A stretch of 64,000 bases of DNA from Enterococcus faecium (lineage in GTDB: Bacteria; Bacillota; Bacilli; Lactobacillales; Enterococcaceae). The stretch's first letter is position 1. Every line of letters begins with the position of its first letter. Position numbers and translations under genes: made by a program. A model generated the notes under the pieces. It ran no database searches. It saw nothing but the letters and a program-made list of their open reading frames with translations, and was not told where the DNA came from. The stretch is taken from contig NZ_CP118955.1 in assembly GCF_029023785.1 (NCBI RefSeq), positions 1,052,501 to 1,116,500 of the forward strand, read 5' to 3'. Positions 1-64,000 of this stretch are shown in pieces.

Positions 1-2
1 AA

Positions 3-239
3 GGTGAAGCAGAAATGCGCACAAGAACAAATCTTGTGATCGAAGCAATTGCAGCTGCTGAAAATCTTCAAGCAACAGAAGAAGAAATCAATGCAGAAAT
101 CCAAGAATTATCAGAAACATACAACATGCCAATCGAACAAATCAAACGCGTGTTGACAGAAGATATGCTGGAACATGATGTGACAATGAAAAAAGCAATC
201 GAATTGATCACAGGTACAGCGACAGAAGCGAAAGAATAG
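3..239 (+). CDS. tig: Trigger factor, C-terminal fragment (start lies outside window)
   Basis: This is the last 78 codons of an ORF that enters from the left edge. The residues GEAEMRTRTNLVIEAIAA and the helical, Glu-rich tail match the C-terminal substrate-binding domain of trigger factor, the ribosome-bound chaperone and prolyl isomerase that shields nascent chains. The internal ATG at 15 is not a start because the same frame is open to base 3. The position directly before clpX supports the call, since tig-clpX is a common order in Firmicutes. The PPIase and ribosome-binding domains are not visible here. Confidence 0.9.
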   Translation, partial: GEAEMRTRTNLVIEAIAAAENLQATEEEINAEIQELSETYNMPIEQIKRVLTEDMLEHDVTMKKAIELITGTATEAKE

Positions 240-300
240 AAATCAAGTAATAAATCATTTCTGAAGAAGCTACTTCTAGAAAATTGTTTATTCGAAATAA

Positions 301-339
301 GGGACTGTGACACGATTTTGTCACAGTTCCTTATTTTTT
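301..339 (+). terminator. Intrinsic terminator after tig
   Basis: A 12-bp stem (arms 301-312 and 319-330, one G-T pair) with a 6-base loop is followed by a T-rich run at 331-339. It separates tig from clpX. Confidence 0.88.
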
Positions 340-391
340 GTTAAGAGTAAAAAATGCAAAGGTATAGGTCAGTTGATCCTTTGTTAAACAC

Positions 392-420
392 TTTTTCTTT
401 TTACTAAACTATGTTATGAT
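392..420 (+). promoter_or_regulatory. Probable extended -10 promoter for clpX
   Basis: TATGAT at 415-420 is preceded by TG one base upstream, giving an extended -10. The -35 position 17 bp upstream (392-397, TTTTTC) is poor. No CtsR-like heptad repeat was recognised here. It is placed about 65 bases before the clpX start. Confidence 0.4.
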
Positions 421-485
421 AGTAAAAGACTGTAAAGTCTTTGATAGTTTCTTGCATACTTTTTGCAAGTTAAGGGGTGAAGACC

Positions 486-1736
486 ATGTATGACAATCCA
501 AGTAGCAATGAGACCGTACGCTGTTCTTTTTGCGGGAAAACCCAAGAAGAAGTGAAAAAGATCGTAGCTGGTCCAGGGGTCTACATCTGTAATGAATGTA
601 TCGACCTATGTAAAGAAATCATTGATGAAGAATTTTATGAAGAAGCTGTACGCGAATTCACTGAAGTCCCTAAACCACTAGAAATTCTTGAAGTATTGAA
701 TAACTACGTGATTGGACAAGATCGCGCAAAACGCTCGTTAGCTGTTGCCGTATACAATCACTATAAACGTGTCAATCAGCAAGCACAAGAAAACACAGAT
801 GATGTTGAACTGCAAAAAAGCAATATCTGCTTGATCGGACCTACAGGGTCTGGTAAAACATTTTTAGCACAAACATTAGCAAAAACATTGAATGTACCTT
901 TTGCAATCGCAGATGCGACAAGTTTGACAGAAGCTGGTTATGTGGGGGAAGATGTAGAAAACATTTTGCTTAAATTGCTTCAATCTGCTGATTACAATGT
1001 GGAACGTGCAGAAAAAGGGATCATCTATATTGATGAGATCGATAAAATTGCGCGTAAAAGCGAAAATGTATCTATTACTCGTGACGTTTCCGGCGAAGGT
1101 GTCCAACAAGCCTTGCTGAAAATTCTAGAAGGAACTGTTGCAAGCGTGCCACCTCAGGGAGGACGTAAACATCCACATCAAGAATTTATTCAGATTGATA
1201 CGACGAACATATTGTTCATCGTAGGTGGTGCATTTGATGGCATCGAAACGATTGTGAAGAATCGTATGGGCGAAAAGACGATTGGATTTGGTACACAAAA
1301 CCAAAAACTTTCTGAAGACGAAAGTGTCATGCAGCATATCATTCCTGAAGATTTACTAAAATTCGGATTGATCCCTGAGTTTATCGGACGATTACCTGTT
1401 ATGGCAGCTTTAGAGAAATTGACAACAGATGATCTGGTACGGATCTTGACTGAGCCGAAAAATGCGCTAGTCAAACAATATCAAAAACTTCTTTCTCTAG
1501 ATAATACCGAACTTGAATTTGAACCTGAAGCGTTGAGAGCCATTGCGAAAAAAGCAATCGAACGCAATACCGGTGCTCGAGGACTTCGTTCCATCATTGA
1601 AGAAATCATGATGGATGTGATGTTTGATATCCCTTCAAATGAAAACATCGAAAAAGTGATTATCACAAAAGAAGCAGCTGAATTGTCTGGTGAGCCAACA
1701 GTAATCTATAAAGATTCAGAGAAAAAAGCGGGTTGA
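486..1736 (+). CDS. clpX: ATP-dependent Clp protease ATP-binding subunit ClpX
   Basis: AAA+ unfoldase that recognises tagged or damaged proteins and feeds them into the ClpP peptidase. The N-terminus carries the C4 zinc-binding domain (CSFCGKTQ and CNECIDLC). It is followed by Walker A GPTGSGKT, pore-loop motif GYVGEDVE, Walker B YIDEIDK, and the ClpX C-terminal small domain with RNTGARGLR. The length of 416 residues is normal. I start at ATG 486, because the AAGGGG at 472-477 is well spaced for it; the GTG at 477 in the same frame lies inside the ribosome binding site. A terminator-like hairpin lies between this gene and ysxC. Confidence 0.97.
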
Positions 1737-1744
1737 TGAAAAGA

Positions 1745-1790
1745 GGCTGCCGTAAAAGTCATTTTGGCTTTTGCGACAGCCGCTTGCTTT
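1745..1790 (+). terminator. Hairpin between clpX and ysxC
   Basis: GGCTGCCGTAAAAG (from 1745) pairs, with G-T pairs, to CTTTTGCGACAGCC (to 1781). It is followed by a mixed GC/T tract rather than a clean T-run. It is probably a partial terminator or processing stem between clpX and ysxC. Confidence 0.6.
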
Positions 1791-1818
1791 ATTCATCACC
1801 TTGTTAAGGAGAGAGACC

Positions 1819-2406
1819 ATGAAAGTCCATCAAGCTGAAATTATCATAAGTGCAGTGGCACCAAAACAATATCCAGATACACAATTGCCAGAAATAGCTC
1901 TGGCAGGACGATCAAATGTAGGGAAATCTTCTTTTATCAACACATTGATTGATCGAAAGAATTTAGCCCGTACTTCCGGTAAGCCAGGAAAGACCCAGAC
2001 ATTGAATTTTTATTTGATCGAGAACGCATTACATTTTGTCGATGTTCCGGGATATGGGTATGCAAAAGTATCCAAAACTGAGCGAGCAAAATGGGGAAAG
2101 ATGATCGAGACATATTTAACGACTAGAGACCAGCTACGTGCGGTCGTTTCTTTAGTAGATTTGCGTCATAAGCCTTCTCAAGAAGATATCCAGATGTATC
2201 AATTTTTGAAGTATTATGATATCCCTGTAATTGTTGTTGCCACTAAGGCAGATAAGATCCCTCGTGGTAAATGGAACAAGCATGAGAGCGAAATCAAAAA
2301 AGCGTTGGATTTTGATCGCAATGACACGTTTATTCTCTTTTCTTCCGTTACAAAACAGGGAAAAGAAGAAGCGTGGGCAGCAATCGAACAAGCAATTGAA
2401 TCATAA
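1819..2406 (+). CDS. ysxC: Ribosome biogenesis GTP-binding protein YsxC/YihA (EngB)
   Basis: Small TRAFAC-class GTPase needed for assembly of the 50S ribosomal subunit. G-protein motifs are in order: G1 [10 protein letters not shown]3 DVPGYGYAK (the family's DxPGYGYA form) and G4 TKADK. At 195 residues it has the usual family length. The start at 1819 follows AAGGAGAG at 1806-1813; the longer frame beginning at 1771 overlaps the upstream hairpin and has no ribosome binding site. The clpX-ysxC order is conserved in many Firmicutes. A bidirectional terminator follows. Confidence 0.96.
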
Positions 2407-2417
2407 AAAGAATAAAA

Positions 2418-2469
2418 AAGACTTACCAGTCAAACTCTTTCATAAAAGTTTGGCTGGTAAGTCTTTTTT
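2418..2469. terminator. Bidirectional terminator between ysxC and the convergent small ORF
   Basis: The arms AAGACTTACCAG...CAAAC and GTTTG..CTGGTAAGTCTT form a long stem. It ends in TTTTTTT on the plus strand and in a T-rich run on the minus strand. It serves ysxC (plus) and the 51-residue ORF at 2480-2635 (minus). Confidence 0.9.
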
Positions 2470-2479
2470 TGAGCTTAAC

Positions 2480-2635
2480 TTACTTTTGTTTCTTGTCTTT
2501 TTTCTTTTCATTTTGTGGCTGTGGTTTTAGAAATCGATCGATCTCTTCTTTTGGTGCAACTGTTTTTTCCGGATCGACAGCAAATGATTCGAAAAGTTTA
2601 TCTAAATTATCTGTACGTTCAAATTTCAACCCCAT
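2480..2635 (-). CDS. Small conserved-looking charged protein, 51 aa, function unknown
   Basis: A minus-strand ORF with ATG at 2635 preceded by AAAGAGGTG (2641-2649), a strong ribosome binding site. The product begins MGLKFERTDNLDKLFESF and ends in a Lys/Gln-rich tail (NEKKKDKKQK). The N-terminal pattern resembles a family of small lactic-acid-bacterial proteins annotated only as hypothetical (I recall an SPJ_0845-type family in streptococci, not verified). It stands alone between two plus-strand genes and shares a bidirectional terminator with ysxC. There are no membrane segments or cysteines. The good ribosome binding site, the terminator and non-random composition argue it is real. Confidence 0.72.
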   Translation of the reverse strand: MGLKFERTDNLDKLFESFAVDPEKTVAPKEEIDRFLKPQPQNEKKKDKKQK

Positions 2636-2770
2636 TGTAAACACCTCTTTGTTTCTTTTTACTTAGTCTATCATGTAATCGTCCAAATTGGTTTCTAAGA
2701 CATAAAGTTTTAGTTTTTCTTTATCATTGGTTATAATTAAATTATAAAAAGATTTGAAAGAGGTGAGAAA

Positions 2771-4099
2771 ATGATTGGCGAAGATAAATTATTGATGACT
2801 ATCCAGCTCACAGACTTAAATGAAGAAGAAAAAAAACAGGAAATAAGCGATTGGGCTATTTTGACACGTCTGTTGATCCAGCCAACATTTATCCGCTCTT
2901 TCACACAACAAGCGGATCCGTATGATCTTCGAAAGCTTCAAGAAAAAATAATGCTAGCATCGGTAAGAGACGAAAGTTGGTTAGTTGTAGGAAATGACGA
3001 GAACGAATGTAGTTTTCGCTTGGAAGATAATCAATTATTGATAAAAAATGTATTGTCTATCTCTGTTTTCAAAGAAAAGCAATTTTTGATTCGAGACTTC
3101 ATTCAGAAAAAAATGATTGCTCATGGGGTGTTCGCCTATATGCGAGCTTATAGCGAGTTTATCTATCACAATACAAAACAGATCTCTCAACGGCTATTGT
3201 TTGAGAAAAAGGATGAAATCGAACATTTACCTAAAATGAAACAACAAAACGGGGAAGTAGTAGTCGATTGCAACCAATTTCCAGGATACGATCTTTTTTA
3301 CCAAGGTTTATGTTTCACTTCGTGTTGGGAAATGTATTATAGTCGCTATTATCATCAAATCATCCCTAAACCGATTTTTCTCGACATCCAACAAGTAGAA
3401 AAAGTGAAGGGATTAGAAAACGAAGTCATATGTATCCAGCTTTATCGAGACCCCTTTAACTGGCAAAAGCCAAACAATCAAATGTTTCAGTCCTATTTTA
3501 GGGACCAGCTTGGGTTTGATCATCTTGCTTGGGACAATGGTGTCGGTTTATTGAAACCGCCATTCGTTGAATACATTTACACTGACCATACGATCCAATC
3601 TGTCCAGTATCAGAATGCACAAATGCAACTTGTTCCTAAAAAGAATGCTTCATTTTTTGTAACAAAAAGTTATGATATTCAACAAGGAGATTATAAAGAA
3701 AGGCGTGTTCGCGGAACACTAAATGCTCAGGCGTATTTTCCTTGGGTTGACGAGAATCGCTCGCGCATGATGTGCTATAAAGTTATCGATCCGACTGTTG
3801 CTTTGGATAATGGAATCGAAGCTTATTGTTATTATATTAGGGAATATCTAGAAGTAGAGGTAACAGATGAAAAATATCAAGAGTATCTTTTATCCTTAAG
3901 AATCTATGTTCCTTCAGAATCCCTGTCAGAATTACCGTTAAAGGAAATCAAACATAGACTCTCTGATGTTACCTTCAAACGAATAAAGAAAAAGCGGCGA
4001 AGTATCCAATTCGATGTCAAGAAAGGTGAGCAGCATCTGCGTGTGCAATTTTTAGATTACCGAGAATTAGAACAATTGATTACTTTACAAAAAATATGA
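2771..4099 (+). CDS. Uncharacterised 442-aa cytoplasmic protein
   Basis: I do not recognise this protein. It is 442 residues long with no signal peptide and no obvious membrane helix. It is rich in aromatic residues (YYSRYYHQ, YCYYIREYLE) and has a basic C-terminal region (KRIKKKRRS). No Walker, Zn or catalytic signature is evident. The start at 2771 follows GAAAGAGGTG. A TATAAT-like -10 lies at 2732-2737 with a weak -35. The downstream 69-residue membrane protein starts 10 bases after the stop, so the two are probably one operon. The composition looks native rather than recently acquired. Confidence 0.75.
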   Translation: MIGEDKLLMTIQLTDLNEEEKKQEISDWAILTRLLIQPTFIRSFTQQADPYDLRKLQEKIMLASVRDESWLVVGNDENECSFRLEDNQLLIKNVLSISVFKEKQFLIRDFIQKKMIAHGVFAYMRAYSEFIYHNTKQISQRLLFEKKDEIEHLPKMKQQNGEVVVDCNQFPGYDLFYQGLCFTSCWEMYYSRYYHQIIPKPIFLDIQQVEKVKGLENEVICIQLYRDPFNWQKPNNQMFQSYFRDQLGFDHLAWDNGVGLLKPPFVEYIYTDHTIQSVQYQNAQMQLVPKKNASFFVTKSYDIQQGDYKERRVRGTLNAQAYFPWVDENRSRMMCYKVIDPTVALDNGIEAYCYYIREYLEVEVTDEKYQEYLLSLRIYVPSESLSELPLKEIKHRLSDVTFKRIKKKRRSIQFDVKKGEQHLRVQFLDYRELEQLITLQKI

Positions 4100-4109
4100 G
4101 GTGAAGAAA

Positions 4110-4319
4110 ATGGATAAACAACTCTATTATCGAATAATGGTTCCGGCATCATTATTATCCGTCTGTCTCTTTTTTGTTCCTAATTTTCCTATTCGATCAG
4201 TCATCGGTTTTTTGGTCATGTTTGGCGGGATGGGACTTTATTATTATCTTCTTCATAAGGAAAGAAAACCTGCTTCTGTTTATATGAAAAAAACAAGAAG
4301 CGAAAATAAAAAACGATAA
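4110..4319 (+). CDS. Small two-helix membrane protein, 69 aa
   Basis: The product has two hydrophobic stretches (IMVPASLLSVCLFFVPNF and SVIGFLVMFGGMGLYYYLL) and a strongly basic tail ending KKTRSENKKR, so it should be a membrane protein with a positively charged cytoplasmic end. The start at ATG 4110 fits GAGGTG at 4098-4103, which overlaps the stop of the upstream gene; the GTG at 4101 is too close to be used. Its function is unknown. Coupling to the 442-residue gene suggests a shared role. Confidence 0.72.
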   Translation: MDKQLYYRIMVPASLLSVCLFFVPNFPIRSVIGFLVMFGGMGLYYYLLHKERKPASVYMKKTRSENKKR

Positions 4320-4345
4320 AACGGCTTGATGATAGACAAAAAAAT

Positions 4346-4374
4346 AAAAAACCAGTCTTTTTGACTGGTTTTTT
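4346..4374 (+). terminator. Terminator between the hypothetical pair and the fructose operon
   Basis: A 12-bp stem (4346-4357 and 4363-4374, core ACCAGTC/GACTGGT) has a 5-base loop and merges into a long T-rich tract. Its 3' side contains the first of three TTTTTGACTG elements (see the operator feature). Confidence 0.88.
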
Positions 4375-4377
4375 ATT

Positions 4378-4424
4378 TTTTTGACTGATTTATAATTTTT
4401 ATGAACGTTTTTGACTGATTTATA
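4378..4424 (+). repeat. Direct-repeat candidate operator for FruR
   Basis: Two exact 17-bp copies of TTTTTGACTGATTTATA lie at 4378-4394 and 4408-4424, 30 bp apart. A related TTTTTGACTGGTTT begins at 4358, 20 bp before the first. Spacings of 20 and 30 bp put all three on nearly the same face of the helix, and the last copy abuts the -35 box. DeoR-family regulators such as FruR typically bind directly repeated sites, so this is a likely operator. That is inference from position and pattern. Confidence 0.62.
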
Positions 4425-4453
4425 TTGCGAGTAGAAAAAAAATATGCTATTAT
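4425..4453 (+). promoter_or_regulatory. Promoter of fruR-fruK-fruA
   Basis: TTGCGA at 4425-4430, a 17-bp spacer and TATTAT at 4448-4453 form a reasonable sigma-A promoter. It lies 23 bases before the fruR start and directly after the repeated operator elements. Confidence 0.6.
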
Positions 4454-4475
4454 TTGTATTGAGGTGATCGTGAAA

Positions 4476-5228
4476 ATGCTTACAGAGGAACGCAGACAAA
4501 AAATCCTAGACTTGCTTGAACAGCAGAAAATCGTGAAATCACAAGATCTTGTAAACCTTTTGAATGCTTCTGAATCAACGATAAGACGTGATTTACAAGA
4601 GCTGGAGAATAGTGGGTTTCTAGAAAGAGTTCATGGCGGAGCTAAGAAAGAGCAATTATTGAATTTTGAGCAGAATATGAGTGAAAAATCACTCAAAAAC
4701 GTTCACGAAAAACAGCAAATCGCCAAATCGGCAGCTGAAACCATTAATGACGAAGATGTCATTTATTTAGACGCTGGCTCTACTACGTTAGAAATGATTC
4801 CTTTTCTGCAAGGAAAACAGATCACAGTAGTGACAAATTCCGTTCAACATGCGGCAAATTTAGTTGATTTGGAGCTTGCTACCATTATTTTAGGTGGAAC
4901 GATCAAGCTGGCAACTAATGCTGTTTTAGGATCTAATGCGATAGAACAACTAAAAAATTTTCATTTTAATAAAGCATTTATGGGAATGAACGGTGCCCAT
5001 CTTGAACAAGGATTCACGACTCCGGATCCAGAAGAGGCAGCTGTTAAACGTTTAGCCATGAAAAATTCCGAAGAGACATTTGTATTGATTGATCATACCA
5101 AATTCAACCAGTTGTCCTTCACCTCTGTTGCACCTTTGGAAGCAGCCACGATCATAACCGAGCGTTGTCCATTAGAATTCGTTAATGAATTCCGTGAAAA
5201 GACAACAATTAAGGAGGCAATACAATGA
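4476..5228 (+). CDS. fruR: DeoR-family transcriptional regulator of the fructose operon
   Basis: A 250-residue DeoR/GlpR-type regulator. It has an N-terminal winged HTH (MLTEERRQKILDLLEQQKIV, with SESTIRRDLQELE as recognition region) and a C-terminal sugar-phosphate-binding domain (DAGSTTLEMIPFL, IILGGTIK, GMNGAHLEQGFTTPDPEEA, LIDHTKF). The start at ATG 4476 follows GAGGTGAT. It overlaps fruK by 4 bases (ATGA), so the regulator and enzymes are co-transcribed. Family knowledge suggests repression relieved by fructose-1-phosphate. The direct repeats upstream make autoregulation likely. Confidence 0.93.
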   Translation: MLTEERRQKILDLLEQQKIVKSQDLVNLLNASESTIRRDLQELENSGFLERVHGGAKKEQLLNFEQNMSEKSLKNVHEKQQIAKSAAETINDEDVIYLDAGSTTLEMIPFLQGKQITVVTNSVQHAANLVDLELATIILGGTIKLATNAVLGSNAIEQLKNFHFNKAFMGMNGAHLEQGFTTPDPEEAAVKRLAMKNSEETFVLIDHTKFNQLSFTSVAPLEAATIITERCPLEFVNEFREKTTIKEAIQ

Positions 5229-6139
5229 TTTACACAGTAACACTTAATCCATCAATTGATTATATCGTACGCGTAGATGGGTTAAAACTAGGCGATTTGA
5301 ACCGAATGAAGGAAGACTTCAAGTTACCTGGAGGAAAAGGGATCAATGTTTCCCGTATTTTGAAACGGATCGATTCTCAATCTACAGCACTAGGGTTTTT
5401 AGGAGGGTTCACTGGCGAATTTATTTCGAAGTGGCTTGAAAAAGAACAAATCCAGTCTTTGTTCACAACCGTAAAAGAAGATACAAGAATCAATATCAAA
5501 CTAAAATCAGATACTGAAACTGAAATTAACGGTTTGGGCCCATCTATTTCAGATGAAGAAATCGATGAGTTGAAGCAAGCATTAGGAACAGTAGGACAAG
5601 GAGATATCGTCGTATTGTCAGGAAGCGCGCCGGCTAGCCTGCGAAAAGGATTTTATCAAGAACTGATTGATATCATTCGAGAAAAAGGTGCAGATTTCGT
5701 GATTGATACAACAGGTGATGACCTAAAAAATGCACTTGTTAAGAAACCATTGTTGATCAAACCAAACAATCACGAATTAGCTGAGCTTTACAATACAACC
5801 TTCCAATCTGTAGAAGAAATCATTCCGTATGGTAAAAAATTGCTAGCTGAAGGGGCACAGAATGTGCTGATCTCAATGGCTGGAGACGGTGCTTTGCTCT
5901 TCACGGAACAAGGAACTTATAAAACGAATGTATTAGTTCGCCCATTGAAAAATTCAGTAGGTGCAGGGGATTCAATGATTGCCGGCTTTATTGGGGCTTA
6001 CAGCCGTACGAAAGATCCAATCGAAGCCTTTAAATGGGGAGTTGCTTGCGGAAGCGCAACAGCTTTTTCTGATGACTTGGCAGCTCGCGAATTGATTGAT
6101 GAGTTGCTGCCAGAAGTTGAAATCACAAAAATTGATTAG
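5225..6139 (+). CDS. fruK: 1-phosphofructokinase
   Basis: PfkB-family kinase that phosphorylates fructose-1-phosphate, the product of FruA, to fructose-1,6-bisphosphate. Visible signatures are the N-terminal TLNPSIDY, the glycine-rich GGKGINVSR and the C-terminal VGAGDSMIAGFIGAY with its catalytic Asp. The 304-residue length is standard. The strong AAGGAGG sits inside the end of fruR, and the start overlaps the fruR stop by 4 bases. It lies 17 bases before fruA. Tagatose-6-phosphate kinase is a related alternative, but the fruR/fruA context decides. Confidence 0.95.
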   Translation: MIYTVTLNPSIDYIVRVDGLKLGDLNRMKEDFKLPGGKGINVSRILKRIDSQSTALGFLGGFTGEFISKWLEKEQIQSLFTTVKEDTRINIKLKSDTETEINGLGPSISDEEIDELKQALGTVGQGDIVVLSGSAPASLRKGFYQELIDIIREKGADFVIDTTGDDLKNALVKKPLLIKPNNHELAELYNTTFQSVEEIIPYGKKLLAEGAQNVLISMAGDGALLFTEQGTYKTNVLVRPLKNSVGAGDSMIAGFIGAYSRTKDPIEAFKWGVACGSATAFSDDLAARELIDELLPEVEITKID

Positions 6140-6156
6140 TTTCAAGGAGGATAATC

Positions 6157-8088
6157 ATGAATATCAAGGATTTAATGGTCAAAGAAGCGATGATCATGGA
6201 TTTGCAAGCGACTGATAAAAAAGGCGCAATCGATGAAATGGTCCAAAAAATGTTTGATGCCGGCCGGATTTCCGATATCGAAACATATAAAGAAGGAATT
6301 CTAGCCCGCGAAGCACAAACTTCTACAGGTCTTGGTGATGGAATCGCCATGCCTCACGCGAAAAACAGTGCAGTTAAAGAAGCAACAGTTTTATTCGCAA
6401 AAAGCCAAAAAGGAGTAGATTATGAAGCCTTAGACGGACAGCCAACTTATCTGTTTTTCATGATCGCAGCTCCAGAAGGCGCAAACGACACACATTTGCA
6501 AGCATTAGCAGCACTATCTCGATTGCTGATTGATGCAGATTTCGTAGGAAAATTAAAAGAAGCAAATACACCAGAAGAAGTCCAAGACTTGTTCCAAACA
6601 GCTGAAGAGCAAAAAGAAGCAGAAGAAAAAGCAGAACAAGAAACACAAGCTGCAGAAGCTTCTGCTCATCCAGAAAGAAAATTCATTGTTGCCGTTACAG
6701 CTTGTCCAACAGGGATCGCTCACACTTACATGGCAGAAGATGCTCTGAAGAAAAAAGCGAAAGAAATGGGTGTGGAGATCAAAGTCGAAACGAACGGTTC
6801 AGAAGGAATCAAAAACCGATTGACTGCTGAAGACATCGCCCGTGCAGAAGGTGTAATCGTTGCAGCAGACAAAAAAGTAGAGATGAATCGCTTTGACGGA
6901 AAAGAACTGATCAATCGTCCTGTCAGTGATGGTATCCGTAAACCAGAAGAGCTGATCAATCTAGCCCTTAGTGGTACTGCACCAGTATTCCATGGTGATG
7001 GAAAAGAAAGCAGTTCAGAAGAAGGAAATGCGGATGGTACTATCGGACAAAGAATTTACAAAGATTTGATGAACGGCGTATCACACATGTTACCTTTCGT
7101 TATTGGTGGAGGAATCGCTATTGCGCTTTCTTTCATGATCGACCAATTTATTGGCGTGCCACATGATCAATTATCAAATCTAGGGAATTACAATCAAGCT
7201 GCTAGCTGGTTCAACCAAATCGGACAAGCTGCATTTGGTTTCATGCTGCCGGTATTAGCAGGATTTATTGCTTCAAGTATCGGTGACCGCCCTGGTTTGA
7301 TCGTTGGATTTGCTGCTGGTGCATTAGCTAATACAGGCGGTGCAGGATTCTTAGGTGCACTGATTGGTGGATTCTTAGCTGGTTATGTCATCGTATTTTT
7401 ACGTAAATTATTCAAGAACTTACCAAAATCATTGGATGGAATTAAAACGATCCTCTTTTATCCAGTGTTTGGCTTACTGATTACTGGTTTCTTGATGTTG
7501 CTGGTCAATGTCCCTATGAAAGCAATCAATGATGCATTGAACGGTTTCTTGACAAGTATGAGTGGTTCGAATGCTGCTTTACTTGGTGCATTATTAGCTG
7601 GAATGATGGCGGCAGATTTAGGCGGTCCAATCAACAAAGCTGCTTATGTGTTTGGTACAGCAACTTTAGCTACGACTGTTGCAACTGGCGGAAGTGTCGT
7701 GATGGCTTCTGTTATGGCTGGAGGAATGGTACCTCCATTGGCAATTTTCGTTGCTACACGTTTGTTTAAGAATAAATTCAGCAAAACAGATCAAGATGCT
7801 GGTTTGACGAACATCGTGATGGGACTATCGTTTGTCACGGAAGGATCGATTCCATTTGCAGCAGCTGACCCGATTCGTGCCATTCCAAGTTTTATTATTG
7901 GTTCTGCTTTAACTGGCGGATTAGTCGGAGCTTTCGGGATCAAATTACTGGCTCCTCACGGCGGGATTTTCGTTGTATTCTTACTGAGTCACCCGGTCAT
8001 GTATTTGGTGTTTATTGCTATCGGAGCAGTCGTATCTGGTGTGATTTATGGTTTATTGAGAAAAGCTCCTGCAGCAGCAGAAGCATAG
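6157..8088 (+). CDS. fruA: PTS fructose-specific transporter, fused EIIABC
   Basis: A 643-residue fused phosphotransferase protein that imports fructose as fructose-1-phosphate. Residues ~1-150 are EIIA with phospho-His67 in GDGIAMPHAKN. An Ala/Glu-rich linker follows (~150-170). EIIB (~172-270) has its phosphocysteine in TACPTGIAHTYMAEDAL. EIIC (~300-640) contains many hydrophobic helices and GDRPGLIVGFAAGALA. The gene starts after AAGGAGG. Together with fruR and fruK it forms a complete fructose uptake operon closed by a terminator. Confidence 0.97.
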   Translation: MNIKDLMVKEAMIMDLQATDKKGAIDEMVQKMFDAGRISDIETYKEGILAREAQTSTGLGDGIAMPHAKNSAVKEATVLFAKSQKGVDYEALDGQPTYLFFMIAAPEGANDTHLQALAALSRLLIDADFVGKLKEANTPEEVQDLFQTAEEQKEAEEKAEQETQAAEASAHPERKFIVAVTACPTGIAHTYMAEDALKKKAKEMGVEIKVETNGSEGIKNRLTAEDIARAEGVIVAADKKVEMNRFDGKELINRPVSDGIRKPEELINLALSGTAPVFHGDGKESSSEEGNADGTIGQRIYKDLMNGVSHMLPFVIGGGIAIALSFMIDQFIGVPHDQLSNLGNYNQAASWFNQIGQAAFGFMLPVLAGFIASSIGDRPGLIVGFAAGALANTGGAGFLGALIGGFLAGYVIVFLRKLFKNLPKSLDGIKTILFYPVFGLLITGFLMLLVNVPMKAINDALNGFLTSMSGSNAALLGALLAGMMAADLGGPINKAAYVFGTATLATTVATGGSVVMASVMAGGMVPPLAIFVATRLFKNKFSKTDQDAGLTNIVMGLSFVTEGSIPFAAADPIRAIPSFIIGSALTGGLVGAFGIKLLAPHGGIFVVFLLSHPVMYLVFIAIGAVVSGVIYGLLRKAPAAAEA

Positions 8089-8092
8089 AAAT

Positions 8093-8133
8093 AAAAAAGA
8101 AGAGACTGGGAAACCCCAGCCTCTTCTTTTTTT
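8093..8133. terminator. Terminator after fruA
   Basis: AAGAAGAG-ACTGGG pairs with CCCAG-CTCTTCTT around an AAA(C) loop. The A-run before and T-run after let it act in both directions between the convergent fruA and the ClC gene. Confidence 0.88.
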
Positions 8134-8188
8134 ATAGAATCAAGTAGTGTAGATGAATAGTTGTTGTAAAATAGTTTTTCCATGTTCG

Positions 8189-9748
8189 TTAAAATGATTG
8201 CTTCAAATTTGTGATAGAAGATTTAGCCTCGATTTCCTGCTTGATTCTTGGCAAGTTTGCTTCATCAGTCAAGATAACCAAAATATCTCCTACATTCATG
8301 ATCGTATCACCGTGAGTCAAGATTTCCTGATTTCCTCTGCGTATAGAGATTAGCAGCATATTTTTAGGCCAATTGAAGTCTCGTACCATTAATCCGTCTA
8401 AAGAACTCTCTGCCGTTACTGGAAAATCAAAAGTTGTCCTTGCACCTTTTAGTGAGGCGGTCTGAGTATTTCCAAGTAGACGTTCCAATAATGATTCGTA
8501 AATTGGATTCCCGCCGAGAAGGTCATTGACGATATAAGCAACAAGAGCAGCCAATCCTAAAGGCATCAGATGATTAAGAGAGCCAACCATTTCTGTCACT
8601 AAAATAATTGCTGTCAGCGGTGCTTTTCCAATCGCTGTGAAATAACCAGCCATGGCAATAACGACAAAATCCTTGATGTAGATTGGATCCATCCCGAAAT
8701 CAACCATAATGTTTCCATAAAAGCTACCGATTAAAGCCCCCAATGTCAATATCGGAAGGAAAATCCCCCCTGGAAGACCACCACCGTAAGAAATCATGGA
8801 AAAAACGAATCGAAGAACAAACAAACCGATAATCATAATGATTGGCAAGGAAGCATGTCCAAAAGCTAAAACAATTTGATTGCCTCCGCCTAGAGTATTA
8901 GGCCATAAATAACCAATTGGCAAAATCAGCAAGAAAGGAACGAACCCGTGAAAATAAGCTGGTAAAGGCAATCGGTTGTAAAATTTTGGCAAAGCCAGCA
9001 AGACCTTCTGATAAATAAAACCTAAGACGCCTAGAAGTACTCCTAATCCCACTAAAGAACCATAATATTTCAACGGCAAAGAAGGAAGATCACCTAGATA
9101 TAAAACAGGTCTCAAGCCGAAAAAGTAAAGAGAGACGAAGTTAGCAGTGATTGCTGAAGCAAATGATGTCAGCCAAACAAATGGAGAAAAGGAGTGATGG
9201 ATTTCTTCTAAAACAAAGAGTAATCCTGCGATAGGAGCATTGAATGCTGCTGCAAGTCCGCTACTTGCACCGCTAGAAATTAAAATCTTTTCTTCTGAAG
9301 ATGGACTCCGAAACAATTGTCCAGCTCCTTGTCCAATGGATGCGCCAAGCTGTATAGAAGGTCCTTCTCTACCTAGAAAAAGGCCCGCACCAACTGAAAG
9401 TACACCGCCAATGAACTTTTTCCATAAAACAGAGAACCAGTTCATTGATAATTCCCCGCGAAGCTGTCCCTCTACTTGTGGAATCCCGCTTCCCTTGATA
9501 TCCGGTTCATTTTTGACCAGATAACCCACGAAAAATGCTGCAAGGATGCAGCAAATAGCTACGCCAATTAAGTAAATCGGCTGTTCCCGACTCATTTCAT
9601 AGATACTTCGAACTAAATCGCTTAGCTTTTCGATAGATAATCGAAACAGGCTAACGACGATTCCTGTCAGCAGTCCAACAAATATTCCTTTTAGAATAAA
9701 ATATATCTGAGTCTTATCTAATTTCTTGATTTTTCCTTTTTTTTCCAT
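8189..9748 (-). CDS. ClC-family chloride transporter with C-terminal TrkA-C domain
   Basis: A 519-residue membrane protein of the ClC family. Selectivity-filter motifs are present: GSGIPQVEG (~residue 87), GREGPS with the external gating Glu, and GGIFLP. LFVLEEIHHSF carries a Glu at the position of the internal proton Glu of E. coli ClC, and NPIYES supplies the pore Tyr. This pattern favours a 2Cl-/H+ antiporter over a channel. Residues ~435-510 look like a TrkA-C/RCK-C ligand-binding domain. It is a single gene convergent with fruA. The start at 9748 is preceded by GCGAGGCG. Confidence 0.92.
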   Translation of the reverse strand: MEKKGKIKKLDKTQIYFILKGIFVGLLTGIVVSLFRLSIEKLSDLVRSIYEMSREQPIYLIGVAICCILAAFFVGYLVKNEPDIKGSGIPQVEGQLRGELSMNWFSVLWKKFIGGVLSVGAGLFLGREGPSIQLGASIGQGAGQLFRSPSSEEKILISSGASSGLAAAFNAPIAGLLFVLEEIHHSFSPFVWLTSFASAITANFVSLYFFGLRPVLYLGDLPSLPLKYYGSLVGLGVLLGVLGFIYQKVLLALPKFYNRLPLPAYFHGFVPFLLILPIGYLWPNTLGGGNQIVLAFGHASLPIIMIIGLFVLRFVFSMISYGGGLPGGIFLPILTLGALIGSFYGNIMVDFGMDPIYIKDFVVIAMAGYFTAIGKAPLTAIILVTEMVGSLNHLMPLGLAALVAYIVNDLLGGNPIYESLLERLLGNTQTASLKGARTTFDFPVTAESSLDGLMVRDFNWPKNMLLISIRRGNQEILTHGDTIMNVGDILVILTDEANLPRIKQEIEAKSSITNLKQSF

Positions 9749-9841
9749 TCAAACGCCTCGCTTTCTTTTAATTTAGCGCGAAATCAACGAATTGACAAGG
9801 AAAAATCCATAAAAAGAAACAAATGATTTTGAACTAGCTAG

Positions 9842-9870
9842 TTTAATGAAAGCCAAGAAAATGCTATAAT
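9842..9870 (+). promoter_or_regulatory. Promoter of pcrA
   Basis: TTTAAT at 9842-9847, a 17-bp spacer and a perfect TATAAT at 9865-9870, with TG one base upstream (extended -10). It lies 33 bases before the pcrA start. Confidence 0.75.
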
Positions 9871-9902
9871 TAACAAGATTGATAAAAGAAAGGATGTTGT
9901 TA

Positions 9903-12137
9903 ATGTCATCCAAAGCTGAATTATTAAACGGGATGAACCCCCGTCAGAAAGAAGCTGTTCTTCACACTGACGGACCATTACTGCTAATGGCAGGTGCAGG
10001 AAGTGGAAAGACGAGAGTGCTGACACACCGCATTGCCTATTTGATTGAGGAAAAAGAAGTCAATCCTTGGAACATCCTAGCGATTACTTTTACCAATAAG
10101 GCTGCAAAAGAAATGAAAGAACGTGTCAATGCGATTCTCGCATCTGGAGGCGAAGATGTCTGGGTATCGACTTTTCACTCGATGTGTGTGCGTATTTTAA
10201 GAAGAGATGTTGATTTTATCGGGTATAACCGGAACTTTACAATCATCGATTCTTCTGAACAGCTGACCTTGATGAAACGGATACTAAAAGAACTGAACAT
10301 TGATCCGAAAAAATATGATCCTCGAAGTATATTAGGAACAATCTCTCAAGCAAAAAACAGCCTGCAGACCCCTCAGGATTTTGCAAAAATGCAAGGCAGT
10401 TATTACGAAGAGATTGCGGCAAAATGTTATGCTGCTTACCAAAAAGAGCTTCAATATAATCAATGTATGGACTTTGACGACCTGATCATGAATACGATTC
10501 GGTTATTTGAAGAACATCCTGATTCACTCACATATTATCAAAACAAATTCCATTATATTCATGTAGATGAGTACCAAGATACAAATCACGCACAGTATAC
10601 GCTAGTCAATTTATTGGCAGGTAGATTTAGGAACCTGTGCGTCGTGGGAGATGCAGATCAAAGTATTTACGGCTGGCGCGGTGCAGATATGCAGAACATC
10701 TTGGATTTTGAAAAAGATTATCCAGATGCTGCAGTAATTTTGCTAGAACAAAACTATCGCTCCACTAAAAACATCCTTAGCGCAGCAAACCAAGTCATTG
10801 AAAACAATAGCAATCGAAAACCAAAAAACTTGTGGACAGAAAACAAAGAAGGAAACAAGATCACTTACTACCGTGCAGATAATGAACGAGACGAAACCCG
10901 TTTTATCGTAGACCGGATGCAAGAAGAGATTCGAAGCAATCATCGGAATTACGGCGACTTTGCCATCTTGTACCGGACGAACGCACAATCTCGTGTAATG
11001 GAAGAAACTCTGTTGAAAGCAAATATTCCTTATAAAATGGTTGGAGGGCACAAGTTCTACGATCGTAAAGAAATCAAAGATATTTTAGCGTATTTGAATG
11101 TGCTGGCAAATCCTCAAGATTCAATCAGTTTTGAGCGTATCGTTAATTCGCCCAAACGAGGCATCGGACCAGGATCTATCGAAAAACTACGCAGTTTTGC
11201 TTCTCTTCATGAATGGCCACTGCTTGAAGCAGCGCAAAATGTGGATCTGGCAAATATCGGTGGAAAAGCAGGACAGCAATTAGGTGCATTTGGAGAGATG
11301 ATCCAAGAAGTCACTCAGATGATCCAATACTTGACAGTGACAGAATTGACGAAAGAGGTTTTGGATCGTAGCGGATATCTAGAAGACTTAAAAATCCAAA
11401 ATACATTAGAAGCACAAGCACGCATCGAAAACTTGGAGGAATTTTTAACGGTCACACAAGAATTCGACAAGCAATTCGAACAGCAAAATGAAGAAGACGC
11501 TGATGCACCAGAAGAAAAACTAACGGTCTTCTTGAATGATCTGGCACTTGTTTCCGACATTGATAATTTAGAAGAAGATGCTTCCCAAGTGACATTGATG
11601 ACTTTGCATGCAGCCAAAGGATTAGAATTCCCAGTTGTATTCCTGATTGGTCTAGAAGAGGGGGTTTTTCCTTTATCTCGAGCATTGATGGAAGAAAGCG
11701 AACTGGAAGAAGAACGCCGTCTCGCATATGTGGGGATCACGCGAGCAGAAGAAGCGTTGTATTTAACAAATGCTTTCTCCAGAACATTATATGGACGGAC
11801 GCAATATAACCGACCTTCTCGTTTTGTAGAAGAAATCGATCAGGAGTTACTGGAAATCGAAGGCATGCGTCCTACGCCTAAAAAAACACCTGTATTCGCT
11901 AAAAAAACAGCATATAGCTATAAACAGCCAGAGACAGCGGTTGTTCCCTCTAAAAGTGCTACTGGAGGGGAAAATAACAACTGGAAACCTGGAGATAAAG
12001 TCAAACACAAAAAATGGGGTCTAGGAACAGTCGTCCGAGTAAGCGGGACGTCGAAGGATCTAGAACTAGATGTGGCTTTCCCAAGTCAAGGAGTAAAACG
12101 TCTTTTGGCTGCCTTTGCGCCAATTGAAAAAGCTTAG
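9903..12137 (+). CDS. pcrA: ATP-dependent DNA helicase PcrA (UvrD/Rep family)
   Basis: SF1A 3'-5' DNA helicase used in nucleotide-excision repair, in removal of RecA filaments and in rolling-circle plasmid replication. Motifs appear in order: MNPRQKEAV (Q-motif), [15 protein letters not shown] (Walker A), [16 protein letters not shown] (Ia), VDEYQDTN (Walker B), [14 protein letters not shown] (III), LEQNYRS (IV), [15 protein letters not shown] (V) and [13 protein letters not shown] (VI). The C-terminal [17 protein letters not shown] is the Tudor-like RNA-polymerase-interaction module. I start at ATG 9903, 8 bases after GAAAGGA; ATG 9894 is in frame but too close. At 744 residues it is of normal length and is followed by ligA. 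Confidence 0.96.
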
Positions 12138-12150
12138 TAGTGGAGGGTAA

Positions 12151-14190
<2,040 letters not shown>

Positions 14191-14226
14191 AAAATGAGTT
14201 TTTTCAGACAAATTTCAATAAACAAT

Positions 14227-14254
14227 TTCAGACACGGCACTCTTGTGTTAAAAT
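14227..14254 (+). promoter_or_regulatory. Promoter of gatCAB
   Basis: TTCAGA at 14227-14232, a 16-bp spacer and TAAAAT at 14249-14254, with TG one base upstream of the -10 (extended -10). It lies in the 105-base gap between ligA and gatC. Confidence 0.6.
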
Positions 14255-14295
14255 AGAGAGCAAAGTTTTTAACTCGTTTAGAAAGAAGGGGTAGT

Positions 14296-14601
14296 ATGGC
14301 GATTAGTGAAGAACAAGTGAAACACGTTGCCAAATTAGCAAAACTTGCGTTCGCAGATGAAGAACTTGCAAGTTTTACCGACCAATTAGGTAAAATCATC
14401 GATATGGTTGAAATGCTGGAAGAAGTAGATACAGAAGGTGTTCCATTTACGTCGAATGTGGTTGAAACAGTAAACGTGATGCGACAAGATCGGGCGCAAG
14501 CTGGATGGAACCGCGATGAATTATTGAAAAATGTGCCGGAAACAGAAGACGGCTTTATCAAAGTACCCGCAATCATCGATAATGGGGAGGCTGGCGCATA
14601 A
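14296..14601 (+). CDS. gatC: Asp-tRNA(Asn)/Glu-tRNA(Gln) amidotransferase subunit C
   Basis: A 101-residue GatC, the small subunit that wraps and stabilises the GatA-GatB interface of the transamidosome. It begins [19 protein letters not shown] and contains [19 protein letters not shown], both typical of the family. The start follows AGAAGGGG. The stop (TAA 14599-14601) shares one base with the gatA ATG, indicating translational coupling. Its presence means charging of Gln and/or Asn tRNAs goes through the indirect pathway. Confidence 0.95.
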
Positions 14602-16073
14602 TGACAGAATTACACAATCGTTCTCTAGAAGAACTGCATCATATGCTTGTATCGAAAGAAATCACTGTACAAGATTTGACAAAAGCAACATTTGAACGAA
14701 TCAAAGAAACAGAGCCTGAGGTCGAAGCATTCATTACATTGAACGAAGAAAAAGCATTGGAACAGGCAAAAGCTTTAGATGAAAAAGGGATTGATGAAAG
14801 CAACGTCCTTGCTGGTATTCCAATTGGTATCAAGGATAATATCGTAACAAAAGATATCTTGACAACCGCTGCATCTAAGATCCTTTACAATTTTGAACCA
14901 ATTTATGATGCAACGGTCATGGATAAAATCTATCAAGCAGATATGATCCCTGTTGGTAAGCTAAACATGGATGAATTTGCTATGGGTGGAAGTACAGAAA
15001 CTTCTTATTTCAAGAAAACAAAAAATGCTTGGGACCCAACAAAAGTACCTGGTGGCTCTTCTGGTGGTTCTGCAGCAGCAGTTGCAGCTGGACAAATTCC
15101 AGTTTCTTTAGGTAGTGATACTGGGGGAAGTATCCGCCAACCAGCAGCTTTTAACGGCATCGTAGGGATGAAACCTACTTATGGCCGTGTCTCACGTTTT
15201 GGTTTGATTGCCTTTGCTTCATCTCTTGACCAAATTGGACCAATGACCCGTACGGTGAAAGATAATGCATTAGCATTGACAGCTATCAGCGGTTATGACG
15301 AAAAAGACGGTACTTCTTCAGGCGTTTCAGTTCCTAATTTTGCAGAGGGACTGACAGGCGACATCAAAGGAATGAAGATTGCTTTACCTAAAGAATACTT
15401 AGGCGAAGGTGTAGCCCCTGGCGTAAAAGAAGCTGTATTGAAAGCAGCAGAAACATTCCGTTCATTAGGTGCTGTTGTGGAAGAAGTCAGCTTGCCTCAT
15501 TCAAAATACGGTGTGGCTGTTTATTATATCATTGCCTCATCAGAAGCAAGTTCCAACTTGCAACGATTCGATGGTATCCGCTACGGTTATCGCTCTGAAA
15601 ATGTGAAATCATTAGATGATGTATATGTCAACTCACGTTCAGAAGGATTCGGTGAAGAAGTAAAACGCCGTATCATGTTAGGTACATTCTCCTTAAGTGC
15701 GGGTTATTATGACGCTTACTTCAAAAAAGCAGGACAAGTCCGTACATTGATCAAACGAGATTTTGAAAAAGTCTTTGCAGATTATGACTTGATTATCGGG
15801 CCATCTTCACCAACAGTGGCATTCGGAATCGGTGAAAACATTAACGATCCAATCACAATGTACATGAGTGACATCTTAACGATCCCTGTCAACTTGGCTG
15901 GACTTCCAGGTATGTCTGTACCGGCAGGATTGTCAGAAGGATTACCAGTTGGATTGCAGATCATCGGTAATTATTTTGATGAAAAAACGATGTATCAAGC
16001 GGCATATGCGTTTGAACAAGCAACAGAATTCCACACACAACAACCAGCTATTTTAGGAGGGAAAGACGAATGA
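14601..16073 (+). CDS. gatA: Asp-tRNA(Asn)/Glu-tRNA(Gln) amidotransferase subunit A
   Basis: A 490-residue glutamine amidase subunit that releases ammonia for conversion of Glu-tRNA(Gln) or Asp-tRNA(Asn). The amidase signature is intact: catalytic Lys in [10 protein letters not shown], and the Ser-cis-Ser-Lys triad region [14 protein letters not shown] followed by [13 protein letters not shown]. It starts one base inside the gatC stop and overlaps gatB by 4 bases (ATGA), so gatC-A-B is one tightly coupled operon. Confidence 0.97.
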
Positions 16074-17500
16074 ATTTTGAAACAGTCATTGGACTAGAAG
16101 TCCACGTCGAGTTAAAAACCAACTCAAAAATTTTCTCTCCAGCGCCAGCTCATTTTGGTGCAGAACCAAACAGCAATACAAACGTGATCGACTGGGGTTA
16201 TCCAGGCGTGCTGCCAGTAATGAATAAAGCTGCGCTGGAATTCGGGATGAAAGCAGCTTTGGCATTAAACTGTGAAATCTCTAAAGATACTCATTTTGAC
16301 CGGAAAAATTACTTTTACCCAGATAATCCAAAAGCATATCAAATTTCCCAATTTGATCAACCAATCGGTCATGACGGATGGATCGAAATCGAAGTAGAAG
16401 GTAAAAAGAAAAAAATCCGGATCGAACGTGTCCATTTAGAAGAAGATGCTGGAAAAAACATGCATGGTATTGGCGGTTATTCTTACGTTGATTTGAACCG
16501 ACAAGGCACGCCTTTGATCGAAATCGTTTCTGAAGCTGATATGCGTTCACCAGAAGAAGCATACGCTTATCTAGAAGCATTGCGATCAATTATCCAATTT
16601 ACAGAAGTCAGCGATGTGAAAATGGAAGAAGGCTCTATGCGCTGTGATGCCAATATTTCTCTTCGCCCTTATGGACAAGAAGAGTTCGGTACGAAAGCAG
16701 AATTGAAAAACTTGAACTCTTTATCTTTCGTGAAAAAAGGTTTAGCTTTTGAAGAAAAACGTCAAGCAAAAGTTCTTCTTTCAGGAGGAGAAATCCAACA
16801 AGAAACACGCCGTTTTGACGAAACAACGAATAAAACAGTTTTGATGCGTGTCAAAGAAGGGTCTAGTGATTATCGTTACTTCCCAGAGCCTGATATCCCG
16901 AAATTCGTGATCGATGACGAATGGATTCAAAAAGTAAAAGCTAGTTTGCCTGAGATGCCAGCTTCTCGTCGCGAACGCTATATCCGTGAGTTTGGTCTTC
17001 CAGAGTATGACGCAATGGTATTGACACTTACAAAAGAAATGTCTGATTTCTTTGAAGCTGTTTTGGAAAATGGTGCAGATGCCAAGCAAGCATCTAACTG
17101 GTTGATGGGTGAAGTTTCTGCTTACTTGAACAGTGAGAAACTGGAATTAGCTGAGACAAAATTGACACCTGAGAACTTAGCAGGAATGATTCGTTTGATC
17201 GCCGATGGAACGATCAGCTCAAAAATCGCCAAAAAAGTCTTCCGTGAATTGATCACAAATGGCGGAGAAGCCCAAGAAGTAGTTGAAAAAAATGGTTGGG
17301 TGCAATTATCTGATCCGAACAAACTACTGCCAATCATTAATGAAATTTTGGATAACAACCAACAATCTGTCGATGATTTCAAAAATGGAAAAGATCGTGC
17401 GGTTGGCTTCCTAGTCGGTCAAATCATGAAAGCAACTAAAGGACAAGCAAATCCTGGTGTCGTGAATAAGCTACTTAAAGATGAATTAGCGAAACGATAG
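16070..17500 (+). CDS. gatB: Asp-tRNA(Asn)/Glu-tRNA(Gln) amidotransferase subunit B
   Basis: A 476-residue tRNA-binding and kinase subunit that activates the misacylated amino acid with ATP. The N-terminal hallmark [20 protein letters not shown] is followed by [40 protein letters not shown] and CDANISLRP, and the C-terminal GatB/YqeY helical domain occupies the last ~150 residues. The ribosome binding site TTAGGAGGG lies inside gatA. The next gene begins 9 bases after the stop. Confidence 0.97.
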
Positions 17501-17509
17501 AGGCTGAAA

Positions 17510-18565
17510 ATGAAAAAAGCACGCGTAATTTATAACCCCACCTCGGGAAAAGAATTATTGAAAAAAAATTTGGCGGATATCCTACAGGCATTAGAAGAAG
17601 CAGGATTTGAAGCCAGCGCCTATGCAACTACACCAGAACCTGATTCAGCCAAGAATGAAGCACGTAGAGTCGCAGAACTAGGTTTTGATCTAGTAGTGGC
17701 AGCTGGTGGCGATGGCACAATCAACGAAGTGGTTAATGGAATCGCTCCGCTTGAACACCGTCCTAAAATGGCCATCATCCCAGCTGGTACAACGAACGAC
17801 TATGCTCGAGCATTAAAAATTCCTAGAGATAATATTAAAGCAGCAGCAGAAGTGATCAAAAAGCATCAAACCGTAAAAATGGACATCGGCCTTTCTGATA
17901 ACAGTTACTTCATCAATATCGCTGCCGGTGGCTATTTGACAGAATTGACTTATGAAGTTCCATCAGAACTAAAGAGTATTTTTGGTTATCTTGCTTATCT
18001 TGCAAAAGGAGCAGAGATGCTCCCTCGAGTAAAGCCCATCAAAATGCGCTTGAAGTATGATGAAGGGGAATATATCGGAAATGCTTCGATGTTTTTCCTA
18101 GGGCTGACGAACTCTGTTGGAGGATTCGAACAGATCGCGCCAGATGCCAAATTGGATGATGGGAAGTTTTCTTTAATCATTGTGAAGACAGCAAATATCT
18201 TTGAGATCTTGCATATTGCGGCACTCATGCTAAATGGCGGTCGTCATGTCGATGATCCAAGAGTAATCTATACCAAAACAAGCAGTTTGTTCGTCGAAAC
18301 AGAAGATGATATCAATCGACCAGTAATGATCAACTTAGATGGTGAATATGGTGGGGAAGCACCGATGCATTTCCAAAATCTTCATCAGCATATTGAGTTC
18401 TTTGCCAATACCGATCAGATTCCTGATGAAGCAATCACAGGCACAGATGAAGAAGAATTAGAGGTTGTCAGCAAAGAATTCGTAAAAGAAGTCGAACGTT
18501 TAACGGATGAAGATATCGACGGTGACGGAAAAATAGCAGACGAAACACCTAATCAAAAGAATTAA
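17510..18565 (+). CDS. dgkB: Diacylglycerol kinase (DgkB/DagK type)
   Basis: A soluble lipid kinase that returns diacylglycerol from lipoteichoic-acid synthesis to phosphatidic acid. It has the DAGK catalytic N-domain with YNPTSGKE, AAGGDGTINEVVNGI (the GGDGT nucleotide motif) and PAGTTNDYARAL. The C-terminal beta-sandwich carries NLDGEYGGEAP. At 351 residues it has an acidic extension of ~45 residues (DEEELEVVSKE, EDIDGDGKIADE) beyond the usual ~300-residue core. It follows gatB by 9 bases, so it probably belongs to the gat transcript, and ends at a terminator. Confidence 0.93.
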   Translation: MKKARVIYNPTSGKELLKKNLADILQALEEAGFEASAYATTPEPDSAKNEARRVAELGFDLVVAAGGDGTINEVVNGIAPLEHRPKMAIIPAGTTNDYARALKIPRDNIKAAAEVIKKHQTVKMDIGLSDNSYFINIAAGGYLTELTYEVPSELKSIFGYLAYLAKGAEMLPRVKPIKMRLKYDEGEYIGNASMFFLGLTNSVGGFEQIAPDAKLDDGKFSLIIVKTANIFEILHIAALMLNGGRHVDDPRVIYTKTSSLFVETEDDINRPVMINLDGEYGGEAPMHFQNLHQHIEFFANTDQIPDEAITGTDEEELEVVSKEFVKEVERLTDEDIDGDGKIADETPNQKN

Positions 18566-18567
18566 TC

Positions 18568-18607
18568 AAAAGCCGGTGCTGAACGTAGTAAGGTCAGTGC
18601 CGGTTTT
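18568..18607 (+). terminator. Terminator after dgkB
   Basis: AAAGCCGGTGCTGA (18568-18582) pairs, with G-T pairs, to TCAGTGCCGGTTTT (18594-18607). The T-tract is short. Confidence 0.75.
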
Positions 18608-18675
18608 AGTTGTGTAATTAGCTGATTTATAGTAGAGTTCAGTAGGATTGAAAAATAGGCTTAAAGGAGCAAAAT

Positions 18676-20049
18676 ATGACAGAACAGCAAATAGTAAAGA
18701 AAAACGAACGATATACAGTCGAAATCGTCGACTTGAGTTATGAAGGAATGGGGGTAGCAAAAATCGATGGTTATCCATTATTTATCGAAAATGCACTCCC
18801 TGGAGAAGAAGTAGAAATACTAGTAGTGAAAGCAGGCAATAAGTTTGGATATGGAAAAGTCGAAACATTTATTACACAATCACCTGATCGTCAGCCTGTA
18901 GAAAACAATGCATTACTTCGCACAGGTATCGCACCTTTAGCCCATTTGAAGTATGAACAACAGCTTGTCTTCAAACAAAAACAAGTAGAGCATGTAATGG
19001 CGAAGATTGCTAAGATGCCAGAAGTTCCTGTACTTCCAACGGTCGGAATGGCAGAACCATTTGGCTACCGTAATAAAGCACAGATCCCTGTTCGCCGTAT
19101 CGATGGACAGTTAGCCACCGGTTTTTACAAAAAGAATAGCCATGATCTAGTCCCTATCGAAGATTTTTATATCCAAGATCCTGTCATCGATCAAGCAATC
19201 AAAGTAGTCAGAGATATCTTGCAACGGTTCCAAGTACGAGGATATAATGAAGAAAAAAATGAAGGACAGCTTCGTCACATCATTATCCGTCGTGGTCATT
19301 ATTCCCATGAAATGATGGTCGTTTTAGTTACTCGTAAAGAAAAATTCTTTAAATCCAAGGAAATTGCTGAAGCCATTCATGAAGAATTGCCAGAAGTGGT
19401 TTCGGTCATCCAAAATATCAATGAAGAAAAAACAAATGTGATTTTAGGAGACAAAGAAAAAGTTTTATACGGCAGAGACTATATCGAAGATCAGCTATTA
19501 GGAAAAACCTATCGAATCTCAGCGAAGTCATTTTATCAAGTAAATACTCAACAAGCAGAGTATTTGTACCAAACAGCCATCGAATTTGCCGAGTTGGATA
19601 AAAAAGACATTGTGATCGATGCTTATTCAGGAATAGGTACAATCGGATTGTCTCTAGCTGACAGAGTAGATAAGGTATATGGGATGGAAGTTATTCCAGA
19701 AGCAATTGAAGATGCACAGTTCAATTCCTTAAATAATAAAATCGAAAATGTTCATTATGAAGTCGGAAAAGCAGAAAAAGTCATGAAAAAATGGCAAGAA
19801 AAAGGGGTCAAACCATCTGTGATCGTAGTAGACCCTCCACGTAAAGGATTAGATCATCATTTTATTGAATCAGCAATCGAAATGTCACCAGAACGAATCG
19901 TCTATATCTCTTGTAATCCAGCAACTTTTGCAAGAGATGCTAAGTTATTGGCAGAAGCAGGTTATGTTGTGAAGAAAGTTCAGCCTGTAGATCTTTTCCC
20001 GCAAACCCATCATATCGAATTAGTCGCTTCATTCGTTAAAGGAGAATAA
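18676..20049 (+). CDS. rlmD: 23S rRNA (uracil-C5)-methyltransferase, RlmD/RlmCD-type
   Basis: An SAM-dependent m5U methyltransferase of the TrmA/RumA family. The N-terminal TRAM domain (~10-65) contains DLSYEGMGVAKIDGYPLF. The catalytic domain has DAYSGIGTIGLSLA (SAM binding), VDPPRKGLD, and YISCNPATFARD with the nucleophilic Cys. The CxxC-type iron-sulfur cysteines seen after the TRAM domain in many relatives are absent; that stretch reads RTGIAPLAHLKYEQQ. Length is 457 residues. In Gram-positives one enzyme often methylates both U747 and U1939, but substrate choice is not visible from sequence. Confidence 0.9.
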   Translation: MTEQQIVKKNERYTVEIVDLSYEGMGVAKIDGYPLFIENALPGEEVEILVVKAGNKFGYGKVETFITQSPDRQPVENNALLRTGIAPLAHLKYEQQLVFKQKQVEHVMAKIAKMPEVPVLPTVGMAEPFGYRNKAQIPVRRIDGQLATGFYKKNSHDLVPIEDFYIQDPVIDQAIKVVRDILQRFQVRGYNEEKNEGQLRHIIIRRGHYSHEMMVVLVTRKEKFFKSKEIAEAIHEELPEVVSVIQNINEEKTNVILGDKEKVLYGRDYIEDQLLGKTYRISAKSFYQVNTQQAEYLYQTAIEFAELDKKDIVIDAYSGIGTIGLSLADRVDKVYGMEVIPEAIEDAQFNSLNNKIENVHYEVGKAEKVMKKWQEKGVKPSVIVVDPPRKGLDHHFIESAIEMSPERIVYISCNPATFARDAKLLAEAGYVVKKVQPVDLFPQTHHIELVASFVKGE

Positions 20050-20051
20050 AA

Positions 20052-20180
20052 ATGGACCAAAAAGAAAAAATGAAAGAATTGATCAAAAAGAAACAAGGTG
20101 GAGGCCGATCCAAACAAATGGAAACACCTAAGAATGATCGTAAAAACATGAGAAAAGGCCCTAAAATCTTTAATAAATAG
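20052..20180 (+). CDS. Tiny basic protein downstream of rlmD, 42 aa
   Basis: An ORF with ATG at 20052, preceded by AAAGGAGAATAAA, which overlaps the rlmD stop, so it is translationally coupled. The product begins MDQKEKMKELIKKKQGGG and is about one third Lys/Arg, with no hydrophobic segment. A clear terminator follows 10 bases after the stop, which argues it is the last gene of the rlmD transcript. Its function is unknown. The composition would suit an RNA- or ribosome-binding peptide, but that is inference. Confidence 0.62.
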   Translation: MDQKEKMKELIKKKQGGGRSKQMETPKNDRKNMRKGPKIFNK

Positions 20181-20190
20181 ACGTGCTAAA

Positions 20191-20238
20191 GAAAGACTAA
20201 GAAGCGTTAACTTTTGTTATTGTTTCTTAGTCTTTTTA
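20191..20238 (+). terminator. Terminator after the rlmD operon
   Basis: AAAGACTAAGAA pairs with TTCTTAGTCTTT and is followed by a T-tract at 20232-20237. Confidence 0.87.
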
Positions 20239-20294
20239 GTTAGTCTACATTATTTTGGCGATTTGCCAATAAGGACTGATGAGTTGTGCAAAAT

Positions 20295-20337
20295 CAAATC
20301 TGGGTCAGAATGAACGTCATTCTGTCTCAGATTTTTC
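20295..20337 (+). terminator. Terminator-like hairpin in the gap before the metE-like remnant
   Basis: AAATCTGGGTCAGAATGA pairs, with two G-T pairs, to TCATTCTGTCTCAGATTT around a 3-base loop, followed by TTTTT. It is an orphan terminator left in a decayed region, or a second stop for the rlmD transcript. Confidence 0.65.
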
Positions 20338-20393
20338 GTTATTTCAATTTGATTAACTGATTGATCAAAAAGATTTTTATTTTCATATTCTCA

Positions 20394-20808
20394 AATGATT
20401 CAACACTAAATATACATGTTTGACGCGGAAATTATTATTCGATTTGGGCGGCATCAGGGGGGATGACGACGTAGCAGACCCATTATTTTACTCAAGAAAA
20501 TGTCCGTGCCTATTATTTAGAATACGATAGTGAACGTGCTGGGAGTTTTGTTCATTTAGAGAAAGTCTCTGAAGATAAATTAGTTGTCTTAGATTTTGAC
20601 TGCAATGAAAAATGGCGAACTGGAAGAGCACCAGCAAGTGATTGACCGGATCTACGAAGCGACACGATATCTGCCTTTGGATCGTTTGTGCTTAAGTCCT
20701 CAATGTGGATTTGCTTCAACAGAAGAAGAAAATGTTTTGTTTGAAGAACAATGGAAAAAATTTCTTTTGTCAAAAGCATTGCAGAAGAAGTTTGGGGAAA
20801 ATCATTAA
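20394..20808 (+). pseudogene. Remnant of a cobalamin-independent methionine synthase-like gene (YxjG/YxjH type)
   Basis: Read across frames, this stretch gives NDSTLNIHV(stop)RGNYYS, then ADPLF, then ENVRAYYLEYDSERAGSF, then NGELEEHQQVIDRIYEATRY and LDRLCLSPQCGFASTEEE. This matches the C-terminal ~140 residues of MetE-like homocysteine methyltransferases. A TGA at 20421-20423 replaces the zinc-ligand Cys of the HxC motif. At least three indels follow: around 20460, a surplus T near 20490, and one near 20600. The first ~230 codons are gone. This is clear decay, not a working gene. The longest open piece (20596-20808) is only a fragment. Confidence 0.82.
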
Positions 20809-20823
20809 ATCATCTAGGAGAGC

Positions 20824-20851
20824 TTGATAGGAAATAACACTATGGTATAAT
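20824..20851 (+). promoter_or_regulatory. Promoter of the esterase gene
   Basis: TTGATA at 20824-20829, a 16-bp spacer and TATAAT at 20846-20851 preceded by TG (extended -10). This is a strong consensus, 34 bases before the start. Confidence 0.78.
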
Positions 20852-20885
20852 CAGAATGCTTAATACTAACTACTGAGGGAGCCTT

Positions 20886-21899
20886 ATGAAAAAGAAAATT
20901 CTTAAATTTATCGGATGGTTCTTCGGAATCATTCTTGGGATCACGTTTGCAATCTTTCTTGCCTTCCAGCTTTCCCCCAGACCTGGAGCATTCTTGATCA
21001 ACCATATGTTTTCAAATACTGTTCAAATCACTGATAAAAAAACGTTCGATCAAGCAGAAAAAAACGTGGCGAAAAAAACAGATTTGACGTATGAGTCCAA
21101 GTATAAAGAGAATACCTATGACATCTACTATCCAAAAAACAGCAAGGGGCCTGTTCCTGTTCTATTTTGGGTACATGGTGGAGGATTCGTCGGCGGAGAT
21201 AAATCGGGTGTCAAAGAATTTGCGACAAAATTAGTTTCAGACGCCAACATCGCAGTAGTTGCGATGAATTATGAATTAGCGCCTGATTCAGAATACCCTA
21301 ATCAAGTTCTTCAAGTGAATGAACTGATCAAAGATTTATTAGCTGAAGAAAAAGACGACAAATTGCTAGACATGGAACAACTATTTTTTGGTGGAGATAG
21401 TGCAGGTTCACAAATCGCATTGCAATATGCAGCTATACAAACGAATGACGCGTATGCTAAACAAATGAAAATCAAACAGCTACTTCCAAAAGATAGTCTG
21501 AAAGGAACCATTTCTTATTGCGGACCTGTTGATTTGAAGCTAACAGCACAGCAGCATTCGGATGATCGATTTATGAAGTTTTTCGTCAAAACCGTTGCGT
21601 GGTCGTTGATTGGAACAAAAGATTGGAAAACGAGTGAGCAATTGAAAGAAGCCAGTGTGGCTGACCATGTTTCTAAGGAATTTCCGCCAACGTATATAAC
21701 TGACGGAAATGCTTACTCATTCCAAGAACAAGGTCAAGCATTAGAAAACCGATTGACAGAATTAAAAGTACCCGTGCAATCCTTGTTTTATACAGATACA
21801 AAAAAAGAGATTACTCATGAATATCAATTTGATTACACGTTAAAAGAATCGCAAAATTGTTACCAGCAGACATTGGATTTTGTGAATAAGTATAAGTAA
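20886..21899 (+). CDS. Membrane-anchored alpha/beta-hydrolase (HSL-type esterase/lipase)
   Basis: A 337-residue protein. An N-terminal anchor (KFIGWFFGIILGITFAIFLA, residues ~6-25) is followed by an extracellular alpha/beta-hydrolase domain. Oxyanion-hole motif WVHGGGFVGG and nucleophile motif GGDSAGSQ are those of the hormone-sensitive-lipase family, and HEYQF near the C-terminus supplies a candidate catalytic His. The start follows GAGGGAG. The gene stands alone with its own promoter and terminator. Substrate unknown; short-chain acyl esters are typical of the family. Confidence 0.85.
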   Translation: MKKKILKFIGWFFGIILGITFAIFLAFQLSPRPGAFLINHMFSNTVQITDKKTFDQAEKNVAKKTDLTYESKYKENTYDIYYPKNSKGPVPVLFWVHGGGFVGGDKSGVKEFATKLVSDANIAVVAMNYELAPDSEYPNQVLQVNELIKDLLAEEKDDKLLDMEQLFFGGDSAGSQIALQYAAIQTNDAYAKQMKIKQLLPKDSLKGTISYCGPVDLKLTAQQHSDDRFMKFFVKTVAWSLIGTKDWKTSEQLKEASVADHVSKEFPPTYITDGNAYSFQEQGQALENRLTELKVPVQSLFYTDTKKEITHEYQFDYTLKESQNCYQQTLDFVNKYK

Positions 21900-21966
21900 G
21901 AGGCTGTGATCCTGCCGTTTAGTTTTGAGTATGAAGAAACTAAGCGGCTTTTTCACAACCTCTTTT
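21900..21966. terminator. Bidirectional terminator between esterase and LacI-type regulator
   Basis: GAGGCTGTGA...CTGCCGTTTAGTTT pairs with GAAACTAAGCGG...TCACAACCTC, followed by TTTTT. The stem fills the whole gap between the two convergent stop codons, and the regulator's stop codon touches it. Confidence 0.85.
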
Positions 21967-23001
21967 TCAATATCTTTTTGTTCTTGGGATAAAACTATCC
22001 CGAACAATCAATCGCGCAGGATAAGTCAAAATGATCGGTTCATCACGTATACCGTCAATTCGCTCCAACGCCATTCGAACAGCTGCTTGCCCAATTGATT
22101 TTGCATTGATTTGAACACTGGTCAAGCTAGGGGAGAGGTTTGCAATTGTCTCGATATTATCGAAGCTTGCTACAACAATCTCTTCTCCAATTTGGATGTT
22201 TTTTTGCTTCAATGCCCGATAGACACCGATTGCCAGTGGATCGCTCCCGACAAGAATGGCAGTAGGAAGAGGGGATTCATTTTCTAATAGATCAGTCGCA
22301 AGTACCTCACCTTGTTTTTCTGTCCAGCCACCTAGACGATAAGACATATATTTTTCTAAGTGATGATCGATCATAAAATGCTGATAGGCACGCATCCTCT
22401 TTTCGTTTATAGAAATCTGCTTCCCACCGAATTCATCCATATCGACTTTATATCCCCCGATATAGGCTATTCTTTTATGACCATTTTCTAAGAACAATTC
22501 CAGTACGGTTTTAGTCATCCGTTCAAGATCTGCATACACCATATCGACCTCTTGCTGGATGTCAGGGTTATCCACGACGACTATTTGCATGTTTTGTTTT
22601 AACAAAGCGGTAATCGATTCTTTCGTAACAGTCCCAACAACGATCACCGCACCTAACTGATCTAGATCTTCCCATTGTTTAGGATTATCAGATAGATTAT
22701 AGATTCGATTCATCCCTAAATGCAGACGTCGAGCTTCTTCTTCCATCCCTACTCGCAAATGTTTGTAATAGACATCCTGTTCTTCGCTCGCTTTGCCGAT
22801 CGTAGAGATCACACCAATCGAAGGCATTCTCTTTTTGATATATTTACGAGTACTGATGTCATAATTCAACGCAGCAGCTGCCTCTACTATCCGTTGCCGA
22901 GTAGCCTGAGCCACATGGATCGTCTGATCGTTATTCAACACGCGGGAAACTGTAGCAGGAGAGACATTTGCCTTTCGTGCGACATCTCTAATTCCAACCA
23001 T
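21967..23001 (-). CDS. LacI/GalR-family transcriptional regulator of the galactoside locus
   Basis: A 344-residue repressor. N-terminal HTH (GIRDVARKANVSPATVSRVL) is followed by a hinge and a periplasmic-binding-like effector domain (VIVVGTVTKESI, RIAYIGGYKVD, ILVGSDPLAIGVYRALK, VVASFDNIETI, SVQINAKSIGQAAVRM). It starts at ATG 23001 after GAGGAGTG; the longer frame to 23043 runs into the promoter. It is divergent from the alpha-galactosidase/lacLM genes and overlapped by palindromic operators, so it very likely represses them and itself. A galactose-type inducer is inference. Confidence 0.92.
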   Translation of the reverse strand: MVGIRDVARKANVSPATVSRVLNNDQTIHVAQATRQRIVEAAAALNYDISTRKYIKKRMPSIGVISTIGKASEEQDVYYKHLRVGMEEEARRLHLGMNRIYNLSDNPKQWEDLDQLGAVIVVGTVTKESITALLKQNMQIVVVDNPDIQQEVDMVYADLERMTKTVLELFLENGHKRIAYIGGYKVDMDEFGGKQISINEKRMRAYQHFMIDHHLEKYMSYRLGGWTEKQGEVLATDLLENESPLPTAILVGSDPLAIGVYRALKQKNIQIGEEIVVASFDNIETIANLSPSLTSVQINAKSIGQAAVRMALERIDGIRDEPIILTYPARLIVRDSFIPRTKRY

Positions 23002-23036
23002 TTTTACACACTCCTCAAAAAAATAAAAAATTTCTA

Positions 23037-23098
23037 TTGACAAAATTGTTTAGTAAACAGTATACAGGAATTATAAAAAAAGTAAACGGTTTCCGTTT
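23037..23098. promoter_or_regulatory. Overlapping divergent promoters with two LacI-type operators
   Basis: Plus strand: TTGACA (23037-23042), 18-bp spacer, TATACA (23061-23066). Minus strand: TTTACT (23086-23081), 16-bp spacer, TATACT (23064-23059). The two -10 boxes share GTATAC. Operator 1, TTGTTTAGTAAACAG (23046-23060), is an inverted repeat inside the plus spacer. Operator 2, AAACGGTTTCCGTTT (23084-23098), covers the minus -35 and also fits a CcpA cre site loosely. One bound repressor would block both directions. Confidence 0.72.
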
Positions 23099-23111
23099 TG
23101 ATGGGAGTGAA

Positions 23112-25340
23112 ATGATGGATATTACGCATAGAAAAACAGATAAAAATTTCATCTTATTTGATGAAAATAGCCGAGTCTTCCATTTACGAAATACATTTCT
23201 TTCTTATCTGATAAAGATAGAAGAAAGCAATGTATTGGCGCATATTTATTTTGGCAAACCAGTCAAGCAGTACAAAGACAATAAAAATTATCCCCGAAGA
23301 GATCGTGGATTTTCAGGAAATGTTCCCTTAAATCCTGACCGGTCTCTGTCGAAAGATACACTACCGCAAGAATACTCTTCTCATGGCAGCATGGACTTTC
23401 GAACGCCCGCATCGATCATTCAGCGCAAGAATGGGTCAGACTTACTGGATCTGAGATATGACAGCCATTATATTACAGATGGGAAGCCATAGATCGAAGG
23501 CTTGCCTCAAACTTATGTGATGGACAAGTCAGAGGCACAAACGTTGATGATTTCACTTAAGGATAGAGAAACAGCGATTTATTTCGATTTGTTCTATACC
23601 ATATTTACTGATAGAGCAGTGATCACACGATCTGTAAAGATAAGAAATGAAACCGGAGAAACAATCAAACTAGAAAAAGCAGCTAGTTTCCAGCTAGACT
23701 TTGCCCATACTAGGCGATTTGATGAAGTCATTGCTTTGCCAGGAGCACATGTCAATGAAAGACAGATTTCACGGCAATCTGTTTTATCTGGAACAAAAGT
23801 ATTTGAAAGCCGTCGAGGAACGAGCAGTCACCATATGAATAACTTTATTGCTTTAGTTCATCATCATACGACAGAAAATACTGGAGAAGCGATCGGACTT
23901 CAATTTGTTTATTCCGGCAACCATTCTTTCGAACTTGAAAAAGATCAAATCAATCAATTGAGAGTCGTCGGTGGGATCAACAGCCATCGTTTTTCGTGGG
24001 AATTGAATGCAGGCCAGTCTTTTCAAACACCTGAAATGATCCTTTCTTACTCAAGTCAGGGATTGAACAAAATGAGTCAGATCCACCATGAGTTGCTACG
24101 TGAAAGAATCGCAAGAGGTCGTCATCAATTTGCTGAACGGCCGATTCTGGTCAATAACTGGGAAGACACTTACTTTGACTTCAATAGTGAAAAAATCAAG
24201 GCGATCATTGATGAAGCAAAGGAGCTAGGCATCGAAATGTTCGTATTAGATGATGGCTGGTTTGGAAAAAGAGATGCGGACAATTCTTCATTAGGAGACT
24301 GGTTCGAGTATGAAGGCAAGTTGACAAATGGATTACGTGAAATAGCAGATTATGCTCATAGCAAAGGGGTGAAATTTGGTTTATGGTTTGAACCTGAAAT
24401 GATCTCGGTTGATTCTGAACTGTATCGAACACATTCTGATTTTCTTATGCAGGAGCCAGGTAGAATGCCTTCTGCTTCCAGATCACAACATGTACTGGAT
24501 TTTACAAGGTTAGATGTTCGGCAGACGATTGAGAAACAAATGAGAAAGATTTTAGATACGATTCCTCTTGACTACATCAAATGGGATATGAACCGTTCGC
24601 TTTCAGATGTCTATTCGATTACCCTTGACCCACAGAGACAAGGAGAAGTAGCGCATCGTTATATGCTCGGGCTTTATGAACTACTTGAACATTTGACAAC
24701 TGATTATCCGGAAATCTTATGGGAAGGCTGTTCTGGTGGAGGTGGACGGTTTGATGCCGGGTTTATTTATTATATGCCGCAGTCATGGACAAGTGATAAC
24801 ACGGATGCAGTGGAGCGTATGAAAATCCAATATGGAACAAGTCTTGCTTATCCGATTTCGTCCATCACAGCTCATGTATCAGCTGTGCCAAATCATCAGA
24901 CCGACAGATCTACTTCGTTGAAAACAAGAGGAGAAACAGCTATGAGCGCTGTTTTTGGTTATGAACTGGATTTGACAAAGTTGTCTCCTGAAGAAAAAAA
25001 GCAAGTCAAAGACCAAATTATATCCTATCAAACGATTCGTCCGGTGATCCAGTATGGCCATTATTATCGTTTGGCGAGTCCTTTTGAAGAAAATATTGCC
25101 GCATGGATGTTTGTGTCTCCTAAACAAGATGAAGCTATTGTGTTTTTAGGGAGGATACTAGCTTCAGCTCAACCAGCGTTCCATGAAGTATATCTGATGG
25201 GGTTAGATGATGAGGCACTTTATCAGGAACAGACCTCGAAGCGGATATTTTCGGGGGCCGAATTGATGACAGTTGGACTTTACTTCCCCGATTTTCAAGG
25301 TGATTTCCAAACAGAACTGCTTCATTTCAAAAAGTTATGA
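23112..25340 (+). pseudogene. Alpha-galactosidase (GH36), interrupted by one in-frame TAG
   Basis: Reading from ATG 23112 gives a 742-codon GH36 melibiase, full length apart from an amber codon at 23490-23492 (codon 127), inside KP(stop)IEGLPQTYV. Both halves are in the same frame, so a single substitution (for example TTG to TAG) explains it. Everything catalytic is intact downstream: EMFVLDDGWFGKR, YIKWDMNRSLSD with the nucleophile Asp, and EGCSGGGGRFDAGF and QSWTSDNTDA with the acid/base Asp. The first piece (126 codons) holds only part of the N-terminal beta-sandwich domain. The gene overlaps the region upstream of lacL. A sequencing error or readthrough cannot be excluded. Confidence 0.88.
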
Positions 25341-25357
25341 GAGAGAAGGAAAAAAGT

Positions 25358-27241
25358 ATGAAAGCAAATATAAAATGGTTAGATGATCCACAAGTTTTTA
25401 GAGTGAACCAATCAAATGCACATAGCGATCATGTTTGCTATGCAACAAGGGAAGAAGTAGAAACCACATCCTCCCTTAAACAGTCTTTAAATGGAACATG
25501 GCGTTTTTGTTATTCGCCAAATCCTTCGGTACGTCCAAAAACATTTTATAAAAAAGATTTTGATGCCTGTTCTTTTGATGAAATCACTGTTCCTAGTCAT
25601 ATTGAATTAGCAAATTATGACAAGATCCATTACATCAATACGATGTATCCGTGGGAGGGACATGTATTTCGCCGTCCCCCTTTCACGACAAGCCCTGAGA
25701 AAGAGGCGGAAGGGATCTTTTCAGCTGCTAAAGACAATCCGGTTGGTTCGTATTTGACGACTTTTCGATTAGAAGAAGGTCTAAAGGGAAAACAAATCTC
25801 GATTCATTTTGCTGGTGTAGAACAAGCAATGTTTATTTGGTTGAATGGTCATTTTATCGGGTATGCCGAAGATTCGTTCACTCCGTCTGAATTTGATTTA
25901 ACACCTTATTTGGAAGAAGAAAATATTCTAGCTGTGGAGGTTTACAAAAGAAGTACAGCTGCATTCTTGGAAGATCAGGACTTTTTCCGATTTTTTGGGA
26001 TCTTCAGAGATGTCTTCTTAGTTGCTCGAGGACAAAACCATTTAGAAGATCTTTGGATCAAACCTCGCTTAGATGACAAATGTCAAAATGGCAAACTTGA
26101 AGTAGATTTGTCTTTTGAGCAAGTAGCCAAAAACAGTCAGCTGAATGTAGCGATACTAGATCCTGATGGGAAGGAAATCTATCAACAGCAATATCCGTTA
26201 AAAGAGCAAATGACGATTCGCATCGATGGATTTGAAAATGTGGCACTGTGGGGGCATTTTCAGCCCAATTTATATAAGCTTGAATTGGAGACGATAGACG
26301 AAGAAAAAAGAGTAACAGAATATATTGACTATTCCTTCGGTTTTCGTAAAATCGAAATCAAAGATAAAATCATATACTTCAATGGAAAACGGATGATTAT
26401 CAACGGGGTAAATCGACATGAGTGGCATCCGAAAAAAGGACGCGCCATCACTATAGAAGATATGGAAAAAGATTTGGCTATCATAAAAAATGCAAAGATC
26501 AACGGCGTACGGACATCTCATTACCCCAACCAGATCACTTGGTATTATTTATGCGACCAAGCAGGAATCCATGTGATGGCGGAAACGAACCTCGAATCCC
26601 ATGGCTCATGGCAAAAAATGGGCGCATTTGAGCCTTCTTACAACGTACCAGGTGCAGTACCTCAGTGGCAGGCGGCTGTTCTTGATCGAGCAAAAACGAA
26701 TTTCGAAACATTAAAAAACCATCCAAGTATTCTTTTTTGGTCTCTTGGAAATGAATCCTATGCGGAAGTAAACATTCGACAAATGAACGATTACTTCAAA
26801 AAAGTAGACCCCGATCGACTTGTCCATTATGAAGGGAATTTTCCAAATCCAGCATTCGAAGATTCGATTTCAGATGTAAAAAGCTGCATGTATGCGCCAC
26901 CAGAAGAGATCATTGACTACCTTGAAAATAAAGCGGAAAAACCGTTCATCCTATGCGAGTATATGCATGACATGGGGAATTCGTTAGGTGGAATGGATTC
27001 TTACATGACGTTGCTTGATCGTTATGAAATGTACCAAGGAGGCTATATATGGGATTTTAAAGATCAGGCAATCCAAGTGACTGATCCAATCACAGGCAGA
27101 GAAGTGATGCGCTATGGCGGTGACTTTGACGATAAACCAAGTGACTATGAATTCTCAGGGAATGGGATCGTTTTTGCAGATGGACAAGAAAAACCCGCCA
27201 TGCAGGAGGTAAGATATTATTATGAAAAATACAGTAAATAA
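25358..27241 (+). CDS. lacL: Beta-galactosidase large subunit
   Basis: A 627-residue GH2 subunit that holds the active site of the heteromeric LacLM beta-galactosidase, which splits lactose to glucose and galactose. The sugar-binding and immunoglobulin-like domains are followed by the TIM barrel, with acid/base Glu in FWSLGNESY and nucleophile Glu in FILCEYMHDMGNSLGG. It starts at ATG 25358 after AGAAGGA; ATG 25337 overlaps the alpha-galactosidase stop. It ends early compared with LacZ because the remainder is encoded by the overlapping lacM. Confidence 0.95.
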   Translation: MKANIKWLDDPQVFRVNQSNAHSDHVCYATREEVETTSSLKQSLNGTWRFCYSPNPSVRPKTFYKKDFDACSFDEITVPSHIELANYDKIHYINTMYPWEGHVFRRPPFTTSPEKEAEGIFSAAKDNPVGSYLTTFRLEEGLKGKQISIHFAGVEQAMFIWLNGHFIGYAEDSFTPSEFDLTPYLEEENILAVEVYKRSTAAFLEDQDFFRFFGIFRDVFLVARGQNHLEDLWIKPRLDDKCQNGKLEVDLSFEQVAKNSQLNVAILDPDGKEIYQQQYPLKEQMTIRIDGFENVALWGHFQPNLYKLELETIDEEKRVTEYIDYSFGFRKIEIKDKIIYFNGKRMIINGVNRHEWHPKKGRAITIEDMEKDLAIIKNAKINGVRTSHYPNQITWYYLCDQAGIHVMAETNLESHGSWQKMGAFEPSYNVPGAVPQWQAAVLDRAKTNFETLKNHPSILFWSLGNESYAEVNIRQMNDYFKKVDPDRLVHYEGNFPNPAFEDSISDVKSCMYAPPEEIIDYLENKAEKPFILCEYMHDMGNSLGGMDSYMTLLDRYEMYQGGYIWDFKDQAIQVTDPITGREVMRYGGDFDDKPSDYEFSGNGIVFADGQEKPAMQEVRYYYEKYSK

Positions 27242-28196
27242 AAGTCATATGGATACGGAAAAAGTTGCAATCGTCTTCGGCGACTGTACATTAGGTGTCA
27301 AATCGGGGAATACGCATTATATTTTTTCTTATACAAGAGGCGGACTGGAATCGCTCAATAAAAACGGAAAAGAATGGCTATACCGGGAAACACTTCCAGT
27401 TTTTTGGCGAGCAACGACCGATAATGACAGAGGTAGCGGATTTGGATTTAAATCCGGTATGTGGTTAGGAGCCGGATTGTATCCAAAAGTCAAAGAAATA
27501 GAAGTACTGGTGGACAATAAAAAGATCGATTTGCCGATTGCTCCAGTAAATAATCAATATTCAAGTAATGAATACGCTGAAACGGTTGAAATTATTTTTA
27601 CACTGGAAATCAACACAGTACCAAAAACCCAAGTGACAATTTCCTACCAAATCGCTGGAGAGGGTAAAATGCTTGTCAATATGCATTATTATGGACAAAA
27701 AGGATTACCGGAATTACCCGCATTGGGTTTAAGGTTCATTATGCCAACGAAAGCAAAATTTTTTGAGTATGAAGGCCTATCAGGGGAAACATATCCGGAT
27801 CGGATGGCTGGTGGTGTCGAAGGTATTTATAAAGTGGCAGGACTCCCCGTTTCCCCATACCTTGTTCCCCAAGAATGCGGCATGCATATGGAAACGAAAT
27901 GGGTAGAACTAACAAGAAATCAAACGTTGGATAATACGGATAAAGATCAAGAAGATTTTTCGTTGCGATTTGAACAGCAGGATACGCCATTTGCTTTTTC
28001 CGCTTTACCATTCAAAGCAGAAGAACTGGAACAGGCAACACATATAGAAGAACTACCGCCAGAAAGACGAACGGTTCTTACGATTTTTGCAAAAGTAAGA
28101 GGAGTCGGGGGTATCAATAGCTGGGGAGCGGATGTTGAGTCACCTTACCGAATCAGCAGCGAAGAGGACCATGAAATCGGCTTTATTATTCAGTAG
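27222..28196 (+). CDS. lacM: Beta-galactosidase small subunit
   Basis: A 324-residue protein corresponding to the C-terminal domain 5 of LacZ. It completes the active site and is needed for LacLM assembly. Typical motifs are HYIFSYTRGGLESL, GKEWLYRE, PVFWRATTDNDRG and LPELPALGLRF. It overlaps lacL by 20 bases, with AGGAGGT (27204-27210) inside lacL, so it is translated by coupling. ATG 27249 is a possible later start. The C-terminus reads YRISSEEDHEIGFII. The gene appears intact. Confidence 0.94.
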   Translation: MKNTVNKSHMDTEKVAIVFGDCTLGVKSGNTHYIFSYTRGGLESLNKNGKEWLYRETLPVFWRATTDNDRGSGFGFKSGMWLGAGLYPKVKEIEVLVDNKKIDLPIAPVNNQYSSNEYAETVEIIFTLEINTVPKTQVTISYQIAGEGKMLVNMHYYGQKGLPELPALGLRFIMPTKAKFFEYEGLSGETYPDRMAGGVEGIYKVAGLPVSPYLVPQECGMHMETKWVELTRNQTLDNTDKDQEDFSLRFEQQDTPFAFSALPFKAEELEQATHIEELPPERRTVLTIFAKVRGVGGINSWGADVESPYRISSEEDHEIGFIIQ

Positions 28197-28257
28197 CAAT
28201 CTTTAGATTATTATTTGAAAAACGGAGTTTACAAGACAAAGCTGCTTTATTCTATAT

Positions 28258-28312
28258 GTCATGAACAAGAGAGTAAAAAAGTTCTCAGATACTTTTGTTC
28301 ATGACTATTTTC
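28258..28312 (+). terminator. Terminator-like hairpin after lacM
   Basis: GTCATGAACAA (28258-28268) pairs perfectly with TTGTTCATGAC (28295-28305), with further inner pairing and a modest T-rich stretch after it. It separates lacLM from the aromatic operon. Confidence 0.65.
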
Positions 28313-28388
28313 TTCAATAAAACCAATTGTTATTTTTCTGAAAAACAAAGTTAATTATCAGAAAATTAAAAAAGTTTCATAAAAATGA

Positions 28389-28417
28389 TTGACAGTCGAT
28401 TTTTTTATGTCTATACT
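28389..28417 (+). promoter_or_regulatory. Strong promoter of the aromatic amino acid operon
   Basis: Consensus TTGACA at 28389-28394, a 17-bp spacer and TATACT at 28412-28417. The predicted transcript starts near 28424, about 30 bases before the leader peptide and 430 bases before aroF, leaving a long regulated leader. Confidence 0.88.
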
Positions 28418-28453
28418 AGGTACAATTCTTACATCAGTTTGGAGCGATTTTTT

Positions 28454-28510
28454 ATGAAATCTAGAAAACTTACAAAACTGAATACGTATTACTTTAGCTA
28501 TTTTAGATAG
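28454..28510 (+). CDS. Leader peptide of the aro operon attenuator, 18 aa
   Basis: The ORF encodes MKSRKLTKLNTYYFSYFR. Five of the last seven codons are Tyr or Phe (TAT TAC TTT AGC TAT TTT AGA). GGAG at 28441-28444 gives a proper ribosome binding site. The stop codon touches the first arm of a set of alternative RNA stems. This is the classic layout of a ribosome-mediated attenuator: scarcity of charged tRNA-Tyr or tRNA-Phe stalls the ribosome on these codons and switches the fold. I know of no database name for this peptide. Confidence 0.85.
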   Translation: MKSRKLTKLNTYYFSYFR

Positions 28511-28633
28511 GTTTGTATTCATGACTTCGTGGGTACAAACAAACCAGGTTTGTATCTATGATGGCTAAAGATTTTTAAACACGACTTACAGCCACGTAGA
28601 GAAATTCATCTATAGTGGCTATTTTATATTTTT
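28511..28633 (+). promoter_or_regulatory. Transcription attenuator (alternative stems plus terminator)
   Basis: Segments GTTTGTA (28511-28517), TACAAAC (28534-28540) and GTTTGTA (28548-28554) allow two exclusive hairpins. Further on, AGCCAC.TAGA (28590-28600) pairs with TCTA..GTGGCT (28609-28620) to form a terminator stem before a U-rich run (28621-28633). The segment ATCTATGATGGCT at 28554-28566 is nearly the same sequence as the terminator's 3' arm, so it can capture the 5' arm and act as antiterminator. The fold switching is inferred from complementarity. Confidence 0.78.
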
Positions 28634-28657
28634 GCAGCGCTTTTTAAGGCTCGTTGA

Positions 28658-28702
28658 AGATGTTCACTGTAGAGGCAATTTCCTACAGGGACATCTTTTT
28701 TT
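28658..28702 (+). terminator. Second intrinsic terminator in the aro leader
   Basis: AGATGT..CTGTAG (28658-28672) pairs with CTACAG..ACATCT (28683-28696), closing with a run of seven T. It is stronger than the first terminator. It lies between the attenuator and aroF, so basal operon expression must pass it. Confidence 0.85.
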
Positions 28703-28742
28703 GTTGATTATCTGGGTCATAAGTAGGAAAGAAGGAGCGAAA

Positions 28743-28796
28743 ATGAGAACAACAGGACACGGTCATTTAGTAGGAATTAATGTAAAACCACCTTGA
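28743..28796 (+). CDS. Second possible leader mini-ORF, 17 aa
   Basis: An ATG at 28743 follows GAAGGAGCGAAA, a much better ribosome binding site than that of aroF. The product is MRTTGHGHLVGINVKPP. It is not rich in aromatic residues, ends in Pro-Pro before the stop, and lies 57 bases upstream of aroF. It could be a translated leader affecting aroF, or chance. No homology recognised. Confidence 0.4.
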   Translation: MRTTGHGHLVGINVKPP

Positions 28797-28853
28797 AAAA
28801 GTAGAGAAAATCAGCCAAGATAGATAAGTAAACAAAAGAAAGCGGGAAAAACA

Positions 28854-29876
28854 ATGATAGTAATTATGAAAAAAGAAGCAACGGAAGAACAAATAAAAAA
28901 AGTCGTCGATCATATCGAAAAAGAAGGATTCAAAGTCTCAATCGATCAAGGAACAGAACGAGTAGTGATTGGACTAAAAGGTGATACGCGAAGTTTACAA
29001 GAAGGAGCATTTACACGCTATGAAGGAGTAGAAAATGCTGTGCGTATTTTAAACACATACAAATTGACTTCTCGAGAATTCCATCCTGGCAATACAGTCG
29101 TGGATGTAGACGGAGTAAAAATTGGTGACGGCAGTTTCGTGACGATGGCTGGTCCTTGTTCTATCGAAGGATTAGACCAAATCAGAGAATGTGCGCGAAT
29201 GGCCAAAGCCGGGGGCGCAAAAATTCTGCGAGGTGGTGCCTTCAAACCACGTACTTCTCCGTATGCTTTCCAAGGTTTAGAAGAAGAAGGATTGAAATAC
29301 ATCCGTCAAGCGGCTGATGAATTTGGAATGAAAGTGATTACTGAAGTGATGGATGAAGGGCATATCGACATGGTGGCTGAGTACAGCGATATCCTACAGA
29401 TTGGCGCACGTAATATGCAAAATTTTAAACTGCTATCTGCTGTCGGTAAAACAGGTAAACCTGTTGGATTGAAACGTGGAATTTCCGGTACGATCAATGA
29501 ATGGCTTAATGCTGCAGAATACATTGCAGTCGAAGACAAATCTCCTGTCATTTTTATCGAACGTGGGATTCGGACTTACGAAACAGCGACACGTAATACG
29601 TTTGATTTAAGTGCTGTCCCATTGATGAAAAAATTAACTCATTTCCCTGTGATTGTTGATCCAAGTCATGGTACAGGAATTTGGGAACTTGTACCACCAA
29701 TGGCTCGTGCGGGTGTGGCAAGCGGAGCAGATGGCATGATCGTAGAGATCCATCCTGATCCTGCAAATGCTTGGTCAGACGGTCCCCAATCGTTGAATGA
29801 AAAGACTTACTCACGCATGATGAAAGAAGTTGCGATCATGAAAGAAGCAATGGAAAAGATTCAGACACTCGATTAA
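28854..29876 (+). CDS. aroF: 3-deoxy-7-phosphoheptulonate (DAHP) synthase
   Basis: First enzyme of the shikimate pathway; it joins PEP and erythrose-4-phosphate. It is a type I-beta enzyme. Residues ~1-70 form the ferredoxin-like regulatory domain (IVIMKKEATEEQIKKVV), and the barrel carries MAGPCSIEG, RGGAFKPRTSPYAFQG, QIGARNMQNF, GLKRG and DPSHGTG. The regulatory domain makes feedback control by Tyr or Phe likely, by analogy with related enzymes. The start at 28854 has only a weak ribosome binding site (GCGGGAAAAA). It heads the aro operon behind the attenuator. Length 340. Confidence 0.95.
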   Translation: MIVIMKKEATEEQIKKVVDHIEKEGFKVSIDQGTERVVIGLKGDTRSLQEGAFTRYEGVENAVRILNTYKLTSREFHPGNTVVDVDGVKIGDGSFVTMAGPCSIEGLDQIRECARMAKAGGAKILRGGAFKPRTSPYAFQGLEEEGLKYIRQAADEFGMKVITEVMDEGHIDMVAEYSDILQIGARNMQNFKLLSAVGKTGKPVGLKRGISGTINEWLNAAEYIAVEDKSPVIFIERGIRTYETATRNTFDLSAVPLMKKLTHFPVIVDPSHGTGIWELVPPMARAGVASGADGMIVEIHPDPANAWSDGPQSLNEKTYSRMMKEVAIMKEAMEKIQTLD

Positions 29877-29908
29877 TTCCAGCTTTTTAAAAGAAAGAAG
29901 TGAAATGA

Positions 29909-30973
29909 ATGCTTACTGTACATGTTGATAACCAAAAATACGATATTCATATTGAAAAAGGCGCACTAGAACAGGCTGGATCATGGCTTCAAACGATTTG
30001 GAGACCTCAAAAAGTAGCTGTGATCACTGATACAAACGTTGCTCCACTATATGCAGAAAAAATCATGTTCCAATTGAGACAAGCTAATTTTGAACCAGTC
30101 CTTTCAATCGTACCGGCGGGTGAGACCAGTAAATCTTTAGAACAAGCAGCTGAGTTATACGATTTTTTAGCAGATAATGATTTTACCCGCAGCGATGGGA
30201 TACTTGCACTTGGTGGAGGAATGGTGGGTGATCTAGCCGCATTCGTGGCCTCGACGTTCATGCGTGGGATCCATTTCGTTCAAATTCCGACTACGCTACT
30301 TGCACAAGTAGATTCTAGTATTGGCGGGAAGACAGCAGTCAATACAAACAAAGCGAAAAACCTTGTCGGAACATTTAGCCAGCCAGCTGGTGTATTGATT
30401 GATCCTGAGGTTCTAAAAACTTTGCCGGTACGTCGTTTACGAGAAGGAATCGCTGAAATCATCAAATCAGCAGCTATAGCAGATGCAACGCTTTGGAAAC
30501 AGCTGAACGAGCTGAAAGACGAAAAAAATCTTCTGGAACATGCTGTTCCAATCATTACTGCTACGTTGGAAATCAAACGAAAAGTAGTGGAAGAAGATGT
30601 CTTTGACCAAGGAAATCGACTTATTTTAAATTTTGGTCATACAATTGGCCATGCAATTGAAAATACAGCAGGATATGGGGTAGTCAGTCATGGAGAAGGA
30701 GTAGCTATTGGAATGGTAGCCATCACTTCTCATGCAGAAAAAATCGGCTTGTCTCCAACTGGATCGACAGCTGCTTTAGAAAGGATACTTCAAAAATTCC
30801 ATCTGCCGATTACGTATGATCTAAGTCATCCAGATGAATTATTCCACGCGATAACCCATGATAAGAAAGCAAGAGGAAGCCAATTGAATATCATCTTGCT
30901 AGAAAAGATTGGGCAAGCAAAAATCGTTCCTGTTCCCACAGAGACATTCAAAGATTACTTAGGAGGACTGTAA
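29909..30973 (+). CDS. aroB: 3-dehydroquinate synthase
   Basis: NAD- and metal-dependent enzyme that cyclises DAHP to 3-dehydroquinate, step 2 of the shikimate pathway. Motifs: [32 protein letters not shown] (NAD site), [21 protein letters not shown], and [11 protein letters not shown] with [11 protein letters not shown] as metal ligands. 354 residues, normal. It follows aroF by 32 bases with AGAAAGAAGTG before the ATG. It lies one base from aroC, so the two are coupled. Confidence 0.96.
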
Positions 30974-30974
30974 G

Positions 30975-32141
30975 ATGCGTTATATGACTGCGGGAGAATC
31001 CCATGGACCAGAATTAACAGCGATTATTGAAGGACTACCAGCAGGATTACCTCTGTCAGAAGAAGAAATCAATCACGAACTCGCTCGCAGACAAGCTGGT
31101 TACGGCAGAGGAGGAAGGATGAAGATCGAAAAAGATCGTGTTCGGATCACGTCTGGCATCCGTCACGGCAAAACAATTGGTTCACCTGTCACTTTAGTGG
31201 TAGAAAATAAAGATTGGAAAAATTGGACAACTGTCATGTCTGTAGCAGAAGTGCCTGAAAAAGACCAATCACTGCGGCGAGTTGCACGTCCGCGTCCAGG
31301 ACACGCGGATTTGGTAGGCGGTATGAAATACCATCATCGAGATCTTCGGAATGTGCTTGAACGGTCCTCTGCAAGAGAGACGACCATGCGTGTAGCAATC
31401 GGCGCAATTGCCAAGAAAATTCTGGAAGAACTTGACATCATCGTAGCAGGACACGTGATTTGTCTTGGTGGAATCCAAGCAGAAATACCTGGAAATATCT
31501 CGATTCAAGAAATCAAAGAAATTTCTGAAGCGTCAGAAGTACGAGTTGTTGATCCAGCAGTTGAGCAAAGAATAAAAGATTTGATCGATCAGACAAAGAA
31601 AAATGGAGATACGATCGGAGGAATTGTAGAAGTGCTCGTTGGAGGTGTTCCAGCTGGATTAGGAAGCTACGTACAATGGGACACGAAGCTAGATGCCAAA
31701 ATCGCACAAGCTGTGGTTAGTATCAATGCTTTTAAAGGCGTAGAATTTGGGGTCGGATTCACTTCTGGTTCATTACCAGGCTCAGAAGTGATGGATGAGA
31801 TCCTATGGGAAGAAGAAAGAGGCTATTTCCGACGTACCAATAATCTAGGCGGCTTCGAAGGCGGAATGACCAATGGCGAACCACTTGTCATTCGCGGGGT
31901 CATGAAACCCATCCCTACATTGTACAAGCCACTTCAAAGTGTTGATATCGATACAAAAGAACCTTACAAAGCAAGTGTAGAACGTTCGGATAGTACAGCA
32001 GTTCCTGCAGCTAGCGTCGTTGCGGAAAATGTTGTAGCCACTGTGGTAGCGACAGAGCTATTGTCAAAATTCCCAAGTGATTCGCTTGTTGAGTTGAAAG
32101 TTGCAGTGAAGGAGTACCGTGACTACTTGAAACATTATTAA
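30975..32141 (+). CDS. aroC: Chorismate synthase
   Basis: FMN-dependent enzyme that converts EPSP to chorismate, the last common step. Family signatures: [60 protein letters not shown] and [15 protein letters not shown]. At 388 residues it has the length of Gram-positive enzymes. AGGAGG at the end of aroB drives translation, with a single base between genes. The gene order (C before tyrA and aroA) matches streptococcal and enterococcal operons. Confidence 0.97.
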
Positions 32142-32157
32142 AAAGGGGGCAAATAAG

Positions 32158-33249
32158 ATGGCACAACATGTTTTTATCGTGGGGCTTGGACTGATTGGTG
32201 CTTCTATGGCACTTTGTATTCGTCAGACCAATCCAGAACTGATAGTAGTTGGTTGGGATAGTCAGTCAAAAACCCGTGAGCAAGCAATAGAACAGCAGAT
32301 CGTTGATTACGTTGCAAATGATTTTGAAACAGGTGCAGAACAAGCAGACGTTATCTTATTAGCCGTTCCCGTCCGTACAACCTTAGCTTATCTTGCTGTC
32401 CTTGAAAGAATCAACTTGTCTGATCACGTCATCATTACGGATGTCAGCAGTACGAAGCAGCAAGTCGTGACATCCGCTGAGCAGAAAAATCTTCGGTTTG
32501 TCGGTGGACATCCAATGGCTGGCTCTCATAAATCAGGTATACAGGCAGCAGATGCTAAACTATTTGAAAATGCCTATTACATCTTTACACCTTTGGAAAA
32601 GACGAAAAAAGATGTTGAAAAACTGCAAGAACTATTTTGCGGAACCAAAGCAAAATACGTAACTCTTACAGCAAGAGAACATGACCGTATAACAGGAATG
32701 CTAAGTCATTTTCCACATATTCTGGCAGCTGGCTTAGTCAATCAGGCAGAACAATTCAATCAAGAGTATCCGCGAGCCAAACAACTGGCAGCAGGAGGCT
32801 TTCGAGATATCACTAGGATCGCTTCCTCGGATCCTGTTATGTGGACAGATATTTTGTTGAGCAATAAGCAGATATTATTGGAACGATTGGCGGATTGGCA
32901 GCAAGAAATGGCACAAATAGCAGAATGGATCATGACTGAGAACCAATCGGAAATCTTTTCTTTTTTCAATCGGGCAAAAGAAAGTCGAGACCAGTTGCCT
33001 ATCCATAAGCAAGGCGCGATTCCTGCCTTCTTTGATTTATTTATCGATGTGCCAGATGAACCTGGCGTTATTGCAGAAGTAACTGGACTGATCGGAAAAG
33101 CGGGAGTTTCTTTGATTAATTTGAAGATCCAAGAGACCAGGGAAGATATTTTAGGAATACTGCAAATCAGTTTTAAAAACCAACAGGATTTGTTACAAGC
33201 AAAAAGAATCATTATGTCTAATACCAGTTATCATTGCTGGATCAAATAG
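32158..33249 (+). CDS. tyrA: Prephenate dehydrogenase
   Basis: NAD-dependent oxidative decarboxylase that converts prephenate to 4-hydroxyphenylpyruvate, the tyrosine precursor. Dinucleotide-binding motif VGLGLIGASMA is at the N-terminus; VGGHPMAGSHKSG and the catalytic-helix region DRITGMLSHFPH follow. A C-terminal ACT domain (~295-363: VPDEPGVIAEVTGLIGKAG) suggests feedback regulation by an aromatic amino acid. 363 residues. It starts after AAGGGGGC. Confidence 0.95.
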   Translation: MAQHVFIVGLGLIGASMALCIRQTNPELIVVGWDSQSKTREQAIEQQIVDYVANDFETGAEQADVILLAVPVRTTLAYLAVLERINLSDHVIITDVSSTKQQVVTSAEQKNLRFVGGHPMAGSHKSGIQAADAKLFENAYYIFTPLEKTKKDVEKLQELFCGTKAKYVTLTAREHDRITGMLSHFPHILAAGLVNQAEQFNQEYPRAKQLAAGGFRDITRIASSDPVMWTDILLSNKQILLERLADWQQEMAQIAEWIMTENQSEIFSFFNRAKESRDQLPIHKQGAIPAFFDLFIDVPDEPGVIAEVTGLIGKAGVSLINLKIQETREDILGILQISFKNQQDLLQAKRIIMSNTSYHCWIK

Positions 33250-33261
33250 GAGGCTGGATAA

Positions 33262-34557
33262 ATGCAATTATTACAACAAATACATGGATTAAGAGGAACT
33301 GTTAGGATACCAGCAGACAAATCAATTTCTCATCGCAGCATCATGTTTGGGGCAATTGCGGAAGGAACGACGACTATACAAAATTTTTTGCGCGCAGAAG
33401 ATTGTCTGAGTACTTTACATGCCTTCCAGCAATTAGGCGTTGAAATCGAAGAAGAGGAAGAGATGATCAAGATTCATGGTCGCGGTAGCCACTCATTTGT
33501 CCAACCAACCGAATCAATCGACATGGGAAACTCCGGTACGACCATACGTTTATTGATGGGTATTTTGGCTGGACAGCCTTTTATGACTACTCTGTTCGGG
33601 GATGCTTCGTTGTCTAAACGTCCAATGGGGCGAGTGATGGAACCTTTACGCGAGATGGGCGCTGACTTGCAAGGAAAAGAGAATGAGCAGTATCTACCAA
33701 TCACTGTGACAGGAACCAACTCTTTATCACCTATCCGATACAATATGCCTGTAGCCAGTGCGCAAGTCAAATCTGCTTTGCTGTTTGCGGCATTAAAAGC
33801 AGAAGGCACATCCGTAATCGTTGAAAAAGAACGTTCCCGTAACCATACGGAAGAAATGATTCGTCAATTTGGCGGAAGGATCTCAGTAGAAGGTAAAACA
33901 ATCACGGTAACAGGACCACAAAAATTAACTGGTCAACAGATAACTGTTCCAGGCGATATTTCATCGGCTGCTTTCTTTCTAGCAGCAGGGCTTCTTGTTC
34001 CGGAAAGCCAACTGTTATTAAAAAATGTCGGGGTCAATCCAACAAGAACCGGTATCTTAGATGTGCTGGAGGAGATGGGCGCAGCGATTACCCAGACGAA
34101 TCACAATGAACAGAACCAATCGGCTGATTTAAGTGTCAAGACGAGTCATTTGAAGAAAGCAACGATTGGTGGAGAAATCATTCCACGTCTGATTGATGAA
34201 TTGCCCATTCTAGCTTTAGTGGCTACTCAAGCAGAAGGAATCACGATCATCAAAGACGCAGAAGAATTAAAAGTAAAAGAAACCAACAGAATTGATGCGG
34301 TGGCAGAAGAATTACAGAAAATGGGAGCAAAGATAAAAGCGACAGCAGACGGTCTGATCATCCATGGGCCGACACCTCTGCATGGCGCAAAAGTGTCCAG
34401 CAGAGGCGATCATCGAATCGGTATGATGCTGCAAGTAGCTGCTTTGATAGCTGATGGACCTTGCGAACTAGAAGGAGCTGAAGCTGTTTCAATCTCTTAT
34501 CCGGCATTTTTTGACGATTTAGCAGAACTTGTGTCAGGAGGAGAAGCTCATGGCTAG
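33262..34557 (+). CDS. aroA: 3-phosphoshikimate 1-carboxyvinyltransferase (EPSP synthase)
   Basis: It joins shikimate-3-phosphate and PEP. Motifs: [74 protein letters not shown] and [14 protein letters not shown] with [11 protein letters not shown] near the end. The 431-residue length is typical. It starts 12 bases after tyrA behind TAGGAGG. The end overlaps aroK by 8 bases; the aroK ribosome binding site AGGAGGAG lies inside this gene. Confidence 0.97.
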
Positions 34558-35059
34558 CATTTTGCTGATTGGTTTCATGGGCGCTGGAAAAACAACAATC
34601 GGTAAAGGGTTAGCTCAACGTTTACAAAAAGAGTATGTAGATTTAGATACAAAGATTGAGGAACATATCCAATTGTCGATTGCCGAATATTTTCACTATT
34701 ACGGTGAAAAAAGCTTTCGAAAAGTGGAGTCAGATATTTTAAGAAAGCTGTCAAATGAAGATAAAATTATCGCGACTGGTGGAGGGATTGTCCAAAGTGC
34801 AGAAAATCGGCGTTTTTTAAAAACACAGCCGATTGTTCTTTACTTAGAGGCAGAAGCGGACTGTCTAGTTGATCGTATCCAACAAGATGAAACGTCTATT
34901 CGACCTTTAGCTCTTGGAAAAACAAGAGAAGAAATAAAAGCATTATTGGCACAACGACTTTCTTGGTATGAAGAAAGTGCGACACATCGAATCAACACGA
35001 CCAATCAAACACCAGAAAAGATCATCGATACCATTATAGAAAGGATCAAAAGCATATGA
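34550..35059 (+). CDS. aroK: Shikimate kinase
   Basis: A 169-residue P-loop kinase that makes shikimate-3-phosphate. Walker A is [12 protein letters not shown], the shikimate-binding region is [11 protein letters not shown] and FRKVESDIL, followed by TGGGIVQ and the lid RPLAL. It starts at ATG 34550 after AGGAGGAG, inside the end of aroA; longer in-frame starts lie before that ribosome binding site. It overlaps pheA by 4 bases (ATGA). Confidence 0.95.
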
Positions 35060-35892
35060 ACGTCAGCTATCTAGGGCCAGAAAGTTCATTCACTTATCAG
35101 GCGGCTTGTCAGCTATTTCCTACAGAACAATTGACTGCGTATGCTTCCATCCCTGCTTGTTTGCGCGCTTTGTTTCGCAAACAAGTCGATCTGGCTGTCG
35201 TTCCTGTAGAGAATTCATTGGAAGGATCTGTTCATCACACAATCGATCTTCTTTCCAAACATCCAGAAGTCGAAGTTAAAAGTGAAATCGTTCTTCCTAT
35301 CAAGCAGCAGCTTTTAGGCAATCCAGCAACAAAGATTACAAAAATCCTTTCACATCCACAAGCACTAGCACAATCACAACAGTTTTTAGAAACGCATTAT
35401 CCTAATGTTCCTTTAGTAGCAACAGAATCAACAACTGCTGCAGCAATGTATGTAGCAGAACATCCGAAAGAAGACGCAGCAGCGATTGCTTCATTAGAAA
35501 CAGCACAGCATGTTGGATTGGAGATCTTAGCTGAGAATATCCAAGATAATGAGTTGAATCAGACACGTTTTTGGATCATAGGTGATCGAAAGATGACCAG
35601 CCAGCAGCCAGCTCCAGTAAAAATGAGTGTCATCTTGACACTACCTGCTAATCGGCCAGGGATGCTTCATAAAATGCTGGCAGCTTTCGGATGGCGGGAG
35701 ATCAACTTAAGTAAGATTGAATCCCGACCATTGAAAACCAGTTTGGGAGAATATTTTTTCGTGATCGATTTGTTGTTGGACCGCCCAATGACATTAGTAG
35801 AGAATGCGCTCCAAGAAATCAAGATGCTCGGAGGAGAAAGTCAAATATTGGGCTGTTATCCAGTGCTGACAGTAGAAGAGACGCGTAGATGA
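35056..35892 (+). CDS. pheA: Prephenate dehydratase
   Basis: It converts prephenate to phenylpyruvate, the phenylalanine precursor. The catalytic domain carries YLGPESSFTYQAA, VPVENSLEGSVHHTIDLL and the NQTRFWIIG motif with the essential Thr. The C-terminal ACT domain (~195-270) has the IESRPLK motif of Phe-binding allosteric sites, so product inhibition is expected. 278 residues, no fused chorismate mutase. It overlaps aroK by 4 bases and is the last gene of the operon. Confidence 0.96.
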   Translation: MNVSYLGPESSFTYQAACQLFPTEQLTAYASIPACLRALFRKQVDLAVVPVENSLEGSVHHTIDLLSKHPEVEVKSEIVLPIKQQLLGNPATKITKILSHPQALAQSQQFLETHYPNVPLVATESTTAAAMYVAEHPKEDAAAIASLETAQHVGLEILAENIQDNELNQTRFWIIGDRKMTSQQPAPVKMSVILTLPANRPGMLHKMLAAFGWREINLSKIESRPLKTSLGEYFFVIDLLLDRPMTLVENALQEIKMLGGESQILGCYPVLTVEETRR

Positions 35893-35904
35893 AAGTCAAG
35901 AATA

Positions 35905-35940
35905 CTGATTGATTTATTTAACTTAAAATAAAAAAATCAG
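35905..35940. terminator. AT-rich bidirectional terminator after pheA
   Basis: CTGATTGATTTATTT pairs with AAATAAAAAAATCAG, one mismatch, around a short loop. It lies between convergent pheA and the histidine kinase gene. The T-run is inside the stem on the minus strand, so efficiency on either strand is uncertain. Confidence 0.55.
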
Positions 35941-35954
35941 TGCTTGGCTATTCT

Positions 35955-37691
35955 TTATTTTTGATATTCTGATTGATTTTTAGGAAGAAGCGGTAGACAA
36001 ATCGTTACAGTCGTTCCTGTCCCAATCACTGATTGGATCGTTAAGCCATATGCATCGCCATACATTAGGCGTATCCGCTCATCTACATGGCTGATGCCGA
36101 TTCCTGAAAAATGATCATTTTTTTGTTTGGTATTTTCAGTATCGAAGCCATCGCCGTTATCAATCACTTCGAATAAAAGAAGCTGATTTTTTGTTTTGCC
36201 GTACACCGTGATGAATCCTTGCGTTTTATTGTGAAAAGCATGAAGATAGGCGTTTTCGATAATTGGTTGAAGGATCATATTCGGCATAGATAATGACTGC
36301 AGTTCATCAGGAATCATTATTTTAGCCGAGATTCTTTCGCCATATCGCATACTCAAAAGATCGATGTAACTTTGTACGCTTTTGATTTCTTCCTTGACTG
36401 GAATCACTTCTTCTTTTTTCCCAATCGTACTTCTTAGTAAAGTAATGAAACTGTCGATTCCTTGAACTGCTTCATCTGTTTTTTTCTGCCAAATCAAAAA
36501 TTTCAAGCTAGTCAGCGTATTATAAATAAAATGGGGCTGTATCTGTGCTTGCATAGTTTGGATTTCAAGCGAACGTTTCTTCTTTTCGTCTTGGATCGTC
36601 TGTTCATAATGATGCTGAGCATTACTTAGCAATTGATTGATCGTATTCCCTAGCAATTGGACTTCATGGCTTCCTTGTACAGGAACAGTAGCTTTTAAGC
36701 CATCTTCCTCTAGCCGTTTTAGCGAATCAATCAAGCGGTAGATCGATTTTGTGTGTCGATCCAAATACATAAATACCAATGAGCCAGCAAAAGCAAGTGT
36801 CACGATATTATACAAAATAATCGGAAAAATCACGCCCATTTGGTTAGATAAAGAATGAAGATCGACTTGACTGAGTAATGTACAATCCTGGCGGTACAGA
36901 GGAAGACGGGTCAACTGCTGTCCATTTGAAATCGTTGTTTCACCTACTGTTAGTTTTTTGAAAATCATTGATCGGCTCCCAATTGTATTTTCTTCATTTG
37001 ATGCGATGATCGTCTGTTCTTCGTTCATGAAGGAGATCTTCGATATCTCAGGATTTACTACAGATTGAAAAAGATTCGCTAGTTGCTTGGATGAGATCGA
37101 TAAAACAGCATATCCGTAAACGTGATTCAATGTATTTTTCAGTTTTTTGACAAAGAAGACGCTGGGTGCTTTCTTATCGCGAAGAGTCAATCCGTGGTGT
37201 GCAAAAAGCATTTGTGTATCAGCAGCACGTTCATTCACTCTCTGAGCAATCGCAGATTGAAAAAAAGAATCGGCAGATACGGCAGTGAGCATGTCGTTTC
37301 CGACAAAAGTTCTTCCATTTTCTCCAAAGATCAATACATCGTAATCGATCATTGGATGGATTTTTGAAAGAGAGTCATTCATTTTTTGGATTGTTCTTAG
37401 TTGCTGAAGCTGTTCCATATGTTGGGCTGGATCATTGGAAAAATAGCTTTTGACAGCTGGATTAGAATCAAAAGCGGCTAATGTATTCTCGATTGTATCA
37501 TTCAAACTTTCAAATTCAGATTGAATCTTTTTTAGTACCACATCATTCGATTGATTGAACAGCTGGATATAGGCATCCCTTGATCGATGATAAATAAACA
37601 AAGAAATGACGATGGCTTGCAGAAAAAGACCGATGAACAAAATGAACAGAAGTTTGGCAAAGAGTTCATGCTCTTTGATTTTTTTTCTCAT
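35955..37691 (-). CDS. YesM-type sensor histidine kinase
   Basis: A 578-residue sensor kinase of the LytS/YesM class. An N-terminal helix (~15-37) and a second helix (~280-305) flank an extracellular sensor of about 240 residues. A HAMP-like linker, the His_kinase domain with phospho-acceptor in QIQPHFIYNTLTSLKFLIW, and an HATPase (NMILQPIIENAYLHAF, DNGDGFD, GIGISHVDERIRLMYG) follow. It overlaps the response regulator by 4 bases (ATGA). With the divergent sugar ABC genes it probably senses an extracellular carbohydrate; the ligand is unknown. Confidence 0.92.
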   Translation of the reverse strand: MRKKIKEHELFAKLLFILFIGLFLQAIVISLFIYHRSRDAYIQLFNQSNDVVLKKIQSEFESLNDTIENTLAAFDSNPAVKSYFSNDPAQHMEQLQQLRTIQKMNDSLSKIHPMIDYDVLIFGENGRTFVGNDMLTAVSADSFFQSAIAQRVNERAADTQMLFAHHGLTLRDKKAPSVFFVKKLKNTLNHVYGYAVLSISSKQLANLFQSVVNPEISKISFMNEEQTIIASNEENTIGSRSMIFKKLTVGETTISNGQQLTRLPLYRQDCTLLSQVDLHSLSNQMGVIFPIILYNIVTLAFAGSLVFMYLDRHTKSIYRLIDSLKRLEEDGLKATVPVQGSHEVQLLGNTINQLLSNAQHHYEQTIQDEKKKRSLEIQTMQAQIQPHFIYNTLTSLKFLIWQKKTDEAVQGIDSFITLLRSTIGKKEEVIPVKEEIKSVQSYIDLLSMRYGERISAKIMIPDELQSLSMPNMILQPIIENAYLHAFHNKTQGFITVYGKTKNQLLLFEVIDNGDGFDTENTKQKNDHFSGIGISHVDERIRLMYGDAYGLTIQSVIGTGTTVTICLPLLPKNQSEYQK

Positions 37692-39196
37692 TTTACAAAA
37701 GTTCCTTTACGGTATTGAGAAGGTGTCATTCCTGTCTCTTCTTTAAAAACTCTGGAGAAATAACCCAGTTCGGTATAGCCGACTTTCTCACAGATTTCCG
37801 TCAAAGTAAGCCGTGTTTCCGTCAAAAAGAGCTTGGCTTTACTGATACGGACTTTTTTTAGATATTTTGAAAAGTTGATACCAAATTTTTCAGTAAAGAT
37901 GGCTGAGAGATAGCTATATGAAAAATGATATTTTTCGGATAAAAGTTGTAAATTGATTTCTTTCTCATAATTTTCCTGGACGAACTCGTAGATCAAAGTC
38001 AAGATATCGAAATTGTCTTTTTTTGCATTTGCAGAAAAGTGGGTGAGTTTCTCAAGTGTTTCTTTGACAAGAATAGAAAAATCTTCGAAATACTCAGCAT
38101 CGGCTAATAAAGAAGGAAGGGCGATCTTGAGCAAAGAAAGTTCTTCATTCCCAACATGCTCGTCAGCCAAAGCGTTGAGTAATGCATAGAAACGATTGAT
38201 TGCCTCATGTTTCAAATAAGCTGGATCAATAGGCTGTTCCAATATCGTCGTGAAGAAATTCTCAAGTTCTTTGACAGCTAAAGCGTAGTCTTTATGAACG
38301 ATTTTTGTTAAATAACTACTTGCTTGCTGCTCGTGGTTGGTTAATAACGGAAGAAGTTCATGCTGATAAGCAAGGTTCTTTCCCTTATGATAGAAACGTT
38401 GTCCTTTGGTGCAATTTCTGATCTCTTGGAATATTTCATTGATATCTTGGATTGCAAAAGAATCAGAAACAACAAAAAAATCACCTGGAAAAACTTCTTG
38501 ACGAAACTTTTGAACAAACTTCCTAAGTGTATCTTTGGAATCAGTATTGATTACATAGCCGGATTCTTCCGAAAAGGTAGAAACAGGATAAATAGTAAAC
38601 GAATCGTCGCTATCCATCAATGAATGGGTGATCGACTGTTTTTGTTTAGAGCCTTGTTTTGAACTGAATGGCCGTTTTTCGGTATATAACAGAAAAAACA
38701 AGGTGTGTTCAAAAAGAAGAGGGTCAAGCAATGGACGAGTTTGTCCAGCAATCTGCTGTGAAAGATTCTCGCAGATCTGCTCATAACGATTGGTGATTGG
38801 GCTTTTGTTGGGCTTTTTTTTGATTTTTTGTGAAACGGCAGTTAAGGAATTTAGAAAAAAATCAGGACTCAATCGAGGCTTTAAAAGATAATCAGCGACG
38901 CCTTCTTTAAAAGAATCTTTAACCATATCAAATTCATCATAGCTAGAGAGGATAAGGATCTGTGTTTCAGGTTGTTGCTGTTTTAATAGCCGCGATAATT
39001 CGATTCCATTTAATTCAGGCATCATTACATCTGTGACCACGATATCGATTGCATGTACCAAAGAAAAATCAAGCGCTTTCAACGGACTGGAAAAAGTCCC
39101 TATTAATTGAAACCCGTGCTCAGACCAATTGATCAACTGTTTCATTCCATCTAAAATCGTCTGTTCATCATCGATAAGAATTACGCGTATTGGCAT
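37688..39196 (-). CDS. YesN-type response regulator with AraC DNA-binding domain
   Basis: A 502-residue regulator. The N-terminal receiver domain (VILIDDEQTILDGMKQL, phospho-Asp in IDIVVTDVMMPELNG, LSSYDEFD, YLLKP) is joined by a long central region (~130-395, no clear fold) to a C-terminal AraC/XylS double HTH (NLQLLSEKYHFSYSYLSAIF and TLTEICEKVGYTELGYFSRVF). It precedes its kinase on the same transcript. The divergent position to the ABC importer at 39469 suggests it activates those genes. Its ribosome binding site (AAGGCGGG) is modest. Confidence 0.92.
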   Translation of the reverse strand: MPIRVILIDDEQTILDGMKQLINWSEHGFQLIGTFSSPLKALDFSLVHAIDIVVTDVMMPELNGIELSRLLKQQQPETQILILSSYDEFDMVKDSFKEGVADYLLKPRLSPDFFLNSLTAVSQKIKKKPNKSPITNRYEQICENLSQQIAGQTRPLLDPLLFEHTLFFLLYTEKRPFSSKQGSKQKQSITHSLMDSDDSFTIYPVSTFSEESGYVINTDSKDTLRKFVQKFRQEVFPGDFFVVSDSFAIQDINEIFQEIRNCTKGQRFYHKGKNLAYQHELLPLLTNHEQQASSYLTKIVHKDYALAVKELENFFTTILEQPIDPAYLKHEAINRFYALLNALADEHVGNEELSLLKIALPSLLADAEYFEDFSILVKETLEKLTHFSANAKKDNFDILTLIYEFVQENYEKEINLQLLSEKYHFSYSYLSAIFTEKFGINFSKYLKKVRISKAKLFLTETRLTLTEICEKVGYTELGYFSRVFKEETGMTPSQYRKGTFVK

Positions 39197-39390
39197 TTTT
39201 TTACCCGCCTTAAGAATAGTCTTGTAATTTAAAAATACTTATTTCTAGGAGAAAATGCAAGGATATTTTTATTTTAAAGAAACCTCACCATTTCGATCTT
39301 TGGTCTAGATGCTAAGATTATTCCTTTTGTCATAGTTGATTTGTATTTTTTTATTATTTTAGGAGAAATTTTTGAAGTATCTGAATAATA

Positions 39391-39419
39391 AAGAAACCGT
39401 TTTCAAATTTTGGTATGAT
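39391..39419 (+). promoter_or_regulatory. Activator-type promoter with cre site before the sugar ABC operon
   Basis: AAGAAACCGTTTTCA (39391-39405) matches the CcpA cre consensus at 14 of 15 positions. TATGAT at 39414-39419, preceded by TGG, is an extended -10, while the -35 position is not consensus and is occupied by the cre. This suits a promoter that needs an activator (the YesN-type regulator) and is repressed by CcpA when better sugars are present. Confidence 0.6.
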
Positions 39420-39468
39420 GAATGTAGCAAACGTAAACAACTAATGGATGGAAAAGGAGCGGATAAAA

Positions 39469-40755
39469 ATGAACATCAGAAAGTTAATTGCTGGAGTCGT
39501 TTGTTTAGCGGCAGCATCAGGTTTCTTAACAGGATGCGGAAGTGCTAGTAGTACAGCAGACAAAGAAGAAAAAGTCACTGTCTGGGCGTGGGATGAGACA
39601 TTCAATATCAAAGCAGTGAATGAAGCAAAAAAAGTTTATGAGAACGAAGAAACAGAGATAGAAGTTGTTACGATGTCTCAGGATGATATCGTTCAGAAAC
39701 TGAACACCGCTTTAGCGAGCGGGAATACAGAAGGATTGCCCAATATCGTCTTGATTGAAGATTATAGGATACAAGGCTATTTGACTTCTTATCCAGATGC
39801 ATTCGCTAATTTGTCTGCTATTGTAAAGGAAGATCATTTTGCACCGTATAAATTTGCGGTAAACAAAGTAGGAGATAAAATATACGGTGTTCCTTTCGAT
39901 TCGGGCGTAACAGCAAACTTCTATCGTACGGATCTGATGGCAGAAGCAGGTTATACAGAAGAGGATATGGAGAATCTGAAGTGGGACGAGTATATTCAAG
40001 TAGCGCGAGATGTCAAAGAAAAGACGGGAAAGAAAATCGCTGAAGTCAATCCTTCTGACCTTGGTCGAGTAAGGATGATTATGCAACAGGCAGGAGAATG
40101 GTATACATCTGAAGATGGGGAGACAGTCACGATCCAAGACAATGCATCTTTAAAGTATGGTCTTGAATTGTTTGCCACTCTTTTGAAAGAAGATCTAGTC
40201 GAACAAACCTCTGACTGGAATGCTGGAGTAACTGCGATACAATCAGGAGCAGTAGCTTCTAGCCCAACTGGCGCTTGGTATTCTTCAACGATCCAAGGAG
40301 CAGAAAACCAATCTGGAAAATGGAAGATTGCACCAATACCTGCACTTCCAGAAAATCTGCAAAAAGCGCAAGCTTCTAACCTTGGCGGCGCTGGCTGGTA
40401 TGTGATCAAAGGAGTAGCTGGAGAAGATTCAGCGAAAGATTTCCTAGAAGCAACGTTTGCTTCGAATGAAGAACTGATGGGCACTCTTGCGAAAGAAATC
40501 GGACTAGTATCTACGATGCTTAGCGCGAATGAACAAGAAGCTTATCAAGAAGCTTCTGAATTTTACAGTGGTCAAAAGATCTTTGACGATTTTTCAACAT
40601 GGACATCTGAAATACCAGAAGTGAATTACGGACATGAGACCTATGCAATTGAAGCAGTCGTAGCTGAAGCTCTTCATCGAATCATCAATGGAGAAGAGAC
40701 AGACAAGGTACTAGCAGATACACAAAAACAAGTAGAAGCACAATTGGCTAATTGA
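39469..40755 (+). CDS. Sugar ABC transporter substrate-binding lipoprotein
   Basis: A 428-residue family-1 extracellular solute-binding protein. The signal peptide MNIRKLIAGVVCLAAA ends in the lipobox LTGCGS, so the mature protein is lipid-anchored at Cys. Later motifs such as WAWDETFNIKAV, YGVPFDSGVTANFYRTDL and SGAVASSPTGAWY are typical of carbohydrate binding proteins. It starts at ATG 39469 behind AAGGAG; ATG 39448 lies upstream of that site. A hairpin separates it from the permeases, which fits the usual excess of binding protein. Confidence 0.92.
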   Translation: MNIRKLIAGVVCLAAASGFLTGCGSASSTADKEEKVTVWAWDETFNIKAVNEAKKVYENEETEIEVVTMSQDDIVQKLNTALASGNTEGLPNIVLIEDYRIQGYLTSYPDAFANLSAIVKEDHFAPYKFAVNKVGDKIYGVPFDSGVTANFYRTDLMAEAGYTEEDMENLKWDEYIQVARDVKEKTGKKIAEVNPSDLGRVRMIMQQAGEWYTSEDGETVTIQDNASLKYGLELFATLLKEDLVEQTSDWNAGVTAIQSGAVASSPTGAWYSSTIQGAENQSGKWKIAPIPALPENLQKAQASNLGGAGWYVIKGVAGEDSAKDFLEATFASNEELMGTLAKEIGLVSTMLSANEQEAYQEASEFYSGQKIFDDFSTWTSEIPEVNYGHETYAIEAVVAEALHRIINGEETDKVLADTQKQVEAQLAN

Positions 40756-40800
40756 TCGGTGGTAAAAAAGTGAATTTCTTCGCTTTTTCATCAGACAAAC

Positions 40801-40855
40801 GAAAAGACAAAAAAGATCACGTCTGCCTTACAGATATTGTCTTTCTTGTCTTTTC
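40801..40855 (+). other. Long hairpin between binding-protein and permease genes
   Basis: GAAAAGACAA..AAAGA (from 40801) pairs with TCTTT.TTGTCTTTTC (to 40855) around a ~20-base loop. There is no T-run after it, so it is more likely an mRNA stabiliser or processing site at the 3' end of the binding-protein message than a true terminator. Confidence 0.6.
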
Positions 40856-40891
40856 ATGTAGATAATCAATGATAGAATTGGAGGGAAAAGA

Positions 40892-41761
40892 ATGAAGCAG
40901 AAAGATTTATTCAAAAACGGGCATGCTTTTTTAATCTTGCCAGTCATTTTGATATCAATCATGGTTTTTATTCCGATGGTTTTGGCTTTGATCACGTCTT
41001 TTCAAAGTGGTCCCCCTGTCAATATGACATTTAACGGGTTAGGTAATTATCAGCGGATGTTGACAGATGCAACTTTTAAAAAAGCTTTTTTTAATACATT
41101 CCTGTATTTACTTGTACAAGTACCGATCATGTTGTTTCTAGCACTTTTTATTTCCAACCTTTTAAATGATAAAAAGTTGAAATATAAAGGGTTGTTTCGA
41201 ACCGCTATCTTTCTTCCATGTATCACTTCGATGGTCAGTTATTCTCTGATCATGAAAAGTCTATTTTCTCAATCTGGCCTTGTAAACAACTTGTTGTTGG
41301 GCATTGGTATGATTGACACACCGATTGGCTGGTTGACTCATCCAATTTGGGCGAGAGTTCTGATCATTCTTTCGATCACTTGGCGTTGGACTGGATACAA
41401 TATGATTTTTTTCCTTTCAGGCATGCAAAATATTGATTCGGAGATTTATGAAGCAGCATCTATTGACGGTGCTTCTAAATGGCAGCAGTTTATCAAAGTG
41501 ACGATCCCAAATTTAAAACCAATCATTTTGTTTACTTCCATTACTTCGACGATCGGGACATTGCAGCTTTTTGATGAAGTACAAAATATTACTGGCGGGG
41601 GACCAGCAAATGCAACGACCACCCTATCTCAATACATCTATAATTTGAGTTATAAATTCACGCCTAATTTTGGATATGCGGCAGCAGTTTCCTTTGTTAT
41701 TGTTTCCTTTATTGTGATATTGTCGATAATCCAAACGAAAGTAGGAGGAGAAAGTCGATGA
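40892..41761 (+). CDS. Sugar ABC transporter permease (MalF/UgpA-like)
   Basis: A 289-residue inner-membrane permease with about six hydrophobic helices, beginning with FLILPVILISIMVFIPMVLA. The EAA loop that docks the ATPase reads YEAASIDGASKWQQFIKVTI. It starts after TTGGAGGG. It overlaps the second permease by 4 bases. No ATPase gene is present in the locus, so it probably uses a shared MsmX/MsmK-type ATPase encoded elsewhere, as is common in Firmicutes. Confidence 0.93.
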   Translation: MKQKDLFKNGHAFLILPVILISIMVFIPMVLALITSFQSGPPVNMTFNGLGNYQRMLTDATFKKAFFNTFLYLLVQVPIMLFLALFISNLLNDKKLKYKGLFRTAIFLPCITSMVSYSLIMKSLFSQSGLVNNLLLGIGMIDTPIGWLTHPIWARVLIILSITWRWTGYNMIFFLSGMQNIDSEIYEAASIDGASKWQQFIKVTIPNLKPIILFTSITSTIGTLQLFDEVQNITGGGPANATTTLSQYIYNLSYKFTPNFGYAAAVSFVIVSFIVILSIIQTKVGGESR

Positions 41762-42645
41762 AAAATATGGTAGAAAAAGAAACAATCGAACGCCCCAACG
41801 TCAAAAAACAAGCATTAGAACTTCGTTCGACAATTGGGTCAGTATTAAAGTATACAGCATTAAGCATCCTATCATTTATTTCCATTTTCCCTTTTGTCTG
41901 GATGGTTTTGGGAATGACGAATACACCCGTGGATATCACATCGGGAAAAATAAAGATTGGCAGTAACTTGATCATCAATTTTCAAAATTTGTTTTCCAAT
42001 GAGCTGAATTTTACTCGTTCCCTTTGGAATTCAGCGATGATCGCTTTGGTGACCACTGTGTTTGCATTGCTGATTTCGTCAATGTCAGGATATGGATTTG
42101 AGATTTATCAAAGTAAACGAAAAGACCTAATTTTCAATATTCTACTGCTATCGATGATGGTTCCTTTTGCGGCATTGATGATCCCTTTATATCGAATGTT
42201 TTCACAATTGAACGGAACGGTTTTGGGAATCAACAGTTTCTTGGTTGTCATCCTGCCATCTGTTAGCACTGCTTTTTTGATCTTCTTCTTTCGACAAAAT
42301 GTTAAATCTTTTCCAAAAGATCTAGTAGAAGCCGCTCGATTAGACGGTCTAAAAGAACTAAGTATTTTTTTTAGAGTGTATATGCCGACGGCTAAAAATA
42401 CCTATGCCGCGGCTGCAATCATCACATTCATGAGTAGCTGGAACAATTATTTATGGCCCTTAGTAGCTTTGCAATCTCCTGATAAACGGACGGTTCCGCT
42501 TGTTTTATCTGCTATGGGTGCTTCCTATACACCAGACTATGGAATGATCATGGCTGGATTAGTCATCGCTACTTTACCAACTGCCATCGTATTTTTTGTT
42601 TTGCAAAAGCAATTCGTTCAAGGAATGATCGGCTCTGTAAAATAA
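41758..42645 (+). CDS. Sugar ABC transporter permease (MalG/UgpE-like)
   Basis: A 295-residue partner permease with six predicted helices. After a charged N-terminus, the first helix is ALSILSFISIFPFVWMVLG; the EAA loop is VEAARLDGLKELSIFFRVYM, followed by SWNNYLWPLVAL. It starts at ATG 41758, overlapping the previous stop (ATGA) behind AGGAGGAG; ATG 41767 is also in frame. It completes the importer; no hydrolase gene follows, so the transported sugar cannot be named. Confidence 0.93.
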   Translation: MKNMVEKETIERPNVKKQALELRSTIGSVLKYTALSILSFISIFPFVWMVLGMTNTPVDITSGKIKIGSNLIINFQNLFSNELNFTRSLWNSAMIALVTTVFALLISSMSGYGFEIYQSKRKDLIFNILLLSMMVPFAALMIPLYRMFSQLNGTVLGINSFLVVILPSVSTAFLIFFFRQNVKSFPKDLVEAARLDGLKELSIFFRVYMPTAKNTYAAAAIITFMSSWNNYLWPLVALQSPDKRTVPLVLSAMGASYTPDYGMIMAGLVIATLPTAIVFFVLQKQFVQGMIGSVK

Positions 42646-42648
42646 AAA

Positions 42649-42720
42649 AACACAATAAGCGCGTTCCTTCAAAGTCATTTTTCCAAGTAAAAAGATACTT
42701 TTGGGACGTGTGTTATTTTA
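42649..42720 (+). terminator. Possible terminator after the sugar ABC operon
   Basis: AACACA (42649-42654) plus CGTTCC (42662-42667) pair with GGGACG plus TGTGTT (42703-42714), leaving a bulge, followed by ATTTTA. The stem is imperfect and the T-tract weak. Confidence 0.45.
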
Positions 42721-42811
42721 TGTTGAGAAAAATTAAATGATAACGTTTTAAGTTTGTGCTCGAAAACTCTTTCATTTTAAGGTAAACTTAAAGAGTAAAG
42801 GAGGAGGATAC

Positions 42812-43495
42812 ATGCTAAAAAATTTTAAAGAAGTGATTGCTGCTATATTGCCGATGACTGTCCTGATTGTCATTTTAACGTTTGTTTTTGCACCGTTAGA
42901 AGGAGAAGACCTCGCTTCATTTCTGGTTGGTGCGGCAATCATGATGATCGGAATGACGCTCTTTTTGTTTGGAGCAGATTATTCTATGATGGAAGTCGGA
43001 GATCTAGTAGGGAAATATATGATCAAAAAGAAAAGTTTGACTGTTTTGGTCAGTTTGGGATTTGCTATCGGGATCGTGATCACGATTGCTGAACCTTCCG
43101 TGCAAGTTTTGGGACAACAAGTATATGATATATCTGACGGAGAGATTGGCAGAGTGTTGCTGATTGGGATCGTCAGCGTCGGCACTGGAGTATTTCTAGC
43201 CTTTGCGCTGCTTCGGGTCGTATTCAAGCTATCCTATTATCAATTGATGGCTATAGGCTACATAGGCGTTTTGATCGCCTCATTTTTCACCAGTTCCGAA
43301 TTTATGCCGATTGCTTTTGATTCGGGGGGAGTGACTACTGGTCCAGTAACTGTTCCATTTATCTTGGCCCTTGCCGGAGGGATGACTAGTATGATCAAAC
43401 AAAAGAAAAATGAAAATGACAGTTTTGGAATGGTCGGTATTGCTTCGTTAGGGCCGATTCTTGCCGTGATGATTTTGGGGGTGATCTTCCAATGA
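42812..43495 (+). CDS. DUF1538 membrane protein, first half-size subunit
   Basis: A 227-residue protein with about six hydrophobic helices and little else. Landmarks are MTLFLFGADYSMMEVGD, IAEPSVQVLGQQV and MPIAFDSGGVTTGPVTVPF. The second and third recur in the next gene (AEPAIHVMVKQV, MAFDNGGVATGP), so the two proteins are homologous halves. They match the DUF1538 family, in which both halves are often fused. It overlaps the next gene by 4 bases. A strong AAAGGAGGAGG precedes the start. I recall a report of a two-gene DUF1538 pair acting as a cation/proton antiporter in a halophile; whether that applies here is unknown. Confidence 0.82.
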   Translation: MLKNFKEVIAAILPMTVLIVILTFVFAPLEGEDLASFLVGAAIMMIGMTLFLFGADYSMMEVGDLVGKYMIKKKSLTVLVSLGFAIGIVITIAEPSVQVLGQQVYDISDGEIGRVLLIGIVSVGTGVFLAFALLRVVFKLSYYQLMAIGYIGVLIASFFTSSEFMPIAFDSGGVTTGPVTVPFILALAGGMTSMIKQKKNENDSFGMVGIASLGPILAVMILGVIFQ

Positions 43496-44265
43496 GTTTC
43501 TGGCAGCAAGTGATAGATGGAATCGAAATCGTTACCATGGAAGTCATTTTGGCAGTGGCACCTATCGTAATCCTATTTGTTTTAATGAATATCATTAGTT
43601 TTCGTATGCGCAAAAAGCGTTTCTTTGACATTATGAAAGGTTTCTTGATAACGACTATTGGGTTGATCCTTTTCCTGCACGGAGTCAATATGGCTTATGT
43701 ACCGGTAGGACAGCATTTAGGCAGTGCTATTGCGGGATTGCCTTACAATTATATACTGGTTCCCCTTGGCTTTTTAATGGGGTTCTTAGTAGGGTTTGCT
43801 GAGCCGGCGATTCATGTAATGGTCAAACAGGTTGAAGAATTGAGCGAGGGGAGAATCCGATCGAAAATCATGCTGATGGTAATTTCAATTGGGATCGGCG
43901 CAGCAGTAGGATTGTCTATGTGGCGTTTGCTCGTCGGATTCTCTCTTTATTATTTCTTGATCCCAGGATACGGGCTAGCATTTATTTTAGGACGAAAAGT
44001 GGACAAGATCTTTTTAGCAATGGCTTTTGATAACGGTGGAGTAGCAACGGGCCCGATGTGTTCGACATTTATTTTATCAATGAGCGTGGCAATCGCTGCA
44101 CAAATTGAAGGAAGAGATCCGATCATTGACGGGTTTGGTGTGGTTGCAATGATTGCATTGACACCAATATTATCCACTTTAGTACTAGGATATATTTATA
44201 AACGAAAAGATGAAAAAGACAGAATCGAAAAAGAAAGATTGCAAAAATTGGGGGAAAGCAAATGA
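43492..44265 (+). CDS. DUF1538 membrane protein, second half-size subunit
   Basis: A 257-residue membrane protein homologous to its neighbour, with LILFLHGVNMAYVPVG, FAEPAIHVMVKQVEELSEG and MAFDNGGVATGPMCSTF at matching spacing. It ends in a charged cytoplasmic tail (YKRKDEKDRIEKERLQKLGE). The start overlaps the first subunit by 4 bases and the stop overlaps the PII-like gene by 4 bases, so the three are made together. The two halves probably assemble as a heterodimer resembling a full-length inverted-repeat transporter; the substrate is unknown. Confidence 0.82.
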   Translation: MSFWQQVIDGIEIVTMEVILAVAPIVILFVLMNIISFRMRKKRFFDIMKGFLITTIGLILFLHGVNMAYVPVGQHLGSAIAGLPYNYILVPLGFLMGFLVGFAEPAIHVMVKQVEELSEGRIRSKIMLMVISIGIGAAVGLSMWRLLVGFSLYYFLIPGYGLAFILGRKVDKIFLAMAFDNGGVATGPMCSTFILSMSVAIAAQIEGRDPIIDGFGVVAMIALTPILSTLVLGYIYKRKDEKDRIEKERLQKLGESK

Positions 44266-44660
44266 AAGATCTTGTAGCATTGAATCTTCACATGATTGTG
44301 ACGATCGTTGACGGAGGAATGGGCGAAGATGTTATCGACTTTTCAAAAGAAGCAGGTGCAGCAGGCGGAACGATCTTACATGGAAGAGGTTCTGGTGTAC
44401 ATGATTCAGGGAAATTTTTAGGTTTGGACATTTCGCCAGAAAAAGATATTGTGTTGACATTAGTACCCGATAGTTTGACGAATAAAGTAATGGATGCGAT
44501 TGGTCAAGGCATCAACATCGATATTCCAGGTAATGGTATTTGTTTTAGTATTGATGTAGACAAAGTCATTGGTATCACTAAGATTCATCAATATCGAGAA
44601 ATTATCGGAATGCAAGAACTTTTAGATGAAAATAACGATAGAGAAAAGTCTGAATCATAG
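44262..44660 (+). CDS. PII-like signalling protein linked to the DUF1538 pair
   Basis: A 132-residue soluble protein with a PII-like ferredoxin fold pattern. It contains LHMIVTIVDGGMGEDVIDFSK, then the flexible glycine-rich AGAAGGTILHGRGSG where PII proteins carry the T-loop and nucleotide-binding residues, and IVLTLVPDSLTNKVMDAI. PII proteins bind adenine nucleotides and gate transporters. Overlap with the DUF1538 gene suggests this one regulates that transporter. The T-loop Tyr of classical GlnB was not identified, so nitrogen signalling need not be its role. Confidence 0.8.
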   Translation: MKDLVALNLHMIVTIVDGGMGEDVIDFSKEAGAAGGTILHGRGSGVHDSGKFLGLDISPEKDIVLTLVPDSLTNKVMDAIGQGINIDIPGNGICFSIDVDKVIGITKIHQYREIIGMQELLDENNDREKSES

Positions 44661-44685
44661 ACAAGCGTTTGAAGAGGAAATAAAC

Positions 44686-44735
44686 ACAAACAAGAAGGCG
44701 GATGAGCGTTATTTCCGCTTTTTTGTTTGTATTTT
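44686..44735 (+). terminator. Terminator after the DUF1538-PII operon
   Basis: ACAAACAAGAAGGCGGA (from 44686) pairs with TTCCGCTTTTTTGTTTGT (to 44730), followed by ATTTTT. Confidence 0.85.
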
Positions 44736-44844
44736 TCTCGTGAATACTTATGAAATAGTAAATTTTTATGAAATTCTACTCTAAGCATCAGACTTTCTTT
44801 TCAAAATATGCTATTTTAAAAATGATGAAAAAAGGGGGAGAAAA

Positions 44845-45516
44845 ATGAATTTTTTAGTTGTTTTAAAAGATACTCTGATTGAGCGATCTACATTTCTATA
44901 TGTTCAATTGCAGGAAAATAAAACATTGCTGCATTTTTCACCAGAGTTCCATCTAGAGGGGCTAACATTAGGAGAAATCTATCAAGCAGAAGGGCTGTCG
45001 GCTGTTTTGCACTTTTTTAAGGTAGAATTGGAATTACCAGTAAAAGATTATATCGAGCTTTCTCTTGAATCTTGGGATCGAGCAGTGGTTGAACTGTTTC
45101 CAGAAGGTTTAATGATCGATACAAACGATGGGAAGATCCATCTGACTGCAGCAGAACTGCAAAAACAAATGCGTTATCAAATAGATGACGAAAATTCTTT
45201 TTCTATTTTTAGACGGCAGCAAAAGATTCTAAAAAGCTTTTTAAAAGTGATCAGTAAAAAACGGAATCTGATCAAAACGACACAGCTGTTGAAAAAATAT
45301 CCAGGTCTGCTTCACACGTCTATTCAATTTCCTCAATTGATTACGATGATCCATCGTTTTATACGTATGCAACAGCTACCATCTAAGAAGCTGTTTCTTC
45401 CATTGACGGACACATTTCGAGTAGTCAACAGAGAAGATAAAAAGAAAGTGATTGTGATTGACTTTACCAGAAATCGGAATGTCCTTCACCAAGTTGCAAT
45501 GGAAAAGGCCAATTAA
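44845..45516 (+). CDS. Divergent LCP-like protein without membrane anchor, 223 aa
   Basis: I do not recognise this with certainty. Residues ~60-165 follow the pattern of LytR-CpsA-Psr domains: a YIELSLESWDRAVVELFPEG stretch where LCP proteins have the 'vdfegf..lvdalGGi' segment, then HLTAAELQKQMRY, and DDENSFSIFRRQQKILKSFL, which resembles the 'D..gRq.RQqqvi' motif. There is no N-terminal transmembrane helix and the arginines lining the LCP lipid pocket are poorly kept, so enzymatic attachment of wall polymers is doubtful. It starts after AAAGGGGGAG. Confidence 0.55.
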   Translation: MNFLVVLKDTLIERSTFLYVQLQENKTLLHFSPEFHLEGLTLGEIYQAEGLSAVLHFFKVELELPVKDYIELSLESWDRAVVELFPEGLMIDTNDGKIHLTAAELQKQMRYQIDDENSFSIFRRQQKILKSFLKVISKKRNLIKTTQLLKKYPGLLHTSIQFPQLITMIHRFIRMQQLPSKKLFLPLTDTFRVVNREDKKKVIVIDFTRNRNVLHQVAMEKAN

Positions 45517-45530
45517 GGCTTTTTCTTTTT
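45502..45530 (+). terminator. Terminator overlapping the end of the LCP-like gene
   Basis: GAAAAGGCC pairs with GGCTTTTTC; the TAA stop codon (45514-45516) lies in the loop and a T-rich tract follows. The last three codons of the gene form the 5' arm. Confidence 0.72.
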
Positions 45531-45574
45531 GGATTTTTTTGTCATAATAAATATTAGATGATGGAGGAGATAAT

Positions 45575-46015
45575 ATGATGCAAACATGGTTAGAAAGGCT
45601 AATACGATTTCAGCAGAACTATCACAAACTTATGCAGGGAAGATATGCGAAATTTGATCAGTTGAATCGCGGTCTATTGATCGCTGCGCTTGTCTTTAGT
45701 TTGCTAAGTCGTTGGTTGCCCTATAGAATCGGACAATTGTTGTTCATCGTCTTTTTCGGATGGATGATATTTCGTTTCCTATCAAAAAAAATCTACCCCA
45801 GACTAAATGAGAATCAACGTTATTTGAAATATCTTGATAGAGTCAAAGAAAAATATCATCAGATAAAAAACAAAAAGCAAGTCAAAATGGATCGAAAAAG
45901 TTATACTTTTTTTGAGTGCCCGAATTGTCATCAAAAGCAGCGTGCACCTAAAGGAAAAGGACGAATACGTGTGACATGCAAAACATGTGGTATAAAATTC
46001 GAAACGAATGTTTAA
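45575..46015 (+). CDS. Membrane protein with C-terminal zinc ribbon, 146 aa
   Basis: Two adjacent hydrophobic segments (LLIAALVFSLLSRWL and IGQLLFIVFFGWMIFRFL, residues ~34-70) are followed by a basic stretch and a C-terminal zinc ribbon, FECPNCHQ and VTCKTCGIKFE, with the four cysteines spaced as in rubredoxin-like knuckles. The basic segment (KYHQIKNKKQVKMDRK) and the ribbon probably face the cytoplasm. The start at 45575 follows GGAGGAG; ATG 45578 is equivalent. It lies 11 bases before the phosphoglycerate mutase gene. Function unknown. Confidence 0.78.
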   Translation: MMQTWLERLIRFQQNYHKLMQGRYAKFDQLNRGLLIAALVFSLLSRWLPYRIGQLLFIVFFGWMIFRFLSKKIYPRLNENQRYLKYLDRVKEKYHQIKNKKQVKMDRKSYTFFECPNCHQKQRAPKGKGRIRVTCKTCGIKFETNV

Positions 46016-46026
46016 GGGAGAAAAGA

Positions 46027-46695
46027 ATGAAATTAGTATTATTACGTCATGGCGAAAGCGAAGCAAATTTTGAAAATTACTGGACAGGATGGCTAGATGT
46101 CGCCTTAACAGAAAAAGGAAAAGAACAAGCAGCAGTTGCCGGTCAAAAAATGCTTGAAGCCGGACTTCAATTCGATGCCGTTTATACCTCTGTTTTGAAA
46201 CGTGCGATTCTTACCGGACAAGTCGCACTAGAAGAAATGGGTCAGTTATGGCTTCCTATAATAAAAACATGGCGTCTAAATGAACGGCATTATGGGGATC
46301 TTGTGGGTAAAAACAAAGATAAGATGAAAGAAATATACGGAAAAGATCAAGTAAAAACATGGCGCAGAGGATATACGGAAGTTCCGCCGTTAACCGCAGA
46401 AAATAGATTTGACCGCAGATATGATCACTTGGATCCGCATTTGATCCCATACGGAGAAAGTCTGGAAATGACAGTGAATCGGATCATTCCCTTATGGCAA
46501 GATCATCTAGCACCAAAACTAAAAGATCGGCAAGATTTACTAGTTGTGGGTCATGGTAATAGCATCCGAGCACTGACAAAATATTTAGAAGATGTTCCTG
46601 AAGATCAAATGGATACGATCGATATCCCAAATGCACAACCAATCCAGTATACATTAGCAGATGATTTGACAATTCTGGACAAAAAAATACTTTAA
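46027..46695 (+). CDS. gpmA: 2,3-bisphosphoglycerate-dependent phosphoglycerate mutase family protein
   Basis: A 222-residue histidine phosphatase-superfamily enzyme of the GpmA type. The catalytic His is in LLRHGESEANFENYWTGW, followed by TSVLKRAILT, WRLNERHYGDLVGKNK and the second His in VVGHGNSIRAL. It interconverts 3- and 2-phosphoglycerate if it is a true GpmA. It is a little shorter than the usual ~228-230 residues and less conserved than housekeeping GpmA, so it may be a second copy or a paralogue with another substrate. It starts at ATG 46027 after AGGGAG. Confidence 0.85.
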   Translation: MKLVLLRHGESEANFENYWTGWLDVALTEKGKEQAAVAGQKMLEAGLQFDAVYTSVLKRAILTGQVALEEMGQLWLPIIKTWRLNERHYGDLVGKNKDKMKEIYGKDQVKTWRRGYTEVPPLTAENRFDRRYDHLDPHLIPYGESLEMTVNRIIPLWQDHLAPKLKDRQDLLVVGHGNSIRALTKYLEDVPEDQMDTIDIPNAQPIQYTLADDLTILDKKIL

Positions 46696-46758
46696 AGAAC
46701 ACCTTTATCTAAAAGTGAGAGATAGAAAAAAGAAGCAAAGGAATGGAACAAAAGGAAC

Positions 46759-47382
46759 ATGAAAAATTATATATGGGACTTTGATGGTACATTGTTTGAT
46801 ACGTATCCCGCAATGGTAGATGGTGCATGGCAAGCACTAAAAGATTTTGGTATCAGTATGGACAAAAAAGAAATCTACTTCAAAATGAAAAAGTATTCTA
46901 CTAGTTATTTGATCAATGAATCAAACTTGAATGCCAGAGAGTTTAATGAATTATTTCACCGATATGAAAAAGAAAGTACGGAAGTTTCCCGTCCATTTCC
47001 AGAAACGAAACAAGTACTGGAAATGCTAAAAGACAACGGCGGTCGTCATTTCATCCTGACCCACCGTTTGACAGAATCAACATGGGGCCTGTTAAAAGAA
47101 CATCGATTGGCACATCTGATTGAGGAAGTAGTAGGGATCGATCAGGACTTTCCTCGTAAACCTGATCCAGCATCTTTAAATTATTTGATCGATACTTTTC
47201 ATTTAGAAAGAACAGACACGATGATGATCGGCGATCGTCGTTTAGATATCGAAGCAGGGAAAAATGCAGGAGTCGCTACTTGTCTTTACGACATCGATCA
47301 TTTTCTGGGTGAGATCCCGGCAGATTATGTGGTAGGAAATCTGAATGAAATCCTTACCTTGCAGAGCATCATTAAAAAGTAG
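46759..47382 (+). CDS. HAD-superfamily phosphatase (Pgp/YniC-like)
   Basis: A 207-residue HAD-IA hydrolase. Motif I is WDFDGTLFDTYPAM with the nucleophilic Asp. A helical cap follows. Motif II Thr sits in HFILTHR, motif III Lys in FPRKPDPASL, and motif IV in MIGDRRLDIEAGKNAG. It dephosphorylates a small phosphometabolite such as phosphoglycolate or a sugar phosphate; the substrate cannot be told from sequence. It lies 63 bases downstream of gpmA, with AAAAGGAAC before the start. Confidence 0.9.
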   Translation: MKNYIWDFDGTLFDTYPAMVDGAWQALKDFGISMDKKEIYFKMKKYSTSYLINESNLNAREFNELFHRYEKESTEVSRPFPETKQVLEMLKDNGGRHFILTHRLTESTWGLLKEHRLAHLIEEVVGIDQDFPRKPDPASLNYLIDTFHLERTDTMMIGDRRLDIEAGKNAGVATCLYDIDHFLGEIPADYVVGNLNEILTLQSIIKK

Positions 47383-47437
47383 TATCCCCTTTCAAAGGAG
47401 ATATGTTATAATTTTCATAAAGGAGTGATAAAATTAT

Positions 47438-47824
47438 ATGGAAATCAGAAGACAAAAAGAAGTTGTAGAAGCATTTCATTATGATATGAGATTGCCGAAC
47501 CAAGAAGTAGAAACAGATTTGAAAGTAGGCTTCTCGCCTTTAAAAGAAACGATCGAAAACTATCCGAAAGAACATAGCATCGTAGGAGCACGCTTAGAGT
47601 TCCGTTTAGTGTTTGATACATATGTTTTATCTGGAAGTGTGAGTCAGATCAATCATATCCTCAATCGGAAAATTGAAGGTCAAAATGATGTCACACAAGA
47701 AGAAGTGGACGAGCTAGTAGCACCGTTATTCGATATCGTACGCCGAATGTCTTATGAGGTGACAGAGATCGCCTTAGATCAGCCTGGGGTAAAATTGAAT
47801 TTTCAATCAGAAAAACAAGAATAG
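47438..47824 (+). CDS. DUF1149 family protein
   Basis: A 128-residue protein found in lactobacilli, streptococci and enterococci, with a SecB-like fold predicted for the family. It contains VEAFHYDMRLP, HSIVGARLEFRLVFDTYVLSG and EELVAPLFDIVRRMSYEVTEIALDQPG (given here in parts of the same region, residues ~85-120). No catalytic motif. It starts after AAAGGAGTG with a -10-like TATAAT at 47405-47410 and ends at a strong terminator, so it is a one-gene unit. Function unknown. Confidence 0.85.
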   Translation: MEIRRQKEVVEAFHYDMRLPNQEVETDLKVGFSPLKETIENYPKEHSIVGARLEFRLVFDTYVLSGSVSQINHILNRKIEGQNDVTQEEVDELVAPLFDIVRRMSYEVTEIALDQPGVKLNFQSEKQE

Positions 47825-47831
47825 ACAGTAA

Positions 47832-47878
47832 AAACATACCTGCGATAGATTAAAGCTATCACAGGTATGTTTTTTTAT
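47832..47878 (+). terminator. Terminator after the DUF1149 gene
   Basis: AAACATACCTGCGATAG pairs with CTATCACAGGTATGTTT, followed by a T-run at 47871-47877. Confidence 0.92.
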
Positions 47879-48036
47879 TACTAATTGTAAGCAAAAAGAA
47901 TGTCATTTCGATAAAAATCGTCTAAAATATAAAAGTCACTGAAAAAAATTTTTTCAGGAGGATGGTTGAAGAATCATTCTCGGGAACCTTTACTTCCTTC
48001 GATGGACTTGTCATTAATAATATGAGGAGGAGAAAA

Positions 48037-49428
48037 ATGACAACACTCATCACAGTTTTAGTGGTTCTAGTTTTTGCGGCATTATTATATGTGTTCTATC
48101 GTATGCAAAAGCGCCATACAAAATTTTCAACACGCGTCTTTACAGCATTAGGAGTTGGTATCGTCTTTGGCGGTCTGCTTCAATTGATCTTTGGTGTAGA
48201 CGACAAAGTCGTTACTCAATCAATGGAATGGATCGGGATTGTAGGTCAAGGATATGTATCATTCTTGCAAATGCTAGTTATGCCTTTAGTGTTTATTTCG
48301 ATCATTGGTGCATTCACAAAAATGAAAGTTTCTGAAAAGCTAGGGAAAATTAGTGCGACTGTATTGACTTCTTTACTTGGAACAACAGCTATTGCAGCAT
48401 TGATCGGAATTGGTTCAACAATGCTGTTCGGACTCCAAGGAGCTAAATTCACACAAGGAGCTGCAGAAACAGCACGAATCTCTGAACTGGCAACACGTCA
48501 GGAAACAGTTGAAAACTTATCGATTCCACAGCAGATTTTATCCTTTATCCCTAAAAACGTTTTTGCTGATTTAGCAGGTAGTCGTGCAACAAGTACGATT
48601 GGAGTCGTTATTTTCGCGGCATTTGTCGGAATCGCTTATCTAGGCGTGAAAAGAAAAGCGCCAAAAGAAGCAGCATTCTTTTCAGATTTAGTCGACAGTC
48701 TGTATAAAATCATTATGCGGATCGTGACGCTTGTTTTGCGTTTGACACCTTATGGAGTATTTGCTTTGATGACAAACGTTTTGGCAACAAGTGATTTTGC
48801 AGCTATCGTCAATTTAGGTAAATTTGTCGTTGCTTCTTACGTAGCATTGCTTGCTGTTTTGATTGTCCACTCACTGATTTTGATTGGTGCAAAAGTCAAT
48901 CCAATCAACTATTTCAAAAAAGCCTTTCCGGTATTGAGCTTTGCGTTTACTTCACGTTCAAGTGCTGGAGCTTTGCCATTGAATATCGAGACTCAGACAA
49001 AAGCTTTAGGAGTAGATGATGCAACAGCTAATTTCTCAGCAAGTTTTGGTTTGTCTATTGGACAAAACGGCTGTGCTGGCGTTTATCCAGCTATGTTGGC
49101 AACGATCGTCGCACCAGCAGCTGGAGTGAATGTCTTTAGTTTGGAATTTATTTTGATGCTTGTGGCAATTGTAACAATCAGTTCTTTTGGTGTAGCTGGA
49201 GTCGGTGGGGGCGCAACATTTGCTTCACTGATCGTTTTAGGGGCAATGAACTTGCCAGTAGCAATCGTTGGGTTAGTTATCTCTGTTGAACCATTAATCG
49301 ATATGGCACGTACAGCAGTAAACGTCAGCGGTAGCATGGTAGCTGGTATCGTGACAAGTGCACGCATCAAAGATTTAGATCGCGATGTCATCAATGATGA
49401 TTCTAAAGTGATCGATGTGAATGCATAG
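48037..49428 (+). CDS. tcyP: L-cystine:cation symporter TcyP
   Basis: A 463-residue DAACS-family (dicarboxylate/amino acid:cation) symporter. It closely follows Bacillus TcyP in length and motifs: RVFTALGVGIVFGG, QMLVMPLVFISIIGAFTKMK, FAFTSRSSAGALPLNIE (the serine-rich re-entrant loop), SIGQNGCAGVYPAML, GVAGVGGGATFASL and SVEPLIDMARTAVNVSGS. It imports cystine with a cation. It starts at ATG 48037 behind GAGGAGGAG; the in-frame ATG 47962 touches its own GGAGG and is unlikely. Downstream lie two palindromic repeat units and a terminator. Confidence 0.92.
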   Translation: MTTLITVLVVLVFAALLYVFYRMQKRHTKFSTRVFTALGVGIVFGGLLQLIFGVDDKVVTQSMEWIGIVGQGYVSFLQMLVMPLVFISIIGAFTKMKVSEKLGKISATVLTSLLGTTAIAALIGIGSTMLFGLQGAKFTQGAAETARISELATRQETVENLSIPQQILSFIPKNVFADLAGSRATSTIGVVIFAAFVGIAYLGVKRKAPKEAAFFSDLVDSLYKIIMRIVTLVLRLTPYGVFALMTNVLATSDFAAIVNLGKFVVASYVALLAVLIVHSLILIGAKVNPINYFKKAFPVLSFAFTSRSSAGALPLNIETQTKALGVDDATANFSASFGLSIGQNGCAGVYPAMLATIVAPAAGVNVFSLEFILMLVAIVTISSFGVAGVGGGATFASLIVLGAMNLPVAIVGLVISVEPLIDMARTAVNVSGSMVAGIVTSARIKDLDRDVINDDSKVIDVNA

Positions 49429-49435
49429 TCAAAAA

Positions 49436-49557
49436 GAGGTTGTGATAGAAGTGGTCAGCTTTAAGAAATAAGAAGAAGTTTCCTAAAAATAGTTTCTCAA
49501 ATTTTTGTGAAATTTCGGCTTATTTCCGAGAAGCTACTTCTGAAACACCGTGAATAA
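49436..49557 (+). repeat. Divergent 122-bp intergenic palindromic repeat unit
   Basis: It starts GAGGTTGTGA and ends near AACACCGTG, as the next unit does, and has the same 122-bp length. The interior is different: AGCTTTAAGAAATAAG on one side and CTTATTTCCGAGAAGCT on the other form the arms. It is a diverged subfamily of the repeat at 49558-49676. Confidence 0.7.
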
Positions 49558-49676
49558 GAGGTTGTGAAAAAGCTGCCCTGCATCAAGTAATAAGAACAGC
49601 CAAACAAAAATAGTTCCTCATATTTTACGTTTGGTTGAGCTTATTACCGCAGATGCAAGCTTTTGAACACCGTTTA
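49558..49676 (+). repeat. Intergenic palindromic repeat unit (same family as 57356-57840, opposite strand)
   Basis: The ~119-bp unit runs from GAGGTTGTGAAAAAGCTG through CTGCATC, GTAATAAG, CAGCCAAAC, then GTTTGG, CTTATTAC, GATGCA, AGCTTTT, to GAACACCGTTTA. Its reverse complement matches each of the four units downstream of murC closely. The arms make one long hairpin. Confidence 0.88.
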
Positions 49677-49679
49677 CCA

Positions 49680-49717
49680 GAGGTTGTGACTTGTTTTTAG
49701 TCACGACCTCTTTTTTT
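49680..49717 (+). terminator. Terminator ending the tcyP region
   Basis: GAGGTTGTGAC (49680-49690) pairs with GTCACGACCTC (49700-49710), then seven T. Its 5' arm is the same sequence that begins each repeat unit upstream. The 198 bases from here to the next gene hold no other clear feature. Confidence 0.92.
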
Positions 49718-49915
49718 ATTTATTCCATATAAATACACATTATTTATTCCGAAAAGTGAAAGCGTAAATAACAAAAACAACCAACTTATTTATTATTAAA
49801 GAAAAGCGTATTTAAGTAGGACGATTCTGTTGAGAGCTTTCGTAGATTTTCCCATTTTCCTATGGTAAACTGACAAAGTTGAGAATGTTAGAACAGATCG
49901 TTTAGGAGGAAACAG

Positions 49916-50284
49916 ATGTTTACGAATGAAATAAAAATCATGCTTTATGTGGACGATGTAGAAAAAAATGCAACGTTTTGGAGAGCAGTTGGCTTTGCGG
50001 AAAAAGATCGTCAAGAAATGGATGGGACGCTTATAATTGAAGTAGGAGTTGAGGACAGTCAAACCTCATTTCTGTTATATGATCGAGCATTTGTTGAGTC
50101 CCATTCACCTGGCACAGCTACTAGTGCCCCATCTTTGATGTTTTACAGTAAAGATATCTTTGGACTATATAAAAAAATGCAGACGCAATCAGTCACATTA
50201 GGTGATATGGTACAGCTTGGAGAAGAATATGTCTTTAACTTTGCTGATCCCGATGGCAACTACTTTGCGGTTACAGGTAAATAA
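49916..50284 (+). CDS. VOC-superfamily (glyoxalase/bleomycin-resistance-like) protein
   Basis: A 122-residue protein with the paired beta-alpha-beta-beta-beta pattern of the VOC fold: IKIMLYVDDVEKNATFWRAV at the start and YVFNFADPDGNYFAVTG at the end. Such proteins bind a metal or small molecule; the likely ligand positions are not clearly all present, so enzyme or binding activity is open. It starts after TTAGGAGGAAACAG. It is a single gene bounded by terminators. Confidence 0.85.
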   Translation: MFTNEIKIMLYVDDVEKNATFWRAVGFAEKDRQEMDGTLIIEVGVEDSQTSFLLYDRAFVESHSPGTATSAPSLMFYSKDIFGLYKKMQTQSVTLGDMVQLGEEYVFNFADPDGNYFAVTGK

Positions 50285-50291
50285 TAGAAAT

Positions 50292-50336
50292 AAAGACTTT
50301 GTTTTTCTGTGCGAAACAGGAAAGCGAAGTCTTTTT
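50292..50336 (+). terminator. Terminator after the VOC gene
   Basis: AAAGACTT.GTTT pairs with AAGC.AAGTCTTT around a GCGAAAC-type loop; the T-run follows. Confidence 0.85.
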
Positions 50337-50463
50337 AATTCAAATAATAATATTATGTAAACAAAAAACTTTCCATGCGTAATTATACACAAGCAAATAA
50401 ATCGTCAAATGCGAACGCCTTCTTTATACTGTTTAGGAACGAAAAGAAGGAAGGAAGAAATAC

Positions 50464-51405
50464 ATGGATTATCAAGTACTGCTTTATTACAATTATACAA
50501 AAATCGAAGAACCAGAGGAATTTGCCAAAAATCATTTAGCCTTTTGCAAATCTTTGGATCTTAAAGGTCGTATTCTAGTAGCTGAAGAAGGAATAAATGG
50601 TACTGTGTCTGGAACCGTTGAAAACACGACTGCCTATATGAAAGCAATGAAAGCTGATCCTCGATTTGCTGATACGATGTTCAAGATCGATCCAAGCGAA
50701 GGACATGCCTTTAAGAAGATGTTTGTAAGATACCGTCCAGAGCTTGTAAGTTTAAAGCTAGAAGAGGACATTGATCCAAACCAAGTGACAGGTGCCTATC
50801 TTTCACCGCAAGAATTTAAAGAAGCTATTTTAGATGAACAGACAGTGGTGATTGATGCACGGAATGATTATGAATATGACTTGGGACATTTTCGAGGGGC
50901 TGTACGCCCAGATATACGCAGTTTTCGAGAGCTTCCAGACTGGATCCGCGAGCACAAAGAAGAATTTATGGAAAAACGGGTAGTGACCTACTGTACTGGT
51001 GGCATTCGTTGCGAGAAGTTTTCTGGTTGGCTTGTCCGTGAAGGATTCAAAGATGTCGGACAGCTGCATGGCGGTATTGCTACTTATGGTAAGGATCCTG
51101 AAGTCCAAGGAGAATTATGGGACGGCAAGATGTATGTGTTTGATGAACGGATCGCTGTCGATATCAACCAAGTAGATAAACAAATCGTCGGTCGCGACTG
51201 GTTTGACGGAACACCATGTGAACGATATATCAATTGTAGCAATCCTGAGTGCAATCGTCAGATTCTTGCTTCCATTGAAAATGAAGAAAAACATTTAGGA
51301 GCATGTAGCATAGAGTGTGCGAAACATCCGCGCAATCGCTATGTTCAAGACCATGGAATCTCTCCAGAAGAAGCAGAACTGCGGTTTACAGCTTTAATTA
51401 AATAG
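50464..51405 (+). CDS. trhO: tRNA uridine(34) hydroxylase TrhO (rhodanese family)
   Basis: A 313-residue protein of the YceA/YbfQ family, which uses O2 to make 5-hydroxyuridine at tRNA position 34. The N-terminal acylphosphatase-like domain ([19 protein letters not shown]) is followed by a rhodanese domain with [16 protein letters not shown] and the active-site Cys in [18 protein letters not shown]-terminal cysteine cluster ([10 protein letters not shown] and [11 protein letters not shown]) is typical of the family. It starts after AAGGAAGGAAG. Single gene. Confidence 0.93.
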
Positions 51406-51473
51406 AAAACAATAGTTTTGATTGTCGACCATTTCCAATATGCGCTATACTAGCGTTGAGGATGGTGATCCAC

Positions 51474-52205
51474 ATGAAATCATTGATTTATGCTATTGGG
51501 GATGTCCATGGCAAACATGAGCTTTTTGAAAAACTTATTCACTATTATGATCCAAAGATCCATCAGCTTGTTTTATTAGGGGATCTCAATGATCGAGGTC
51601 CTCGTACAAAAGAATGTTTTTTATTAGGAAAGCAATTAGTCGAAGAAACAGGAGCCATTTACCTCCGGGGAAACCATGAAGAATATTTTTTGCAATTTCT
51701 GCAATCACCGGAGGACTGGTATGCGCCTTATATGAGAAATGGTGGAAAAGAAACGTTTGAAAGCCTGATTCACCCAGGGGCATCGGAGGAATACTCCCCA
51801 ACTGAAATCTCGATGATGATCCAATCGAGATATTCAGAACTGATTAAATTTTTAGTCCAGCGCCCCTTGTATTATGAATGGGAAAATTATCTTTTTGTCC
51901 ATGCCGGTGTGGATTTGACAAAGAAAGACTGGCGTAAGACAAGTCTAAGAGACTTTATTTGGATAAGGGAACCATTTCATGAAGGGAAAAACAATACAGG
52001 TAAGACAATTGTATTTGGACATACGATTACACCAATGCTCCATGGAGATATGCAGACAACAGACCTCTGGATTCAGGATCATAAAATCGGAATGGACGGT
52101 GGGGCTGTATTCGGAGGGTCATTGCATGGGGTTGTTTTTGACAAGGAAGGTATTCTTCAAGATATTGAATATCAGAACAACGAAGGACCTTGGCATGGAA
52201 TCTGA
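51474..52205 (+). CDS. PPP-family metallophosphatase (PrpA/lambda phosphatase-like)
   Basis: A 243-residue calcineurin-like phosphoesterase. The three metal-binding signatures are intact: YAIGDVHGKHELFEKL, LGDLNDRGPRTKE and LRGNHEEYF, followed by His in LFVHAGVDL and VFGHTIT. It hydrolyses phosphomonoesters with two metal ions; Ser/Thr/Tyr phosphoproteins or diadenosine tetraphosphate are family substrates. It starts at ATG 51474 after GAGGATGGTGATC; ATGs at 51456 and 51462 are in frame but lack a ribosome binding site. Confidence 0.88.
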   Translation: MKSLIYAIGDVHGKHELFEKLIHYYDPKIHQLVLLGDLNDRGPRTKECFLLGKQLVEETGAIYLRGNHEEYFLQFLQSPEDWYAPYMRNGGKETFESLIHPGASEEYSPTEISMMIQSRYSELIKFLVQRPLYYEWENYLFVHAGVDLTKKDWRKTSLRDFIWIREPFHEGKNNTGKTIVFGHTITPMLHGDMQTTDLWIQDHKIGMDGGAVFGGSLHGVVFDKEGILQDIEYQNNEGPWHGI

Positions 52206-52219
52206 CTAATGGAAAGAAT

Positions 52220-52255
52220 GAAGGAGCTGTGACTTTGTTGCGGCTCTTTTTATTT
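52220..52255 (+). terminator. Terminator after the metallophosphatase gene
   Basis: AAGGAGC pairs with GCTCTTTT around a 15-base loop with extra C-G pairing, followed by a T-rich run. Confidence 0.75.
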
Positions 52256-52348
52256 TTATAGAGAATATTGTTTCTTTCAGTAGTTTAACCCAGGATAAAA
52301 AGTATGATAGAATAAAGAAGCAATTTTTAGCAGAAAAGAGGCATTTTA

Positions 52349-54529
52349 ATGACGGAAAATTTGAACCAGACGATCATTCAGCTTGTACAAAAAGAACTTT
52401 CAGACTATCGTCCTAAGCAGTTGACTACTGTACTTAATTTGTTAAATGAAGGAAACACTGTTCCTTTTATCGCGCGTTACCGAAAAGAAATGACTGGAAG
52501 TCTTGATGAAGTCCAGATTCGTGAAATCGAAGAGCGGTATGCCTATCTTGAAAACTTAGAAAAACGTAAAACTGAAGTGATTCGGCTAATCGATGAACAA
52601 GGGAAACTGACTCCCGAGTTAGAAGCAGAAATCACCCAAGCCGTGAAAATGCAACAAGTGGAAGATTTGTATCGTCCATACAAACAAAAACGACGGACAA
52701 AAGCAACGATTGCTAAAGAAAAAGGACTTGAACCACTCGCGAAGTGGCTGATGCAGCTTACAGATGGAGAGGTGCAATCTGAAGCAGAAAAATATATTGA
52801 CAAAGAAAAAGAAGTCTCTTCTGCCGAAGAAGCGTTGCACGGTGCTCATGAGATTATTGCTGAACAAGTCAGCGATAATGCAAAATTTCGGACTTGGATT
52901 CGGTCTTATACGTATAACAAAGGTATGTATGTCAGCAATGTCAAGGATGAGCAAGCAGATGAAAAAGGCGTATATGAAATGTATTATGACTTTGCAGAAC
53001 CCGTCCATAAAATGGTTTCTCATCGAATATTAGCTACTAATCGTGGAGAAAAAGAAGATATTCTGAAAGTATTCTTTCAAGTAGATGAAGCAGCAATTTT
53101 AGCTTACTTGGATCGCCAAATAGTCAAAAATCCTGCCTCTCCTTCTTCTTCATTCGTCAGAGAAGCCTATCAGGATAGTTATAAACGCTTTATTCAGCCA
53201 GCAATCGAGCGAGAACTGCGCAATGAATTGACTGAAAAGGCAGATGAGCAAGCAATCGCTATTTTCGGCGAAAACCTCCGTAATCTTTTGTTGCAACCGC
53301 CACTAAAAGGTAAAGTTGTCCTGGGATTTGATCCGGCTTATCGTACTGGATGTAAACTAGCAGTCGTAGATGCGACAGGGAAAGTTTTAGCAATCGAAGT
53401 TATTTATCCTCATAAACCTGCAGCGCAAGCAAAAAGAGAAGCTGCTGGACCAGCTTTTATCCAATTAATTAATAAATATCAAGTAGATATGGTAGCTATC
53501 GGAAATGGTACAGCCAGTCGGGAATCTGAACTTTTTGTGGCTGAGCAGTTGAAATCCGCCGACCATAAAACCTATTACGCTATCGTCAACGAAGCAGGCG
53601 CTTCTGTTTACTCCGCTAGCGAAATTGCACGAAAAGAATTTCCGCATCTACAAGTTGAAGAAAGAAGTGCTGTTTCTATTGCCCGTCGCCTGCAAGATCC
53701 TTTAGCTGAATTAGTCAAAATCGATCCTAAAGCTGTCGGAGTAGGCCAGTACCAACATGACGTTTCTCAAAAACGTTTGGCTGAACAATTGGATTTTGTT
53801 GTGGAAACAGCGGTTAACCAAGTAGGTGTGGATGTGAATACAGCAAGCCCGCAGCTCTTGCAGCATATATCAGGATTGAATAAAACAACTGCCCAAAACA
53901 TTGTCATTTATCGTGAAGAAAACGGAGAATTCACCGCACGAACTCAATTGAAAAAAGTGCCACGCTTAGGACCAAAAGCATATGAACAAGCAATCGGATT
54001 CTTGCGAGTCCCTGGTGGGAAAAACATTTTGGACAACACAGGTATCCATCCCGAAAGTTATTCTATTGCAAAAGAAATATTAACTTCAGTCCAACTTTCA
54101 GAAAAAGAGCTTGGTACAGAAGAAGCAGTAGAAAAATTGACACGATTATCCGTAGAGAAACTGGCTGAAAGCCTATCAGTCGGAGAAGAAACGTTAGCCG
54201 ATATTTTAGCTGGGCTGACACAACCTGGACGAGATATGCGTGATGAGATGCCAGCGCCCTTATTACGTACAGATGTATTGAGTATGGAAGACTTGAAACC
54301 AGGGATGGAATTGACTGGAACGGTCCGTAATGTCATTGACTTCGGCGCATTTGTTGATATCGGTGTGAAGCAAGACGGACTTGTCCATATATCGAAACTC
54401 AGCAAAAAATTCGTCAAGCATCCTACAGATGTCGTGTCAGTAGGAGATATCGTAACAGTTTGGATAGAACAAGTCGATACGAAAAAAGGCAGAATCAGTT
54501 TGACGATGCTTTCCCCTTATGAAGAGTAA
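52349..54529 (+). CDS. tex: Tex-family RNA-binding transcription accessory protein
   Basis: A 726-residue Tex protein. The N-terminal helical region has VPFIARYRKEMTGSLDE; a YqgF/RNase H-like domain has VLGFDPAYRTGCKLAVVD; helix-hairpin-helix segments are VNTASPQLLQHISGLN and FTARTQLKKVPRLGPKAYE; and the C-terminal S1 domain (~650-725) is GMELTGTVRNVIDFGAFVDI. Tex proteins bind RNA and the transcription machinery. It is followed within 20 bases by the SprT-like gene, suggesting one transcript. Confidence 0.95.
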   Translation: MTENLNQTIIQLVQKELSDYRPKQLTTVLNLLNEGNTVPFIARYRKEMTGSLDEVQIREIEERYAYLENLEKRKTEVIRLIDEQGKLTPELEAEITQAVKMQQVEDLYRPYKQKRRTKATIAKEKGLEPLAKWLMQLTDGEVQSEAEKYIDKEKEVSSAEEALHGAHEIIAEQVSDNAKFRTWIRSYTYNKGMYVSNVKDEQADEKGVYEMYYDFAEPVHKMVSHRILATNRGEKEDILKVFFQVDEAAILAYLDRQIVKNPASPSSSFVREAYQDSYKRFIQPAIERELRNELTEKADEQAIAIFGENLRNLLLQPPLKGKVVLGFDPAYRTGCKLAVVDATGKVLAIEVIYPHKPAAQAKREAAGPAFIQLINKYQVDMVAIGNGTASRESELFVAEQLKSADHKTYYAIVNEAGASVYSASEIARKEFPHLQVEERSAVSIARRLQDPLAELVKIDPKAVGVGQYQHDVSQKRLAEQLDFVVETAVNQVGVDVNTASPQLLQHISGLNKTTAQNIVIYREENGEFTARTQLKKVPRLGPKAYEQAIGFLRVPGGKNILDNTGIHPESYSIAKEILTSVQLSEKELGTEEAVEKLTRLSVEKLAESLSVGEETLADILAGLTQPGRDMRDEMPAPLLRTDVLSMEDLKPGMELTGTVRNVIDFGAFVDIGVKQDGLVHISKLSKKFVKHPTDVVSVGDIVTVWIEQVDTKKGRISLTMLSPYEE

Positions 54530-54548
54530 CAATGAGGAGTAACAAAAA

Positions 54549-55031
54549 TTGACACAAGAAGAACTGCAGCAGTTAGTAGAAGAGATATCATTAAAAAGCT
54601 TCCAGCTTCCTTTCAAGCACCAAGCAATGTTCAATCCACGCTTACGTACAACTGGCGGGCGCTATCATTTAAACGATCATCATTTAGATTTTAATGCGAA
54701 GCTATTTGAAGAGTCAGACGAAGAGACGATTGCAGGAATCATCAAACATGAACTTTGCCATTATCATCTTCATCTAGCTGGAAGAGGGTATCAGCATAAA
54801 GATATGGATTTCAAGTATCTTTTGAAAAAAACAGGAGGGTTGCGCTATGCACCAGCCTTGACGAAGAAACAGATAAAGATGGAGTATTATCGATGCCAAG
54901 ATTGTTCTGCCACGATCTGCCGCAAGAGAAGAATCGATGTACGCAAATATCGTTGTGGAAGATGTCATGGAGAAATCAAATGGATTGAGACAAAAAGAGA
55001 AGACTTTAATGAAGCACAAAAAATCAGATGA
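54549..55031 (+). CDS. SprT-like zinc metalloprotein
   Basis: A 160-residue SprT-family protein. The zinc-metalloprotease-like motif is IIKHELCHYHLHLAG, and a C-terminal zinc ribbon is formed by RCQDCSATI and YRCGRCHG. Relatives include Bacillus YdcK; the eukaryotic SprT-domain protein Spartan degrades DNA-crosslinked proteins, but bacterial function is unproven. The start is TTG at 54549, with GAGGAG at 54533-54538; no ATG fits. It lies 19 bases after tex. Confidence 0.9.
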   Translation: MTQEELQQLVEEISLKSFQLPFKHQAMFNPRLRTTGGRYHLNDHHLDFNAKLFEESDEETIAGIIKHELCHYHLHLAGRGYQHKDMDFKYLLKKTGGLRYAPALTKKQIKMEYYRCQDCSATICRKRRIDVRKYRCGRCHGEIKWIETKREDFNEAQKIR

Positions 55032-55046
55032 AAGGATAGAAGGCCT

Positions 55047-55808
55047 TTGGAAAAAAGTGAGCAGAGGAATCTAAAAGACTGGAATCAGCTATTAAATTTT
55101 TTAGCCGCACCTGAAGAGGGAAATTTTGAGGAACTGACGGCACCTACACTTATTTTAGCTGGAAACTGTCTTCCTATCTTAGCTGATAAAGCAGCACAAA
55201 TGTATTTAAATGGCCAAGTAGATCAATTGTTTTTGGTCGGAGGGGTGGGGCATGCGACTAGAATCCTTTATGAGAATTTTGAAAAGCAAGGATTTCATTT
55301 TGAAGATGGCATGAGTGAAAGTGAAATCTGTCGTCAGTATCTAAAAGAAGTCTATGATTTGCCCGATAAGGCTTTTCTGATAGAATCGAAGTCTACAAAT
55401 TCTGGAGAGAACGCCACTTTTTCACTGGAGATTCTTCATTCCTTAGGAGCTGTACCAGAAAAAATCTTATTGATGAATGATCCGACACTGCAACGCAGGA
55501 CTCGAGCAACTTTTGAGAAAGTATGGCAAAATGAACAAACTATTTTCGCGAATGCTGTGCCATTTGTGCCGGAAATCCTTCACTTTTCTGAAGAGATCAT
55601 CTTTACAGCAAAAGAACTGAATCATCAATGGCCTAAGGAATATTTCCATGCGCTAGTATTAGGAGAAATGGAACGTCTCCATGACGATGAGAACGGCTAT
55701 GGTCCGAAAGGAAAAGATTTTATTCCTCACATTGATATATCAGAGGAAGTTTGGTCTTCTTACACCAGAATTAAAGAGTCAATAAAAACGGATTTTTCCC
55801 GTACTTGA
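55047..55808 (+). CDS. YdcF/DUF218-family protein
   Basis: A 253-residue protein with a DUF218 (YdcF/SanA/ElyC) core: TLILAGNCLPILADKAAQMY, LFLVGGVGHATRIL, SESEICRQYLKEVYDLPDKA, LIESKSTNSGENATFSLEIL and LMNDPTLQRRTRATF. YdcF-type proteins bind nucleotides such as SAM; related SanA/ElyC proteins affect the cell envelope. It has no signal peptide and should be cytoplasmic. The start is TTG at 55047 behind AAAGGAT, the second TTG start in a row in this operon. Confidence 0.87.
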   Translation: MEKSEQRNLKDWNQLLNFLAAPEEGNFEELTAPTLILAGNCLPILADKAAQMYLNGQVDQLFLVGGVGHATRILYENFEKQGFHFEDGMSESEICRQYLKEVYDLPDKAFLIESKSTNSGENATFSLEILHSLGAVPEKILLMNDPTLQRRTRATFEKVWQNEQTIFANAVPFVPEILHFSEEIIFTAKELNHQWPKEYFHALVLGEMERLHDDENGYGPKGKDFIPHIDISEEVWSSYTRIKESIKTDFSRT

Positions 55809-55848
55809 CCATTTTAGCAAGCGAATCCTCCTTTCCAAATAAATTTGG

Positions 55849-55877
55849 TTGAAATTTTCAATCGTTTATAAGATAAT
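55849..55877 (+). promoter_or_regulatory. Promoter of murC
   Basis: TTGAAA at 55849-55854, a 17-bp spacer and GATAAT at 55872-55877. It lies 61 bases before the murC start. Confidence 0.68.
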
Positions 55878-55938
55878 GAGGAGCGTGTTGAATGTAATAG
55901 CTAAAAGAATGGACGCTAGATAAGAGAAGAGGATTCAA

Positions 55939-57273
55939 ATGGAAAATCAAAATAAATTGTATCATTTTGTTGGTATCAAAGGTTCAGGAATGAGCTCCTT
56001 GGCTCTTGTTTTACATGAACAAGGTCTAAATGTCCAAGGATCAGACATTGAAAAATATTTCTTTACACAAAGAGATTTAGAAAAAGCAAATATCACGATT
56101 CTGCCATTTAACGCAGATAATGTAAAACCAGGGATGACGATCATTGCAGGAAATGCATTTCCTGATTCACATGAAGAAATCCAGCGAGCAAAAGAATTAG
56201 GTTTGGAAGTGATTCGCTATCACGACTTTATTGGTCATTTTATCCAAAATTATACGAGTATCGCTGTAACAGGCTCTCACGGAAAAACAAGTACGACTGG
56301 ACTGCTCTCTCATGTATTGAGTGGTGTCCGTCCAACAAGTTATCTAATTGGAGATGGAACAGGACATGGTGATCCGCAAGCGGAATTCTTTTCATTTGAG
56401 GCCTGTGAATATCGCCGTCATTTCCTTGCCTATTCACCAGACTATGCAATCATGACCAATATCGATTTTGATCATCCGGATTATTATACAAGTATCGACG
56501 ATGTATTTACAGCTTTCCAAACAATGGCTGGACAAGTGAAAAAAGCTATTTTTGCGTATGGTGACGATGCTTATTTACGCAAATTAAAAGCAAATGTGCC
56601 GATTTATTATTATGGTGTCACAGAAAACGATGATATCCAAGCACGAAACATCGAACGCACAACTTCTGGTTCTGCTTTTGATGTCTATCATGGGGATGAA
56701 TTTGTTGGGCACTTCACTGTACCAGCATTCGGTAAACACAATATCTTAAATGCTTTAGGTGTTATTGCAGTAGCTTATTTCGAAAAACTGGATCTGAAAG
56801 AAGTTGCAGAAGAAATGCTGACTTTCCCAGGAGTAAAACGTCGATTCAGTGAAAAGATCGTAGCAGACATGACCGTAGTCGATGATTATGCGCATCACCC
56901 TGCAGAGATCAAAGCAACGATTGATGGCGCACGCCAAAAATATCCAGATAAAGAAATAATTGCAGTTTTCCAACCCCATACGTTTACGCGTACGATTGCA
57001 TTGATGGATGAATTTGCAGAAGCACTTGATTTAGCTGATAAAGTTTACTTATGCGATATTTTTGGTTCGGCTCGGGAAGAACAAGGAAACGTTAAGATTG
57101 AAGACCTTGGAGCGAAAATCAAAAAAGGTGGAGAAGTCATCAAAGAAAATAATGTATCTCCATTGTTAGATTATCATGATGCAGTAGTAATCTTCATGGG
57201 TGCTGGAGATGTTCAAAAATTTGAACAAGCGTATGAAAAACTTTTAAGCAGCACGACGAAAAATGTACTGTAA
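55939..57273 (+). CDS. murC: UDP-N-acetylmuramate--L-alanine ligase
   Basis: A 444-residue ATP-dependent ligase that adds L-Ala to UDP-MurNAc, the first peptide step of peptidoglycan precursor synthesis. The N-terminal UDP-binding fold carries [19 protein letters not shown]. The ATP loop is [18 protein letters not shown], later motifs are [11 protein letters not shown] and [12 protein letters not shown], and the C-terminal domain has [14 protein letters not shown] and FQPHTFTRT. It starts after AGAAGAGGATT. It is a single gene followed by a terminator and the repeat array. Confidence 0.97.
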
Positions 57274-57308
57274 TACAATTACTGCAGTGTCCTTATAAAA
57301 ATAGAAAG

Positions 57309-57346
57309 AGGGGGAGTGGCAAAAATCTTGCCAATCCCCCTTTTTT
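57309..57346 (+). terminator. Terminator after murC
   Basis: GGGGGAGTGGCAA pairs with TTGCCAATCCCCC, one bulge, followed by six T. Confidence 0.93.
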
Positions 57347-57355
57347 GCAACTTAT

Positions 57356-57840
57356 GATAAACGGTGTTCAAAAGCTTGCATCTGCGGTAATAAGCCCAAC
57401 CAAATCAAAAACATGAGAAGCTGTTTTTCTTGGCTGTTCTTATTACTTGATGCAGGGCAGCTTTTTCACGACCTCAGATAAACGGTGTTCAAAAGCTTGC
57501 ATCTGCGGTAATAAGCCCAATCAAATGAAAAATATGAGGAGCTATTTTTATTTGACCATTCTTATTACTTGATGCAGGACAGCTTTTTCACGACCTCAGA
57601 TAAACGGTGTTCAAAAGCTTGCATCTGCGGTAATAAGCCCAATCAAATCAAAAACATGAGAAGCTGTTTTTCTTGGCTGTTCTTATTACTTGATGCAGGG
57701 CAGCTTTTTCACGACCTCAGATAAACGGTGTTCAAAAGCTTGCATCTGCGGTAATAAGTCCAGCCAAATGAAAAATATGAGAAGCTGTTTTTTCTTGGCT
57801 GTTCTTATTATTTGATGCAGGACAGCTTTTTCACGACCTC
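57356..57840 (-). repeat. Tandem array of four 121-122-bp palindromic repeats
   Basis: Four near-identical units begin at 57356, 57477, 57599 and 57720. Each starts GATAAACGGTGTTC and ends TTTTTCACGACCTC. In unit 1, AAAAGCT-TGCATC (57370-57382) and GTAATAAG (57387-57394) pair with CTTATTAC (57439-57446), GATGCA (57449-57454) and AGCTTTT (57459-57465), giving a long hairpin with a variable loop. Units differ by a few substitutions, mainly in the loop. The reverse complement of the unit occurs once after tcyP. There is no ORF of note in the array. Confidence 0.9.
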
Positions 57841-57879
57841 TGTAAACTATAGGAATCTGTTAAATCAAGGGAGCAGAAC

Positions 57880-57907
57880 TTGCCTTTTACGCTACTTTTG
57901 GTACAAT
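57880..57907 (+). promoter_or_regulatory. Promoter of the MaoC-like/Bax-inhibitor pair
   Basis: TTGCCT at 57880-57885, a 16-bp spacer and TACAAT at 57902-57907 preceded by TGG (extended -10). It lies 36 bases before the TTG start. Confidence 0.62.
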
Positions 57908-57943
57908 AATGTATGATTAAAAATAAACTGGAGGGTTTCTATC

Positions 57944-58429
57944 TTGAACATAGGTAAGCCGAGAAAACTAGGAAAAACAATAAATGAAATCGAGGAAGGC
58001 GACTCGTTATCCTTAACAGAATCTATTGAAGATAACCAGCTTTTGCTGTATTTGGGATTGACGAATGATGCAAATCCTTTGTATATCCAACATGACTTTG
58101 CACAAAAAACAGAATATCAACAGCCAATCGTTCCATCAGTGATGCTGATGGGGATCATCACAAGTGCAATTTCAAAGCATCTTCCTGGACCAGGATCACA
58201 TGTTGTCAATTTTTCTGTCAATTTTATTGAACCGGTTTTCCATTATGAAACACTGACTTTTCAGTTTGAGGTCATAAAAGTAGATAAGATGAAGGATGTG
58301 GTGACGATTTCTGTAGAAGCGGAGAATACGAACGAAGATCGTGTGTTGGATGCTGTCGTTATGGTCCAACCGCCACAAGTTCCTGAATTGGAAATAGCAA
58401 TCGAAAGTGAAGGTGAATTGAATGAATAA
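57944..58429 (+). CDS. MaoC-like hotdog-fold dehydratase/hydratase
   Basis: A 161-residue hotdog-fold protein of the MaoC/(R)-hydratase type. The family motif appears as YLGLTNDANPLYIQHDFAQ, where the Asp and the His-containing segment match the catalytic hydratase region, followed by QPIVPSVMLMGIITSAIS and VNFSVNFIEPVFHYETLTF. It probably hydrates or dehydrates an acyl thioester. The start is TTG at 57944 with GGAGGG at 57930-57935. Its end overlaps the next gene by 8 bases. Confidence 0.85.
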   Translation: MNIGKPRKLGKTINEIEEGDSLSLTESIEDNQLLLYLGLTNDANPLYIQHDFAQKTEYQQPIVPSVMLMGIITSAISKHLPGPGSHVVNFSVNFIEPVFHYETLTFQFEVIKVDKMKDVVTISVEAENTNEDRVLDAVVMVQPPQVPELEIAIESEGELNE

Positions 58430-59105
58430 TCCAAGTACATCAATGTCAGGTATCAATCGTTTTTATGCAAAAGTTTATGGATTTTTAGGTATGGGACTTG
58501 CCCTTAGTGCAGTCACTTCTTACTTGGCTCTTTGGGTATTTCCTTTGCAATTAGCAACTTTTATCAATAATTTTCCACTAGGCTTTGTGGGTCTGTGGAT
58601 CGTTGAACTGATTTTAGTAATGGTTCTAGGCGTAAAAGCACAAAAGAATCCGAGCTTAGCAATCGGTGGATTTATTGCCTACTCTCTTTTGAATGGCATA
58701 ACATTAGCGGTTACTCTTGCATACTACGATATTGGAACAGTAACGCAAGCTTTCTTGACAGCTACTTTGATGTTCATGGGGATGTCTGTTGTCGGAGTAA
58801 CAACAAAAAGAGATCTTAGCGGGGTTGGAAGAGCAGGACAGGCAGCTTTAATCGGAGTGATCATTGCACTAGTCTTGAACATCTTCATTTTGAGAAGTAG
58901 CGTAGTTGAGCTGTTCATCTCCCTACTGTTAGTCGTCATCTTTGCAGGGATTACAGCTTATGATAACCAAAGCATCCGTAATATCTATGTCCAGACAAAC
59001 GGAACAGCACATAGTGGAATTGCTGTATTCATGGCATTGAAGCTGTATTTGGACTTTATCAACTTGTTCTTGGCGTTTCTGAGAATCTTTGGACGGAACA
59101 ACTAA
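58422..59105 (+). CDS. Bax inhibitor-1/YetJ (TMBIM) family membrane protein
   Basis: A 227-residue protein with seven hydrophobic helices. Family landmarks are the N-terminal INRFYAKVYGFLGMGLALSA and the C-terminal AGITAYDNQSIRNIY and ALKLYLDFINLFLAFLRIFG, where the conserved Asp residues form the di-aspartyl pH sensor of YetJ. YetJ is a pH-dependent calcium leak channel. The start overlaps the MaoC-like gene by 8 bases, so the two are translationally coupled. Confidence 0.92.
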   Translation: MNNPSTSMSGINRFYAKVYGFLGMGLALSAVTSYLALWVFPLQLATFINNFPLGFVGLWIVELILVMVLGVKAQKNPSLAIGGFIAYSLLNGITLAVTLAYYDIGTVTQAFLTATLMFMGMSVVGVTTKRDLSGVGRAGQAALIGVIIALVLNIFILRSSVVELFISLLLVVIFAGITAYDNQSIRNIYVQTNGTAHSGIAVFMALKLYLDFINLFLAFLRIFGRNN

Positions 59106-59127
59106 AAAAGAAAAAAATTCATCAGTT

Positions 59128-59170
59128 GGGGCTATACCGAATTATTTGGTATGGTCCCGCTTTTTCTTTT
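59128..59170 (+). terminator. Terminator after the Bax-inhibitor gene
   Basis: GGGGCTATACC (from 59128) pairs with GGTATGGTCCC (to 59158), followed by a T-rich run. Confidence 0.82.
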
Positions 59171-59230
59171 CGCATTCCGCAGGATTCTTTGTTAGAATGA
59201 ATAAGAACTTTACAGTAAGGAGTTAAGAAG

Positions 59231-61876
59231 ATGACAAAAAATAAATTATTACTCGTTGATGGGAACAGTGTGGCTTTTCGCGCATTCTTTGCGCTTCACA
59301 ATTCTCTTGAACGTTTCAAAAATAGAAACGGTCTTCATACAAATGCAATCTATGCATTCAATACGATGTTTGAAAATGTTATGCAAAAAGAGCAACCGAC
59401 TCATGTTCTGGTTGCGTTCGATGCAGGAAAAACGACTTTTCGGACAGAAATGTATGCGGAGTACAAAGGTGGAAGATCCAAAACACCTGGCGAATTCAAA
59501 GAACAAATGCCATATATACGTGATTTGTTGACAGGACTAGGGGTACAGTATTACGAATTGCCCAATTATGAAGCAGATGATATTATCGGTACTTTGGCAG
59601 AAAAAGTAGACAAAGATCAATTTGATGTCGTCGTGCTTTCAGGTGATCGGGATTTGACTCAATTAGCTAGTAAAGAAGTAAAAGTGGATATCACTGTAAA
59701 AGGTGTCAGCGATATCGAAAGCTATACACCAGAACATGTAGCGGAAAAATATGATGGGTTGACGCCAAAACAGATTATTGACATGAAGGGACTAGCCGGA
59801 GATGCCTCTGACAATATCCCCGGTGTGACTAAAATCGGTGAAAAAACAGCTATCAAGCTATTGAAACAATATGGCTCAGTCGAAGGAATTTATGAACATA
59901 TCGATGAAATGAAGCAAAGCAAAATGAAAGAAAATCTGATAAATGACAAAGAGCAGGCTTTCTTATCGAAAAAATTGGCGACCATCAATACTTCAGCGCC
60001 TGTGGATGTCTCTATCGACTCATTGAAGTATGAAGGGAAAAATCTCGATAAACTCGTTCCGTTTTATAAAGAAATGGATTTCAATCAGTTCCTTTCTAAA
60101 TTGAATATCGTAGAAGAAGAAGTAAAAATGGATGATATTTTGTTTGAAGTCGTTCATGAATTCAAAGAGGAAATGTTTACTACGGATATGGCGTTGTACG
60201 TGGAAATGATGGGCGACAATTATCATACAGAGGAAATCGTCGGAGTAGCGTGGGGGACAGAAAAGAAAATTTATGTCACGAACGATCTATCTGTATTCGA
60301 AAACCGAGCGTTCCATTCTTGGATCACTGATCCGACTCGGCTGAAAAAAGTATATGATGCGAAACGAACTTATGTTGCTTTAAACCGCTATACTGGAAAA
60401 ACGAAAGGAATCGATTTTGATGTCTTGCTAGGTGCATACCTTCTCGATACGAATGAAAAAAGCACAGATATCGAAGGAATAGCTGCTCATTACGGATACA
60501 ACGATATCCAATCAGATGAAGCTGTATACGGCAAAGGGGCGAAAAAAGGTTTACCAGAAGAAGAGGAACTCTTTTTTGCTCATTTAGCGCGAAAAGTAGC
60601 TGCAATCAATGCGTTGACACCAAAATTGAGCCAAGAACTGGCAGATAAAAACCAAGAAGATCTTTTCCGGAAAATGGAACTGCCATTGTCTATCATTTTG
60701 GCAGAGATGGAAATAAGCGGGATCAAAGTAGATGCGACTCGCTTACAAGAAATGAAGGGCGAGTTCTCTGCTCGCTTAAGAGAGATCGAACAAAAAATCT
60801 ACGAAGAAGCCGGCGAAGAATTCAATTTGAATTCACCAAAGCAATTAGGAGTGATCTTATTTGAAAAAATGGGATTACCCGTTATCAAAAAAACAAAAAC
60901 TGGATATTCCACAGCCGTAGATGTACTGGAACAGCTTCGTGAACAAGCACCAATCGTAGAGGATATCCTCACCTATCGTCAAATTGCAAAAATTCAATCT
61001 ACCTATGTCGAGGGACTGCTGAAAGTGATCCAATCAGATGGAAAAGTGCATACCCGTTATGTCCAGACATTGACCCAAACAGGACGATTAAGCTCTGTTG
61101 ATCCTAATTTGCAGAACATCCCGATTCGATTAGATGAAGGGAGAAAGATACGTCAGGCATTTGTTCCTAGAGAAAAAGACTGGCTGATTTATTCTTCTGA
61201 CTATTCACAAATCGAGTTACGCGTACTTGCGCATATCTCAAATGATGAACATTTGAAAGCTGCCTTCCTAGAAGGTCAAGATATCCATGCCAGCACAGCG
61301 ATGCGTGTATTTGGAATCGAAAAGGCAGAGGATGTCACACCAAATATGCGTAGGCAGGCAAAAGCAGTGAATTTTGGTATCGTGTATGGCATCTCTGATT
61401 ACGGACTTTCACAAAATCTAGGAATCAGCCGAAAAGCAGCACAGCAATACATCGATACGTACTTTGAAAAATACCCAGGTGTCAAAGAATATATGGAAAG
61501 AATCGTACGCGAAGCAAAAGACCAAGGCTACGTCGAAACGCTGTATCACCGCCGTCGATATCTGCCAGACATCAATTCAAGAAATTACAATATCCGTTCT
61601 TTTGCGGAACGAACAGCTATCAATACACCAATCCAAGGAAGTGCTGCTGATATTTTGAAAATCGCGATGATCGAATTGGATAAACGATTAAAAGAAACAG
61701 GTCTTCAAGCTACGATGCTGTTACAAGTTCATGATGAACTTGTCTTCGAGGTACCGAAAAAAGAACTTGAATCATTAGATAAATTGGTGAAGGAAGTTAT
61801 GGAACAAGCTGTTTCTCTTCATGTACCACTGATCACTGACAGCAGTTGGGGAAAAACGTGGTACGAAGCAAAATAA
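59231..61876 (+). CDS. polA: DNA polymerase I
   Basis: An 881-residue repair and Okazaki-fragment polymerase. Residues ~1-290 are the 5'-3' exonuclease/flap domain (LLVDGNSVAFRAFFAL, NYEADDIIGTLAEK, LSGDRDLTQL, KGLAGDASDNIPGV). The middle domain reads ALYVEMMGDNYHTEEIVGVAW where E. coli has the catalytic DxE, so the 3'-5' proofreading site is lost, as in Bacillus enzymes. The polymerase domain has TGRLSSVDPNLQNIPIR, YSSDYSQIELRVLAHIS, RRQAKAVNFGIVYG and LQVHDELVFEVP. It starts after AAGGAG and is followed by mutM. Confidence 0.97.
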   Translation: MTKNKLLLVDGNSVAFRAFFALHNSLERFKNRNGLHTNAIYAFNTMFENVMQKEQPTHVLVAFDAGKTTFRTEMYAEYKGGRSKTPGEFKEQMPYIRDLLTGLGVQYYELPNYEADDIIGTLAEKVDKDQFDVVVLSGDRDLTQLASKEVKVDITVKGVSDIESYTPEHVAEKYDGLTPKQIIDMKGLAGDASDNIPGVTKIGEKTAIKLLKQYGSVEGIYEHIDEMKQSKMKENLINDKEQAFLSKKLATINTSAPVDVSIDSLKYEGKNLDKLVPFYKEMDFNQFLSKLNIVEEEVKMDDILFEVVHEFKEEMFTTDMALYVEMMGDNYHTEEIVGVAWGTEKKIYVTNDLSVFENRAFHSWITDPTRLKKVYDAKRTYVALNRYTGKTKGIDFDVLLGAYLLDTNEKSTDIEGIAAHYGYNDIQSDEAVYGKGAKKGLPEEEELFFAHLARKVAAINALTPKLSQELADKNQEDLFRKMELPLSIILAEMEISGIKVDATRLQEMKGEFSARLREIEQKIYEEAGEEFNLNSPKQLGVILFEKMGLPVIKKTKTGYSTAVDVLEQLREQAPIVEDILTYRQIAKIQSTYVEGLLKVIQSDGKVHTRYVQTLTQTGRLSSVDPNLQNIPIRLDEGRKIRQAFVPREKDWLIYSSDYSQIELRVLAHISNDEHLKAAFLEGQDIHASTAMRVFGIEKAEDVTPNMRRQAKAVNFGIVYGISDYGLSQNLGISRKAAQQYIDTYFEKYPGVKEYMERIVREAKDQGYVETLYHRRRYLPDINSRNYNIRSFAERTAINTPIQGSAADILKIAMIELDKRLKETGLQATMLLQVHDELVFEVPKKELESLDKLVKEVMEQAVSLHVPLITDSSWGKTWYEAK

Positions 61877-61920
61877 ACATTGTTTAAGACAGAGCAATAT
61901 AATGAAGGTGAAAAGAAAAA

Positions 61921-62757
61921 ATGCCAGAATTACCAGAAGTAGAAACCGTTCGTAAAGGATTGGAACGGTTAGTAGTAGGAAAAACGATTCAAAAAGTTCA
62001 GGTCTTGTGGCCCAAGATCATCGAGCAACCAGAGACACCCATCTTTGAGGCTTCTCTTGTTGGCGAAACCATCCAATCCATTGGACGTAGAGGGAAGTTT
62101 TTAATTTTTCATCTCGATCATTATGAACTGATCTCACACTTGCGAATGGAAGGAAAATATCAATTTACGAAAGAAAATACACCAATCGATAAACATACGC
62201 ATGTACTTTTCTTTTTTGAGGATGGAAGCCAACTTCGCTACAACGATGTACGAAAATTTGGTCGTATGACAATCGTCGAAAAAGGAGCAAGTGCAACTTA
62301 CCGAGGAATCATGAAATTGGGACCTGAGCCTTTGCCAGATAGCTTCTTATTAGCAGATTTCGCAAATGGACTGAAAAAGTCCCACAAAGCAATCAAGCCA
62401 TTGCTGCTAGACCAACGTCTAGTGACTGGTCTAGGTAATATTTATGTAGATGAAGCATTATGGGAAGCGAAGATCCATCCAGAACAACCGGCGAACACAC
62501 TGCGCCCCAAAGAGGTAGAACAATTACGTCTATCGATCATTGATGTTTTGGATCGTGCAATAGAAGCCGGAGGTACCACGATTCGCAGTTATTTGAATGC
62601 ATTAGGAGAATCAGGCGGATTTCAAGTAGCACTGCATGTCTATCAGCAAACTGGCAAACCATGTATACGTTGTGGAACGCCGATCGTGAAAACAAAAGTG
62701 GCACAAAGGGGGACGCACTATTGTCCGAATTGTCAAAGGCTAAAAATCGCAAAGTAG
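61921..62757 (+). CDS. mutM: Formamidopyrimidine-DNA glycosylase
   Basis: A 278-residue bifunctional glycosylase/AP lyase that removes 8-oxoguanine and formamidopyrimidines. The mature N-terminus PELPEVETVRKGLE has the catalytic Pro and Glu. Further motifs are LRMEGKYQF, YNDVRKFGRM, GLGNIYVDEALW and the H2TH region. The C-terminal zinc finger is CIRCGTPI and THYCPNCQ. It starts after GAAGGTG. Its last 37 bases overlap coaE if the TTG start of coaE is correct. Confidence 0.97.
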   Translation: MPELPEVETVRKGLERLVVGKTIQKVQVLWPKIIEQPETPIFEASLVGETIQSIGRRGKFLIFHLDHYELISHLRMEGKYQFTKENTPIDKHTHVLFFFEDGSQLRYNDVRKFGRMTIVEKGASATYRGIMKLGPEPLPDSFLLADFANGLKKSHKAIKPLLLDQRLVTGLGNIYVDEALWEAKIHPEQPANTLRPKEVEQLRLSIIDVLDRAIEAGGTTIRSYLNALGESGGFQVALHVYQQTGKPCIRCGTPIVKTKVAQRGTHYCPNCQRLKIAK

Positions 62758-63350
62758 GATTTGTTTTAGGTTTGACGGGTGGAATAGCTACCGGTAAAAG
62801 TACGGCAGCCAAAGTCTTTCAGTCTCATGGATTTCCTTTGATCGATGGCGATGTGATTGCCAGAGAAACTGTTGAGCCTGGAACGCTTGCTCTGAGGAAA
62901 ATTGTATCAGTGTTTGGCCAAGAGGTATTGCAGCCTGATGGGCAACTAGATCGAGGGAAACTTGGGATGATTGTTTTTCCATCAAAGGAAAAACGGCAAA
63001 AACTTGATCAGCTATTAGATCCGTTTATCCGAAAAGCGATAAAAGATCAAATCGCCTCTCTAAGTTCCAATCATCCTTTAGTAATTGTAGATATCCCATT
63101 GCTCTACGAAGGTCATTATGACCACTATATGGATGCAGTAGCTGTCGTTTATACTACGCCAGAAACTCAGCTTCAGCGTTTGATGAAACGTAATCAACTG
63201 ACGCTAGAACAAGCGCAGCAGAGAATTAGTAGTCAACTTCCAATCGAAGAAAAAAAGCAGCGTGCGGATATTTTGTTCGACAACAATGGAACAAAAGAAA
63301 AACTTGTGGGACAAATCGAAAATTGGCTTTTTGCTAATCGCTTTCTTTGA
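62721..63350 (+). CDS. coaE: Dephospho-CoA kinase
   Basis: It phosphorylates dephospho-CoA in the last step of CoA synthesis. The P-loop is GLTGGIATGKSTAAKVF, followed by IDGDVIARETVEPG, VVDIPLLYEGH and VVYTTPETQLQRLMKRN. No ATG fits: the only in-frame ATG (62661) would add a long tail inside mutM. TTG at 62721, 8 bases after AAGGGGG (62706-62712), gives 209 residues; TTG 62730 is an alternative. Overlap with mutM implies coupling, a usual arrangement in this order. Confidence 0.93.
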   Translation: MSELSKAKNRKVGFVLGLTGGIATGKSTAAKVFQSHGFPLIDGDVIARETVEPGTLALRKIVSVFGQEVLQPDGQLDRGKLGMIVFPSKEKRQKLDQLLDPFIRKAIKDQIASLSSNHPLVIVDIPLLYEGHYDHYMDAVAVVYTTPETQLQRLMKRNQLTLEQAQQRISSQLPIEEKKQRADILFDNNGTKEKLVGQIENWLFANRFL

Positions 63351-63375
63351 GTATCTGTGTCAATTTTGCTATCCT
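63347..63375 (+). promoter_or_regulatory. Promoter of the CsbD-like gene
   Basis: TTGAGT at 63347-63352 (overlapping the coaE stop), a 17-bp spacer and TATCCT at 63370-63375 preceded by TTG-C. It lies 26 bases before the start. Confidence 0.6.
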
Positions 63376-63401
63376 GAGTATATAGAAAGTGAGGGATAGC
63401 G

Positions 63402-63734
63402 ATGGGATCATTAAAAAATCAAAAGGATAAAGTCGTAGGTAACGCAAAAGAAAAAATCGGCGAGATGCTCAATAAAGAAAATCTAATCGATGAAGGTCGT
63501 ACGCAATCAGAAACAGCAGAAGAAAAAGAAAAGCAGTACCAAGCAAGAATCGATGAAATAGAAGACCAGCAGGCAGAAGAAGAAGCGAAGCGGCAAGATT
63601 TGACTCAAGAACGAAAAAATCCGACACCTGATCGTAGTAAAACACCGCTCCCAGAAAGTGACCACATTCCCGATGAGCAAAAAATCGAGGAACAGCGAAT
63701 GAAACACTATACAGGAATCGAAGAGAAGTTATAA
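63402..63734 (+). CDS. CsbD-like stress protein with long charged tail
   Basis: A 110-residue hydrophilic protein. The N-terminal ~28 residues (SLKNQKDKVVGNAKEKIGEM) resemble the CsbD family of small general-stress proteins. The rest is a highly charged, likely coiled-coil stretch (ETAEEKEKQYQARIDEIEDQ, QAEEEAKRQDLTQERKN) and a Pro-rich tail (NPTPDRSKTPLPESDHIPDE). It is longer than typical CsbD (~60-70 residues). The start follows GAGGGATAGCG. It is a one-gene unit with its own promoter and terminator. Biochemical role unknown. Confidence 0.78.
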   Translation: MGSLKNQKDKVVGNAKEKIGEMLNKENLIDEGRTQSETAEEKEKQYQARIDEIEDQQAEEEAKRQDLTQERKNPTPDRSKTPLPESDHIPDEQKIEEQRMKHYTGIEEKL

Positions 63735-63756
63735 AATAGTAAAAAATCGAGATGTG

Positions 63757-63799
63757 ACTTGAAGCAGATGAGAAGGTGTTCATCTGCTTCAAGTTTTTT
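63757..63799 (+). terminator. Terminator after the CsbD-like gene
   Basis: ACTTGAAGCAGATGA (63757-63771) pairs perfectly with TCATCTGCTTCAAGT (63780-63794), followed by a T-run to 63799. Confidence 0.93.
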
Positions 63800-63954
63800 G
63801 TGCTAGATGACTAAATCAGCTTTTGTGTAAGTTATTTCTCAGTAATCAAGGTGATCAGTATTGGAAAATTGAAATTTAGTAAGGACAGGGGACACAATTA
63901 CGCATGAAAGTAGAAAAAATTGTTCTTATATCCGTGTTTTTTGGGTAGGACAGT

Positions 63955-63983
63955 CGCGTTTGTGATTTGTTTCGTGTTATAAT
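63955..63983 (+). promoter_or_regulatory. Possible promoter for a gene beyond the right edge
   Basis: TATAAT at 63978-63983 with TG one base upstream (extended -10); the -35 position is poor (CGCGTT). In relatives a nrdR-type gene often follows coaE, but none is visible here. The stretch 63800-63950 shows nothing else I can support. Confidence 0.45.
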
Positions 63984-64000
63984 ACAACTAGTTGTAAAGA

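Follow-up and report, generated by a model that had tools for sequence, protein, structure and literature searches.

The window, by which we mean the whole analysed stretch of 64,000 nucleotides (G000:C1:1052501-1116500), carries a promoter, an 18-codon open reading frame (ORF) with a Shine-Dalgarno (SD) sequence and a 190-nt stretch of hairpins between a beta-galactosidase-like gene, named by eye, and aroF. All leader and operon features given below are on the + strand. The promoter, TTGACA-17-TATACT (28389..28417), agrees with the consensus at 11 of 12 positions, and is thus as near to it as a previous sequence-only reading of this DNA had claimed; a promoter/terminator scan found five promoter-like sites in the region, compared with 3.3 in shuffled sequence. 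The SD sequence GGAG (28441..28444) stands 9 nt before the ATG of the leader ORF, and 'tttggagcgat' is repeated ahead of the ORF in many relatives. The 18-codon Tyr/Phe ORF of that reading is present at 28454..28510; it would encode MKSRKLTKLNTYYFSYFR followed by a stop codon, a putative leader peptide ending in LNTYYFSYFR. Its codons 12-17, TAT TAC TTT AGC TAT TTT (Tyr Tyr Phe Ser Tyr Phe, 28487..28504), include five for Tyr or Phe, ahead of an operon that contains both tyrA and pheA.

The first gene of the presumably controlled operon is aroF (28854..29876), a DAHP synthase gene that exceeds the cut-offs of both NF006421 and TIGR01361 and is 99% identical to the aroF of Enterococcus lactis CCM 8412, so that the DNA probably comes from E. 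faecium or a near relative of it. It is followed by aroB, aroC, tyrA, aroA, an aroK-like gene and pheA (29909..35892), the aroK-like gene being named by its place and size, without an NCBIfam match at 1e-60. Between leader and operon, a small ORF with a good SD sequence (MRTTGHGHLVGINVKPP and a stop codon, 28743-28796) resembles a decayed aroE start (compare MEITGHTHLAGLYAKPA in L018); an intact aroE lies at about 1.33 Mb of G000:C1, behind a Trp leader and trpXYZ-like genes.

Alternative pairings in the leader RNA

The 217-nt leader folds with a free energy of -52.9 kcal/mol, compared with -36.6 ± 3.9 kcal/mol in 200 shuffles (z = -4.2; these shuffles, like the permutations below, ignore relatedness). 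In the minimum free energy fold, CUUUAGCUAUU-UUAGAUA (segment A, 28492..28509) pairs with segment B (28553..28570), so that the leader codons themselves are the sequestering segment, and a hairpin a:a' (28511..28540) is nested inside, immediately 3' of the stop codon, where it may possibly act as a pause hairpin. The a' arm (28534-28540) can alternatively pair with a third GTTTGTA repeat (28548-28554; whole stem 28534..28554), which abuts B. Segment B is the 5' arm of the antiterminator, a partner of either A or C. Segment C (28590..28602) is the 3' partner of B, with which it pairs at 28590-28600, and also the 5' arm of terminator 1, a hairpin with a U-rich tail (28590..28634, -13.1 kcal/mol) whose 3' arm is segment D (28608..28620). 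As the sequence-only reading had noticed, this 3' arm is nearly duplicated upstream: positions 28554-28566 (ATCTATGATGGCT), inside B, and 28608-28620 (ATCTATAGTGGCT) are identical at 11 of 13 bases. Segment D is in turn an alternative partner of segment E, whose core (28664..28673) is complementary over 10 bases to D at 28609-28618 (-12.5 kcal/mol) and forms the 5' arm of a second hairpin, E:F. With its 7-T run to 28702, E:F is terminator 2 (28656..28702, -19.3 kcal/mol). The promoter/terminator scan, which is limited to short loops, found neither terminator. The leader therefore has six alternating segments, in which A:B, C:D and E:F are mutually exclusive with B:C and D:E. The sequestering role of the codons, the second terminator and the six-segment alternation were all absent from the sequence-only reading.

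We consider it highly likely that this leader is a ribosome-mediated transcription attenuator that senses the charging of both tRNA-Tyr and tRNA-Phe ahead of the aro operon. When Tyr and Phe are plentiful, a translating ribosome would clear the leader ORF, A:B, C:D (terminator 1) and E:F (terminator 2) would form, and transcription would end upstream of aroF. Under a shortage of Tyr or Phe, the ribosome would be expected to halt on Tyr-Tyr-Phe-Ser-Tyr-Phe and to cover A; B would then pair with C, D would be free for E, and with both terminators hindered the operon would be transcribed. The GTTTGTA repeats could distinguish two ribosome positions. A ribosome stalled at the control codons would let a:a' form and leave B free, while a ribosome on the stop codon would cover a, and a' would pair with the third repeat beside B. 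As the core of the switch, the repeats were considered and rejected; they are an accessory alternative, and the antiterminator itself is B:C.

Folding calculations with masked ribosome footprints agree with this scheme at some transcript lengths and not at others. In a transcript that ends after C (28607), the probability of B:C rises from 0.00 in free RNA to 0.94-0.98 with a ribosome stalled anywhere from Tyr12 to Tyr16. With E present (to 28682), free RNA forms C:D at 0.94 and D:E at 0.05, while a stalled ribosome brings both B:C and D:E to 0.98-1.00. The comparison of masked and unmasked RNA that the sequence-only reading had proposed thus yields the expected shift in these two partial transcripts, but none at equilibrium in transcripts to 28622-28637 or in the full-length RNA, where the terminators win with or without a stall; C:D outcompetes B:C at equilibrium once D has been transcribed. 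Consequently, the switch must be kinetic, and the model requires that pairs form in the order of their synthesis, as is assumed for the trp attenuator. With the ribosome at the stop codon, A is likewise masked, and B:C is at 0.50 before D is made; C:D takes over once D is out, and D:E still reaches 0.94 with E present. Release would therefore need to be quick, or the stem between a' and the third repeat would have to suffice. In the model this stem depends on the masking of A: its probability is 0.00 in free RNA and, at every length tried, 1.00 when a ribosome occupies the stop codon.

Conservation of both sets of pairings was measured in an alignment (A1) of 73 dereplicated leaders, of which 54 are aro-type and 19 stand ahead of transporter genes. 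The fraction of cells paired is 98.9% for A:B, 97.3% for a:a' (with five pairs changed on both sides), 85.0% for C:D, which is shorter in transporter leaders than in aro-type leaders, 94.4% for B:C and 96.9% for a' with the third repeat. The mutually exclusive GTTTGTA/TACAAAC/GTTTGTA stems of the sequence-only reading are the second and last of these, and both hold up well. Overall, 94.7% of terminating and 96.0% of antiterminating pairs are kept, against 30-51% for slid partners; across the single helices, a slide of 1-3 columns lowers pairing to 20-51%. Among the 73 leaders, A:B shows zero changes on both sides, and its support lies in the pairing compared with slid partners and in one-sided changes, without compensation.

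The hairpin finder had selected C:D and E:F as hairpins, so that only D:E and B:C give fair permutation tests. We used 70 of the 73 leaders for these, excluding L009 and L015, whose C:D was misplaced, and L079, in which no B was found; all three were retained in A1. With their own partners, D and E pair at a mean of -13.16 kcal/mol. Mixed partners average -10.40 kcal/mol, and a mean as low as the observed one did not occur in 2000 permutations. Segments D and E read CTATAGCG and CGCTATAG in L032, L089 and their relatives, and CCAAATGG and CCATTTGG in L167. For B:C, own partners have hardly any advantage over mixed ones, with 41 of 2000 permutations reaching a value as low, a weak signal because B is nearly invariant. 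At least six T in the 10 bases after C:D were counted in 40 of 51 aro-type leaders, whereas all 19 transporter leaders have 0-3 T there. A U-tailed E:F hairpin was found in 70 of 70 leaders; the finder accepted E:F only if at least six T were among the 10 bases that follow it, which makes this T count one by construction, unlike the count after C:D. Terminator 2 therefore looks like the general terminator.

Leader codons within and outside Enterococcaceae

Among 105 Enterococcaceae genomes, 102 carry aroF, at 103 places, and the leader lies upstream of it on the same strand at 94 of these. The sequence-only reading would have been undermined by relatives that lack the ORF or keep the stems without Tyr/Phe codons; instead, the first aromatic codon (codon -7) reads TAT in 74, TAC in 8, TTT in 6 and GAT in 1 of 89 distinct leaders, and is thus Tyr or Phe in 88, Tyr-to-Phe changes included, although it lies outside the A:B helix. 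By comparison, codon -8 takes seven codons, for N, T, K and R, in the same 89 leaders. The distance from leader to aroF is 285-363 nt at 11 loci, 1063-1322 nt at 81, 495 nt at one and 1857 nt at one; the longer distances fit an aroE in between, and an aroE start was seen in L018, L038 and L039. A degenerate 24-mer matched 64 of 105 genomes without mismatch, and read backwards it matched none. One match of this pattern (L168, in G069:C4) is a chance match, with no start codon and no such frame.

The leader was not found at nine of the 103 aro loci, namely L003-L008, L123, L124 and L059, the last on a contig that ends too soon. In one same-genus genome without a Tyr/Phe aro leader, a Trp leader, three transporter genes, an aroE-like ORF and aroF follow in succession (L228, G010:C4:151700-157600), and control of aro may there have passed to the Trp leader; of the six same-genus loci that lack a Tyr/Phe leader, this is the one that was looked at. 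At L015 (G008), the aro leader has no in-frame start codon, reads DYLSYFR and keeps its hairpins in part, and is perhaps a decaying copy. The two codons -10 and -9 (CTG AAT, Leu-Asn) are conserved as CTG in 84 and AAT in 89 of the 89 leaders, outside A:B, in a way that the attenuation model leaves unaccounted for, and QLN is also found ahead of Trp codons (L221).

Outside this family, a model built on the leaders (R1) matched 251 of 395 Lactobacillales genomes; of 299 genomes drawn across the class it matched 27, five of them outside the order. As R1 includes the codon region, its Tyr/Phe hits are biased. To avoid this bias we built R2 solely from RNA 3' of the stop codon (A2/R2, 49 of the 73 leaders), although B is partly complementary to the codons. 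On 56 genomes picked by number and not by result, R2 matched 27. All 30 of its loci outside Enterococcaceae, several of which are near-copies, have an ORF with at least four Tyr/Phe among its last 10 residues that ends no more than 15 nt from the start of the match, compared with 149 of 16852 control anchors (0.9%). These loci came from 40 matches; among the other 10, the match in G111:C3 overlaps a trpB-motif match and that at G111:C13:18908 overlaps another match on the opposite strand. The R1 loci (30 of 43 and 30 of 39 matches) came from 39 genomes with R1 matches, picked to span families.

A leader ORF covers the codons at all 77 loci examined outside Enterococcaceae, with Tyr/Phe codons in 70 and Ile/Leu/Val codons in seven (L311, L314, L315, L307, L308, L318 and L322), the latter on the same RNA frame with runs such as LLISVIR, IIISIIIR, IISIIIR, IIISIIR and IITSIIR. 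Rfam at gathering score gave nothing in the four Ile/Leu/Val loci scanned (L307, L311, L315 and L322). Downstream genes were assigned by phmmer against profiled references, of which the PheA reference was itself below its NCBIfam cut-off (188 against 219). Branched-chain genes (ilvB, ilvA or livJ-type) follow seven of the seven Ile/Leu/Val leaders and none of the 70 Tyr/Phe leaders. Behind the former are two acetolactate synthases, one threonine ammonia-lyase and four LivJ-type binding proteins, which are above the cut-off of PF13458 where it was run and below that of NF011933. The 70 Tyr/Phe leaders precede TrpX-family genes (50), aroE, aroF, aroC or pheA (12), aminotransferases (2), PF00497 binding proteins (3), a CitMHS transporter (1), a D-2-hydroxyacid dehydrogenase (1) and one unassigned gene; six of the 70 stand before genes without a plain aromatic link. 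The leader of that dehydrogenase (L303) reads VFFNSNFR, with Phe or Asn codons as possible control codons. The leader of the window would appear to be one of a wider family that uses the same RNA frame with Tyr/Phe, Trp (see below) or Ile/Leu/Val codons to match the downstream genes.

The same comparisons bear on a different use of the leader ORF, in which free Tyr or Phe would cause the nascent peptide itself to arrest the ribosome, with codon supply being secondary. The TnaC nascent peptide arrests the ribosome in this manner in response to Trp. In favour of such an arrest, the C-terminus of the leader peptide is highly conserved: LN-x-YYFSYFR is found in most of the 89 leaders, and FSYFR endings extend to other families. 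However, the nucleotide conservation can in large part be ascribed to A:B pairing, and the residues vary while their codon class is kept (YYF, FYF, YFF, FFF, YYYFRFF, FFGFF). The final R is lost in some leaders (FYFSYF and stop) or followed by three added codons, and the whole motif is swapped to WQNWRR or IIISIIIR according to the gene that follows. We regard peptide arrest as very improbable, and ribosome stalling at codons whose tRNA is uncharged as the better account.

Rfam families sRNA_2410 and trpB motif

Two Rfam families overlap this leader, each with its own proposed function. RF02863 (sRNA_2410) matches the window at 28494-28668 with 73.5 bits, above its cut-off of 61, and has matches in 15 of 15 genomes of the genus; its model is homologous to the aro leader and begins inside the leader ORF. 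The genome of the window contains two copies, the one at aro and another with 212 bits (G000:C1:2481110-2481304). The latter has the 195-nt length stated for sRNA_2410, reads QLNNFYFSYFR and precedes a TrpX-family substrate-binding protein (PF04392; NF041285 340 bits, cut-off 390). On sequence grounds, what is filed as a small RNA is a paralog of the aro leader ahead of a TrpX-family transporter. Other RF02863-type copies lie ahead of similar transporters, of aroC (L174) and of AroB-like fragments (L157, L162 and L165). These fragments, identified by sequence and in L165 also by profile, belong to proteins of 246-250 aa, shorter than true AroB; that of L165, the one profiled, matches approximately the first half of the AroB model.

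A trans-acting small RNA would fit the match to RF02863 and the listing of sRNA_2410 as a 195-nt sRNA with two transcripts on Northern blots in E. faecium (PMC5593968, available portions), a paper whose text, when searched, did not yield the word attenuation. Yet the RF02863 match spans the switch and its terminators, and two 3' ends would yield two transcripts. In addition, 69 of the 77 members examined outside Enterococcaceae stand upstream of, and in line with, genes of aromatic, TrpX-family or branched-chain type, a genomic position that favours a cis role. The L. monocytogenes sRNA candidate Rli60, initially not distinguished from an sRNA, likewise proved to be an attenuator, as far as the available text of that study goes (PMC5864092). 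A trans-acting role is therefore highly implausible, and a cis-acting attenuator is preferred.

The second family, the trpB motif (RF04312), has matches at E 0.001 in 160 of 295 Lactobacillales genomes, of which 52 exceed the cut-off. Its authors call it a strong riboswitch candidate and leave classic attenuation open (PMC11109978, in the text available). In the window, RF04312 reaches 35.2 bits at 28526-28630 (E 0.003), below its cut-off of 59, and the aro leader would work alike without being a member: the two share a B-like right arm, an antiterminator, a terminator and a preceding ORF, and differ in the Trp codons. RF04312 matches begin after this ORF. Among the top 30 loci of the RF04312 search, a Trp ORF lies 8-40 nt upstream of the motif in all 30, typically with WQNWRR or WQSWRR near its end, and 27 have two or more Trp codons; random anchors in the same loci gave a Trp ORF in 7.8% and two Trp codons in 1.2%. 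A Trp ORF was also present in every one of 19 additional regions, which comprise some of these loci and some weaker matches. The genes behind the 30 loci are TrpX-family in 24 and TrpB in three, with none assigned in three, and in the window's own genome MNLSKRISAENKKNWRSWRR precedes TrpX (473 bits, above the cut-off), a permease, an ATPase (named by eye) and AroE. The Trp ORF can pair with B at a median of -15.7 kcal/mol. B was not found in two of the 30 Trp leaders (L196 and L211); in 22 of the 28 scored, no more than 10 of 200 shuffles equalled the pairing, and pairing was poor in L212, L213 and L225.

That the RNA is a riboswitch or bound by a protein and that translation plays no part, the view put forward for the trpB motif, would agree with this sub-cut-off match, but we find it hardly tenable given a Trp ORF at 30 of 30 trpB-motif loci and a Tyr/Phe ORF at 30 of 30 R2 loci, and an Rfam covariance search of the window found no T-box that reached the gathering score, and none at E up to 1 within 28380-28860.

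Relation to known attenuators and transporter specificity

In enteric bacteria, the his and phe/pheA leader attenuators combine mutually exclusive hairpins and an intrinsic terminator with a short ORF in which codons for the regulated amino acid abound. The aro leader has the alternation of A:B, C:D and E:F with B:C and D:E in common with the his leader. It differs from the his and phe/pheA leaders in that its codons themselves form segment A, in that most aro leaders have two tandem U-tailed hairpins, and in that its frame is common to several operons, with the codons swapped. The sequence-only reading had proposed attenuation of the trp/phe-leader type, and the conservation of both terminating and antiterminating pairings, together with codon swaps that track the downstream gene, bears this out; the same reading took the device for an exception in low-GC Gram-positives, where it is instead common in Lactobacillales.

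Regulation of aromatic amino acid genes in low-GC Gram-positives was reportedly covered by Panina et al. in 2003. The open literature, mostly in the form of titles and abstracts and with subscription papers outside the search, contained no description that we recognised of the aro leader or of a Trp ORF before the trpB motif. In the available parts of the reports, ribosome-mediated attenuation likewise controls amino acid synthesis in Firmicutes at Listeria Rli60 and the S. aureus ilv leaders, which, unlike the aro leader, respond to branched-chain amino acids and were compared with it here by mechanism (PMC5864092, PMC5794164). Leader peptides with His codons in Firmicutes are also predicted attenuators, some replacing T-boxes, but as far as these sources extend they belong to other orders and are lineage-specific, unlike the aro leader (PMC2965389, PMC9413887). 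The Trp T-box of S. suis trpXYZ controls the same transporter family and also senses tRNA charging, although the available text has the tRNA binding the RNA directly, with no ORF, unlike the leader-peptide family (PMC9382623). The mechanism is thus already known. What appears to be new is the family, with its breadth and the swapping of its codons; these leaders look like a modular group of leader-peptide attenuators in Lactobacillales that had not been described.

We hold with good confidence that the Lactobacillales have in common a single modular attenuator that is read by the ribosome, as a leader-peptide analogue of the T-box. Its frame would be conserved while its Tyr/Phe, Trp or Ile/Leu/Val codons fit aro, trp and ilv/liv genes; it would include both an Rfam sRNA and a riboswitch candidate, and its codons would predict the specificity of TrpX-family proteins, in two clades. 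If so, these two Rfam families would be reassigned to ribosome-mediated attenuation, and this mechanism would be widespread in lactic acid bacteria, where T-boxes are usually expected. The frame stays while the codons change, and therefore offers natural test pairs for whether codon identity sets specificity. The substrate of poorly annotated amino acid transporters could also be guessed from a few codons.

The TrpX-family proteins themselves divide along the same line. In a tree of 88 proteins, a single branch with a support of 100 splits 27 Trp-led from 61 Tyr/Phe-led proteins; the tree was made by a quick method, from protein sets found by separate searches, excluding candidates without a family hit above 150 bits and containing two identical rows. 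Against the NCBIfam TrpX model (cut-off 390), one Trp-led protein scored 473, and five Tyr/Phe-led proteins fell below the cut-off at 274-340. The best solved structure was 6hni, which we take to be CD0873, for all four Tyr/Phe-led proteins tested, and 3lft for all three Trp-led proteins tested. The 3lft structure holds Trp, according to PMC9382623.
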